Positions 1 through 64,000 of a DNA stretch of 64,000 nucleotides are shown here, in pieces (position 1 is the stretch's first letter; every line of letters starts with the position of its first letter). Below the pieces are notes generated by a model. The model saw only the letters and a program-made list of their open reading frames with translations, ran no database searches and was not told the DNA's origin. A program made the position numbers and the translations under genes. The DNA comes from Syncephalis fuscata (lineage: Eukaryota > Zoopagomycota > Zoopagomycetes > Zoopagales > Piptocephalidaceae): contig JAHLTZ010000003.1 in NCBI GenBank assembly GCA_025786725.1, positions 914,863-978,862 of the forward strand, in the 5' to 3' direction.

Positions 1-736
1 ATCAATTCAAAATAGTCGTTCCCTCCGGCCCATATTACGTATAAAGTGTTGTTGCGATTTTTGTCAATATTTGTATTAGTATTAGTGTCGGAGTTTAGTA
101 TGTTATTAAGATACAACTATAGAACAATATATATCTGTAATTATGCAGTAAAAAGCAGTATTTCATTGTTTAAACACACCTGATTCACTTGGTCTGTAAC
201 ACTTGGAATAATGTCTTTAGCCAGTGGTATGTTTGTTGGTAGGAGATTTTCGCTGGAGACGGCACCGCCAAATGCATAGTTTTCTATCTGCAAATCATCA
301 ACAAGTTCAGCTAGTCGATCGACCCAAATCGGGCCGTTACTAAATCGACCGGAAAAGTAGCAGTAATTAGGCGGGTAAAGACTTAGACTGCGACGGAAAA
401 AGTTGCCACTATCACTCATACTATCACCAAACACAACGATTCGTTTGGGAACGAGCCATTGGCGTCGCTCGTTCCTTTTTTTGCTCGAGAAATAGGCGTG
501 GTATTAAAGTAGGTGGTGGGCGACAGGATCGGCCATACAATAGTGCCATCGTTAGCTCCGTCAATCATAAGTCGCGAAATGATTTCCCGTTCATTGGTAA
601 GCTGAGGTCGGGCAGCCATTTGGTAGGCCGTAGCAGCGGTCCATACTAGCAATAGCGCCGCCCAGACTACTGCCATAGCTTGGCGGGCTATCCTATGGAT
701 GCGCCATTTAGAATTTGCTTTGAAAGCAATCAGCAT
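1..736 (-). CDS. Secreted/membrane GDSL (SGNH) lipase-esterase, partial and frame-broken
   Basis: The gene runs off the left edge of the window. Visible SGNH hydrolase blocks are VVFGDSMSDSGN (block I, nucleophile Ser) and, after an intron, VIWAGGNDYFE (block III, GGND). The intron is 179..117 (63 nt, phase 0, acceptor ctatag). The upstream part, from the Met at 736, has a hydrophobic stretch (WAALLLVWTAATA) fitting a signal anchor. The upstream frame and the GDSL frame differ by one base. They meet at a T7 run at 476-482 (A7 on the coding strand), after which PKRIVVFGDS reads correctly. Either one base is miscalled there or the gene is decaying. Family knowledge: such fungal enzymes hydrolyse ester bonds of lipids or acetylated carbohydrates outside the cell. 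The C-terminal DxxH block lies outside the window. It is divergent to its paralogue at 1359. Confidence 0.72.
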
Positions 737-1358
737 CGCTTTTACTACAGAGCAATTAAACTTAAACTGTACTAGTGTGCGATAGCTTTATGCCAAATAC
801 GACAAAAATGGCAGCGTTTTAGGATGAACATCAAATGCAATAGCTGTATAGAAACTTAGTTTTGCATTCTTTAATTTCATGGCGTCATTTTCTTGGTTAC
901 CTAAATTAATTGCTAATCTAAATAGACAAGTGTTTACTTGCCGACCAGATTCGTTGTGGAGCTAATGCTTTGACAAAGCAACAATAGTTTTTATTTTAGG
1001 TTGGCAAGTAGCCATGACGTTAATTACATTAGTCCAAAGTGCATTCTTTTTATTTGCTTGTATTTTTGCTCCATTTAAATCTTGACTTTTGCCATAAAAA
1101 CATCGTGTGCTATTTAATTGTACCTATAAAAGCAATTACAATTGCTCGTAATTTCTAATACTTATACAAATTAAGTATAATCAAATTAACACAGCTTTAA
1201 CCAATCATCAATAACTAAATCCAATTTATTCAATTAATTAATGTAAACCTAAAAATAGTTCACTTTAATTGGTTCCATGCTGCATGCTTAGACTCCACAT
1301 GCATGTATAGCTACAGTAAAGATACAATGCCGCCACATAATAACTCATTTTCCCCACC
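737..1358. promoter_or_regulatory. Shared intergenic region of two divergent GDSL genes
   Basis: This 622-nt AT-rich spacer lies between the 5' ends of the two divergent GDSL genes and must hold both promoters. I see no open frame of note and no confident TATA box or operator that I can assign to one side. Confidence 0.45.
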
Positions 1359-2279
1359 ATGCGTATACTCCCACTTTTACTATCGCTTAGCGCAGTTGCG
1401 TATAAAGCACCATCAGCTTTTGCAAAAAAGCTTAATATGCGGGCATTTAATCGTATAGTTGTATTTGGTGACAGTATATCCGATACTGACAATTCACTTC
1501 GAATCACTGATGGCAGGTTCCCACCCGCTAGCATGTACGAAAACGGCCGTTACACCAATGGCAAAGTATGGGTTGAGTACTTGCAAGAGCAATATAACAT
1601 TATTTTAGAAAACTATGCTGTTGGTGGCTCAACAAGCAATAATACAGTAGTTCCAGGTATACTGCCAGTAATAGGCATGCTTATGCCAAGTGCATATGAG
1701 CAAGTCAAAAACTATTATATTCCTTCATTAAGCAAACGGCAAAATATAGTTACCGATGCCCTGCACATTGTTGAAACAGCCAACAACGACTATATCTACT
1801 CGGCTGGGCGTAATATGGCCTCCAATACGACATTAATTAATGGATCTGTCGATAGCATTATGAATACTATTGATTTGCTACGCTCCGCTGCCGGCGCACG
1901 TTCTTTCTTGGTACTTGGCGTAGGTGGACTCGAAAATATACCATATTTCCGGTCCCGCTCCCCTGCAGTCCAAGAATCCGCCAATCAGGCTACAACTAAA
2001 CACAACAGCCTACTTTACAATAGACTTTTAAAGTATCAAAAAATATATCCTAATATTGATATTTATTACTTCAATCTTAAAACATTTATGAACGAAGTAA
2101 TTACAAACGGCAAAAACTACGGCCTAAAGAATACCCAAAATGAATGCCTTATACTTTTCGGTATTCTTCGGTGCTTTAATCCAGAAGAGTACTTTTTTTG
2201 GGATATTGCTCATCCAACAACCACGATTCATAAATTGCTATTAGGCAAGCTGTTAGCGTCGACTCAAACTGTTTTATAG
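1359..2279 (+). CDS. Secreted GDSL (SGNH) lipase-esterase
   Basis: Intact intronless gene of 306 aa. The N-terminus (MRILPLLLSLSAVAYK) is signal-peptide-like. SGNH blocks appear in order: IVVFGDSISDTDN near residues 33-45 (nucleophile Ser), an ENYAVGGSTSNN Gly block near 83-94, TANNDYIY near 139-146 (Asn block III), and WDIAHPTTTIHK near the C-terminus, supplying the Asp and His of the DxxH pair. Family knowledge: extracellular esterase or lipase of the SGNH superfamily, related to fungal CE16-like acetylesterases and thermolabile-haemolysin-type lipases; the substrate cannot be told from sequence. It is a paralogue of the divergent gene at 1-736. Its 3' end converges on the velvet gene. The start is the first Met giving a signal peptide. 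Confidence 0.85.
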   Translation: MRILPLLLSLSAVAYKAPSAFAKKLNMRAFNRIVVFGDSISDTDNSLRITDGRFPPASMYENGRYTNGKVWVEYLQEQYNIILENYAVGGSTSNNTVVPGILPVIGMLMPSAYEQVKNYYIPSLSKRQNIVTDALHIVETANNDYIYSAGRNMASNTTLINGSVDSIMNTIDLLRSAAGARSFLVLGVGGLENIPYFRSRSPAVQESANQATTKHNSLLYNRLLKYQKIYPNIDIYYFNLKTFMNEVITNGKNYGLKNTQNECLILFGILRCFNPEEYFFWDIAHPTTTIHKLLLGKLLASTQTVL

Positions 2280-2818
2280 ACAACAAAAACGAGTTTTGTC
2301 ATATAAACATAATACTTTATGGTATATATAAATTAATTGTAATCATTAATAAATTGCATTTATTTTATACCATCAGCATTGTATTTTGATCATTATCACA
2401 TAACTAAAAAAACTGATTTATTGGTACTGCTTTAAAAAAATAACAGCTATAGCCTTTGTGGAGACTTTAATGACACTGTCATGTAAAAATGTGGAAAATA
2501 AACTTGTCTGAAGCGCTGGAATATAAATCCAAAAAGGGAATCATTGAATGACAATCCATAAAGTGGAATTACCAAACGTGAACTGATAAATAAAGTCATT
2601 AAGCTGTAGTTTCGTAATATCTATCGTTAATTGTGCGCCAATTTGTACTTAGGCACATAGGTCGCCATTACTGGTGCTGTAGTGTGTATGTGTTTTACTT
2701 GGCACCGAATTTACGTCATTAATGTGTTTTCTCTTATTTTTTCGGGATGATGATTCAAGACTAACTACTGGTGAAGGGCAACGAAATCCATCTTTAGGCT
2801 GTGGGGAAGGCTCGGTAT
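2280..2818. other. Convergent 3' intergenic region
   Basis: AT-rich spacer between the 3' ends of the GDSL gene and the velvet gene. On the minus strand an open segment (about 2846-2649, Ser/Lys-rich) continues just past the velvet stop in another frame. It could be an alternative C-terminus of that gene if a one-base break exists near 2840. Otherwise I see only AT-rich poly(A)-signal-like DNA. Confidence 0.4.
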
Positions 2819-5165
2819 TTAAGCTACGCTCGCTATACACGTACAATCTCGTACGGCATCAGGAGATGCTCGCAGATATGGAATGGGCGTTCCAGGCGTG
2901 CTAAGCTGATTGAGTGTATTTTCACTAAAATTGGTGCCATTGTCACAGCCATCTGAGTGATTAAACTTTAGTGCTAATGCCGCAAAACAATCATTATCTT
3001 TTTTTGGCCTATTATCTGAGAACTGATCAGCCACATTGGATGGCTTGCTAATACTGCATATAATAAATAGTTGTAATAATATCATTGATTAGACGTGTCA
3101 ACTAATTATTAAATTCATTTTCAGTTACATTAAACTGCTTACGCTACCTACCTCGTTTGTTCCGACGATTCAGTCTCGTCGTCAGTATCCCAGTCGTTAG
3201 ATGGAGCAACTTCGTACTCGTCGCATTCCTCAACCTCATCCTGCTTTGAATTTTTGTTTGATGAATTCAAGTTATCAACTTCCCCATGAGATTTTCTATT
3301 TTTTTTCCTGTAATCATATTAGTTCAAGTATTTTGTGAATAGCACAAATTGCTTACGATGTCATGCGATCTTCCTTTCGGATTCTAATGCGTGCGCCTTG
3401 ATCAGCAAGAGCTCGGGTCAGCTCGGTGGATTCTACAATTGCATTAGCCTAATTAAATATACGTACATCAATCAACTTACTAGACATGCCAGAGAAATCC
3501 TTGCCCAGATAAGCAATGAATTGATCGGTAGTGATTTGGGCAAGTTTTTTACACTTTCCACTACTAGATTACTTAATTAAATTACATTTTTCATTTATAT
3601 CTAATTCACTTACTCTTCTCTTTCTAAAAGAACAAATTTAAGACAATATTTGCCTTCAATTCGAATAGAAATATCGCCGAAAATAAAGAATGCTCGATCT
3701 AGAATGTGTAAATTAATGTCATACTTAATTATTATATTTAATAAAACTTTTTTTACTTACATTCTTCGTTTTTGTATTGCATACAAATGCTACTTTGAAC
3801 ACAATTTCCAGCAAGTGGATGCATACCATGTGCATAAGAAATAATTTTTTTTGTATCCACATCAATAAGATACGCTTGCACAAAAAGATGAGGATTATCA
3901 AGAAAAGTTCTAAGAAGCAAATGTGTTAATTACAATCAAGTTTCGTTGATTTAACACTTACTGATCATCTTTATTTTGCGGTTCGATATCCAAAATGGGT
4001 GGAGGATCAATGGGACGGCGATCAGCTAGTACAGACAAAATTAGCACAGTGATTACATAAATTTAATGCATTACAATGATACATACTTGTGTCTTTCAAA
4101 GCGTAAACGCGGGCTTGTTTAGGCTGCTGGCGTATTCTTAATTTATATCTAATAAAATGTACAACAATAAGCACGCCAATATATATTAAACAAAATTGAT
4201 AAAACTTACCCATTGGTAGATCCATCCTTAAACAGCCTTTTTTAGAAATAGCGCGATAGAACTTAAATGGAAACATGTTATAATGTTGTCGGCCATGACG
4301 TGATTGAACGCACGATTGTCCTTCAACAAGATGGCTTGAATGTTTGATTGCACATTGTAGGGAATTCTTGGAACAACTACATGGCACGGTTCTTCTACCG
4401 GTCGGCGTTGATTGCTGTGCAACTGTATTTTACGATGGTAATGCTCATCGTAATGCTGCCTTAGAGGATGACTAGCCACGGTATAAGTATGGTACATACC
4501 ATGCCTTTGCTCTCGTTTTACGCGTTTATAATTCGAATGAGAATCATATCTATCCTTGGCTTCCGAAAAGTATGAGCAACTGAATGTAATTGTCCTTGAC
4601 TGCTTTCAGCTGAATAATTAAACGAGTTCTTGTTGTAATGCGGTGCAAGATGTCCAATTGATTCTGGATAAATTACTGGCTGATACATTTGGTGATATGG
4701 TGGCGAGCGCACACCAGAAGGACTTACAGCCGGTTGGTTAATGACAACTAATGTTTGACCGGTAGGTGCTACATATGGTCGGTGTAGACGAGTATTCTGG
4801 GCTTCAGAATAAGAGCGCTGGCTAGATGACTGAGACCAGTAAGTGGGTGAATAATCACGTGGATTAGTAGGTGGATACTGCGACCGCTCGTGCTGAACAG
4901 TTGTAAACTGATGCTGTTCATAGGCTGAATTAAAGTGGGTAGCAGGATAGGCAGAGTGTGACAATTGGCCATGATGTTGGGAAGTGGGAGCTGCATCATG
5001 TGCATAGGAATTGATTGTACTTGGACCAGCATGGTAATAGAACACTTGATGATTTCTAGTATAAGAAGTGTCATGACTAGGTGCTTGACTTGCGTCACGC
5101 CCATTGTATTCAGATTCCTCGTGGTATGTATTCATACCAAAATAGTTCTCTCTGCGCTGTGCCAT
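2819..5165 (-). CDS. Velvet-domain regulator
   Basis: A multi-exon velvet family gene. Exons joined by GT-AG introns with consistent phase: ..4210, 4148..4087, 4025..3962, 3909..3771, 3698..3614, 3563..3481, 3432..3357, 3307..3152, 3053..2819. Velvet hallmarks occur in order: GYKLRIRQQPKQARVYALKD, then DRRPIDPPPI, FLDNPHLFVQAYLIDVD, AFFIFGDISIRIEGKY with CLKFVLLERE, FSGMSKSTELTRALADQG and RIRIRKE. Family knowledge: velvet proteins are nuclear DNA-binding dimers that link development, light and secondary metabolism. The N-terminal part (5165 to about 4560, Tyr/His/Gln/Ser-rich) reads in one frame and 4560-4390 in another, and a further break sits at the T6 run 4238-4243. The N-terminal structure is therefore uncertain, while the domain itself is clean. 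The C-terminus is acidic, then Ser/Asn-rich. VeA, VelB or VosA class cannot be assigned. Confidence 0.82.
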
Positions 5166-6700
5166 TATTAAAAATCACAATGACTTGGCTTTTCTGCAAA
5201 ACATAAAAAATTACAATAATAGATTAATTTAAATATAGCACAAAGAAATGGCATTAAAGTGCAATCGTTTGTTCGTGTAATAACGTGTTTACATGTCTCT
5301 TTTTATGACGTTGACAAAGCTTTAGATAGTAAACACAAAGCGTAGGTACGCTACATAAAGTGTTATAAAACATATTTAGCAGCTAGCATTACGTAGCACC
5401 AATGAAAATGCCTATGTATATGGGAACCAGCCACCAATGATGGCAGTGTGTAATAACTGCACATTTGCTAGCAACTTACCAATTCTTTTTTAAAAATACT
5501 GACGGATCATGCACAAATGTGCTAGTACCAGGTTTGGCGCTGTACGGCTAAAACAGCTAAATACTACAACAAGTAAGTATCAACAGATAAGATAGTGTTT
5601 GGCGGTGAAATAAATGAATTGTGTAAGGTAATCGACGATTTAGATGATTTGAATATGAAGTAAAACACATTCGCCATTCAACGCACTCTATATTTATGCA
5701 TTTCACCAGTCACTACAATGAATAATAGAATAAATAACATTATCCTCTTGGCGTTTACTTGAACTGAAAGAGCTCCGCTCGTTTGTACTACAATCGAAAA
5801 ACATATGCTGGCGAACAAAGAGCATAAACTAAAGATGGTATAGACTAAGCGCCCATGCAACACAACAACGCCAATTATACACAAAGAGTCTGACACGCTA
5901 GGTGCAATATTATTGATTTATCCACGCAAGCGCCAAGGAAATATATAAATAATATAATCTATCTTTAAACAAAGAGTGGCTGCGCTATACGTATAACTAT
6001 TTGTGGTTAAAGATAGTAACGGACTATCTGATTAATCATATATAATAATACAACAACCAAACATTTAAACAATAAGCCCATCAAAAATGTAATTTGTTGT
6101 AATAGTAAAAATAAATCACTATATAATGAATAAAACGCATTATTTCTCGTCATAGCGATAGCCTTGGCTTGAGCTGCAATTATTGCGTTTGAAAGCTGCT
6201 TCTGCAGTCAAACGTACAACTTAAACACATTAATTGTAATGCTAAATGATGGGCCTGGCCACAACAATAGTGCTCCTTGTCAAGCCGGTATTAAAGTGCT
6301 TTCAAAGTGTTGTTCCAAATATATATGTGTGTGTTTATAAAGCAACCTACCGTAAAATGGTCTTATTAAGACTGCCTGAGTAAGTGGTGGTTCATACACG
6401 AATAATTGCGTAGAGTTGTGCACTTTTTTAGAATAATATTAAAATATAGGAAATTAAAAAGTACAATACTAATTTATATGGAAATAATAGGGGTGGAAGA
6501 GCGACAAAGACAGATAGTAGCTGAGGTATATGGGCGTATATGTGGATAAGTGGATGTTAAGTGTGTGCAGCGCGGTGCGTGCTGTGTGATAAAGAGATGC
6601 AACACAGCTGATCACGCTTGTAGAATACCATAGGCTCCCCCGTATTAGACGGCCACAATATCAAGAAAATAGCCAGTAGTGTTAAAGAGCCTGCATTTGC
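5166..6700. other. Intergenic, 5' of velvet gene
   Basis: About 1.5 kb of AT-rich DNA upstream of the velvet gene. No convincing gene or repeat was seen. One splice-bounded short open piece on the minus strand near 6355-6390 could be a further exon of the tract at 6.8-8.5 kb. Confidence 0.35.
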
Positions 6701-8520
6701 CAAATTTTCATCAATTGTGATCAATTGCTTTGTTCACATACCAGTTTGCCAAATATATCCACAGCTGTATGATGCTGTTGTATGATACTGCTGCAGGACA
6801 AAATAGATTTACCACTGTTTGCATATGGCTTCCCTGACACCAGCTATTCTCTCCGTAGTCGAAATGTGGTGGAAAAACACTGCAACAGCAACACGACAAA
6901 GAAACAAGGAATCTGTGTAGGTACGCACGCGGTTGAAATGTAAAACATATCAACTGGAATAGCACCCTTGGTTAGCAATAAAGTTTAATGTCAGTGCATA
7001 AGTTGGTATAGAACTGCCATAGGCGAATATGTGATACCATTAAATGGCCAATGACTATTGCTTCTTTGCAAATAGCCCATTGACTAGCTATTGCCAAGCA
7101 GGTCAAACCATAACATTAAATAAAGGCGATGTTTACTTCGACGTTCTGCTTTGTTCTGATTGTTGTATCACCATCTGTCCTGTGCATATCAAAGGTTGAA
7201 ACAGGACAAGTTTGAGTGGTAGAAATAAGAGTGTAAACCCATGTTACCTGGCAAATGACGATATACAATGGCATTTGTACAGTGCAATTGATCTGCACCT
7301 GACAACGACAATGGTTTTGCGTAACAATGCCTGAAATTGCCCAATTACTGCGTCTAAATCACAACGCGCCTATGTTCAGGGTACATTAAATGCTATTATT
7401 ATCAACAACGCCGCAAATTGTTTTTGAGGATTTATTTTGAAAATAAAACAATGAAATAAAGCTATTAATGGAACAAAGAATAGATTTACCAATCGTATTT
7501 TTACAACTCATCTAATGCATTAAGATAAAAAGGGACTATTTGCAGCCTGCTACTATATCCATCGCTACAAATAAAAATGTCAAAACAAAAATAGAAACAA
7601 GTTACATACCTTCATGTGCGACCTGCAGCTCGGCTTGCTCGTTTGCCATAATGGTTCGGGAAACATCAATTAACGCAATAACAATTCAGGTAGTAAAAAG
7701 ATTTACGTGTAGGCAACTATTGCGCCGCTTGCAATTTGTTTCAATTCCCCTTTTTATCGGACAAATATAGCAAATTAGCTGGTTACAGCTACCATTATAT
7801 ACCGCAAAAATCGAATATCCGTAATAATTTTGCATATCATTCTCTAGATGGCAATAATACGATCGATGTGAAAATCAGCCATCTGAAAGTGCCATACAAG
7901 GTGGAACCACGCACGGCAGCTAGAACCACATCCATTATTCCTTTGTGCATGCACTTGGTCAGCGGCTTTCAAAGGAAAATCCATTAATGGAAAACACAGT
8001 AGTGTAACGAAGATTCTATTTACCCACTGACACGTTTATTCGCACAAAAATGTGCATCAATTTTGGATATCTACTACCATGTAGGTTGGTCAATTAAAAA
8101 ATGCAAGCAATACAGGATAGTGGAAGCAGGCTGCAGCTTAGTACAAATTATACTGCAGGATAAATATGTATACTATTGGTTATCCATTCATTATGCTGTT
8201 GAATGCACGAAGCTGCATACGAGGCAGTCATTTCTTTGTTCTTTCTTGCACCCAATTGGACCTTTTGATGTCCAAATCGGAGTTTAAAATAATTGTCACA
8301 AATGTATGACCATTTGTAGTTGTGTGTAACGGACAAATAATGGATTACCATGGCTATTGCTACAAACGAACAATTTGCATGGTTTGAGTTCTGCAACAAA
8401 TGAATATATTGATTGTCGTAGTAATGGCACTGTTGATTAAAATTGTACACTATTGTCTTATTTCTATTAATATAACTAATAATAAACAATTTATTTAAAT
8501 GGATTGTTAATATCAAGTTT
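6700..8520 (-). other. Unresolved tract of splice-bounded short open segments
   Basis: No long frame is present, but the minus strand carries short open pieces with good splice borders. These include 7843..7803 (41 nt, NDMQNYYGYSIFA), 7727..7707 (21 nt, RRNSCLH), 7633..7610 (24 nt, PSCRSHMK), a segment near 7070-7040 (SQWAICKEAIVIGHLM), and one near 6885-6818 (VFPPHFDYGENSWCQGSH). A longer open segment ending at 8148 contains NCSFVAIAM and IQQHNEWITNSIHIYP. Together they suggest one or more genes with very small exons on the same strand as trehalase, possibly secreted and Cys-rich. I could not assemble a full gene and recognise no domain. Chance open pieces in AT-rich DNA remain possible. Confidence 0.28.
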
Positions 8521-8550
8521 CGAATCATTATAGTATTCGTAAAACTGTTA

Positions 8551-10445
8551 CTAAGCCGGAAGGTGGAAAGAGGCTGGCATAGGTGGGCAGTCCTTGGGTG
8601 CTTCAAGATGTTCACTGAAACGATTCAAGAAAGACAGCACCACGCCGTTGGTCCATCCGAATCCTTCTTGCACTTCATACTCGCCACCAAGACCAGGAAT
8701 ACCCACTCGAGTAGCATCGTATTTTTCAAACAATGTACCCTCGTTCTTGCTGTTATTTTTGCCGTCACCTCCCGTGACAAACCAGCCGCAGTAGTTGGAG
8801 GAAATCCAGCGCTGTGCAATGTTCAACGCCAATGCAGCTCCCTCGGGTACACCGGTTTTGTTTAGGCCATAGACAACGAAATGCTCAAGGGGAGGCCAGG
8901 CATTTGGAAAGTCCCATTGCTCGCCGGATTTAACGAGTGATGTTGGTGCACCGCCCGGCAAGTCAACGGCCGGTTTAACTGAAGCAACCAAACGTGATGC
9001 CTCCTGTTTAGTAAAATGGCTTGGATCAGCGGCGCCAGACCAAAGTGGTACAATATTTGATGGATAGAATTTGGTGTTTTGCTGGTGACTAGTTAAGTTA
9101 AAATCATACCATTGCGCATCCTTTTCCGACCAAAAATAATCTTGAATGGCTTGCTGTCTGACCTTGGCCGCATTTTCATACCGTGCTTTAGTACGTTTAC
9201 AGCCAACACGTGCTGCAAAATCGGCAATGGCTTGTTCATTCATGTAAAGCAAACTGTTTAGTTCAACGGGCACCACTTGGTTAGTTGCGATACTTGGCAA
9301 CGAATGACCATCGGCAAACCAGCGTGTTGAATAGTCCCAGCCACTTTCAGCACCACTGGCCATGTTAGCAAAGTAGCTGGCCCGGCTTGATTCTGGTAAT
9401 TTTGCACCCATTTCTTTGTCTTCGCGCCATGATTCGGGTCGTGGCTGATCATTGGTGACCGAGTAAACAGCCAAACGAGCATTTGGTTTGCCTGGTGCTG
9501 ATACGGTCACTGTACGATTATGCATCCAAAAGTTATGTTCTTTTTTAAGAGCGGGAAGTGCTTTGCGCAAAAATTCCGTATCATTTGTGGCATCAAAGTA
9601 GAGTCGTACCATTTGAGTAAGTAGCGGTGGCTGCGATCGATTAAGGAAATAAATACCTATTGATTATTTCATATATTAATATCATGCTATCAGTGTTTGA
9701 ATTGTATTACTTACGAGCACCGTTGGGTACAAATCCGTATTCGTTAACATAATCCATGGCATTTTCAATCATGCCTTTGACTGTCTGGTTCATTCCACTG
9801 ATCAGCAGGCCTTCCATAGTAAAGTAAGAGTCCCAGTAATAAAATTCTCGGAATCTTCCACCTGGCACAACAAACGGATGTCGTGCTGGTAGGGCGGAAG
9901 AGGCGCAGCCTTTACAGATTGCCTCTTCATGAAAGACACGACCAAGCTTTTTCCATTTCTTATGAATGGCATGTGCAAAGTGGCGGAGATTTTCGTCTTT
10001 AATTTTGGTAAGGAAAGCGGGATTTTCTTGATAGTCGGTCAGATTGGCGGGTGCAATTTCAGCGCCAGGCGGTAAGAAATTGGCATCTACGAATGCCTTT
10101 ACTTGCTCTTTTGTTGGCTTTTCAGGCAATGCATCAAAGGCCGACAATACTTGAGCCAACGGTTTAGAAGTGGGCTGATCAACAAAATACTAGATATCCA
10201 TTAAAATAAGTAACTATGGCCAATTAGCTAAACTGTATAATACTAACCTTAGAATCCTTTTCTAGATGTGCCGACTGCACAACATCTAAAATCTTGCCTG
10301 GACAGTACAGTGGCACATCACATCCATTGTGATGTTCGGCACTGCTACCAACATGCCATGTACTGCTCAGTACAAGTGTGGCGGCCAATAAACCAGCGTT
10401 AATTCTGGATAGTAAAGGCATAATTTGGATAGTATGTCGGTACAA
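8551..10445 (-). CDS. Trehalase (GH37), secreted
   Basis: Three exons: 10445..10248, 10189..9715, 9656..8551, with introns 10247..10190 and 9714..9657. Joined, they give a protein of about 590 aa. The second Met (10421) begins a good signal peptide (MPLLSRINAGLLAATLVLSS) and is the likelier start. Both GH37 signatures are present: PGGRFREFYYWDSY and QWDFPNAWPP, plus the Gly-rich GLGGEYEVQEGFGWTNG near the C-terminus. ARIYFLNRSQPPLLTQM across the second intron is also typical. Family knowledge: an inverting alpha,alpha-trehalase that hydrolyses trehalose to two glucoses. The signal peptide and lack of the N-terminal regulatory region of neutral trehalases point to the acid/extracellular type. 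Several N-glycosylation sites (NRT, NLT, NKT, NNS) are visible. The gene appears intact. Confidence 0.95.
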
Positions 10446-11395
10446 CTTAAAGTAAACTGTTTAAATGTTAATGATAAAATAAATAAGAATTAATTGAATT
10501 GAAGCTTCAGAACAAGACTAACTGAATAGCTTGCTGGCTGGGCAATCAACTAGTAAGGCGGCTGGTCGAGCGTTTAACAGTTCTGTTGGTACTTAATATA
10601 GATAAGCACGTGGATACGGCACTAGCACAGCCGTAGCAGTTATTTATATAGAAAAACGTATATGGTATAAAACGTAAAACTGTCCAAGCCAGCGTCGCTA
10701 GCAACAAAAACAAATGAAAAAGAAATAAATTGGTGGAAACTTGAGTATTCCAAAGTGCGCTGTCCTCGGCGCTTGCCTTTAAAAACATTAAATCGAGCAA
10801 GAAATGATGGACACGCGGTTACACGTGCAGCCATCCCATTACTCTTCAAAAAATGTGCCCCTAGTTGCCATTTCCGTAGTAAATGTGGAGAGAAAGCCGA
10901 GAAAATGGCCTTCATTTCTATGCACTAGCAAACCGGCTGAGTAACATGAATACTAATTAGGCGTGGAAAGAATTTGTTTTTTTTGGTTATAGTCGTCGTC
11001 TGACCAACTACTCAATAGAGCACAAATAACGTGAATATTTATTAGGATTGTCACGAGCATGGTGAGCAAAAGCGGCTAATTTAGCTGAATACAAGCCTTG
11101 GTTGCCAAAATCAATAGCAGAAATTAGATAGTATAAACACAAATTCAATGCAATTACTATGCAGGAAAATGAAGGAGCGAACATGAAACGGCGCTATGCT
11201 TATTGCATTTGTTTATGCACCACCGCGAAAATACCCAAAGTGTATCGACAAAATGTACTTTTAGATTAGGTACAGGATTGAACTCGATCCACATCAATCT
11301 TTTCTTCTCACAGCCAACTTTCTATAAACACTATTACTCTTTTTCCTTATACTCGTGCTTTCCAACGTCAATTCCGTCTTTATTTGTAACTGACT
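10446..11395. promoter_or_regulatory. Divergent promoter region, trehalase / Rtf2
   Basis: A 950-nt AT-rich spacer between two divergently transcribed genes. No coding exon was recognised, and no regulatory motif is distinct enough to name. Confidence 0.45.
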
Positions 11396-12466
11396 ATGGG
11401 AAACGACGGGGGATCTATTCCAAAGCGAAGCGAACTGGTTAAGGAGAAGAAGAAAGACCCCGTTGCCGATGCTCGTATACAAACCATTGCGCGCTGGTTC
11501 TACTGTGCACTTTCCAAGGTAAGCCTTTTTGTGAAAATATATGGAGATGGCTGCTAAGTCTTGTACAGACACCGCTACAGACGCCTGTCGTGGCCGATCT
11601 ACTAGGAAAACTGTACAATCGAGAAGCCATTTTGGAATTACTGCTAGATCGCAGTCGCTATGGAGATGCTGATGTCATCTGCCCTCATGTCAAATCGCTA
11701 AAAGATGTAGTCACTTTAAAGCTGACTCCAGTTCCTACAGCGATCGAAAAGCCTAGCGAACGTTCAAATAACACGGGGCATAAGAATGGTAACGATCAGA
11801 CAAGCCACAATGGCAACACAAATGGAGCAACAGTTATGGGTTCAGATGAAACCATGCCACAGGCACTATTTGCCTGCCCCATCACCAAACGAGAAATGAA
11901 CGGGCGGCATCGATTTGTATTCTCGCGTCAATGCGGCTGCGTCGTCAGCGACCAAGCAGTTCGCGAGATTGGCGAATCCACTTGTCTCGTGGTAAGCTAG
12001 TTTGTAGTTTTTATTTATTTAATTAATTGCAACTGTTACATCATCTAGTGCAACAAACCAACTACCATGAAAGATTACATTCCAATTAATCCAGACCCAG
12101 AGCAACTAGCCAAACTAAAGGCGGCATTGGAGAGTAGAAAGAAAGAAAAGGTAAGCGAGCTACCAATGATATAGGCCTTAATGATATTTAATATTAATAT
12201 GTAACCAATGCTAGAAAACAAAGCGAAAGAAGGGCCGTGATGCCAACTCAGATATACCTGAAAAACGATCTCGTACAGATGCATCGTCTACAATACGCAT
12301 GTCAAGCAAAATAACGAACATCATTGAACAGCATCGTTCCACTACAGCACATCAACGAGATATGTCCAAAGCGGTTAAGGAATTGTTTACGAGTTCTAAA
12401 AAGGACGCATCCTCCAACAGTAACAACGATCGCTTTTTCCATGGCACTTTTACTCGATACGCTTAG
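11396..12466 (+). CDS. rtf2: Replication termination factor 2 (Rtf2) homologue
   Basis: Four exons: 11396..11518, 11569..11991, 12049..12150, 12215..12466. The introns are 48-64 nt with standard borders. The start MGNDGGSIPKRSELVK matches the Rtf2 N-terminus (MGxDGGxIPxRxELVK). It is followed by RWFYCALSKTPLQTPVVADL, LYNREAILELLLDR and the second RING-like half, CPITKREMNGRHRFVF, with CGCVVS and STCLVCNKPT. This is the C2HC2-type U-box/RING-like fold of the family. The C-terminus is basic (KKTKRKKGR), likely nuclear. Family knowledge: Rtf2 acts at stalled replication forks and in mRNA splicing (intron retention at barrier loci in fission yeast). An Asn-rich insert separates the two halves of the domain. 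The gene appears intact. Confidence 0.93.
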
Positions 12467-12614
12467 AATTGATTATTACTTGTACTTGTGATTAAACTGT
12501 GATATTATACTGATTATGTGTTAATACAATATGAGTATTTATATATATACTAAATATTTAATGTGATTTGGTGCTAAATGACAACTCAATAATATTTGTA
12601 CAATTGAACTAGGT

Positions 12615-13435
12615 AGTCGTTTTATTGAACATGGAACTGGGTAGTGAGCGATATCGAAATTTAAAATACTTATAGATTTATTATGAGTATGCATATATCC
12701 AGTATGCATATATCCATCTTTTACCTATATCATCCCCGTTCTATTCCACATAAATATATATTATTCTATGAAATACTAGACACATTTTATTGTTTATATG
12801 CGGCAATATACTTTGCTCATTCCACTCACTCCACTATACACACTGTAGCTTTGACATGGTTTCATATGCTTTGTTACCGTACACTTATCATTCTATATAT
12901 CATTTATACTCATCTAGTCCTCCTCTATCCAAATCTGATTTTATTTTTGTTCTAGCTTTATTATTAATAAATATCGACTAATTCCGCTCATTGATCATGC
13001 ATATATGCTATTAACTTTAATATTGCTAATCTCGTTTAATATTGCATATTCATTATAATGTTTATCATATTATTATATATTGGCCATACGCTGTCTATAG
13101 CTGTTGTCGGTATAATTCCAACTCTTTTATTAATGAAAATTGACATATCGCACTTAGTTTGTTCACTGAGTTATATTGATAGAACAAATAATATGGATAT
13201 GAACGGTTATGTTTTATTAAGATTATTTATAAATAAACTAGATCATGCCAATTAGTCATGATTTTAATGTCAATCGAGCAAAGTGACGGGTATACATAGT
13301 AATAACACTTATTGTATTGATATATGCATACTAGATAATGAATCTACAATAATGAGTATTTGATGATTGATGTCACTCACTAACTACTATCATGTTCAAT
13401 AGACTTAATATTATTAAATGTTAGTCATTTGATTG
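12615..13435. mobile_element. TIR element family, copy A
   Basis: One of five long copies of a dispersed repeat of about 0.8-1 kb. The right end (from TGCATACTAGATAATGAATC near 13325 to about 13435) is the inverse of the left-end sequence seen in the other copies (TTATCCAGTATGCATATATC). Copy A's own left end is degenerate. No transposase frame is present. An internal frame at 13058-13255 (65 aa, hydrophobic) encodes exactly the same peptide as one in copy B at 33885-34082. The layout is that of a non-autonomous inverted-repeat (MITE or fold-back) element. Confidence 0.75.
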
Positions 13436-13559
13436 CCACTATTACAAACGCCATGCTATTATTATAATCATGTATTAATAAGTACAACATAGTTATTTAT
13501 ATACTAATAAACACATTATGACTAACACTATTATTTTATATATTTAATTTAATCATATT

Positions 13560-15169
13560 TTAAAAAACGCTTTTTAAAAGATCTTGACTTGTCAACGTGG
13601 GAAATTCTTCTTTTTCTTGTTCGGTTTCGTTATCTTCTTCCTCTTCTTCTTCATTAGAAAATTCAATGCTAATAATACCATTCCATAATATGTATCCTAT
13701 CATTAATCCTATACCACCAATAATTGATAACCAACGCTTTTGAACAAAGCTACGCTCTTCTTGTGGCGACACATCAGATTGATTTGCTTGTTTACGGCTA
13801 TGGTGTTCATCTGCGCCTGGCTTTGCTTGACGCCAGGATGACCAATAGTTCTGTACTGCCATCCATCCATCACCACCCAATAGAACACGTGCTGGTAATG
13901 CCAATATACCGGAGAATGTGGCCGGCAATGGCGGGAATGCTTCCAATGGCTGAGGAACTGCTGTGCTCATATAGGCGCGTATTTTATCGCAGTAGGCCAC
14001 GAGCAATGGAAAGTCGCTAATTAGCATTTGACGCAATGTTGACTGTCGAAATTCATCTGCATACAAATGAAGTGCCAAATGTCCATAGACAACGGCATCT
14101 AATGATGAAGGACTAATACAAATAAGCTTAATGTTTAATCTATTCAATAGCTGTACAGTAATATATTCTTACTTGCTACCAAAAAAATAGGGCTGTAGAC
14201 CAAGTTTTGCTGATAGGCTGTATAGCAATTGCGTGCAGACGGTATAATCTAGCATAACCATAAATGAGCTGATTAGTATATATAAATATATAAATATGTG
14301 TGTATTATTTGTATTTACTTGGTCTAATAGCTTCTTCTTTTTAGAAATGTTTTTAATACCTGCAGCTTGTTCTTCCATTTCTAGTTCATTATCATCTGAC
14401 TTTGCCTTGTCTGTTCTTACTCCATACTCTGGTGTTGCCAATCGTTCCTTGGCCGCATTTCTCATGCGAATAGGAACGATATACCGTGTATGTAATGGCG
14501 ATAGATTTGAATACACAGGCCGTACAACACTTACAAAGTTTTCTTCTACTTGGAACCATTCATACAGCTTTTACCGTTATCAGTAAAAATAATTATCATT
14601 ATTGTTAATTTACTTACCTGTGCATTGTAAAGTGTATGATCCACCATGGCTCGATAACTAATAAAAGTATTTGGATTAGAATTGGCATTACTAAGTGATA
14701 TTATCCTACGCACGCAATTGCATCCGCTTGTTGTTTCTTAGTTAGCTCTGCATCCAGATCGTAGTCCTATTAAATCTGTTTGTTATTATTTCGATGATGC
14801 TTGTTTGCACCTCTTACCGTATCTTGTAAATACTGAATAATATTTTCAGAACCTGATACAACTTTATGGTCGCCTATCTTTAAGACAGGCAGCTCACCTA
14901 ATAACTGGTGTGAGCCACGAATAGCTAAATATCGTCGCTACTTACCATTGGGCGATATTGTTGGGTCGTTGGCATTATAGACCGACCAGTCAGCTTTTAT
15001 GAATAATAAAAATGCCTATATTATAAAGCGAATTAGAATTAAATTCCACGCGAATAATAGACAGCTCTATAAATACCTGAATGCCCAAACAGAAAGGATC
15101 TATGCTTGGTAGATTCCAACGACCTGCCCACGAATAAAGTGTTAGTGGTGCTTTTGGCGTTCTCGTCAT
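13560..15169 (-). CDS. Metaxin / Sam37-like mitochondrial outer-membrane import protein
   Basis: About eight exons: 15169..15077, 15015..14946, 14897..14818, 14766..14714, 14657..14618, 14567..~14319, ~14248..14170, 14112..13560. The N-terminal GST-like part contains GELPVLKIGDHKVVSGSENI and IQYLQD. The C-terminal GST part has PSSLDAVVYGHLALHL, a metaxin hallmark. A transmembrane segment (IIGGIGLMIGYILWNGIISI) and an acidic tail end the protein. Family knowledge: metaxin/Sam37 belongs to the SAM complex that inserts beta-barrel proteins in the mitochondrial outer membrane. One junction is unsettled: the Lys-rich KNISKKKKLLDQ exon and the following YTVCTQLLYSLSAK exon do not join cleanly in phase at the obvious donor. 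A donor near 14363 would fix the phase but drop the Lys-rich stretch. Otherwise the frame is intact. Confidence 0.88.
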
Positions 15170-16705
15170 GATAGCAACAACTAATGAGAAAAAAATGGTT
15201 GATATTTATTTTAACTCTCCAAAGCAGCAAATCATTTTACGCAATCGATCGTAATGAGTTGATTAGATTAAATTGTGTTTAGATTATCATTTACAATTAA
15301 TATTAATAAATGTAACATTGTCATTTCCATAAAATAGAATTGATTAAATGTAACAGAACATTGTATTAGTAATAATATTAAACATTTATTTTATTCAGGT
15401 AATGCGTTGGTATGCCCATTTATACTAATCTTTTTTATTAACTCTTTTTCTTTCTCTTTTGGTGGGTCACTATTCAATTATATATACAAGGCGTAGTTTA
15501 GAATAGATATGTTTACAAGTATTCTACTTAACATTCAATGAAAGCTATTGTTACCCATTCTTTTTATTGCGCTTATTGTTTTATCGAAAATATGTTCTAT
15601 ATAATGAGTAACTTTAGTGTCAAGCGACTTTTATTTTTAATGCATTTATTGTTTCACTTATAATTTGTTCTACAATATGCCAACATGTTGAATATATTGA
15701 TTTTTATTCTTTCAATGCACTTTGCCATTAATAAATTAACTCGAGCCTTTATAAATATTGGCTAACAGGCTCCACATCTCACAATCTACATCATCACATT
15801 TCCCTTTCTCTTTCTTCACACTTGATAGCATATATCCATTGCATATATTCGTACACTCCATACATGCTAACTAGATAGTGTTAGTAGTTGACTGACTACT
15901 AGTCAAGTACAAGCACCTTTTATACTACGCCCTTACATTGCTCTTTAATATAACTTTTTTGCAAATCACTTTCATTACTTCGATCATTGCCGCTGTCACC
16001 TTCTTTGACAGGGCAAGTGCATTTTTTGCTTGTTTTTGCTTATTTATCACCCTTATAACTGTTATATCGTATAGATTTGAAAATAAGATATTAATATTTA
16101 TAATGGCTAATAAATTATTTATTAAAAATGCATAATAACATGAAATAAAACATAATAAAACTAAACATATCGATACTGTGCCAACATTAATGGTACTGGT
16201 AATAACATCGGACTCATGTTCTAGTTAAATAATTGCTATTTTTTATTGTCAATATTCTATACTATTTACAATGATATAAACCAATATCAGTCCAGAATAA
16301 TAATAATAATAATACGAAGTAAATGTAAGCCAAGTGGTATGGTTATGACTTTGAAACGATATACCAACTAAAACGATATGGTAGTGGTAATCAGGTGGAG
16401 ATATAAATATATCCATCTTAAAAAATTACAGCGTGCTGTTGCAAAAGGAACCGCGATCGTCATATGTATATATTTGTTAAAATATTGGAAAGCAGAAAAG
16501 TATAATCACAAATAGAAACTCAAAGGAGCTGTCTAAAGGCAGCTCTTGAACAATGGCTACAAATACTTCTAATAAAATAAAATACGCAAAGAAAGAGAAA
16601 GCGAGAAAGAAATAAACTGGAATTGAAAACATAAATTGGTAATAAAGGAAAATTCGAGCATTCTTCATATTCTCGAGTTGCGCGTACGCGTATTAATCAG
16701 TGAAT
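15170..16705. other. Intergenic with promoter-like module
   Basis: AT-rich spacer of 1.5 kb. Near 15750-15850 a TATAAATA-like box is followed by a CT-rich stretch and CACACTTGATAGCATATATC, nearly repeated at about 34545-34630. A 65-aa hydrophobic frame at 15938-16135 follows it, but nothing else supports that frame as a gene. Confidence 0.4.
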
Positions 16706-19129
16706 TTACACTATCTCTGATATACGTGTTCGCTTAGCTTGATTTAAATTATAGACAAATGGGTGATTGGAAGTGGCGGCTGTATGATCGGGCATGGTCA
16801 TTTGATGATGGACATTCGATGGATTTGTCGCTGTGGCAAATTCAATAAATGTACGTTTCATACCGGTGTTTAAGGCATTCACCGCACTGTGATCTGGAAT
16901 AGGCGCCGCCATATTTGGTTCATTCCAGTTGACCATCTTCTGGGCAACATCAAGCATTACTGCCGATAGCGGCGTACCGTAGAGAGCGGCCGTCGTGGCA
17001 ATCATACTACTATGACTGCTGCTGTTGTTGTTACTTAATTCATGAGAACTTTGGTTGTGACTTCCTGGTATTGTTGACGGAAATAGCGCAATGGCATCAA
17101 CGTTATTAGGTTTATTCGTCACATTATTCTCAAATTCTTCAATGGCACCAGCCGATGGAAAAGGTCGTGGAATTGAAAACGTCATTTGGGCCGAGTTGGC
17201 CGCTTGTGATCGAATAAGATGCACACAGTACTTTTCAACAACACTAAGTAGCGTATCTTTACTAAATGGCTTGGGCAAAACATCGTTCATACCGCAAGAC
17301 ATATAAACAATACGTGCATCCTGTGTAACATTAGCCGTTACACTTACGATTGGAGTACAGCGGTCAAATTGACGAATTTGTGCTGTTGCACTCATACCAT
17401 CAAGATGCGGCATCATAATATCCTATTGTGTTGTGTAGATAACAATATTGTAAAATCAATTAGTCGATGGATTAAGTAATAAAGCGATTGATTAACAAAA
17501 AATATTGTGATAACTTACCATAAGCACAAGATCGTATTTGCTGATGTTCATTTTGTTTACAGCTGTTAAGCCATCCTCCGCCTCATCAAGTGTACAGCCA
17601 AATATTTGTAGAATCCGACCGCTTAGTCGGCGACATACGACATCGTCCTCGACTAGCAGCACTTTGGGTGGCTGTAGCCAGCTTGGACGACGCGCCTCAA
17701 GCTCTGAAACATTGCCGGCCTTTTTAGCCAATTGTTTTCTCTTTCGTACAATGGCCGATGTCTTATTCTTTGGCGTTTCAACCGATGTTAGCTGCGATTT
17801 CTCAGAGATGTTGTTAACAGGCTGCATTGGCGAGATCATAGGGGCTCCGCTAGTTGGACTCGACAACGAGGCAGTTGCAGCTGGTGTCGATAGTCCCGAT
17901 GTGTTGATGGACATTAGTGGTTGCGTATATTGCTGATATATAGGTGCAGCTGCCATACTGGCTGTAGTATGAGGCTGCAGTGTTGGTGAGGCCTGTAATT
18001 GTTGTAGAAATGAACTATTTACAAATCCATCTGCTAAAAGTGGTGGAGATGGCAGCATCGTTACTGGTGACGACATTGAACTACTGCTATTCGGTGGAAT
18101 GTTTAGACGATCAAGATGACGCTCAAAAACCGTAATGGCATCTGCATGCGTTTCAATAAGCTGTTTTAGCTGATTACTGAATGTTGTCTGATCTATATTA
18201 AATTAAAAATCGTCCAATATGAGCAATGGCCATACATATATTAATACAGTTGCAATAAACAATCTTTGTCTTACTTACCAGGACGACTATCGATTAAATA
18301 TTGTACAATTTGATTCATCAGTTTATCGCGACTGGCAAGGCCGTGATAAGCTTCTTGAAGATCATTTGTAAGTATTTCGCATTGTATCGTAGTACGTTTT
18401 AAAACTTCGGCAGTCTCTTCCTGAAGCCGTGTCGTTGCATCCAACTCCTGTTGAAGTTTTTCAACTTGGGACATTACCTCCGCAATCTGGCTGGCATTAG
18501 TCGTCATTGAGCTAGAACCTGCTCCATTGCTTAACAACGTGTTACAAGCCCCCTGTGGACTTGGGCCGGCAGAAAGTGACTTATTAGCGCATTTACGTCG
18601 AATTCCCTCAAGTAAATCGTGTCGATTTCGTTGGAACATCGGATGATCAAACTCCCATGCCTGTAAAGTGATAAATGTGATTGATGGCGCAAAGTACGAT
18701 TAGACATGCTGGATGTTTAAAACCAACTTACTACTTACATGTTCACCATAAAGCATAATATCATCATCGTTATTACGCTTAACTTTATGAAAGTCGTATT
18801 TGTTCAATTGACGAACAAAGGACGCAAAGTTGGAATGCTTGAAATGCATTGGAAGAATAGATTTTGAAAATTCACTTTGATCCTTGACAATAAACGATTT
18901 GCCATAGTCGCCCCACGAAACAACACGTACATGGCGCTCATCCTCGAGTAGACTGCAATGATTGTACCGATTTTACCCGTTAGTACTTGTTCCAATTGTT
19001 TAATACTTGCAGTATATTTAGCACAACAAGATTAATCACCTACCTGTGCAATTTACGAATAAAGTCTGGAATCAAATGTCCACTGGTTAAATTAGTATTA
19101 CCAGAACGGTGATCTTTGTTATCGGTCAT
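16706..19129 (-). CDS. skn7: Skn7/Prr1-type HSF-domain response regulator
   Basis: Five exons in clean phase: 19129..19044, 18952..18739, 18660..18279, 18192..17519, 17422..16706. The N-terminal HSF-type DNA-binding domain spans about residues 20-105, with RVVSWGDYGKSFIVKDQSEF and HFKHSNFASFVRQLNKYDFH. It is followed by a coiled coil (EVMSQVEKLQQELDATTRLQ). A receiver domain follows at about residues 385-500, with acidic pocket VLLVEDDVVCRRL, phospho-acceptor DLVLMDIMMPHLDG (Asp in MDIMMP), TANVT and the conserved Lys in LPKPFSKD. Family knowledge: Skn7 is the nuclear response regulator of the fungal HOG phosphorelay (Sln1-Ypd1), controlling oxidative stress and cell-wall genes. The tail is Asn/Ser/Thr-rich and ends in a basic KRTRIS. 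The gene appears intact. Confidence 0.95.
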
Positions 19130-22058
19130 GGCTGTACAATTAACCAAAGATATAGATATGTGTTGTAGATTAAACTTGGTCAAGATAATAAAATCGAACA
19201 GTTTAAACTAAGCACCAGAATACAATGATCAGTTGAAAAATGCTACAAACTACTAGTTAGGCCTGCTGAATAGCTGCTGGAATATCTGCCGGGCTTAACA
19301 ATAGTTCTGTTTGTTAAATAAAATTCAGGATGTATAGCAAGCAACTGAAAACAATGGCTTGGTGTCAAATGAGTTATTAATAAACTATGTTTGCTTTGTT
19401 GAAGCTGGACAAGTGCTAAAGCAACTTGCTAATCAAACACTAAATAAAAAAACTATGTGTGTGTGCACGCGTTAGTACTCTGATTGGTGTGGATGGAATT
19501 TAAAAGGAAACTGTAAAGTAGTTGTGTTGCCAGAGAACAAGCAATTATGTAACAAGTGTAGTACACCTGCCGAGCACTACATACAAACGAATAGGCAAAA
19601 ATGGTAGCTCGGTCTAGTCAAGAGCGCGCTGAGCAGTAAGCAGTTTCGACACACTCAGCGCTTAGACAGCCATGAAAACACAATTGAAAGGGAAAGTGGC
19701 CCAATCCATTGGTGTGGCACTTACAAAAACAAGTGTATAAAACGATAGGATGCCTAGGATCGACTATGGAGCTAGTGACGCTGATAGGCACAAGTCTTGA
19801 TAAACAGAGCAAATTAAAGGCAGACAAAAGCTAACTGTTAAAATGGGCGGAGTAATAAAATGACGAATGAAGAATAATTTACCTGTAGTATGTCACTTTA
19901 TAATAATTCAAAAATGGCTGAGGCGTCGAAGCAGGACAGTACGTGATAGCACGCGGTATTGAACAAAATCCGCCAATGGTTGTCGAAAGCGTGCAAGGCA
20001 AGGGAGCAACAAAGGTCAATAGGCCGATCCGACTGAGTTTAGACGAACTTGCGCGGCAGGCGGTACGAACAAAACTATGGCAATTGGTGGTGTAAGCAAA
20101 GATGGAGAACAATGATAAATTGGAAAGATACAGCTTGAAGCTTAAGCAGTATATATATAAACAAAGAGCTATACTAGAAGACAAGGTGGTAAGGATGACC
20201 GTTCAACTACAAGGAGGCTAGGCTTTGATGTGCAGCCGCTTTTTGGTTCAGTTGTCAAAGCGGCCATACGTATACTGCCCACGAGGACGCTCATTTGCAC
20301 GGCTGGGAGTCTCTGCACGTGCAGCCTCGTAAGTATGGGCGGAATAGTATGATATTGAATGAATACTGAAACAAAACATATCGGTAAAAAAGTAATGGAA
20401 AACGGGAATAAATATGCATGTTCGGTGACCAGCTACAGCATTAGAGGTCAGCCTGCATGTTCACATTTAGTACCCAGAGAACAGCAATGTATTGCTGCAA
20501 AACAACTTTACTATTCTCTATGGGGTGTAATGGCAAAGGCGCTCCAATGGCCAACTAATCCGGAAATACGGTATGGTACCTGACTTGTCGGCAAATGATT
20601 TTACTCTAAATAGCATTAAACAGTAATAGCAATAGTCACTTATTACAATATTCGCATTTTATTTAATAAATAATAGCGTTACATATTAGTGATTTAATTA
20701 AAACACAAGCAAAATAACAGCATAAAGCAGTACAGCAGCAATCCTTTATGATAGCTGAATCTTTGGCAAATGTTTGTACACCATTACGTTTGAGAAACAG
20801 CGACTGTTGTTAACGCGTACATGAAACAATATAGTAATTGCGCATATCTGCTTGTTTGGTGCATTTTGAATTTTATTTACCGAAATAAAATATATTATAA
20901 ATAGATTGGATCATGAAACAACAACTGTTATATCTTGCAATAGTCTATTGTGTTGCTTAAATGGCTGTATGATGGTCAATATAATACAAAAAGACATACT
21001 ATGTCGCAATGGTGCTGAATAGTACACTTTACTGTAATTCATATGGCTTTACTTGAATGCAATCTTCGGTAATTGCGGGGCCATCATATTGCCACAAGAA
21101 TTCAACCTGGTATGGTTACACAAATCAGGTCGAACCATGGCGGGCCTAGACCGGCCGTAGACCGATGATTGGTCCAAATATTATAGTGTAAGTTCTAGCT
21201 GAAATCGTACAGGGCTTGAATAGATTCAAACAAGGACATAATACATACATTTGCTACTTTTAAATTTAACAATACCATGTGCTACATTTTTACCGGCCAA
21301 AATAGTGTCATGACTAACCAACCATTGGGTTTGTTTGTAACAAGCAGCCAATCTGATAATCATGTGCTTAGCTTGATTCTACATGTGTACGCCTATACTA
21401 GTCACATTGCAATCTAATACTACTATTATCGGCATATTTTAATATCAACTATTTAATCCAAAAATAGTGGTCAAATTGGCGAAATATTAGCTATTCATAG
21501 ACAAGGCTAGTTTTATTCTTAGCAATAAGTTGTGTATAAAGTGGTACTTATTATTTTGCTAGTATCATTCTAATTAATAACTTTATTATTATACACATAC
21601 AATTATTTGTGCTAAATGGCATCTTAAGTCTAGTAGTTTCTAAGTAGGACTAGTACGCTTTTGTTTATGTATATATATATGTATAATGAATATAATAAAC
21701 GTTGCTATTGATGAGCATAAAATTCGGCTGAATTACGCTGCCATATTTAATTGCTATTATAAGCACAATTATACACATACTGCCATCGTCGGTACACAAC
21801 AATACAATAACAAATAATTACAGTTTTAATTTCAACAAAAGCCATCATCTATGCTATCTACAATCCATTTCTATGCACAAAGTCGTCTTGCTACCAACAA
21901 CTATACTGCATTAATGTAACATAGATAGCCATTGAACCGCTGTACTAAGCGGTTCAATTACACTTGTACAAGCTATATAGTAGCAGAAAAAGCAAAAACA
22001 ATTAATGTTCCAGCGATAAAGCACAGTCACATTGTATCTAAACGGAGCAAAAAGCTAT
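19130..22058. other. Long intergenic region
   Basis: 2.9 kb upstream of the Skn7-like gene. I see no convincing coding exon, repeat array or RNA gene. Short open frames here are scattered and lack splice or family support. Confidence 0.4.
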
Positions 22059-22131
22059 TGCGACATCCCCGGATCGAACGGGGGACATTTAGATCTTCAG
22101 TCTAACGCTCTCCCAACTGAGCTAATGTCGC
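22059..22131 (-). tRNA. tRNA-Phe (anticodon GAA)
   Basis: On the minus strand this 73-nt stretch folds as a cloverleaf. The acceptor stem is GCGACAT with ATGTCGC, the D arm TAGCTCAGTTGGGAGAGC, the anticodon loop CTGAAGA with anticodon GAA, and the T arm has GTTCGAT. The discriminator is A and no intron is seen. It decodes UUC and UUU. Internal A and B boxes for RNA polymerase III are present. Confidence 0.95.
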
Positions 22132-23273
22132 TATCGGATAAAATTTTATGTTTTTTTACATACATATTCTAAAAATTATATATACATTTGTAACTCAGCT
22201 GTTTTTTATAAAATACTAATATACACATTTATAATGTTTTATTAAATTATTCAAGTAGGTTTAGCTATGTTTATAATAGAATATATATTTTAATATATTA
22301 TCAATGCCAATTGGCTAATATATTATTTTATTAGTATACGTATTTAATCAACTTTTATTAATCGTTATCTATTTCACTCCACTTTTAAACATAATTAAAC
22401 ACGCATTCATTACTATAACATATATAATATTACATCCAACATTAATTAATTTATGTGTAATTATCAGTACAATAATGTAATTAATTAGTTATTTTTATTA
22501 TTACTTTAATATATATATATTGTCGTTTATGATATTAATTGTTCAAATTTTATAATAATTATATTAATATTGATCTTACATTACAAATATGCCTAAAATG
22601 CAATAGTAGAATATTAAAAAATAGAAAATATTATTTAGATGCAATAACAACAAATCCAGAATGGCATGGAATTACGATAATATGACTTCTATTAATATTC
22701 AATCAATCTTTTTACACATGGTCAACAACAATAATAATCGGCCTAAATGTTCCAAAGAAATCAACAGTATTTACATTGTTTATTTAAATCAATTATTAGC
22801 AATATTTTAATATAAAGTAATATAGCTATATCGCGTATAACAACAACACGACTTTAATTGGAAAGAATTGTGCTTTGGGGACAGATGTGGGAGTCAAAGT
22901 ACAGTTCGACCAAGACGACGTTGTAATAGAAATAATACATTAACCAAGTAGCAATAATAAGAAATTAAAATAATTATTTAACTAGTTAAATAAGTTGTGG
23001 ACAGATACATAAAAGACTAGATATATCGTATGTATGGCAATTGTTAAATAGCAAAGCTGATGCACAAACAGCCAATAGTTTGTCAATCGATTATGAATTA
23101 ATAGTATTTGAGCTGTTAATGACAACGATAATAATATGCTATTGCTACTACAACAGTAGCTATTTTGAAAATAAAGAACCTTTATTTTAATTAGTAGACG
23201 CTATTAATAAATTAAAAAGTGCAAAAATTTGCATTTTTTTTATTACTTTTCTTAGTATTTTATATACGCAATC
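22132..23273. other. AT-rich intergenic region upstream of Rrp4
   Basis: 1.1 kb of very AT-rich DNA between the tRNA and the Rrp4 gene. Nothing beyond simple AT tracts was seen. Confidence 0.45.
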
Positions 23274-24262
23274 ATGTCTGGACCGACGTTTGTCACGCCT
23301 GCGCAGGTCGTCACCAGCGACACCTCGTTTATGCGGTAAGTAGTGCGATCGATGCATTCATCGCAACGATGATGAGCCTTAACAAACCAATTGCGGCTTA
23401 GTGGTCATGGCACCTACCAGGAAGGCAAGGAGATCGTGTCAGCAGTGGCTGGTGTTGTCGAGCAGGTCAATAAGCTAATAACGGTACGACCGCTCCGTGC
23501 ACGCTATTCGGGCGAGATCGGCGATGTTGTTGTTGGCCGTATCACCGAGGTGGGCCAGCGACGATGGAAGGTTGACGTGAATGCTCGTCAAGACGGCGTG
23601 TTGCTATTGTCGTCCGTGAATCTGCCCGGCGGTGTTCAGGTGAGCGTGACAGCTAGTGCACACTGGCTACATGAGTGCATGTAACTTTGGTGCACTAACA
23701 TTAACCTTGTTCTTGTTTTCTTTTTTTGGACGCGGACCATCCACAGCGGCGCAAGTCTGAATCAGATGAATTGCAAATGCGAAAGTTTTTTACCGAAGGT
23801 GATATGATTGTAGCTGAGGCACAAGCATTCTTCCAGGATGGCGCCATGTCTATGCATACGCGTAGTCTCAAATATGGTAAATTGCGTAACGGCGTGCTCA
23901 TCGCGGTGCCGCCTTCCTTAGTACTACGTAGTCGATCACACTTTCATACGCTTGCGAATAGTATTGAGGTGATTATCGGACTCAATGGCTACATCTGGGT
24001 CTGCAAGCGGGCAAGCAAGGCGCCCGAAGAGATGGAGCCGGATGAGCTATACGCCGACATCAACGAAGAGATTAGCGCCCAAGAACGTGACACTATTGCT
24101 AGAATATGCAATTGTCTTCGAGGCTTGGCCGACCGACAAATTGCCATTGACTACACAAAGCTCGCATATGCCTATGAAGCATCGCTAGAACACGAAGCCA
24201 AAGCACTACTCGAGCTGGACGTAATGGAGACCGTTTTAGCGGCAGCAATAGCGCGCGTATAA
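23274..24262 (+). CDS. rrp4: Exosome complex subunit Rrp4
   Basis: Three exons: 23274..23335, 23402..23639, 23747..24262. The N-terminus carries [11 protein letters not shown] and RGHGTYQEG, typical of Rrp4. Next is the S1 RNA-binding domain ([40 protein letters not shown]) and a KH domain ([16 protein letters not shown]). [19 protein letters not shown] and [16 protein letters not shown] match the family closely. Family knowledge: Rrp4 is one of three S1/KH cap subunits of the RNA exosome, acting in nucleus and cytoplasm in 3'-5' rRNA processing and RNA decay. The gene is more GC-rich than its surroundings and fully intact. Confidence 0.95.
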
Positions 24263-27235
24263 AGAATTTATTATGTTCGTTAGTCGCTGTTTTAATGTAA
24301 CAAAATATACCAAATTGATTAAAATAGGCAAATTTTAAACGAATATACCGATAAGACTACAATATACATGCTTACACAAAAATAGTGCCTATTTTAAAGT
24401 ATTTTAGTGTATATTTCCATATTTTGACATCTAAATGCCTTGTTTGGAGCAAGTTATTTATTTCTATTTCATATGTAGTAACAAATAACGATATAATCGT
24501 ATTAAAACGTGCAAATGATGCTCAGTTTATTGTTCTATCCAAAATGTATTGAATAGTTGGTAAATAAAATGTTTCTTTTAAATTGTAATTTATTATTGTA
24601 GATGTTTTTATTGATAGTATATGATCAAAAATGATAAACCAACATACAACGCCATAAACGAACAAATGAAAACTACACGGATATCGGCGATAAAGGTGTG
24701 GTTTGCATGATAGTGATGTGAATTAATATCTTTAATAAATGCTGTTAGAGATAAACAAATAACTTTATTAATTATATGGGATTGGTAAGTGATATACTGA
24801 TATATAGTATAATAGATGAATAAAGTAAAATTGATGAAATAAAAATATATGATAAAATGATATTATCATGTTAAATACAATATAGAGTATAAATGTGGTG
24901 ATCATACAATACCGTCTATTATCCATTTTGTTAGTATGTATTAAACTTGGTTTTGTTTAAAAAGCTTTTAATGTTTGAGTTAAATTATAGTAACATGAGC
25001 ACGAACAGCTATACTGATATCTTATCTTGGATTGTATACTGCTATAATAAATAAAAAGCTATTGCTTGACAGTGCTAATTGTGTAAAATAACAGTTTTAT
25101 ATTAGTTTTCAATGCTATTCCCAAGTAATTGAATAAGAAAAGATGATGGTTTATTTAATAATGAATGTAAAAAAGACTTGTAATGCGCGCTATAAATATA
25201 CAGTAGTTTGTATAGGTTAGTATTCAATCGACTATTAAGATTACCTAATATATATATATATCGAATGTAAAAGTATGTGAAAAAAATGCTTGATGTGGAT
25301 TGTATGTTTTGGAGTCAGTCAGTCAATATTAATAAAGACACAAAGCAAATCTATTAGTGGCATAATAAAAAAGTTGAATATAATAAAATATATTCATTTT
25401 ATCATAAAGAATGACATCACTATAGAGCATGCTTGTCAGTAAAATGGTGAATACTAATAGTAAGTAACAAAGAATAAAAGTCAATTCATATTAAAAGACA
25501 AAGCGTAATTCTAAAACATTTTAGTAATAAAATATTAATGGAGTAAAAACGATTAATGTCATTTGAAACCAACGTTTATTATTATAGCTTTTTTTACTAA
25601 TTAAACTGGTAATAAAAGCAAATATAGTGCTTATTTTAGAACATGTTGTCGTTAGGTGGATTAGAATGGTATTTTTTAGTGATAAAAAGGGTAGGCCATG
25701 TTGGCAAGTCGAGAATTGAATTTGCACAACGTTTGATCAACGACGTGTCCGATACTTGCTACTTTCGTAAAAAGCCAACAGCTATTTTATCGGACTAAAC
25801 GACCAATAGGCAGTAGCATTGAACATGTGGCACTGCACGTCTGTCAAAAACGACAATAAAGCATATGTCGGCATTAGACGACGTAATACAATGGCCATGC
25901 TTTGAAAAGATTGCTCAATACCTTCGCTGTTTTACAAGCCAGCCTTCAGGGTACACATTGTTGTGGTCTCTCGTTACTCTACATCAGTTGAGGAGATGCG
26001 ATAAAGGCATAACCATGATTGTTTGATACCTGCATGGTCTCCAAAGTATAGGTTGCACCGGAAAACAGTCTTGTTTTCTATTCTAGGCGATACAATTCTA
26101 TTTGTATCAAAATTTACATCAAAAAGCCAGCAAAAAAGTCAGTAAAATAGTTGTCACTTCCTTATATGGACGACAAAGCATACGATACAGCATCGTAAAA
26201 AATATTTATGTGCTATAACACTACAACGTGGTAACGGGGTGTATAACACGTGGGATAACATTACGAACATGCCACTCTTATTCGTAAAAACGAGAAAATA
26301 CTGGTCATAGAGCGACGGCCGCCGCTGCTATTCAATTTGTTTGGTCGAGTGTGCTGTTCTATAGAACTTTCGCTGCCCCTTAAACAAAATTTACGCTCCG
26401 CATTGCTATTTTTTCCATTTCCCACTTTGGCATTGCTATTAAAATCGTTTTATTGACCGCTAGCGTCATTTGCTGCCATTGATGTGTAACGTTCACTGAA
26501 ACGACACTCGTGACACTGTTATGAAATGAGGATGACCGATAGGGAGCCGGAAAAGACCAAACACGGCCATGTTCTACACGCGCTTAATCCCGAAAAGAGA
26601 TGCTAATGACTGTTACTGCCATGTAGCTCGTGTCGACGACAGCAGCAACAGCAACAACAATAGCAATAACAGCGATAATAGCGAATGCTTGTACCACCAT
26701 GTTTAGCATTATTGGATGAAAGAAAGAGACAGAGATCTTGGCTCGAACGCATGCATCTGTAGTCGCGACCATTGTCGAGTACTACGAACATAGAACGAGC
26801 GACGCTTGTTGCACATGGCGATCATTCATGCAGCAATACTGGATAATAACACGTTATACATATCAATCAGGCACGTTCTTTTATGATCATGTGAAGTATG
26901 AGTATTAACAACATCATTAATAGTGTTTATTCTATTTTTGTGATGATTTCTTTTTACCGCCGAGCCTTTAGTGACTCTAGTTATGACCTTTGTCGATAGG
27001 TGTGGCCACCACATGGCTTCGCAAGTCATATTTGTGACGAATGTTGTCCGTCTTGCGTGCGTGGTAGTCGCATTCTGGTAGGCCTTGTTCATACATGATT
27101 TGTACTGGTAGTATTGCCGGAGATACGACCGATGACCGAACGAAAAGCCATGAGTGAGCACAAACTAACGAGTTGATGGATGTCGGCCAATCAGTTGGGT
27201 AAACAGACACTCGGCCAATCAACCGACTACATCCC
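24263..27235. other. Long intergenic region
   Basis: About 3 kb with no gene that I can support. The part to about 25.7 kb is very AT-rich. The part from 25.7 kb to 27.2 kb is more balanced in base composition but has no sustained open frame. A short AAC/AGC-type simple repeat lies near 26640-26670. Confidence 0.4.
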
Positions 27236-27239
27236 ATGA

Positions 27240-27300
27240 GGTGCTCTCTCTCTTTCTGTCCGTCTCTCTCTCTCTCTCTCTCTCACTGTGTGTGTGTACG
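27240..27300. repeat. CT/TG microsatellite
   Basis: Dinucleotide tract: CT repeats interrupted once, then a short TG run. It marks the left side of a pyrimidine-rich stretch on the plus strand (27.2-28.9 kb) that may belong to the distal promoter or 5' leader of the MADS gene. Confidence 0.8.
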
Positions 27301-29274
27301 TTTTAATCACTTTCGCTTTATTCTATTCTTAATTCCGCTCTTCTGTCTTTTCCAGTCATTATTCAGAGATCGGATTGAATATTTTCCCTCTTTTTTTCAC
27401 TTGGTCGTCAACATTTCCATTCCCGACTTTCCCGTTGCCCGTTTTGTTAGCCAGTAGAGCTCCTCCGCCTTTCTCATTTGACGGATACCGTTTCCGGCCA
27501 GCTGTTTCCATGACTGAGCATTACTTGCTTGACATCGGCTCATTCTCACTCTTTTGGCTACGTTGATACTCAGCCATTTCCTCTCACAGCGAAGCTGGGC
27601 CAGTTTTCTTTGCTTTATTTGGCCACGTTGTACGGCATCCCCCAGCGCTTTCGCGTCTTCTTAACTACAGCCGCGCACTACTCCGTCTTCACTTGCCTAT
27701 TGCTATCGTACTAGTTTCTCTTTGGTTACTTATACTCCTTTACTGGTTCGTAAACTTACTTCTACGTCCGTGGTCGTCTTCGCCTTAACCGGAATAGTTT
27801 TACTATATCGTATTTTCTTTTATCACTGCTTATTGTAGCTGCTGTTTGCTACGATTACTTACTTGCTGTAGTGTAGTTGTTACTTGCTACCTCTACTCTA
27901 TTCGTGTGTTCTCTTGGTATTTGGCCGTTTATTGCCTTTGCCTCTTCTCTACCCAAGCCTATTATCGGCAGTATACTCTACACCGTTTCCGTGGGCGACT
28001 CCCTCTTTCTTGTCACGCCTGTTGGAGCCGTACAAAAAGCCGTTATTACAGGTAAGCTTAAGGGCTATTATTTAACTGGTGCTCGTGGAAGCAATACTGT
28101 CGAGTGAACTTTTTTCTTTTTCGCCATTTCTACACAACTGTCTCTATAACTAAGCATAGTGCAGTCAACAATAACACAATTGCGTATTCTTTTCTTTTCG
28201 TACTTTTTAGCTGCCATTGCTACGTTTATTTTAAACTACTAGGTGATTATCTGTACAATAGAGGGGTGGGTGTGCATGTGTGTTGCTTTATCGGTCAATT
28301 TTTGTATACAAGCCACTGCCTATTTTATTGAATATTGCTTTATTAAGCATATTTGAATAGCGACAATAGCTCAATTACACCCATCAGCCAAGCATATGAT
28401 GTTCATACTATTTGTATCATTTGTATTCGGTTGATAGAACCGTGCGGTTTTAACGGTTTAAGTTTTGGTCATTAATAAGTTTTTACTTCCTACATATGGT
28501 AGTGGTGAATCTATCGTTAGTGTTGCGTCCATTCCTTTTTCGCTTTATCTGAATCGAATCACTGCCCTTTTCACTCACTCTTTCACCCAACTGTGGCATT
28601 CTTTTACATTCATCCATTTATCTGCCTACCTTTTCTCTCTCTTTCTTTATCTCTTATTTGGTATTCTCCTTCTGCCTAACCTTTTTTGCTGATCTCTACT
28701 GAGGGCTCTTTCTTTAAACGATAGTACGACAACAACGACTACTCATCGTTGACACTTGTCCTTTCTCCTAAATTACTACGTTTCAATCAGTCGATCCTCT
28801 TTTTGTTACTTGTGCGATATTACGACTATATCGCCATAGTCTATCCATCTCTATTGCTTTTTCTTTGGTCTAGGTGGGTAGTAAGAACAGGTTATAGCTG
28901 TATCCATTTTTTTGTCGGTATGCGTCAGTATGCAAGTATGCTGTGTATACTGTTTATGCGTGTATGCGTTTTGATAGGTAGTGTCATTGGCTTGGGGGTG
29001 TATTATGAACGCCAGCAATTATTTTTGACCTTCTCGGCCTTTACTCTCGGCTAATTGTCACAGTGGCAATAGCAAAAAATTGATACGAATAATGATACCA
29101 GTATTGCTACTGCTGCCACCATTACCACACAGCAACAATGTCTATGACGACTATTGCTGGACAGCTTGCTTTTTTCTGTTCCACGCGGTAGCAAAACAAC
29201 GCTGTGGATCTAGATTATCCGCCGTGTTTACTACACTGTGTGCATAAACGTGTGAATGCAAGCCTGTTATTATT

Positions 29275-29374
29275 ATATGTTGTTTCTAGTATGTTGGACG
29301 AAATATACTCCAATTGCATCATCTGCACGAAGGGAACCTCCTACTCACCATGAGGCATACTAGAAACAACATAT
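29275..29374. repeat. Perfect 19-bp inverted repeat, 62-nt loop
   Basis: Left arm 29275-29293 (ATATGTTGTTTCTAGTATG) and right arm 29356-29374 (its exact reverse complement). The loop is 62 nt. It could form an RNA stem-loop or a cruciform, or be a relic of a small inverted-repeat element. Confidence 0.8.
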
Positions 29375-29427
29375 TGTATATTGGCCGACTATCTACTAGT
29401 TTTGGTTTTTTGTTTCTTAAAACATAC

Positions 29428-29558
29428 CTGCAACAACAGGTAGTCCTGCTACATGTAATAATAGCTTTGGCGACTCATGGTACTGCACACTGTGCGGGAT
29501 ATAGTACCATGGATTGCCAAGGCTATTATTATATACAACAGGCTATGCATTGTTGCAG
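29428..29558. ncRNA. Candidate long RNA hairpin
   Basis: Core arms 29453-29483 and 29504-29534 pair over 31 positions around a 20-nt loop. Four of the five non-Watson-Crick positions are G-U pairs if transcribed on the plus strand, and one is a C-A mismatch. An outer 9-bp perfect stem (CTGCAACAA at 29428 with TTGTTGCAG at 29550) extends the structure. The wobble excess suggests an RNA fold more than a DNA palindrome. It could be a microRNA-like precursor or a leader structure. No homologue is known to me. Confidence 0.45.
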
Positions 29559-30000
29559 AGGTGTTTCAAGGGATAAAACTACTATTTTTGAATAGTAGAT
29601 AGCCGAACCAAATATGCCACCTACCGTTATGCATGGCAGTATCGCCTTGAACCCCTTCGGACCTGCAATGTTTAAAAAATTGCCCGATTGGGAAGGAGGG
29701 GAGGTCGATCACGATACCATTCGGTAGTTTTTGCCGTTGTTTGGCAAGCAATGGTCTGTTTCCTGTTTTCTATACTATTCACAGGTACAGTAGCAAATAC
29801 CTACGTTTAATATGCCCCGTTTTTGGCGTTTGTGATTAACGTTATTGTGCAACTACTGCGCTTGGCTTTGTATTTAAATTTGGACAATTTTGCCGTTAAT
29901 GGCATCCAAAGTATATCATTTTATTTTCAGTTTTGACTTGTAAGCTGGCTTTCATTTTACTACATTCTTTCTACTCAAATATAATTGCTATACTCGTGCG

Positions 30001-31155
30001 ATGTTTGTTGCGCTTCCTTTAACACCACCCGTACAAAATACTATTACTAACCACGGCTATTTGCAGTCATCTGATTTGCTTGCTTTTGATTTACCTACCA
30101 ATATGACTAGTCTCATGTCACCCAACATGGCCGCACCCAGCCCAGCACTTAGCGAAGCCGATTCGTCGGCCAGCAACAGCCGTCCATCGTCAAAGCGTGC
30201 CTACGATGATGCAGGTGTTGCAGAAGACTCTGATTCTGATGGCGGTGCCGTCACACCTGGTCGCGATAAGCGCGCTGGTCGCCGTAAGATCAAGATTGAA
30301 TACATCGAGGACAAGAGCCGTCGCCACATTACCTTCAGCAAGCGTAAGGCTGGTATTATGAAGAAGGCCTACGAGCTAAGCACGTTGACTGGCACACAAG
30401 TATTGTTACTTGTTGTATCTGAAACCGGCCTTGTGTATACATTTACTACACCAAAACTTCAACCAATTGTCACTAAGCCAGAAGGCAAGAACTTGATCCA
30501 GGCCTGCTTGAATGCACCAGATCCAATGCCAGATAATGTCCAGTCATCGGTCAGTGCTAGTCCAACATCTATTCGTGGCGGACCACAAACTCCAGGCTAT
30601 CCACAAGACCATGGTGCCATTGCCGATCCACATGGTGATATGACTGCCGCCGCCGCCGCCGCTGCCGCTGCCGCCGGTCTTTACAGCCCACCACCCGTTG
30701 GTGCTGACCCACATAAACAGGCTCATACACCCGGCTTATCGGCTCAACCAGGCTATCCATTAGGCTTGGCTAATCTCGGCTATGCTTCACAGCCAACTAC
30801 CGTTGGTTATCCAAGTAGTCCAATGAACGCTATTGCACAACAATACGGTGCCGTTGCCAACTCGTACTCGCCAGTGGGTCCATACACATCAACACCGCAA
30901 CCAGCACACTATGGCACATCGGCCGCCGCAGCTGCATCGGTCTACGCTCCATACTGGAATGGCCACCCACACGGTGCCGGTAATTACGCTGCACAGTCGC
31001 AGCCACATCCTCTCGGTATGTCCCCTGCTTCACAGCAATTTTCTTCGCAGTATCATAATGGCTTAGTACATTTGACAGATATGGACAATCGCCATCTATT
31101 GAATGGTGCCTCTAACTCAAGAAAGCCTGGTGATGATAAGACACCCAAGGTGTAA
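30001..31155 (+). CDS. MADS-box transcription factor, SRF/Mcm1 type
   Basis: Intronless, 384 aa. The SRF-type MADS domain lies near residues 97-175: RRKIKIEYIEDKSRRHITFS, KRKAGIMKKAYELSTLTGTQ, VLLLVVSETGLVYTFTTPKL, then the SAM-box-like GKNLIQACLN. Before it is an acidic Ser/Asp stretch, after it Ala-, Pro- and Tyr-rich low complexity (poly-Ala encoded by GCC/GCT runs). Family knowledge: Mcm1/SRF-type factors bind CArG-type sites as dimers, with cofactors, for cell-cycle, mating-type and metabolic genes. Start is uncertain: Met at 30001 or the second Met at 30103; both give the complete domain. The coding part is GC-richer than its flanks. Confidence 0.93.
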   Translation: MFVALPLTPPVQNTITNHGYLQSSDLLAFDLPTNMTSLMSPNMAAPSPALSEADSSASNSRPSSKRAYDDAGVAEDSDSDGGAVTPGRDKRAGRRKIKIEYIEDKSRRHITFSKRKAGIMKKAYELSTLTGTQVLLLVVSETGLVYTFTTPKLQPIVTKPEGKNLIQACLNAPDPMPDNVQSSVSASPTSIRGGPQTPGYPQDHGAIADPHGDMTAAAAAAAAAAGLYSPPPVGADPHKQAHTPGLSAQPGYPLGLANLGYASQPTTVGYPSSPMNAIAQQYGAVANSYSPVGPYTSTPQPAHYGTSAAAAASVYAPYWNGHPHGAGNYAAQSQPHPLGMSPASQQFSSQYHNGLVHLTDMDNRHLLNGASNSRKPGDDKTPKV

Positions 31156-32240
31156 ATTCGACAATGATAGAGCGCATCGTCCTTTTTATTATGACACTTT
31201 CTTTACCGCCACCAGATCAGCGATGATGGTGATGTTGATATGATATGGATCAGTATTAACACTTGATATAGCTGTGTTATTAGCTGATTCATATCACTGG
31301 TGCGGATTGTTTGTTGGTTTGCGTTTTTCTATGTTTATCGTCGTTCGCCAAATGCTTATTTTCCTTTTTTCATTTTGCTTGCGTTTCGGCGTACTCTCCT
31401 TATCACTGCTTGTTTTTCTCTTGCATATCCTCACGTTTGCATGTACGTCGCGTCGTTATAGATTATAGATTCAATATTTTATCACGGTAATTACAATTAT
31501 TATTGCGTGACACTTACACGCGTACGTAACTTTTCATCAATCTGTTAATAGAAAGTAGATAAAGAAGAAAAGTTGTACGCGTGTACTATAGTTACACAGC
31601 TAGTAATTGCCGATGATTGATGATGCGTAGTATGATATAATCTTTGCGATAGATTTGACGATGCAGTGAATATACACTTAGTTTCCTTTTTCTCTTTCTT
31701 GATGATCCTTTGCACCTTGCGCACGATTTATTTAGGATACTATATTCTTTACGTGCATCATCTCCTACATCTATTATTTGGCATAGTAATTTGTAGTCTC
31801 GAATGAGAGTGCACATGCGCATGATTGTGTGCGTAGATGTTTGCTGTGCCCAGTAGGACTTTTGTAACATGAACATCTTATTCTCGACTAAAATATATTT
31901 TCAGTAATTAGAATTTTAATGTTTTATTTCACATGTGTTAGTGTTTATTAACAAGTATTTAATACATATATAATCTATAAACTTTAGATGTATCTTTTGA
32001 TTGTCCAATAATTAATAATAGTATTTTATTATGTCAATGCATTTACAATCTACTTCTTTTTGCTTCGTTTAATGCTTTATTCCAAATTGGCTATTATTTA
32101 ATTAACAAATGTATTAATTTAAACGAGTAGTATAACACATCACATACAATAGCATATATATCATCTATTAATTTCAAATGCGTATAATTTTAATTGTTTA
32201 AAACCAATAATAATAAAGATTACGTTGATGCTTTCATAAT
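31156..32240. other. Convergent intergenic region, MADS / uL6m
   Basis: 1.1 kb between convergent genes, probably 3' UTRs. A small inverted repeat with GTACGCGTG-type arms lies near 31517-31590. No coding frame is supported. Confidence 0.4.
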
Positions 32241-32999
32241 CTACTTCTTTTTGCCTTCCTTCTTTCGAATGGTCTCGTCACCGACGAAAATACCCTTTTG
32301 ATTATAAGGTTCAGGTACTCGCCAACGTCGTATGGCGGCTGCAAATTGAGCTACTTCCTGGCGATCCACGCCCGATAGAACAATACGTGTTGAATTGGGT
32401 ACGGATGCTGTTACGCCGTCTGGCAATGGCATTTCAATTGGATGTGAGTAGCCTAGTTTAAGCCCAATAACGCGCCCATCTTGCTCAAGACTGGCACGAT
32501 AACCGACACCTACAAGTCGAAGTGGCAAGTTGTAACCTTCTGTGACGCCTTGAACGGCATTTGCAATTAATGCTCGCGTAGTACCCCACATTGCTCGCTG
32601 TTGCTTCTTGCTAGCATCATCGACACGTACCGTAATGGTAAAATCAGTCTCTGGATCGTCCTTACTAGCTGTCGTCGCTGTCTTAATTGGCGCCTTTGTT
32701 ACTTTTTTAGCTGTAATTGTCGTTGTAGGTTCGCTAGCGCCCATTGGCTGTAGATCCAGCTTAACAAATGGCTGAATGGGCACTGAGACACTGCCTAGAG
32801 GACCGTCGATCTTCAGCGTGCCTGCTGGACCAAACGCGCCTACTGAAGTGGTTGGTGGGATGTGTTGTAATGATACTTCGCGTCCATACTTCACGGGTGC
32901 CCGTCCAATATGTGAATATCGTTGAGGCACCACTAGTTTACTCGCAAGTATGTTTTGTTTGCGAATAATTGCACTTATTGTGCGTGTTGATTGCAACAT
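32241..32999 (-). CDS. Mitochondrial large-subunit ribosomal protein uL6m
   Basis: 252 aa starting at the Met at 32999. The open frame extends further upstream but without family likeness. The N-terminus (MLQSTRTISAIIRKQNILAS) is Ser/Thr/Arg/Lys-rich, as in a mitochondrial presequence. Ribosomal L6 features follow: LKIDGPLGSVSVPIQPFVKL, RAMWGTTRALIANAVQGVTE (a key L6 motif), GYNLPLRLVGVGYRASL and the end motif RRWRVPEPYNQKGIFVGDE with a Lys-rich tail. A Thr/Lys-rich insert of about 35 aa sits between the two L6 repeats. Family knowledge: uL6 binds the sarcin-ricin loop region of the large subunit rRNA. The gene appears intact and without introns. Confidence 0.93.
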   Translation of the reverse strand: MLQSTRTISAIIRKQNILASKLVVPQRYSHIGRAPVKYGREVSLQHIPPTTSVGAFGPAGTLKIDGPLGSVSVPIQPFVKLDLQPMGASEPTTTITAKKVTKAPIKTATTASKDDPETDFTITVRVDDASKKQQRAMWGTTRALIANAVQGVTEGYNLPLRLVGVGYRASLEQDGRVIGLKLGYSHPIEMPLPDGVTASVPNSTRIVLSGVDRQEVAQFAAAIRRWRVPEPYNQKGIFVGDETIRKKEGKKK

Positions 33000-33169
33000 G
33001 TTCAAACTAGACTCGAATCGCTCACTAGCTTGACAAAACAGCAATGTATATATACTAGATCGGAATTGGATTAAAAAATAGTAGAAAAAAGCAATAGCAC
33101 AGCTGCAAATTTTTACAGTAAAAACTATTGAATTAACGTGACGCTTTTCATAGCACAAATTGGCAATTA

Positions 33170-33385
33170 TAATAGATTCATTATCCAGTACGCATATATG
33201 CTCTATCCATCCATACTATTCCTATAGTATATTCATACTATTATATATATAGAATAATATATTAGATACATTCCATTTACTTTACTTATTGAGTTATATA
33301 TATTATGATTTTAGCACTGTTACTTATACTTTCTTATTGTACATTTATTATATTGTTATCATTTTATTGTATAATAACCACACGC
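33170..33385. mobile_element. Degenerate TIR element fragment
   Basis: The stretch from TTCATTATCCAGTACGCATA onward resembles the left inner part of the TIR family, but it is eroded. Copy B follows directly, so B may have landed in an older copy. Confidence 0.5.
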
Positions 33386-34333
33386 TATTTAATCATCCCA
33401 TCATCACTTATTGCTTTTTTGGAGGACAAATGGCTAACATCTAATAACGCCCAATCTATTGAACATGATGATGGGTGGTGAGTTACATCAGTCATCAAAT
33501 ACTCATCAGCATAGATTCGTTATCCAGTATGCATATATCCACCGTTTACCTATATCATTCCCATTCTGTCCCACACTACTATGTATCATTCTGCGATACA
33601 CTAGACACATTTTATTGTTTATACGCGGCAATATACTTTGCTCCTTCCACTCATTCCACTATACACGCTGTAGCTTTGACATGGTTTTATATGCTTTCTT
33701 ACCATACACTTACCATTCTATATATCATTTTATACTCATCTAGTCCTCCTCTATCCAAATCTGGTTTTATTTTTATTCTAGCTTTATTATTAATAAAAGT
33801 TGACTAATTCCGCTCATTGATCATGCATATATGCTCATTAACTTTAATATTGCTAATCTCGTTTAATATTGCATATTCATTATAATGTTTATCATATTAT
33901 TATATATTGGCCATACGCTGTCTATAGCTGTTGTCGGTATAATTCCAACTCTTTTATTAATGAAAATTGACATATCGCACTTAGTTTGTTCACTGAGTTA
34001 TATTGATAGAACAAATAATATGGATATGAACGGTTATGTTTTATTAAGATTATTTATAAATAAACTAGATCATGCCAATTAGTCATGATTTTAATGTCAA
34101 TCGAGCAAAGTGACGGGTATACATAGTAATAACACTTATTGTATTGATATATGCATATTGGATAATGAATCTACAATAATGAGTATTTGATGATTGATGT
34201 CACTCACTGCCCATCGTCATGTTCAATAGATTAAGCGTTATTAAATGTAGTCATTTGTCCCCCAAAAAAGCAATAAGTGTGATGATGTGACGATTAAATA
34301 AAACTCACCACTTGTCCCCATCTTCAATAGAAC
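33386..34333. mobile_element. TIR element family, copy B (longest inverted repeats)
   Basis: The best-preserved copy, about 950 bp. The left arm from about 33386 and the right arm ending at 34333 (CTTCAATAGAAC) are inverse over about 150-200 bp, reading inward through AACATGATGATGGGTGGTGA and TTATCCAGTATGCATATATC. Two hydrophobic frames lie inside: 33475-33807 (110 aa) and 33885-34082 (65 aa). By eye its left part is almost identical to copy C and its right part almost identical to copy A, with a switch near 33845. No transposase is visible. Confidence 0.8.
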
Positions 34334-34544
34334 GAAAATGTAGTTCAACTACGCGAATGTTATTAAATTTAGTCATTTGACACCCAAATCATAATATAAT
34401 CTAATGATTTGATAATTTAATAAAAATGATTATTCAATAAAATAAACGTTTAGTTTGACTGGGGAGTGCTGTCAAACAAGTCAATTGGTACCAATCATAA
34501 TAATTGTTTATTCATATTACATCAGCACTTGCACCCACACTATA

Positions 34545-34640
34545 AAAACAGACTGCCGATCGCATAGCACACGATTTACGTCACACCTTCCTCTTTCTCA
34601 TCCACCACACTTGACAGCATTTATCCACTAGCCACCTTTC
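34545..34640 (+). promoter_or_regulatory. Promoter-like module (duplicated near 15.8 kb)
   Basis: A TATAAAAA box at 34541 is followed by a CT-rich leader-like stretch and CACACTTGACAGCATTTATC. The same order with close sequence occurs at about 15750-15840. This suggests a duplicated promoter or transcript start driving plus-strand transcription, possibly of the Thr-Pro repeat locus downstream. Confidence 0.4.
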
Positions 34641-34742
34641 CACTTGCACTTGTTTCCATAAGTTCAGTATATGCTTTGCTTGCTATATGTCATTGTTAGT
34701 CTATTAGTATGAGCATGCCTAGTCTCGGTACTACATACCGCC

Positions 34743-34766
34743 CTGCTGTATGGCGCCATACAGCAG
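34743..34766. repeat. Perfect 24-bp palindrome
   Basis: CTGCTGTATGGC is followed at once by its reverse complement, with no spacer. Part of the arm (CCATACAGCAGTGC) recurs near 35105. It could be a cruciform or a dimeric protein-binding site. Confidence 0.85.
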
Positions 34767-34845
34767 TGCTAGCGGTATCGTTTTACCTTGTGGGCAGCTG
34801 CTAGTATGCTAACTATGATGGATATATGCTACTAAACAACATGCA

Positions 34846-34935
34846 CTGTTCTCTTTCTCTTTCTCTTTCTCTTTCTCTTCCTCATTCTCTCTCTTTTCTT
34901 CTTCATTCTTTTCTTCATCCTTCTTTTTTCTAACG
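34846..34935. repeat. CTTTCT microsatellite
   Basis: A run of CTTTCT-type hexamers followed by imperfect CT/CTT repeats. Simple repeat without coding support. Confidence 0.85.
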
Positions 34936-35239
34936 TTCCATTACTTACCGTACTAGCAACAGTGTATGCTGGATATATGCTACCAAGCATATACTGTTCC
35001 TTTCTCACCCTCTCCTCATCATTTCCTCTATATCTTCCATTGCTCACCGTGCTAGCAATAGTGTGTTTAGCTATGGTAGTAGCATATGGTGGCACTCTGT
35101 ACTGGCCATACAGCAGTGCCATTATATGCACTGCCTGTAAACACCTGCTAGCACGATGTTGCATTGGCAGCTCTTCTTCTCTTTCCCTTTTCACTTTAAC
35201 AAACCACTTACCGGTCCTTCTTTATGATACACTGATTAT

Positions 35240-37290
35240 GCAATGGTAAGTAACTAACTTAAATCAGTCACTAACTCTGCATATAATGCTTTAGATTTAC
35301 AAGCCATCAAGTATCAAGTTCAAGGACAATGACGATTAGTGTGTTAGCGGCCGGCTACCAAACAATATAACAATTAATGTTATATTGATGACTTTAGATT
35401 TAGATTACTAACTTACTAACCTGTATTGATAATTACAGCTTTATATTATAAATAAAAATCACCAAATTGTTTTAGTGTGCTAGCGGCCGGCTACACAACA
35501 TTGCAACATACTAACTTTATATGTATTGTTTTAGATTTAGGTACTTGGACACTAACACTAACACTTGTTGATTATTATAGATTTTAGATAGCCGAACACC
35601 AACATCGACACCAACACCAACACCAACATCAACACCAACACCAACATCGACACCAACATCAACACCAACATCAACACCAACATCGACACCAACATCGACA
35701 CCAACATCGACACCAACATCGGCGCCAACACCAGTACCAGCACCAACAACACCAGTACCAACACCAACAACATCAGCACCAACACCAGTACCAGCACCAA
35801 CAACACCAACAACACCAACATCGACATCAACACCAACACCAACACCGACACCAACACCGACACCAACACCGACATCGACACCAACATCAACACCAACATC
35901 GGCGCCAACACCAGTACCAGCACCAACACCAACAACATCAACACCAACGCCAACACCGACATCAACACCAACACCAACATCGACACCAACACCAACACCA
36001 ACATCAACACCAACACCAACATCGACACCAACATCAACACCAACATCAACACCAACATCAACACCAACATCGACACCAACATCGGCGCCAACACCAGTAC
36101 CAGCACCAACAACACCAGTACCAACACCAACAACATCAGCACCAACACCTGTACCAGCATCAACAACACCAACATCGACACCAACAACACCAACACCAAC
36201 AACATCAACACCAACATCGGCGCCAACACCAGTACCAACACCAACAACATCGACACCAACATCGGCGCCAACACCAGTACCAGCACCAACAACACCAGTA
36301 CCAACACCAACAACATCAGCACCAACACCAGTACCAGCACCAACAACACCAACAACACCAACAACACCAACATCGACATCAACACCAACACCAACACCAA
36401 CACCGACATCGACACCAACATCAACACCAACATCGGCGCCAACACCAGTACCAGCACCAACACCAACAACATCAACACCAACGCCAACACCGACATCAAC
36501 ACCAACACCAACACCAACATCAACACCAACACCAACATCGACACCAACATCAACACCAACATCAACACCAACATCGACACCAACATCGGCGCCAACACCA
36601 GTACCAGCACCAACAACACCAGTACCAACACCAACAACATCAGCACCAACACCTGTACCAGCATCAACAACACCAACATCGACACCAACAACACCAACAC
36701 CAACAATATCAACACCAACATCGGCGCCAACACCAGTACCAACACCAACAACATCAGCACCAACACCTGTACCAGCATCAACAACACCAACATCGACACC
36801 AACAACACCAACACCAACAACATCAACACCAACATCGGCGCCAACACCAGTACCAACACCAACAACATCGACACCAACATCAGCGCCAACACCAGTACCA
36901 GCACCAACAACACCAGTACCAACACCAACAACATCAGCACCAACATCGGCGCCAACACCAGTACCAGCACCAACAACATCAACACCAACACCAGTACCAA
37001 CACCAACAACACCAACACCAACATCGGCACCAACACCAATACCAGCACCAACAACACCAACAACATCAACACCGGCACCAACACTAACATTATTATTGTT
37101 ATTTAGATTTTAGATCGCCGGCCATGGACACATTAATGTAAGTATTATTATTATAAATAGCCGGCCGCTAGCACACTGAAACCAAATATAAAATATAAAT
37201 TCAGGACAATTGTCTACTAACGTACTAACATTGTATTTATTATTTTAGCATTGTAGGTAGCCGGCCGCTAACACACTAATCGCGATTTTA
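35240..37290 (+). other. Thr-Pro repeat locus (satellite, possible cell-surface gene)
   Basis: The core 35590-37090 is built of ACC/AAC/ATC/AGT-type trinucleotides. In one plus frame it reads unbroken as Thr-Pro/Thr-Ser/Ala-Pro-Val ([10 protein letters not shown]-like) for about 500 codons, as in fungal O-mannosylated wall or GPI proteins. No start codon lies in that frame inside the repeat. The flanks carry several TACTAAC...TTTTAG strings on the plus strand like intron 3' ends, so it could be a large exon of a multi-exon gene whose first exon I cannot identify. Inverted motifs with GGCCGGC sit at 35337 and 35473 (left) and 37158 and 37258 (right). The minus-strand Leu/Val frame is taken as a shadow. 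Confidence 0.5.
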
Positions 37291-37379
37291 AATAAGTAAG
37301 TAATGTGATACAGCAGTTGTAGCAGTATCCATCATAATTTGTATGTGGTGGTATACTGCCACCAATAAACGGTGATATA

Positions 37380-37427
37380 CCATCACAACAATAGCAACAA
37401 TAGCAACAATAGCAACAATAGCAACTT
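37380..37427. repeat. 9-bp tandem repeat (AGCAACAAT)
   Basis: About four perfect copies of AGCAACAAT. Simple tandem repeat next to the Thr-Pro locus. Confidence 0.85.
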
Positions 37428-37532
37428 CACAAGTACTTGATGTGACATCATCAAGACTAATTGATACTATTGCTATCAATTAACAGCAAGATTAAAAAAG
37501 AAATATTGGATCAATTAATAATATATTATTTA

Positions 37533-37570
37533 TTGGTAATATCAAACAATAATAAGTTTGATATTACCAA
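37533..37570. repeat. Perfect 15-bp stem with 8-nt loop
   Basis: TTGGTAATATCAAAC at 37533-37547 and its exact reverse complement at 37556-37570. Smaller inverted repeats follow near 37620-37645 (AGATGCAAA with TTTGCATCT). It may be a transcription-terminating or fold-back structure at the edge of TIR copy C. Confidence 0.8.
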
Positions 37571-37764
37571 ACAATATCAGAGCAAAGCATTAAATAAAAG
37601 CACATAGCTACTAAATAAGTAGATGCAAAGGTTTATACTTTTGCATCTCTTAATCAACAACAATCAATACAATATAGTTTATTGTATTTAATAATGTTAA
37701 TTGTAATAATAAATATTATACAATTAGTATATTTATACATATTAGCTACTCATCATTAAGTAAT

Positions 37765-38545
37765 TAATCTACTGAGCATGATGATGGGTGATGAATGACA
37801 TCACTCATCAAATACTCGTCATCATAGATTCGTTATCCAGTATGCATATATCCATCTTTTACCTATATCATTCCCATTCTGTACCACACTACTATGTATT
37901 ATTCTACGATACACTAGACACATTTTATTGTTTATACGCGGCAATATACTTTGCTCATTCCACTCATTCCACTATACACGCTGTAGCTTTGACATGGTTT
38001 TATATGCTTTCTTACCATACACTTACCATTCTATATATCATTTTATACTCATCTAGTCCTCCTCTATCCAAATCTGGTTTTATTTTTATTCTAGCTTTAT
38101 TATTAATAAAAGTTGACTAATTCCGCTCATTGATCATGCATATATGCTCATTAACTTTAACACAGCTATTCGTCATTTCACATCGTATATTCTTTATATT
38201 GCATATAATTTTATTGTCTAGTATATGTGCGCTAGCTATTGCAGTTATTTTTTGTTCTAGCTTTATTGTTAACAAAGTTCGACCAATGTCGGTCATCTGC
38301 TTATTAGATTATATTTATTTATTTATTTATTTATTTTAAGCTCATAGCAAACAGAATGCGTTCAGTATGTTATCAAATAATATGAATAGTATGAAATAGA
38401 ATGGAAATAATGCAAGTAAATGGTGGATATATGCATACTGGATAATAAAGCTACAATAATGAGCATTTGATGATTGATGTCACTCACCACTCATGTTCAA
38501 TAGATTGGGTGTTATTAAAAATAGTCATTTAACATCAAATCATAT
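37765..38545. mobile_element. TIR element family, copy C
   Basis: Left end near 37770 (GAGCATGATGATGGGTGATG), then TTATCCAGTATGCATATATC. The inverse right end is near 38425-38545. The first 340 bp match copy B nearly perfectly and carry the same 110-aa hydrophobic frame (37788-38120). The second part is unlike copies A and B and contains a TTTA repeat near 38317-38337. Confidence 0.75.
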
Positions 38546-38682
38546 TAAACTATTAATAAATAGTACCTACTATCGCCCAATGCGGACAAAGATCAATCAC
38601 CAATTAAATGCATTCAATTACTTCATAATTAATTGCAAATAAAAACAACTATATTAATGTAACTAATAATAAGATTTATAAT

Positions 38683-41600
38683 CTAACATTCGTTTCGAGT
38701 ACATTCCCGTAAAAGAAAAGCGGCAATATCTGCATCACTCCAGTAGTTAAAATGAACCTGCAATCCAGTTAAATATTCGTTCTCAAGTACGCCTTCTTGT
38801 AAACACCAGTCTACTCGACCAGAGTAATTTAACTGCTGCAGTAATATTCGAGGATCGGTAGACATCACAGCTGTTCTTTCTTTACGGTCTTCGTTATCGT
38901 TAACATCCGTATTATCGTCATCTGTCGCTTCCTTTGCTTCCTTTGCCTCCTTGCCTAGTGATTTGAAAATACTAACCGCGCGTATACTTGTCCGCATCGT
39001 GGCAAACATTGTACTGGCCCGCCCAGCAATACCCGATCCCACCTCTTGCATACCGAGATGTAGACCGCGTAGACCGCCCTTTGTATACGGTATGGGCTTG
39101 GGCGTTGACCGTGTATGACTTGGATCGACCAATGGTTCAATTCGATAAGAAATAGGATCGGCTCGGTGATAAATATTGTATAGATTTTCAATAAGTGGCT
39201 GTGCAAGCTGTGTATGTGGCAATCCATCAGGACCAAGGCGCGAGCCTAGTCCAGAGCCGTCCGACCCACTCGTATATGCATAGTGCATACTGCCATCAGG
39301 GCCGCGTGGACGTAGTGCACTGCCTTTAAGCAGTAGAAATAGACCAATGGGTGATCCAAGGGCAAATAAATTATTGACTGGAAATTCCAGTAATGGCAAT
39401 GCCACCCGTGAAGATCTGTTTGTAGCAATTGAATCAGCAATCGATGTCTGTTTACTATGGACTGATTTGCTTCGTTGAGCCACATGTCCTCTTAGCTGCA
39501 TCCATGCTTCGGCACGTGATCGTTGCGCGCACAATATATCAAATGAAAGTACCGATCCTAACGAATGACCAAGTATTGATATTTGTCCACCATTAAGTAA
39601 AAAGTTTGGATTGCGTCGTATAAATAGTCGATAAATACGATTTACTTCATCAATAAGTGCTTCATACATTTGTCGCCGATATTTAGGTGTCATATATAAT
39701 AAAACTAGATAACTGTTACTATTGATTATGCAATATTAGTCATGCTATTACTTACCATCAAGAAGTACATCAGATACAAGTGTTCTAATTGCTGGTATGC
39801 CATCCAATGTAATACCCGATAAACTGGGCAGTGATGCATATCCTCTGTTTTGTGCTGCCAATAAACGGCGTTGTGCTCTTCTCTGCCTACGCTTTGCTTT
39901 ATTGTCGGCAGATTTACGGCTTACACTGCCTCCAAATAAATCGCCATCACTACTATCATCAGTATCGTTATAATTATGCTGAGCATCTTGTATTGCTGTA
40001 TTGTTATTTTCTTCTTTCTTTAGCTGACCATCTTGAATAGTATTATTGTCTTCTTCTTCGTTGTCGTCGTCTTCGTCGTCTTCTTCATCATCGATATCAA
40101 CAGCATCCATACCAACGCCGCCAAACATACCATCGCCCATAGAGTATTCACCACCTGCACCAAAATTAATTTTATGTCGCCATTCTACTGGTAATACTTG
40201 TACACCACGACCTAAAATTAGATCTGGATCATTGGGTGTTTTCTTATTAGGACCGGTATAAGATGCTGCAGTGGTAGCTGGATCTTTCATTCCTTGTCGA
40301 AGTATATTGCAGTCATTTACAATACTTACAAGATCCGTTTTTTCACCTAGCTTTTGGCCAATTCTAATAATAGTCAATTAATTAATACAAAACACGCTAA
40401 TTAAAATATTGTATTTACCCATGAACAACCAAAATAAGATGTTCAATCTTTCTATCTCGTTTCTTCGATTTATCTTCATCTGTTTTATCAGATGTAGTGT
40501 CGTTACTAACACCACTATTACCAGTTATGGTTGTCGCAGTATTTAATGATGAAATATCATCAAGCTCGTCTTGTAGGCCAATAGGACGAATTGCGCTACT
40601 ATCGATAGTCGTTGTTCGTGTAATCTTGTCCCTCTTTAGCTTATCGGCCTTTTGTGTTAAACGTTCAACCTCATCCCAGCCTCGTACTAATTTTATGCCA
40701 CCCATATTCTCTCCTTTTGTGAATTTGGCTACAATGGTTTCGGCAAATTTGCCACTTAATAGCCATGCACCACATGTGGCTGTAAATATAACCGACTGTC
40801 CCATATACGGGCCTAGTAAAGGCCATTTGGGTAAAAATGGTCCATTAGTAGTATTAGGGGGTAATCCATTGTTAGTGCCAGCATTTGAGGCACTCATTGG
40901 CGGTGCTGTAGCCGATGATGACATTATTGGTGCATGATTAATATGTGGGCTATCTTGTACAGGTGCCGTGGCAGCTCGACGTATAGTTCCATTGGCACTC
41001 GTGTCAAACTCGAGTAGCCATGGTCGATGTTTTCTATAATCATGTTATTAAGCGATGACACTACCTGTCAAGTTTGCCCACTTACAAATAGCCATCTTCA
41101 ATTTGTCGAGCCAGATTTTCTTCACAGGGTTCATATTTGTTGCCTACGAGTTGGAACCAAAGTGCGCGACGAACCTCATACGCATTGCCGCGCCAATACA
41201 CTGGCCGTAATAGACGAGCACGAATATCAACTTCAAACAGTCGATCTTCCTGTACTTCGATTAGTGGTGATCTATCTTCGCTGCGTGCATCGGCTCGAGC
41301 AGCCGTCGATTGCTGATAGGCCGCTTCAAGTTCACGGGAATCTTCGTCAGTGAATGGTTCCCAGTTCGTGGGACGTGGCTGTTTGTCCGCCACCGGAGAT
41401 GGTGCCGCTGCCGAAGCTGCTGCTGCTGCTGCTGCTTGTGCACTGGTTTCTGTTGCACTGGCTGCTACAGCTGCTGCTGCCGCTGCCGCTGCTGTCGCCG
41501 TAGTTGTTGAAGGCGATGCTACACTGGATAGTGTTATTGTCGCTGGCTGTGATTGCGATGAAGACGGTGGTGATGAAGCATTAGATTTGGAGGCAGTGGC

Positions 41601-41729
41601 AGTTGCATTGGTAGCTTTGCTTTGCGATACTTGTTTTGCTTGTCCGGAATGCGGTCGAGGTGCATCTGTAGCAAAAAACCACCGAGGCTGTACAACTGGT
41701 GGCGTGCCCGATGTTGTCTCGAACGTCAT
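38683..41729 (-). CDS. DDHD-domain phospholipase (PA-PLA1 / Ddl1-like)
   Basis: Four exons: 41729..41086, 41033..40419, 40363..39756, 39704..38683, all in phase. The N-terminus reads QPRWFFATDAPRP, then Ala/Ser low complexity, then NWEPFTDEDSRELEAAYQ and LLRPVYWRGNAYEVRRALWF, the WWE-like region of the family. The lipase part has LILVVHGIGQKLG, DVLLYMTPKYRRQ and the nucleophile motif ILGHSLGSVLSFDI (GHSLGS). The DDHD domain follows, with FALGSPIGLFLLLKG, YHRADPISYRIEPL and VDWCLQEGVLENEYLTG. Family knowledge: intracellular phospholipase A1 acting on phosphatidic acid and mitochondrial phospholipids. An acidic Asp/Glu run and an Arg-rich stretch sit between the catalytic parts. The longer upstream frame (to 41816) would add a hydrophobic N-terminus and is less likely. 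Confidence 0.93.
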
Positions 41730-41982
41730 CAGGTTTAGCGACAAGAAACAGCAGGCTGTGCAGTATAGAAACAAAAATAGATAAAAAAGAATAGTATTGA
41801 ATAAAGAAAAGGTCACACAACAGTTGCTTTATATCAAGATCTTAGTGATAATAATCAACTAGTTAACTTATTCATATTGACATTATTACACTAATGATAA
41901 ATAGTTTATTAGTAGACTCATGTGATTTAATGTCAAAAGCCTAAAATTGATATCCTTTACTTGATTAAACTACACATTTGTT
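41730..41982. other. Short intergenic region 5' of the DDHD gene
   Basis: AT-rich, presumably the DDHD promoter. TIR copy D follows. Confidence 0.4.
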
Positions 41983-42745
41983 GTTCTATTGAACATGGGA
42001 ACAAGTGGCGAGTTTGATTTAATCGTCGCATTATTACATTTATTGTTATTTGGTGGTTAAATGGCTAATATTTAATAACATCCAACCTATTGAACATGAT
42101 GCTGGGTGGTGAGTGACATCAGTCATCAAATACTCATCAGCATAGATTCGTTATCCAGTATGCATATATCCACCATTTACTTGCGTTATTCCCATTCTGT
42201 TTCACGCTACTATGTATTGTTCTATACCATATTGGGTATATTATATTGTTTATATGTTCTAATAAACCTCATTAAGTCTACTCATTGCGTTATATGCATT
42301 ATAAATTTTACATCACTTTTTATGCTTTCTTACAGTACATTTATCATTTTATATATCATTCTATACTTGAATAGCCTTTCTCTATCCAAAACTATTTCTA
42401 TTTTGTTCTAGTTTTATTATTAGTAAATGACTAATTCATTCATTGATCATGCATATATACTCAATAACTTAACATTGCTAATCTCGTTTAATATTGCATA
42501 CTCATTATAATGTATACTATTCTATTACATATTGGCTATGTGATATCTAGTGCTGTTGTCTGTTTGGTTCCGGCTTTATTACTATAAAGCTTGGTCATTG
42601 TACTTAACATTGAGCTATATCGGTAAAACAAATATTAGAGGTATGTGTAAACTTTTGCTTTATTAAAAGTATTTAGCACTTTGATTATTGATGGCTAATT
42701 AGGGACGAATTAGTTGATGGCAGTTAGCTATAACTTTGATTGTTT
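41983..42745. mobile_element. TIR element family, copy D (right end missing)
   Basis: Starts GTTCTATTGAACATGG, with the full left arm through TTATCCAGTATGCATATATC. It is close to copy E throughout, including TTAAAAGTATTTAGCACTTT near 42663, but ends without an inverse right arm. The internal 42106-42411 frame (101 aa) aligns without gaps to that of copies B and C although many bases differ. Confidence 0.7.
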
Positions 42746-43073
42746 AAAATAAATAATGGATAAAAACATGTGTTTTGTTAAAATATTTAAAGCAAGTAAA
42801 GAATAGGCTATATATTATAATACTGTGTATCGGGCCAATGTTTGTTGATAAAAGTTATTCTACTAAAGTTACATTAGCAAGTAATATATATGAGATACAT
42901 CGTAATAGCAAATATACAATTATAAGCAGACACATACAGAGCAATAGGCATACATGCTGTATCAATAACAAGCAGTAAGTATAATGATCAGCTATTTATT
43001 ATAAATACTTTTTATAAGTTTTTAATCGTAAATATGGTTGTATACAATATGACAGTGAATAAACAACTGAATT

Positions 43074-43902
43074 TTATTGAATATTGCTTATTTCCATGTT
43101 ACTCAGCAAATAATATTTAATATACATAGCTATAGCAGAAAAGTGACTGGAAAGTGGTACGACTAGTAATAGTATTGCTGAAATAGCTATAATCTGCTCA
43201 ATTATTATTTTTATTAAATTGGGGCCGTAAAAACATGACCTGGGTGTGTAACACATAACGCAGACTTCAGATTGTAAACCTGTTATTTTAATCAAGTCAT
43301 TACTGTATGAATCATCTACACAACAGGAGAGTACTGATTGACATGCCATGAACTGCTGCTGTACACTCAGCGTTGATTGTATCTGATTGAGGCAGCCTGA
43401 TAGACATAGCCCAATGTCTTTATGTAGAGCTACATGCCATTTGGTCAGTTTACGTTGCTTTGGTGCTGAGAAATAAACGGTACTGGTGATAGAAGGTAAT
43501 GATTTATTATCAAACATGTATATGATTAACAGGCAGTAAGAAATAAAAACAAACCCTGATCAATAGTAGAACTTACATTAGCATTTGATAATGTTTTGCT
43601 AAAAATAAACCATTCATTTCTGTGGGCAAGCCACAATGCTAAACGCATATGCAAACCAATCAATATACTTTCATAGCTCAGAGAATATAATCAGTTTATG
43701 CACAACAGTAAATGTCTGTAAAGAACCAAAGGCCTAATGCAATAGCGTTGCTACTGTATTGATGCTTTACGTTTGTTTTAAATACATAAAAATACTGAAG
43801 ATTGAAGCTGTCGTTGAAAGCAACAGCAAAGACACAACGATACATCATCCCTGTTTTTTTAGAACCAATAGATTTAATTAGCGTCACATGGTCGAATTGC
43901 AT
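43074..43902 (-). other. Possible membrane protein gene, unresolved
   Basis: Minus-strand open segments suggest a small multi-exon gene. One (43902-43700) contains MMYRCVFAVAFNDSF. One near 43675-43577 contains ILIGLHMRLALWLAHRNEWF and ends at a GTAAGT donor. A 147-aa frame (43517-43074) is Cys-rich (SVLSCCVDD, CVMCYTPRSC) with a C-terminal hydrophobic span (IIIEQIIAISAILLLVVPLS). A paired-Cys loop followed by a membrane span recalls tetraspanins, but no diagnostic CCG motif is present. The exon joins do not all keep phase. Pseudogene or chance frames are alternatives. Confidence 0.25.
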
Positions 43903-44276
43903 AATAGCACAGTACTAGTTTTTACGCAAACCTCTATCATACATTTATTAGATGATGATATTGCTACATCATTCGTGCCAACGCTGAGCAGGTTAGAATA
44001 AAGACCTGACTACAAATTATCATACCATCAGTGTGCTGGTATGCACGTGCTTCAACCACCGTATGGACGTGTTCTTATTGATTTATATTGCATTTTAATG
44101 GTATAGTCCATGCAACGCAGTATACTGGTATATTAGCATAACCATGGACTTAAATAGGCCACAGTGTACGCAAAACTAACAAGTGTTGTCATCATCACAC
44201 GCCATTTTCTACCGAATACTCACTGCTACCAAACTTTGTTCATTCTATTTGTTTGCCTTAACAATTTAATATCAAC

Positions 44277-45601
44277 ATGAAGCTTTTATTGCCGTCGTTT
44301 GCACCATTATCATGGCTCTTGTGGCCACTACAGCCATGGTAGATGCTAATCCAACTCTAGCCCGTCGTGGTATGTTGCAATCACAATAAATATTCAAGTG
44401 TTATGTTTAACTAACAATGGTACTAGGTGGTAAGTTGTGATGATGGATCATTGTTTTGGTACTCACTATATGTTGTTATACACATAATAAATGCTATAAC
44501 ACACGTAAATAGCCCGTAAGTTTTGAGCATACATGATTATTGATGTTTTGGCTAACCATTGCTCATTAATTAAAATGAATAAATATAGAATTATTAGCTA
44601 AGAGTACGTTTAACATAAAACAATAAATAAAAGCCACATTCAGAATGCTAATATACCAAATCTATATTAATAGGAGGTATATTGCAATAACATTAACTAG
44701 TTTTTAGTTAACTAAACAATGTTTATGCTGCTAAATTGGCTTTGCTAGCTAGTAAGTGGCATTTTATATCAGCCAACTATATACTAATCATATGCCTCGC
44801 ATCGTTGTGTCTAATGACCTATATAATAGCTTGTAAGTAATTTTTTAATCAACCAACTATATATTAATCATATGACACGCACCGTGTGCCTAATAACTCA
44901 TATTAATAGGTCGTAAGTAATATTGTATATCAACTAACTATATACTAAGCATATATTATATATGTTGTGTGTTTGATAACTTGTGTTGATAGGACGTAAG
45001 TGACATTGGATAGTAGTTAACTAGATACTAATCATATACCGCGCATTGTGTGTGTCTAATGACCTATATAATAGCTCGTAAGTGGCATTGCATATTAGCT
45101 AACCACATACTAATCATATACCGCACATCGTGTGTGCCTAATAATCTATATAATAGTTTGTAAGTGATTTTTATTAATTTAACTAACTATATGTTAATCA
45201 TATGACACACATCGCGTGTCTAATAACTCATATGAATAGGTCGTAAGTGGCATTGAATATTAAATATTTGTATATTGAGTGTATACCATATACATTGTGT
45301 GTTTAATAACTTGTATTAATAGGTCATAAGTGGTATTGTATATTAGCTAGGTATATACTAACCATATACTATGCATTGTGTGCATCTAATGACCTATATA
45401 ATAGGCTGTAAGTAAAATTTTAATTAACCAAATATATATTAATTGTATGACACGCAACGTGTGTGTCTAATAACTCGTGTTAATAGGTTGTAAGTGGCGT
45501 TATATATTAACCAATTATATATTAATCATGTGATATGTGTTATAGCTGCTTATAAACATAGAATAACCGATACTTTCAAGGCATTAGCATTGGTAATCTA
45601 A
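44277..45601 (+). CDS. Small secreted Arg/Cys-rich peptide gene with array of 3-nt microexons
   Basis: The first exon (44277-44369) encodes a signal-peptide-like stretch (AVVCTIIMALVATTAMVDAN) ending CGTCGTG, followed by GTATGT. Then 14 tiny exons lie between introns of 57-83 nt with GT borders and TAG acceptors: 44427-44429 GTG, 44513 CCC, 44598-44603 CTAAGA, 44674 GAG, 44749 CTA, 44830 CTT, 44910 GTC, 44993 GAC, 45075 CTC, 45157 TTT, 45240 GTC, 45323 GTC, 45405 GCT, 45487 GTT. The last exon is 45546-45601. Joined in phase 1 they read ...ARRGAPKRATCRPLCRRC and on to a TAA. One unit has ATAAGT instead of GTAAGT at 45326 and may be skipped. The ATG is one base out of frame with the signal peptide (T4 run near 44283-44286). 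Paralogues lie at 59958 and 61018. No function is known; an effector- or defence-like secreted peptide is a guess. Confidence 0.6.
44752..45545 (+). repeat. Tandem array of about 82-bp intron-like units
   Basis: Ten units with starts at 44752, 44833, 44913, 44996, 45078, 45160, 45243, 45326, 45408 and 45490. Period is 80-83 bp and the last unit is short. Each starts GTAAGT (one ATAAGT), has an ATACTAATCATAT-like branch region and ends AATAG before a variable triplet. Three to four more diverged units precede it from 44430. Two alternating subtypes are seen by eye (ACCTATATAATAG and ACTCATATTAATAG ends). Confidence 0.9.
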
Positions 45602-46465
45602 TCAAATTGCTAGTTCAATAAACTTTAGGTATATATTCGGCAAAAAGCAAGGCCATTCGATAACTGCCGTCCAGTCTATTTATACATCAAGTTTTAGCCA
45701 ATGCTTCGGCTTATTCACTATTTAATCAATGGTATCAGCATATTATCAACAAGCTTGCAATTGGCCGTTCCTACTCAACTATGCAAAATTGTAGTAATAA
45801 AACATGGTTCCATTTAATTTAATTTAATTACTCATTATAGCTATGCTCGTGCTTTATTTGTATTCAGCAATCAGCAAACATTAACCAAATATTTACTGTT
45901 ATTATGTATTGATAAATAACATAGATATACACGTGTTAATAATTAACCTGACTAATGACGCAATCAAGTAATCAATGCCGAAGCATGTGTTGATGATGGC
46001 CATCGATTTTGTCAATCTCTTCTATACTGTCTTGTGATGAACGCAAAAAAAGAACGACGTGCATTAAAAAACAGCATAGGCAAGATAAGAAAGCACGAAA
46101 ACAATGCAAAGACCCAGAAGTCAGCGTAAATGTAAAAAGATGGTAAACTACTAGTGATACTGTGTCAGCCTTATAATAGCCAAACTAGGCCAAACTGTAT
46201 AGGCTTGTCAGATGCTTACTTATAACGTGTTTAGATTGATTGCCATGAATTATAGTAATGGTATCAGTGACTTTATTTAAGCTTGTAGGTCAGTACCTTA
46301 CCTTCTTGATGTAATATGGTTAATGCTTCTCACCATTATGTAGAATTTGGCCGCTATATATTTAGATTGACTGATCTAGAAGTAAAGTCTGTAATTTATT
46401 TAGTTAACTGTCCTATTTATGTCATAGCTATTACATTAAAATTAAACAATTTATTAACCATTTAG
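45602..46465. other. Intergenic region after the microexon gene
   Basis: AATAAA-type poly(A) signal near 45617 just after the stop. The rest is AT-rich without a supported frame. Confidence 0.4.
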
Positions 46466-46605
46466 TACGATTCAATGATCAAATGAATCCATTCAATAAT
46501 ATTCGCGTGATTGAACTAGACATCTGTTCTATTGACCATGACGCTGTGTGGTGAGTGACATCAGCCATCAAAATGCTTATTATTATAGATTTAGCATCAT
46601 TATTA
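46466..46605. mobile_element. Solo TIR fragment (copy F)
   Basis: Contains TTCTATTGACCATGACG and GTGGTGAGTGACATCAGCCA, matching the left arm of the TIR family, with no interior or right arm. Likely a truncated copy. Confidence 0.55.
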
Positions 46606-48962
46606 TTACATGGCATACCACGTTTTTCTATCAATTCTCTTTGATTTTTGGCCTTGAGATCCCTGAACCGATGTAGTCGAAAGTAGCCGTGTCACAGTCA
46701 CATCACGGCCATGCTACCTGTTCGTTATACATTCATCCGCTGAAATGCATGCCACCTATCGACGCACTCTCCTTTTGTATTCCGCAGTCAGCCATGTATG
46801 TCTTAGCCAATAAACTGGCGAATACGGCTTCCCTCAATGAATAACAATAAAAGATTCAGACTAATGTGCTGCAAACATTCGCATTAAACTTTTATTATTC
46901 ATATAAGCATGCTAGCAGAACTGGTTCACTTATTTACGAATAAAATAATGCGGATAACCTTGGCTTTCAAGTTTACACTACCTACTCTAGATGTATCTAA
47001 CTTGAATGATGGTCTAACCGGAATTTCGATTTATACACATGCATTGGGGAGGGGCACGCGCACTTACTTGTCCACCTGTCTGCCATGCCATCGCCTATTC
47101 GACGAGTGACAGACGAGTGAAAAACCACTAATTTGTCAACTGTCCAGCCATGTGCACAGCACTTGACACATGGTCAGTTTAAGCCTTGTGGCCGTTGTAG
47201 TGTGATGGCCAGCAATAGCAATGGCAACAACATCATAATGACTATTGCCATCCTTATTATCCCTGTTTCATTTATGTTGTTGCTGCTCTATTACACGCAC
47301 GCACACATCTCTATCTACTTGTTACTTGTTCACACTCCCTTTTACTCCACGCTTCATTCTTTGATATTGCCACTACTATTACTCTTGTTCCCGTATATTT
47401 CACCATTTTACTGCTCATACGTTCTGCATCCCCTTAATTCGTCTCCTTTTTTTGGGTGTGTCTTTTGATAACTATTGTTGTCGACGACCTTTGGCGCGCT
47501 TGTGCGTTTCTCCTTTCTATTGACTACGATATAACACCTAAGCCATTGCTACTACCTTTATATAATCATCGTCCTTTGTTTTTAGATAACAACAACAACA
47601 GTAATAATAATAATAATAGCCGTAAATATTCAAGTAAGTATCAATTGACTAGTGAGGTGCAGTGACGATTGCTGTTATCCTATCCACATGCTGGCCTGAA
47701 ACAATAGGGCAGTATTCTTGTATTCATTAAGCAAATTGTTGAATAACACTGGTGATGATGATGATGATGATGATGATGATGCGGTAGCACTGATAGAATA
47801 TTGTTTTGACAGTCATAAACTCAAAGTAATATACATTCGAAACTATTGTCTCTATAATCATTACTATCTATTCGCGCTTTTTTCTTTATTTTCGTGCTTA
47901 AATGGCGGCTATAATGGTTAGTCTATGGATTGCGTATGTCCTTGCCTATCGAATGCACGGGCACACTTGTTATTCTACACGGATATCAGGCCGCCTTGAA
48001 ACGAATTAATGGGCCGTATTATGGCCATAATTGACTGACCACCACTCAGTTCTATTGTATGCCTGCATGGCATGCTGCATGGGTGTATGGTTTCATCACA
48101 TGGCTGCTCTATCGCATGTTTTCACTTTGCTGTTTGATCTACATATCGCGTATATTATTTTGAGGTCAATGACTTTTCTCTTTTCCCGCACCTTTTGTTC
48201 AATTGCTACACACACACACACACGTCTATTATTGTCGTTTATTTGTTCTTTCCATTTACGTAGCAGTGTTAACACTATTAGCCAGTCTACTGAACTGTGC
48301 TCTTTTCTACTTGTTTAGATTGTTTTATACTACAAGTAGTTACTATCTTTTTACTATAAGCCTTCTCATCAGCTCCTCCTTCTTTCTATACAGTGTGTGT
48401 ATTGTGTGTATTGTTTGTTGGCGTGCGTAGTTGTAAGTTATATTACAAAAGTATTAATATGGTAATTTATTTTATTATCATTTTAGGCTGTACTTGATAT
48501 TTTTGAGTTCAAACAACTTAGTAAACATATTCTATTCCAGGTTACGTCTACTAGATCTGCAGCAATTGCACGGTTTCAACTACTCAAGATCTTAACGTAC
48601 GTATTTGTGCAAAGTGGGTTGAGTGGAGATATTTCCATACTTGTCACCTAGTTCTAGTTGAAAGGACATCGGATCAGTAGTGCTACTTGCCGAGCATATT
48701 TGTTGGCTCAGTTTGACGTTTGAAGCTCCGATACGCTGCTTACTCGGTGAGCCTGTTTCGGTCTACTGCTTGCTTATTGATACAAGGCCGAGAAAAGCGC
48801 GCTTCACTATAAATAATTCGTGTTCTTTTTGTCGCACTATTTTATTCCTTGCTTTTGTGCGCTTTAGCTTAAGACCTTGTACATCTTTATTAACCAACCA
48901 TTATATATTTAGTTTACCAGATTTCGTTTATTGTACGCTATTGAAACAGCTATTGTAATACA
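46606..48962. other. Upstream region of the disordered-protein gene
   Basis: Mixed tract with a GAT microsatellite at 47752-47783 (it would encode an Asp run) and a CA run near 48211. From 48486 to 48651 an open segment follows a TTATCATTTTAG acceptor-like site and reads AVLDIFEFKQLSKHILFQ. It may be an exon of a gene whose other parts I cannot join, or part of the 5' leader of the gene at 48963. Confidence 0.3.
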
Positions 48963-51704
48963 ATGGGCAAACTATCGCTATTTCGTAAAAAATCTACCTC
49001 CTCATTACGCGATGAAAGCGTAGATTCGGAGGAAAGAGTCAGTACTGCCCCTCCAGCGCTGCCTTTATTGAATATTGGCTCTTCTCGTCCAGCGGACAGT
49101 AAATGGTCGCCAAACAATGGCAACGATACTTTTCAATCGTCACTAGCCAGTCCGCCCAAGTCTCCGCTAGATACCAGTATACAGCAAAGCAGCTTGTTGG
49201 ATGAAATCTTTAGTGATCTGTCTCTTTCTAGCGGTCTTACGTCTACTACGCGTGAAGAGTCGTCGGTCAATCAAGGCCGTCCAACGTCTTATGAGCCACT
49301 TGGTACTTCTTCGGCAGTAGCTGGTCACGAATCGGGTAAGTAATTACTTAATAATATATATATATATATATGAATAAATGCCTAATTAATGTTATTTAAT
49401 ATAGGAGCCGGCCAGTCTACACTAATGTCATTTGGCGACGATATTAGTGCTATTATGGATAGTGCTAGCCATTTGAATTATAATGAAAGTAGTTTTAGCA
49501 CTGCTACACCTTCTGCAACCGTGTCCAAGTCAACACGTCAAGGCAAGCAATCGTCTAAATCGCACAAGCATTCATCCCGTGCTAAGAAGCAGGATAATGA
49601 GGACAGTGAATTTATTGACATTTATCGCAAGGCTGCAGCCAATGCACCACGTACACGCGACCTAGCCACTAGTCCGAAGAAAGATGGATCAGCCATTCGC
49701 TCATCGGTTACTACAGTATATGCAGCTGGTGCTAAACAGCCAAAAAGCCGCAAAGCCGATAAACGGGCAAGCTGGCGAAAACAATCTGAAAATGCCGCTC
49801 GTGCACGTGCAGCCACGTTTGCTGCTGGCCGATTTGCCGACGAATCGAAGGCCTATGGTGAAGAAGATAGCGAAGAAGAAGAAGACGAAGAAACTACGTC
49901 ATCTGACTACACTTCTAGCTCATCCGAATCCGAAGAAAGCGATGCCGAACAAAGCGATGCCGGATCGGATGCATCTGTATCGTCTGGCGGTGCTGGACTT
50001 AATCGTATTGGCCAGATTGCCGTTGCTAGAGGTTTGGCACGTCAAGCAGAACGCGACAAAGCAAGTCGAATCCAGCATTGGGCCGGTACAGTTGAAAAGA
50101 TTGATAATGGCAATTTGGCCATTGAACGCATGAAGGATCGTCACCGTCTTGAAATGGAGGCTGTAGGTGCCGTTCCTAGTGTGCCTACAAATGCGCCACT
50201 TGTACAAGCAGGTGCACCAGCTGGACCAACTGGGCTTGTAAACCCACAGGCTGGTAATACAGCTACACGTGCGCCTATGACACGACATGCAACGACCGGT
50301 GTTATGTCAGTGGATTTAATGCGTACAGGTACACCTGTTGGACAACAACAAGGAACTGATGCAGCTGTAAATGCTATTCACGATCGTTTAGCTGATGCGC
50401 GTGGATTTAATCGTAAACACTCGCTACCGCTAATGAATAGTAATGCAGGTGATAATTCTACTCTATTAAATAGCGCCAACAATGGCAATCGACCCAGCCA
50501 ACTCTCTTTGGTGTCCAATAATGCTACAGCCTTTCCGGGTCAACAACAGCAGCCATCTGGATCACAAACTATACCTGTAATAACCGGCCCTCAACCATTG
50601 TCACCTGTTCATATGCAAATTGACGCTAATCATCGTGTATTGGCCTCTAGCACCTCTACAGTATCTACCGGTGCTACGCCATCCTCTGCTGCCTCATCGG
50701 TATCGTCTAGTACAGCTCCAGATACTATTGTGGTTGATAAGACTCGTAGAACATCAGCTAAAGGCCGTTTGCAGCAAATTCCATCTTCAGATGAAGAGGA
50801 TGACGAAGAAGATGACGACGACGACGACGATGCATCTGACGATGAAGCACCAATTGCTGGCAATCGTCAAACAGTCGTTAAAAAGGCATCTGATCTACAG
50901 CGGCCTAATGCTACTGCTCCTGTAGCATCCGGTATATATAACGCACGTCTACCATCCGCTCCACGTTCACCACCTTATCAGCAAGTGCCAGCAATGGAGC
51001 ATCACTATCAGCCAGGTATGCCTAATGTAGCTTCAATGCCACAAGGTCAGCCAATGCAAGAGGCCGTCTATGCACCACAGCAGCCACCATTGACACTGAT
51101 CCAACAGCAACAACAAATGGCAGCAGCAGCTCAACAAGCCAAATTGCAGCAACAACAGCAAATGGCAGCAGCAGCTCAAATGTGGTCAGGTAACCGTAAC
51201 AATGGTGCCATTGCTAATCCACCATTATCGCCAATGCAAGCATATCCATCTCCTTCACCGCCTACAGCCCCTCAACGTGTTGAAGGTGTACGTACTCAGC
51301 CAGCAGGATTTGTTCGTCCCGGCCAGCCAACGTTATTGCAACAACAGCAAATGTTGCAACAGCAACAGCAACATCAGATGCAAGAGCAATTCAATGCTCG
51401 TTTGTCCATGCGAGTACCTCCACAGCCACAATCTCCACCTTATTCAGGCCGTAATCCAGCTCAACGTACTCAGCATTGTTACAGCAACAGCAACAGCAAC
51501 ACAACAACAACAACAAATACAACAACAACAAATACAACAACAACAACAGATGTCGCAACAACAGCAACAAATGCAACTACAACCGCAATCAATGCCATTA
51601 TCGTCATCGGGCCCCTTCCCATCTCAACCTCAAGGTCTATGGGAGGAAGCCGTATACAGCCATTGATTTCTGGATTCTCTCAATCGCCGCTTAGTGGTCA
51701 ATAA
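48963..51704 (+). CDS. Large disordered Ser/Gln-rich protein of unknown function
   Basis: Two exons, 48963..49335 and about 49405..51704, with a 69-nt intron and consistent phase. The start MGKLSLFRKKSTSSLRDESV is a basic N-terminus. Acidic and Ser-rich runs follow, then a more ordered segment (RIGQIAVARGLARQAERDKA, then RIQHWAGTVEKIDNGNLAIE) that may be helical. A second acidic run and long Gln/Pro-rich tracts follow. I recognise no domain. Near 51475 the main frame turns Thr/Asn-rich, while another frame continues as poly-Gln and ends ...GLWEEAVYSH at 51666. Two small frame shifts there, or a true alternative end, are likely. A cytoplasmic or nuclear scaffold is possible, but this is a guess. 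Confidence 0.7.
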
Positions 51705-52750
51705 GATATATTATATTGTATCTTATAGATCATTATTCCTATTCCTATTATATATCATTATCATTATTATCATTATTATTAACTTTTTTGATTATGAAGA
51801 CTTATCCGTTTGATGTTTCTTATTGTAATTCGCTATCATCTACCATTTTATTAGATTACCATTGCCTTTTCGTATCGCTTTAGGATATTCTACGTACTTA
51901 CGCCAATTATACGATCGTTGTTATTATCATTTGCATTCATATGCCCAACTTGGTGTATGATACTTTTGAGCGTTTATCGCTTAACATTTCGTTCTTTCTA
52001 TATTCATCTATGTCCGGCATTTGCCAACACAAATACAACAATAACATTCACTTTACAATTTAACCGTGTGTCTATTTAATGCTATAATAGATGGAGTTTT
52101 AATGATGTGGGAATAATGGCTTATTTAATTAAATGTACAATTAGAGCAGATGGATTTGGCATTGCCACACTTTTACGTTACGGAATGTGAATTGAAGCAA
52201 TCCACTTTTATCCATACTCAATGAATTATGATTGGTTTTAGAAAAGCACCAATAAACGTAAAGAAATGTGAGACATTGGTCTTAACCAATGAACACTCCA
52301 ATTATAGTAATAATAATAGTGAAAAATAGACACTTGTAATTGATAGAGTGGATGGATACTAGTAATTCACTTACACTAATAGTCATTGTAATTATACTAA
52401 TAGTAATAAGAAAGAGACCCATCTTCCTCTCTTTCTCTCTCTTCCTCTCTCTTTCGTTCTTATTTCACCCATCTTCGTGCGTCTTCTTTCCTTTTCCTCA
52501 GAAATTGTTTTCTTTCTTATTACGCTTCTTTTCTATTGTTGGTCAGACTTATTTTTACTTATTCTTTCTTTCAATTGAATGATTGCTACTTTAGTATCTT
52601 GAACTATATCTTATTGTAAGTAGACTAGAATAGACATGGTTATTACTATTGTTATGGTGGCTATTATACGATGGGCTAAACGATGAAGGATAAGGTTATG
52701 CCTTGAACAGCCTTTAATCTGCCCCTTTTGATAAATCTTTTTATTACTTG
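51705..52750. other. Intergenic region
   Basis: 3' region of the disordered-protein gene; AT-rich with a CT-rich stretch near 52425-52500. No supported gene. Confidence 0.4.
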
Positions 52751-52905
52751 TAGATTAACTAGATTGTAAACAATTAAACAATCTTTAACTAGATTGTAAA
52801 CAATTAAACAATCTTTAACTAGATTATAAACAATTAAACAATCTTTAATTAGATTGTAAACATATTAAACAATCTTTAACTAGATTATAAACAATTAAAC
52901 ACTTG
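52751..52905. repeat. Five-copy 30-bp tandem repeat
   Basis: Five copies with period 30-31 bp. Each contains AGATTGT (or AGATTAT) and ACAATCT, which are inverse and could form a small stem with a 10-nt loop. Confidence 0.9.
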
Positions 52906-52935
52906 CTAACATTGAATACATTGTTTTCTATTTAG

Positions 52936-53322
52936 TGATTAGTGAAAAGCGTATAGATTTGTTCCAAGTGCTTCAAATCGCTACTCTGACCAATTACAAC
53001 ACGCATACACCTATTCTACGATCAGTTTTATATAACTTATTATATCTATCGTGGGCCGTTTTCTTTACGTAGAGATTGAGCGCTTCAGTACTAAACGCAA
53101 CCAACAACGTATCACAGCTGTGGCACATAAGCGCATTTATTCTGTAAGTATCATAGTGATGGATACTGGGCATATAGGCACATGGGATCTATTAGCATTT
53201 ACTAAACTAATTACTGGCTTGTCTGACAACCTGATAACTCTTATGTTTATTTATAGAAATTCAGTCTACACTATATTAGCGTGCTAGTAGATATTGACAG
53301 ATACGGCCGTTAATAATAACGA
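52936..53322 (+). other. Possible small multi-exon gene, unresolved
   Basis: After a TTCTATTTAG acceptor-like site, an open segment reads ISEKRIDLFQVLQIATLTNY to about 53028. A 48-nt GT-AG stretch follows. The next segment to 53141 ends at GTAAGT, and the piece after the TTTATAG acceptor at 53258 reads to a stop in two possible frames. No domain is recognised. It may be upstream exons of the ankyrin gene or chance. Confidence 0.25.
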
Positions 53323-53467
53323 GCCGTTATTACGACGAATTTAGAACAACCTATTATTATATTTGACTATTGGTCACTACTATTATTGATTTATCGTTTA
53401 CTATTACTGTTACAACCACGACCACTACAGTTACTTTTGTATTTGGTAACTTTTCATACTGGCGCTA

Positions 53468-56400
53468 TTGTTGACGTCAGTGGCATCCAGTGCCATGAAA
53501 TATTTGGCGGGCGGTACGACGTGCGATCATCTTAATTGTGACGGTTCCACACCAGCCAATATTACTGCCGTGTCTTCTAGTTACCGCCATCAACATTGTC
53601 AGTACGATCAACGACAACAACAGAATAACCAACGACAACAACTAAATCAACCACAACCACAACCACTACAACCATTACAACCACATTATCAATACCCAAG
53701 TGATATGAAGAATGATCATGCTAAATCGCATGATACAGCTAGCGACACCACCGTTAAATATAGCAATACTGCGACAATTACTGCTACAATGATTGAATCA
53801 ACACCACTTGTAGAATCAATGGCAAATAAATGTCCAGATTTAGCTAGACATGCTTTAGAAGGATCAGATTTAAGCAGTGTAGAATCAGAATTGTTGGAAA
53901 GTGATTCCGATATCGATGATGCTAAGCGAATGACCAAAAAACTATCGCGTAAATCACCAACTGAAACTACAGCTGCCATAGCAGCTTCTTCGTCTTCGTC
54001 TTCTCTTCTCCTTCTACATCATCGCAGTATCGTCATCAGCTCGTAAAAATTCAATGGAACGACAAATGGATGCCCTATTCGGTACAGATGATAGTTCATT
54101 TTCAGCCATTTCATCGCTTAGTGAAAGTGACGATCATGATGAAGAATTAGCAAGACCAGAAAGTTTTACATCTAATCAACGACGTAATACGACATTGTCA
54201 TATGGTCGTGCAAGACGTGGTAGAAGGAAACAGGCCAATAGTAATGGCATACATGGAGAACCATTTAAATATGAATCTAGTGATAGTAGTGAATCTATTC
54301 ATCATCATCAACATCGACGACAACGATCAACTGATAGTAATCAACGACATGGTGGAGGTGTGTTTACTGAAGATGAAAGCGATGGTAATAGTATGGATGA
54401 TACCAATCATAGTGTAGATTCGACTATATGTTCACCAAGTGGATCAACCAAAATGGCATATACAAAGTATAGTTCTACCAGCAATATTCGACGTAAAACC
54501 GATACAGAAGCCACTCGACCCAATCAACGGGATCGTTCAGGCCGTACACCTATATTTCGATGTATTTCCAGCAATGATCTTAATGGGCTTAAACGATGGC
54601 TAGGTATGGGGGCCGATGTTAATGCACGCGACCATGCTGGCTGGACACCCATTCATGAAGCATGTATTTATGGCAATCTAGATATTGTACGTTGTATAAT
54701 TGAAGTCACGCTAATGTAAATGCTACGGGTAAAAACGGCGATACACCATTACACGATGCAGCCAGAAGAGGGTGGCAAGATGTAGTAGAAGTGTTATTAC
54801 AAGCTGGTGCCAATCCAGATATTGCTAATAAGAAAGGCCAACGGCCTGTCGATGTATGTGGACAATATCCAGCTATTCGTAACTATTTAGCTAGACGACT
54901 TCGCCTACAAAATCTTACTATGTCGCGAGACCGGGCTGGTCAAACAATGCTACACCGTGCCTGTTCACGTAATAGAATAGCTGATGTATTGGATCTACTT
55001 AATTGCGGTGCTAGTGTAGAAGCATGTGACTATGCCGGATGGACACCATTACATGAAGCAGCCCTGGAAGGACACGTCGGTATTGTTAAACTGTTACTGG
55101 CCAATGGAGCCAATGCCAATGCCAAGGGACACGGCGGGGACACTTCATTACACGATGCAAGTCAAAATGGTCATATTAGTGTAGTAAAACTGTTAATTGA
55201 ACATGGTGCCGATCCACGAATAAAGAATGAGGCCGGACAACGACCCATCGATGTGGCAAATGATTCACAGATTAGTGAATTATTACGTAAAAGCAGTAAA
55301 ACATGGAAGAAATCTATTATGGATAAAAAAGGTCAGAATACAACAATGAATACGGATTCAGACTTTACCCAAGACAATTCTATGTCATCGACTAAATTGA
55401 CAAGTACTTGTTTATCAGCCTCATTAGCATCATCGCCTCCTTCTTCTATTTGTTCCTCCCCTCCACCACCACCACCACTATCACTACCCCCATCTTCTAG
55501 TTCACCTGGGCCATCGACAAATGGTCGATTCTTTTCTATCGATAGTAATAGTATGAAAGGACTCGAATTATCAGATACCGGACGTGGCAATCGATCTGAA
55601 CAGATTGGTTTTCATCGACGTTTACAATCACTGTCTACAGTTACTGATGTGATTAAATCAGATAAGCGATCATCACTTGGTAAACATTTAATGTCAAAAG
55701 ATGACGATGATGAAGATGAAGACGATGAAGAGGACGACGACAACGACGAAGAGGACGACGAAGAGGACGGTCATATAAATAAAAAGATGGCCAAATCAAA
55801 AAAGCCACGACATAAACCACGTACAAGTCGGTCCCAATCACCACATACACACACTACTAAAGACAATGGATCCATAAATGCCAATGGACAAGCTCCACTG
55901 TCAAGAGAAGAGCGTAAAATGCAACAATTGATGGCCACTATACGTCGACTTGAAGAACGAGATGAAAAGAAACGACGACGTCGACTTCATTCAGAAAGAT
56001 CAGCCTCGCCTCAAACACATGTTCGTTCTGATCATCATCACTTATCACGATCACCACCACCACCACCTACAACAACAACAACAACAACACAACAACGAGA
56101 TACTGTATCATTAATGCCACCACTATCATTACCACCATCACCACCATCACCACCACCTATAATAGCAACTACATTAGCAACAGCAGGTGCACTGTCATCC
56201 ACTACATTAACATCTACACATCCATCTAATACACCGACACCTATTATTAAACGGAAACCAGGTCGTCCACGTCGTATTAGTCAAACTAGTCTAACTACAC
56301 ACCGACGGGTAAATAGCAGCAATGCTTTAACTAACAAACTTAAATGTGAAGAAGTGTCCAAAACAGTCAAGGGGCGGGTACAAGAGTTGAATGATATGGA

Positions 56401-58118
56401 TAGACGGGCCCGACATAGAGACAGCAGTGGTAGAACAGCGCTTCATCGACGGGCTAAAAAAGCTGATTTAGATAGTGCGCGTCAATTACTCGCTCATGGT
56501 GCTGATGTTAATTGCCGTGATAATGCTGGCTGGTCTCCATTACATGAAGCAGCACTGGCCGGTCATGCTGATATGGTGCAGTTACTATTGTCCCATGGTG
56601 CCAATGTGTCAGTACAAGCGGAGAACCTTGATACACCGTTACATGATGCAGCAGAGGCTGGTTACGTTCAAGTAGTACGGCTTCTACTTGATGCCGGTGC
56701 CTCACCTGATGTCAAGAACGAACAAGGCATGACACCCCTTGATCTGGTGGATGTAGATGCTATTAAAGATGTTGATGAGCGACGTATTGCTAAAGAGATC
56801 CGTGAATTACTTAACAAAGCATTACGTAGTCAGAATAGACGATCTAAATCTGAATTAGAAAGTAAACGAGTAGCCGGTAAGTTGTTATCATTATTTAATA
56901 ATAATAATCAATGTTACTAATGATCTATTTATTGATATAGGTGATGATGCGGCTATGTCGGATGCTTCTAATACTTCTTTACGTAGAAAGCGTCGGCTTG
57001 TTTCGGGTCGTCAATTGGCATCTCGTCGATATGATGATGATGACGATGATGAAATAAACGACGATCGTCATATTAAGGTTAAATCACAGGAAAAGAAGAA
57101 GAGAGATGGTAGAAAACGACAAAGTAAAACGCCAGAATCTTCTCTATCCACAAATACGTCAACGTCAACAGCAACACATACAGCAATACGACATGCTAAA
57201 CGTACTTCTGTTGTAGTAAAACAAGAAGAAGAGGAATTAAATGAGCCATTATTATTTACAAAGATGATACTGCCCGTTAAAGTAAAGCGTGAACCATTAA
57301 CAGATCATACAACAGCACCTTTACCATTAAAGGCCCGATTCTTTCCACCTTCAACGATACCACGACTTGATATGGCCCATGCTAAACGATTTCTACCATT
57401 ATATACAGTTCAATTGGATACCACAACCTCATATACTAATGGACATGGTTTATTAAATACAGATCAAGGTGGCCATAATGCCTTCTTTGTTATTGATCTT
57501 CAAGTGCACCATTTACTAGATTTACCACAACATTTATCGTTATTTGCTCGATATCCTGACTTGCAGCGTCGATCGGTGGGTCAGCGAGAGAAGGAGCGGT
57601 TCTGGGGACCGTTGGCGTATATGTTAATGGCTAATGGACGATCCGGTCAAGTAATGCCAGCTCATAGTACACTGCAATGGAAGGAACAAGAGAAGCGTCG
57701 ATTTTTGTCGACGGATATTTACTTTGTTCGTTTAGATGATGTGGCGAGTCTTATACGACGTGACTATCCGTATTTAAGTGAACAGTTGATTACTATTAAA
57801 TTGGATTTAGGATTTTCTGATGACATTGCTACTAATGCGTTACGTTCTAATAATCAACATGGCACGTGTACAGAGGATTCAATGGCTTTAGATACGTTGC
57901 AGTCACCATTAGTATCTACCACCACCACTACCACAACGGCGACGAATGGTGCGGCGACTAAATCTACTCTGCCTCCTCCTACTCCTCCGACAACGATGAG
58001 TGCTACATTTAGTTTACCGGCTAAATTTGCTATGAAGTTAAACAAACAGCTAAATACTAATGTTGCTACTACCTCCACCTCTTCTACCACTACTACCAAT
58101 AAGCAAAGTCAACGATAG
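53468..58118 (+). CDS. Hos4/ANKRD11-like ankyrin protein (probable chromatin co-repressor subunit)
   Basis: Two exons, ..56876 and 56941..58118; the 64-nt intron joins RVAG to DDAAMSDASN in phase. The N-terminus is Gln/Ser/Asp-rich. Three similar ankyrin modules lie near 54530-54900, 54925-55290 and 56415-56760. Each has an AGWTPLHEA-type (AGWTPIHEA, AGWSPLHEA) and a DTPLHDAA-type motif. Between modules 2 and 3 are acidic, Pro-rich and basic linkers, including an AT-hook-like KRKPGRPRR. The C-terminal region (FLPLYTVQLD, NAFFVIDLQVHHLLDLP, REKERFWGPLAYMLMANGRS) looks like the domain shared by fungal Hos4-type proteins. Family knowledge: Hos4 is in the Set3 histone deacetylase complex. Frame breaks: near 54040 (start could be the Met at 54054) and near 54708 inside module 1, where one base is missing before ANVNATGKNGDTPLHDAA. 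Confidence 0.8.
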
Positions 58119-58484
58119 CGTTTTTATTCTTTGTTTGTTTTTTTTGCATTTCTTTTTTTCTTTTTCACTTTACGTGATTGCTCGTATATATATATATATA
58201 TACTTTACACACAAGTCTTTTGTATAAACTCTGACTTTTTTTTTGGGTAACACATAGAACACATCGAGGGGTAGTCCATATTATAAAATGTATTTTATGC
58301 CATTATAACTAGCACTAGATCAATTTATTGTTATCCTCCTATGGTTATTTACTATTAGTTTATAGTTTAGTATAGTTGGTTGTTTTAAAATAAACAGTTT
58401 AAATTTATTTAGTTTATTAAAATGGTGTAGTTTTATGGTTATAACCATGATTTTGGTGTTGGATGACTATTTTGTTAATGTTTA
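58119..58484. other. 3' region of ankyrin gene
   Basis: T-rich with a TA microsatellite at about 58183-58202. No gene is seen. Confidence 0.5.
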
Positions 58485-59500
58485 CTCTATTGAACATGGA
58501 AACAAGTGGCAAGTTTTATTTAATCATTACACTATTACATTTATTGTTATTTAATGGTTAAATGACTAATATTTAATAATATTGAATCGATTGAACATGA
58601 TGATGGGTGGTGAGTGACATCAGTCATTAAATACTCATTATTGTAGCTTTATTATTCAGTATGCATATATTCTATGTACTTGTATTATTCTATACCATAT
58701 TGGGTATATTATATTGTTTATATGTTCTAATAAGCCTTATTAAGTCTACTCATTACATTATATACACTATAAATTTTACACCGCTTTTTATGCTTTCATA
58801 CAATACATTGATTATTTTATGTATCATTCTATACTTGAATAGTCTTCCTCTATTCAAAACTATTTTATTTTGTTCTAGTTTTATTATTAATAAATGACTA
58901 ATTTCATTCATTGATCATGCATATATACTCAATAACTTAACATTGCTAATCTCGTTTAATATTGCATACTCATTATAATGTATACTATTCTATTACATAT
59001 TGGCTATGTGCTATCTAGTGCGTTGTTTGTTTGGTTCCAGCTCTATTACTATAAAGCTTGGTCATTGCACTTAACATTGAGCTATATCGGTAGAACAAAT
59101 ATTAGAGGTATGTGTAAACTTTTGCTTTATTAAAAGTATTTAGCACTTTGATTATGATGGCTAATTAGGACGAATTAGTTGATGGCAGTTAGTTATAACT
59201 TTGATGGTATCCAAGTTAAGTAATGTGGCACTAATAGAATGACAAGCTTAAAAAAGCAGATTGGTGCAGAAATGAGATAAACTATGAATAAAGGCAGTGC
59301 AAATAGTAATAGCGCAATACTGTGCAAATGTAATGATATATGTATTTACAATTGAAAATAAATGTATACAGTATAATAAATCTATAATGCTGAGTATTTT
59401 GATCACTGATGTCACTCACTGCTTATCATCATGTTCAATGGAAAAAATATTATTAATTGTAGACATTCAACATCGAATTACATTAGATTATTAGTGAATT
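58485..59500. mobile_element. TIR element family, copy E
   Basis: Left arm from TCTATTGAACATGG at about 58486 with a second inner arm near 58590. Right arm near 59365-59500 (GTCACTCACTGCTTATCATC, then ATGTTCAATGG). It is closest to copy D, and its 58661-58897 frame aligns to the hydrophobic frame of the other copies. Confidence 0.72.
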
Positions 59501-59957
59501 GTTTAATATCAATGTATTGGAACTAGTATAAGTAAATCATTGGTATTATTGTTAAAATAAGCAGTGCCAATGTAGCTGTATTAAATGTAGCTAACTAATT
59601 AATATTATATTTATTTAATAAACTAAATAAACTGTATAACAGCACATAATCTCAATTAAAGCAACTAAGGGGCAATAATGTCATTCTTTTGGATTCCTCA
59701 TTGTATGCATGCTTCAATAAATTAAGATACAGGCGCAACAGCTGTACCAGTTCAGGTGTGTAAGAAATCGTGCACGCCGTAGAGTTGGACTTGATACGTG
59801 AAACTAATAATATGCTGAGTGAAAATATATGTAACATATAGGATGCTGTATTTAGTATTGATATGTTTTTTGGAGTTTTAAAATAAAAGTTGTTAGCAGC
59901 TAGTTATTTTATTGCTTTTGACAATATATCTTTTTTAACACACTGCAACTTATTAAC
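59501..59957. other. Intergenic region
   Basis: AT-rich, presumably holding the promoter of the secreted-peptide pseudogene. Nothing else seen. Confidence 0.4.
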
Positions 59958-60079
59958 ATGAATACTTTTATGTTATTATCTCTGCTCTTGTAACTGCTTT
60001 TATGGCCAGCACCGCTGCAACCAATACCAGAACTATGCCTCAAGCATTAACTAGCGTCTCAAATATTAAAGAATTTTAG
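59958..60079 (+). pseudogene. Small secreted peptide paralogue, frame-broken
   Basis: Aligns to the start of the gene at 61018 (VIISALVTAFMASTAATNT against AIISALAVVFVASTTMADT). It is one base short between the ATG and that frame, at a T4 run, as in the microexon gene. It ends after about 35 codons with KEF and TAG. Either a pseudogene or a base miscall plus a very short peptide. Confidence 0.6.
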
Positions 60080-61017
60080 AGTTTATGTATTTATTAACAA
60101 TACATTTGACTAACTTTAAATGAGATTAGTATTTGAAAAGCGCTGTATTCATAAATTTCAAGTGGCATCGATAACATGCAACAAAGTGCCAGTAAATTTA
60201 ACAAACGCCAAACAGTATTGGTGGCACTCTTAACAACATACTGCAAAGCTATAAGCAAAGTTATGAGCAAAATACCAGTAAATGGCGTTAATAGCATTAA
60301 TATAAAGTTAGCATTGCACCACATATCTTGTTTATTTCTTCACTCAATACAACATTGTCAATAATTGGCAATCAGCTTAGCCTTGTATCAAATTTAGTTC
60401 CGTTTCAGCTCCTTCCCGTGCTACAAAAGCAGCATTTGTTAATAATGATTGCTTTTAATCTGGTTGCGTTTATCTGACTCGACAATTTTAGTATAGATAA
60501 AATATCTTTTCCTTGGCTTTAATATATGACTCTAAGTTTTTAAGTTTGTACGCCATATCTTTATTGATGTAAAAATAATCTAGCACATGAAATAATCATT
60601 ATAAACAGTGTAATACGCACACTATTATTATCTTTTGGCCATTAGGCATCATATTGGTACAAATGATGAGATATTTAGGAAGGTATGCTGTATGAATAAG
60701 CAACCAAATAATAGCAAACATTGATGTATGTTGCTTTCACCATGCTATTAGTAATCGCGTATGCAACTGTTGGTATTAAGAAATCTACATTAAGCTAAAG
60801 TCAAGTTGGATACACGAAGGTTATGCATGTCTTGAGTAAATTTGTATTTAACGCATTGGGTTAGTCATATGCCGAAAAGACCGCTTGAAATTTGCACCAT
60901 GAGGTATTGAATGTAGAAATGACCTTTGAGCTTTTAAGACAAAAAATGCTAATACCTAACTGTTTTCCTTTGTTGTTTAACTGCACAGTATCATACTAAC
61001 TTTTTTAAATTTTTAAC
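60080..61017. other. Intergenic region
   Basis: No supported gene. Opposed short frames at 60094-60364 overlap each other and look like chance. Confidence 0.4.
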
Positions 61018-61365
61018 ATGAAGATCTATTACGCTATTATCTCTGCCCTTGCTGTCGTTTTTGTGGCCAGTACTACTATGGCCGATACCGAACCTATGCC
61101 AGCACTTCAAAAATCAATCAGCTTTGAGCAAATCAAAGATGCCGTGGATGCAAATAGATATATTTGTGCTGTACTCAACCGGCTTGCAAATATTATTCAA
61201 AAGTTGAATAGTGCTGATGTCAAATAAATAGCAAGTTATATCAAAAAGATTCAACAAAGCGGCATTCAAATCGAACAAGCATCAAACAGGATCAATGCCG
61301 CTTTTGCTAAAATAGCAAAGAAATGCGGGATTAATGAGTTGGATCGTGCTATTAAATGGGGATAA
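61018..61365 (+). CDS. Small secreted helical protein with in-frame stop
   Basis: Signal peptide MKIYYAIISALAVVFVASTT, likely cut after MA, then a mature part of about 47 aa (SISFEQIKDAVDANRYICAV and onward) to a TAA at 61225-61227. The same frame stays open for 45 more codons (IASYIKKIQQSGIQIEQASN and on, ending DRAIKWG) to a TAA at 61363-61365. The second half is amphipathic and helical like the first. Options are a nonsense mutation, stop-codon readthrough, or a truncated functional form. Paralogues lie at 44277 and 59958. A secreted surface-acting or effector protein is possible; no domain is recognised. Confidence 0.65.
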
Positions 61366-62531
61366 TAGCAGCGATATAAAGCCAATAACTGGAGCAGAAT
61401 TAAAGTCAATACTGCAATATGCATTTGCCTGTTAGTTTGTTTAATACAGCACTGTTACTGACCTGGCAGTTAATTCAATCGTGTGTTAAGCTTTGGTTAT
61501 ATATTTCATCTATTTTCATGCTAAAATTAGTATTTGTCACCAGTAATTGTTTTGAACTGGTTTATTTTATTAAACTTGTAAATTCATATAAATGTTAATA
61601 ATACCATTTCATAGTGAATGATGCCAAAAATAATTAGAGAGTAGCAAAGAAGAATTTTAATGGCATTCTTTACTGAATAATATGGATCTACTCTACGTAT
61701 AAATAGAATAGCATCCGCGCAATAATGTTGCTTGGCTGATTAAACTAAATCTTACCTTACACAGCTCCGAGTTAGTGGCCAGAGTATTAAGTGATTGTGT
61801 TGATGGTTGAAAATGTGTTGAGCCGAGCATTATACCGCATGTTCACCGTGCGTGGATAATACATGCGTAAATAAGCCACATGCTGTTTTAATTAGCAATC
61901 AATTATTGTTGCCATGTTTTGGTAATATGTAGTTTATGCTTATTGTTGCATTACCGTTTAGCCGAAATAGAAACAGTGTCTAAGTGACTAGTTAGCTTAT
62001 TTTAGTAGCAAATTACTAGATTACAGTTGATTATAAATTACTATATACAATAAAGCCTGCGTGAGTCATTAAGCTGTGAACAGTATGCAATGCTGACCAC
62101 TGCATGCCAATCAACTGTTGCGTTCTAATCACACGCTAGCAATGGTCTTGGTATTTCATAAGATTCAGCATGCGGCAATGGGCATATTAATCACCAATGA
62201 CGATAAAGATAATTAATAACTGACCAGCCATAATAGTGGTATGTAAATGTTAATGTGCATTAATGAGCTGCTGTTTATAGTAAATTGGTAATTTAGCCGG
62301 TATTTATTCAAACCCCGTTTATTTGCGGTTTATTTGTGCAGCTTAAACTGTAGTGTTCATTCATATTATTGTGCATTATTTGAATAGCTATAGCATTTAA
62401 TAAAGTCTATTTATTATAATATGACTGCTAATAGTGTATGTGTGAAAGCCATGCATCTGTATGTTACTAAGCGCGTGAAAGGCGGCTCAATATAATGCTA
62501 TATTATAATACGCTCAATAAGGGTAGTACAT
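61366..62531. other. Intergenic region
   Basis: 1.2 kb of AT-rich DNA between the secreted-peptide gene and the F-box-like gene. No supported feature. Confidence 0.4.
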
Positions 62532-63990
62532 GTGTATGGCCTAACCGTTTTTCTTTTCCCAATGTCGACTATTGCTAATGTCGCTACGAGCGACATCACT
62601 TCTGCTTCTGGCTCCAGAGTACTGCCTGTAGAACTTGTTGTACTTTTACTTGCATTCCTTCCGCCAGACATAGGTGTTCAATTAGCTAACGTAAATAGGT
62701 GGTACCGCAAAGCTATCAAGACAAACACCGTTTATTGGCAGCAAGCGTGCCGCGGCTTGACACTTGAGGACCTCGGCGAGCAGGTCGACTGGTATAGCTG
62801 CTACATACAACTAAAACGCTTGTACTGGGCATGGCAGTTGGATAAACGTATCGAGTATTCTCTCCATCCTAACTTACCTGCGCTATGGCTTTCTATGTAC
62901 GAACTAGTGGCTGCCAATGAACAATGGGCTGTAGTGGCTTCTGGACGACCACTACGGCTATTTCTTGTTTCAATTGGCAGCCCAGCGCCATTAAGAGATG
63001 ACCAGTCAAATATTTTACTAAAAAATTTGGCACCAGCTCCAATTGAATTAGCATTGCCACCACCGCCTACCCAGCCGCGCTTAGTGGCCCGCCATTATTA
63101 GCACCTACTTGGGGCGTTATTTCTGGCGACTATTTAGTTGTACGCACACCTCGTGACCATTTCTTTCCTAGTATTCCTCCCTGTCTACTTGTATGGCGGA
63201 TAAGCAACCGCCAACCACTGCGTTGGGTGCCGTTAGGATTTGCAGATACACGACGCACTTTTGCATCTGGCCGCTGGCTTTTGAGTACACTAGGAGGTGG
63301 AGGAAGAAGAAATAATATGCTAAACAGCAACGTCCCTACTTCCGTTGAACGCACTTTCCTACTTGATATGGATCCGGGATTATCAAAGCCTATAAACCTA
63401 AGTAAATCAAATGAAAGCTATTACAGCAGCAGTAAAAGCAAAACAAAAGTAGAGAATTATAAAGAATCTGACCAACTATTACAGGATGAAAGCAGATGAC
63501 GGTTGCTGACGAAGAACACAGTGATTATTGGCGTCCTGTTGCTTCTTTTTCCGAACATCATTGTGTCATTTTCTTACCGGATGCAATTTCAACAAAGGTT
63601 AAACGGCTTTATAATTGCCATTTACTAAATCATGCAATACGATGGTCAATATTTGGACTGACCGATCAAGGAAAAATGATCAAATTGGACCATGGCACAC
63701 TTGAAGTTAAACGATGTATAAAAACCGTAATGAATGCAATAATAATTGATGAGCATTACGTTTTATTAACTGGCCAGTGTGAAATGGCTGACTACGATGG
63801 TGCTGATGAACATTTTCGCGAAACATCATACGTTATTGTACATAATCTCAAATCAAATAGTTTAAGCAGGCTATTGCCTGGCTATAAGCTAGTTTATCCA
63901 CCGACTAACCAATCAATATTACCGCCATCAGCAGCGGTGTTTTCATCATCACACATCATACGAACTGTCGACATTTCTTTTGTCAAATGA
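62532..63990 (+). CDS. F-box-like protein, frame-broken, probably continuing past the window
   Basis: The N-terminal F-box-like motif is RVLPVELVVLLLAFLPPDIG with VNRWYRKAIKTNTVYWQQAC. The start is Met 62532 or, more likely, the Met at 62562. The reading continues as ELALPPPPTQP, then changes frame near 63060-63090 to SGPPLLAPTWGVISGDYLVV and RWVPLGFADTRRTFASGRWL. It changes again near 63495 to ADEEHSDYWRPVASFSEHHC and stops at 63988-63990. The later part may be a beta-propeller-like substrate domain (LYNCHLLNHAIRWSIFGLTD), but this is weak. Family knowledge: F-box proteins bring substrates to SCF ubiquitin ligases. Two single-base breaks suggest miscalls or a pseudogene, and the true 3' end may lie beyond the window. 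Confidence 0.6.
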
Positions 63991-64000
63991 ATCAACTGGT

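Follow-up and report, generated by a model that had tools for sequence, protein, structure and literature searches.

The window, by which we mean the whole analysed stretch of 64,000 nucleotides from the zoopagomycete Syncephalis fuscata, contains on its forward strand a predicted gene in which a signal-peptide exon is followed by a tandem array of short intron-like units separated by one-codon microexons. The parts of this copy are given below in window coordinates, with intron 1 and the numbered microexons as they were parsed. The list begins with a trehalase-like gene, in which two ordinary introns could be read, of 58 nt each.

8554-9612, minus strand: trehalase-like protein, 100% identical to a Syncephalis fuscata protein
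44240..44276, plus strand: conserved 5' leader before the ATG, matched wholly or largely in 38 paralogs
44277..44369, plus strand: exon 1, the signal-peptide exon (MKL..VDANPTLARRG in near-identical copies)
44370..44426, plus strand: intron 1, donor GTATGT, acceptor CTAG
44427..44429, plus strand: microexon 1, GTG
44513..44515, plus strand: microexon 2, CCC
44598..44603, plus strand: microexon 3, CTAAGA (6 nt), donor GTACGT; also parsed in L056, L057 and L064-L067
44674..44676, plus strand: microexon 4, GAG, weak donor GTATAT; the least certain one
44749..44751, plus strand: microexon 5, CTA
44830..44832, plus strand: microexon 6, CTT
44910..44912, plus strand: microexon 7, GTC
44993..44995, plus strand: microexon 8, GAC
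45075..45077, plus strand: microexon 9, CTC
45157..45159, plus strand: microexon 10, TTT
45240..45242, plus strand: microexon 11, GTC
45323..45325, plus strand: former microexon GTC, followed by ATAAGT (no GT donor) and probably skipped; the 165-nt gap is also present in L064-L067
45405..45407, plus strand: microexon 12, GCT
45487..45489, plus strand: microexon 13, GTT
45490..45561, plus strand: last intron, 72 nt as in L056 and L057, probable acceptor AAACATAG; an alternative AG ends at 45545
45562..45815, plus strand: probable last exon, the first two bases of which would complete the stop codon TAA, then 3' UTR; the 3' end is estimated

Repeats of other kinds are also present in the window. 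About 245 copies of an AACACC-like hexamer occupy 35595-37089, and a 510-residue Leu/Val/Met-rich ORF runs through them on the minus strand. The regions 13016-13059 and 33843-33886 have the same 19-bp tandem consensus with equal length and score and are possibly parts of a dispersed repeat. A tandem repeat with a 30-bp unit (4.9 copies, 94% matches) lies at 52755-52901.

The array of the window copy spans 44370-45561, and 13 microexons were parsed in it, twelve of 3 nt and one of 6 nt. The initial annotation of the locus had described tandem units with donor motifs, TAG ends and 3-nt spacers, all of which are present in the window sequence. That each unit begins with GTAAGT, as was stated there, is right for most units; the exceptions are GTACGT after 44598, GTATAT after 44674 and ATAAGT after the GTC at 45323-45325. 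Because of the last exception, the extra Arg residue of the peptide proposed there appears to rest on a non-GT donor. The microexon array itself stands, with 13 members in our parse instead of 14. The last exon had been placed after the AG at 45545, which is a second possible acceptor and the default choice of our parser. Judging by the sequences, a start at 45562 (AAACATAG followed by AATAACC) is more likely, because paralogs such as L056 and L057 have an acceptor there; the stop codon would then be formed as T + AA. AATAAA is found in the last exon at 45796-45801 and also at 45617, and the 3' UTR is common to arrayed and intronless paralogs.

A continuous frame from the signal-peptide exon, also proposed initially, is absent from the window copy: the frame of the ATG at 44277 stops at the TAG at 44340-44342, and the signal peptide lies in another frame. 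Exon 1 is 93 nt long in the window versus 94 nt in intact near-identical copies, which breaks the ATG frame. There are four near-identical copies of the window gene (97-99%; L010-L013, the same as L064-L067) on other contigs, some of which are small, or near contig ends. Three of them (L064, L065 and L066) have intact, open exon 1 frames and the same triplets as the window, and read GAPKRATCRPLCRC in phase 1. The fourth, L067, lies on a short contig, is likewise frame-broken and has several single-base losses; an assembly error is therefore possible for the exon 1 defect in the window as well. The window copy itself is frame-broken or mis-assembled.

A DNA search of the S. fuscata assembly (28.95 Mb in 299 contigs) with a query that included exon 1 gave 126 matches, the best 40 of 391 candidates being scored. 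Every cluster among the matches listed was taken, which gave 39 further loci. Exon 1 is present in 38 of them, and the exception, L043, is cut by a contig end. The initial annotation had raised the possibility of a plain satellite with no link to signal-peptide exons; no such satellite was seen among these loci, and this explanation was rejected on account of the exon 1 in 38 of them together with the selective conservation of splice signals described below. Exon 1 encodes MKLSIAVVCTIVVALVASTAMVDAKP..VRRG-like peptides, which can also be written as MKLSIAVVCT..VDA.P..RRG-like. By sequence likeness it is a signal-peptide exon, its frame is intact in 34 of the 39 copies, and the intact exon is 94 nt long (97 nt in L048, L051 and L054) and ends in phase 1. 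The peptides are predicted from it to be secreted and cut after RR, a reading that draws on general knowledge of signal peptides and Kex2-like sites.

In the 39 parsed loci, 6-45 microexons come after this phase-1 exon, with few exceptions 3 nt long and separated by introns of about 80 nt; 807 microexons have 3 nt and 24 have 6 nt, the parser having allowed these two lengths only. The spacer counts given below are free of this restriction. A 24-mer from the start of exon 1 occurs 259 times genome-wide at up to 3 mismatches (0 for the reversed control), and a protein search with the family gave at least 150 scored matches. The exon 1 and protein matches include intronless genes as well as arrayed ones. 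A profile search of protein databases at E 0.1 returned 12 matches, all named Syncephalis fuscata. Among these database proteins P0122, P0123 and P0131 are the intronless ORFs of L075, L078 and L076, respectively; others, such as the NCBI models P0124 and P0126, read other sequence downstream of the signal peptide, a point against the predicted read-outs.

The spacing of units was analyzed genome-wide using the pattern ATAG-spacer-GTAAGT-55..85-ATAGNNNGTAAGT, with the second spacer fixed at 3 nt. The first spacer is exactly 3 nt in 2350 of 2374 adjacent unit pairs. It is 4-12 nt in 9 pairs and 0-2 nt in 15 pairs, and thus the arrays do not correspond to recursive splicing with zero-nt exons, i.e., with AG abutting GT. 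The combination of a 4-nt first spacer with a second spacer of 3-5 nt was found once in the genome, and the reversed pattern gave 0 pairs in each genome-wide spacer search. Inside the arrays of the 39 loci, the nearest TAG or CAG is located exactly 3 nt upstream for 669 of 706 GTAAGT, and the unit length is variable, mostly 66-94 nt. The 3-nt spacing is far beyond chance, and the array feature is real and large in scale. The 818 microexons of 38 parsed loci correspond to 381 strict pairs; a rough extrapolation gives about 5000 microexons and about 235 arrays in the whole genome, figures that duplicate contigs may inflate. Introner-like elements are near-identical introns inserted independently into many unrelated genes. 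The constant 3-nt spacer speaks against independent insertion of introns at random sites, which would not yield it, as the origin of the arrays.

A profile search found 814 units in 39 sequences. Among these units the positions of the donor GTAAGT are 95.7-99.3% conserved, those of the acceptor TAG 95.0-99.4%, and those of a TAA that resembles a branch site and follows the donor by about 33 nt, 95.1-99.7%. At most of the remaining well-filled profile positions the value is 46-93%, with higher values at some poorly filled end positions. The profile was seeded with perfect-signal units and favours such units; the matches were found over the whole length. Judging by this conservation, selection acts on the splice signals. 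The three triplet bases are conserved at 35, 59 and 30%, respectively, the first and the third being the lowest of all positions. In a phase-1 frame the middle base would occupy the wobble position; it is T in 57% and C in 24% of cases, versus 40% T and 28% C at codon position 3 in intronless mature regions.

The units are clearly related tandem copies, and tandem copying carries motifs along with it. The array could accordingly be imagined as a satellite inside one long intron, with exon 1 spliced directly to the last exon and the internal splice motifs left over from duplication. For the splicing machinery, exons of 3 nt would be demanding, and their wholesale skipping is conceivable. However, drift would erode the splice motifs of such a satellite like any other bases, and donor, branch site and acceptor stay at 95-99.7%. 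The reading frame and the last exon also bear on this explanation.

The frame was assessed in 27 representative loci (12 near-duplicates were dropped) by shuffling the order of triplets within each locus. One phase-1 stop was observed versus 18.6 ± 3.5 after shuffling, and 0 of 2000 shuffles were as low; a pooled shuffle agrees (1 versus 14.1). The number of phase-2 stops, 58, is close to the 58.5 of the shuffled loci. The sole phase-1 stop among the representatives falls in the last microexons of L061 and is perhaps the natural end of its frame. L061-L063, which lie on contig C234, are nearly identical arrayed copies, and in each of them the last microexons together form a stop. The array is open throughout in 31 of the 34 loci with intact exon 1, the other three being L061-L063. 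There are no phase-0 stops in 613 triplets (6.7 expected), which was not counted as support for phase 0 as the frame, because codons of the form xTA are rare in phase 1 and this empties TAA and TAG.

At the 3' end of the array, 20 of the 39 loci have an acceptor that lies 70-72 nt beyond the last donor and is followed within four codons by a stop. The remaining 19 are either truncated there or without an AG at this distance, or the parser took a different AG. If exon 1 were spliced straight to a last exon of the former kind, hardly any mature peptide would be left. A satellite would thus encode little more than a bare signal peptide in these 20 loci; nor does it account for the avoidance of stops in phase 1, or for the coding block that intronless paralogs have at the place of the array. 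We therefore regard the satellite explanation as very unlikely, and one-codon exons joined in phase 1 as the preferred one. Some arrays are interrupted by gaps of 2-6 unit lengths between parsed microexons. In the first double-length gap of L034, GCAAGT stands at the donor place after TAG and 3 nt, and was not counted by the parser. GC donors may add a few more microexons.

Changes of the arrays are best seen in L034 and L035, which have 21 and 25 parsed microexons, respectively, and differ by 1.1% in aligned introns. L035 carries a TTC CTG unit pair that L034 does not have, and its array exceeds that of L034 by 158 nt. Two other microexons of L035 have no counterpart in L034, where the units are still there, one with the donor lost and the other with the acceptor lost; thus, of three candidate unit gains in this comparison, only the TTC CTG pair was accepted as a gain. 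Both gain or loss of units and loss of splice sites alter the peptide by whole residues. Lengthening of the peptide by a copied intron and codon, as suggested in the initial annotation, is illustrated by this one clear two-unit difference.

The triplets vary even between very similar introns: within loci, for introns that are about 2% different, the upstream triplets differ in 71% of 51 pairs (near-duplicate loci included). At matching positions of paralogs, 36 of 525 triplet bases and 414 of 15129 intron bases have changed, a frequency 2.5 times higher for triplet bases; these are pooled figures from 14 of the 17 locus pairs, with overlapping pairs left out. The ratio per pair is 0 in nine pairs and undefined in one; in seven it is about 2 to 6. 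The excess at matching paralog positions is modest and uneven, for which reason hypermutation or strong positive selection of triplets was rejected, and the faster change of triplets is only a hint of diversification. Homogenisation of introns around position-specific codons explains much of the triplet divergence.

Several signal-peptide exons run on into an open frame. Fifteen examined copies of this kind (L069-L071 and L074-L085) are intronless, with the signal peptide and the mature region in one ORF and the coding block in place of the array; the peptides they encode have 64-111 residues. L069 and L070 encode the same mature region (VPKDKDSNEDRGPIPPFGACKC...), which is longer than the others and different from them, and hence the signal-peptide exon is common to unlike peptides. 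About 1.1 kb upstream of L071 also matches arrayed copies with 78-80% identity. The 3' part of L071 has its best matches in L053, L048 and the window, and that of L085 in L049, L050 and L054; all of them start 74 nt past the last donor of the array. The predicted last acceptor lies at 72 nt in L048, L049, L050, L053 and the window. In other arrayed/intronless pairs the match starts between 64 and 94 nt from the last donor, so the last acceptor is not fixed by this comparison.

A tree of the 5' and 3' ends was built for 39 rows, with a midpoint root only; 12 arrayed copies and 1 intronless copy in which the 3' anchor was not found were left out, and L045 and L060 had been dropped beforehand. 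The intronless copies do not form one clade, and well-supported branches force at least three changes. In particular, the intronless L085 is placed inside a 100/100 clade with the arrayed L049, L050, L051 and L054. Such scattering makes conversion between the arrayed and intronless forms likely, most simply via cDNA, and with the midpoint root it may have gone in either direction.

An opposite view is that the arrayed copies descend from the intronless peptide genes, were spread by duplication and are now dead, with expression lost. Many copies are near-identical, exon 1 is broken in 5 of 39, L064-L067 lack the AG that their relatives use at the last intron, and the lost donor and lost acceptor in the comparison of L034 with L035 point the same way. 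Yet exon 1 is intact in the other 34 copies, 31 of which read open across the array; stops are still avoided and splice signals still conserved among copies that have strongly diverged, and the intronless copies are not one clade. Taken together, this makes dead copies a highly improbable explanation, slightly more so than the satellite.

The functional reading gains from comparison of peptides. A six-Cys pattern, CX2-3CX2-3CX4-16CX3-6CX3C, which was defined after the peptides had been seen, is present in 8 of the 15 intronless copies and has no match in the other 7. The same pattern occurs in the read-outs of L049, L050 and L051 (0, 1 and 0 of 2000 triplet shuffles, respectively) and is absent from 24 of the 27 representative read-outs. 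The predicted read-out of L051 contains QANNGDNGDACK, which would span many exons. When arrayed read-outs were aligned to intronless peptides, the score was reached by 0 of 500 triplet shuffles for L046 and L051, 2 for L047, 10 for L050 and 21 for L049; for the other 19 of the 24 compared peptides it was reached by at least 28 of 500. A shuffle of residues is stricter (L046 1, L051 18, L047 12, L050 34 and L049 69 of 500).

These read-outs bear on one more explanation, in which the array has a non-peptide role, such as splicing-dependent expression control or production of intron-derived RNAs, with the triplets serving as neutral linkers. It would be compatible with selection that concerns the splice signals only, and with the different triplets often carried by near-identical introns of one locus. 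Neutral linkers, however, need not be 3 nt long, need not avoid stops in phase 1 and yet not in phase 2, and need not spell a six-Cys framework. We consider this role the least probable of the alternatives.

The array is very probably a working gene design, and we hold with high confidence, on the grounds of sequence comparison, that in this S. fuscata family a mature secreted peptide is encoded one residue per exon and assembled by sequential splicing. The proposal of a secreted-peptide gene made of tandem introns and one-codon microexons is thus supported by the spacer counts, splice-signal conservation, phase-specific stop avoidance and intronless paralogs. Exon 1 would encode a signal peptide, mostly ending in a Kex2-like RR, and contribute one base to the codon that follows. 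The tandem array, with introns of about 80 nt between single-codon 3-nt exons, would then encode the mature peptide. With all exons in phase 1, each codon would take its first base from the end of one microexon and its other two from the start of the next, and the stop codon would be supplied or completed by the last exon. The introns would be recognised singly, by intron definition, and removed sequentially, the microexons being kept in order. Gain or loss of intron-plus-codon units and loss of single splice sites would add or drop residues and keep the frame. The products would be small, often Cys-rich peptides. Syncephalis species are parasites of other fungi, and the predicted secretion, this lifestyle and the diversity of the peptides suggest that they probably act on the host fungus.

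A wider proposal is tentative, and we give it slightly less than an even chance. It holds that this codon-by-codon architecture extends, by extrapolation, to some 200 or more genes with some 5000 one-codon exons and serves fast-evolving peptides, in which residues would be inserted or deleted through changes of units and splice sites. Since every unit is frame-neutral, skipping of any subset could give many peptide isoforms per gene, and the intronless relatives would be natural cDNA copies, each freezing one peptide.

If the genes are transcribed as predicted, they would be an extreme test of the spliceosome, with dozens of consecutive 3-nt exons and introns of about 80 nt in one pre-mRNA, and exon size limits, the order of intron removal and intron-mediated codon gain would become directly testable. 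They would also represent a route of protein evolution in which introns are carriers for adding or removing single residues. Many members of the secreted-peptide family would then be missing or misread in the S. fuscata annotation, and standard gene finders and read mappers may overlook similar families elsewhere.

No comparable gene design was found among the matches listed for literature on fungal microexons, 3-nt or one-codon exons, effector microexons and Zoopagomycota, a scope in which subscription papers are mostly not included. The available text of an S. fuscata paper (PMC7466969) does not concern the arrayed genes. Single ultra-short exons have been described: 1-nt exons in Arabidopsis APC11 (PMC4674806) and Fusarium CYP621A (PMC12940212) and a 3-bp exon in Drosophila homothorax (PMC7392893); a duplicated lipS gene of a fungus has two exons of 3 nt (PMC5639578). 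Splicing thus tolerates exons of 1-3 nt, which are reported in fungi as well. These known cases are one or two per otherwise ordinary gene, and they involve neither a whole mature protein nor a repeated intron. Intronless APC11 paralogs have been attributed to RT-mediated intron loss (PMC8831610). Stwintrons (PMC5639578 and PMC8469720) are unusual stacked fungal introns in which one splice element is interrupted by another intron; the S. fuscata units, in contrast, each have their own donor, branch site and acceptor.

The arrays resemble two families of animal genes. The internal exons of aphid bicycle genes are longer than one codon. These genes encode putative effectors and have about 17 exons on average, with small internal exons nearly all of phase 2 (PMC9168663). 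Many small internal exons of nearly one phase and putative effector products are common to both; bicycle genes are an animal family with phase 2, whereas the S. fuscata arrays are in phase 1. The microexons of schistosome microexon genes (MEGs) measure from several to tens of nt. The 12 matches of the profile search at E 0.1 include no schistosome protein; this search needs shared 5-residue words and could let remote homology escape. MEGs have many very short exons, and their products carry signal peptides, are secreted by the parasite and form a dynamic repertoire, as stated in PMC5825161. The S. fuscata arrays are similar to them in having a signal-peptide first exon and very short exons with lengths that are multiples of 3, but differ from them in exon length (3 nt), in the single phase shared by all exons and in having introns that are copies of one another in tandem.
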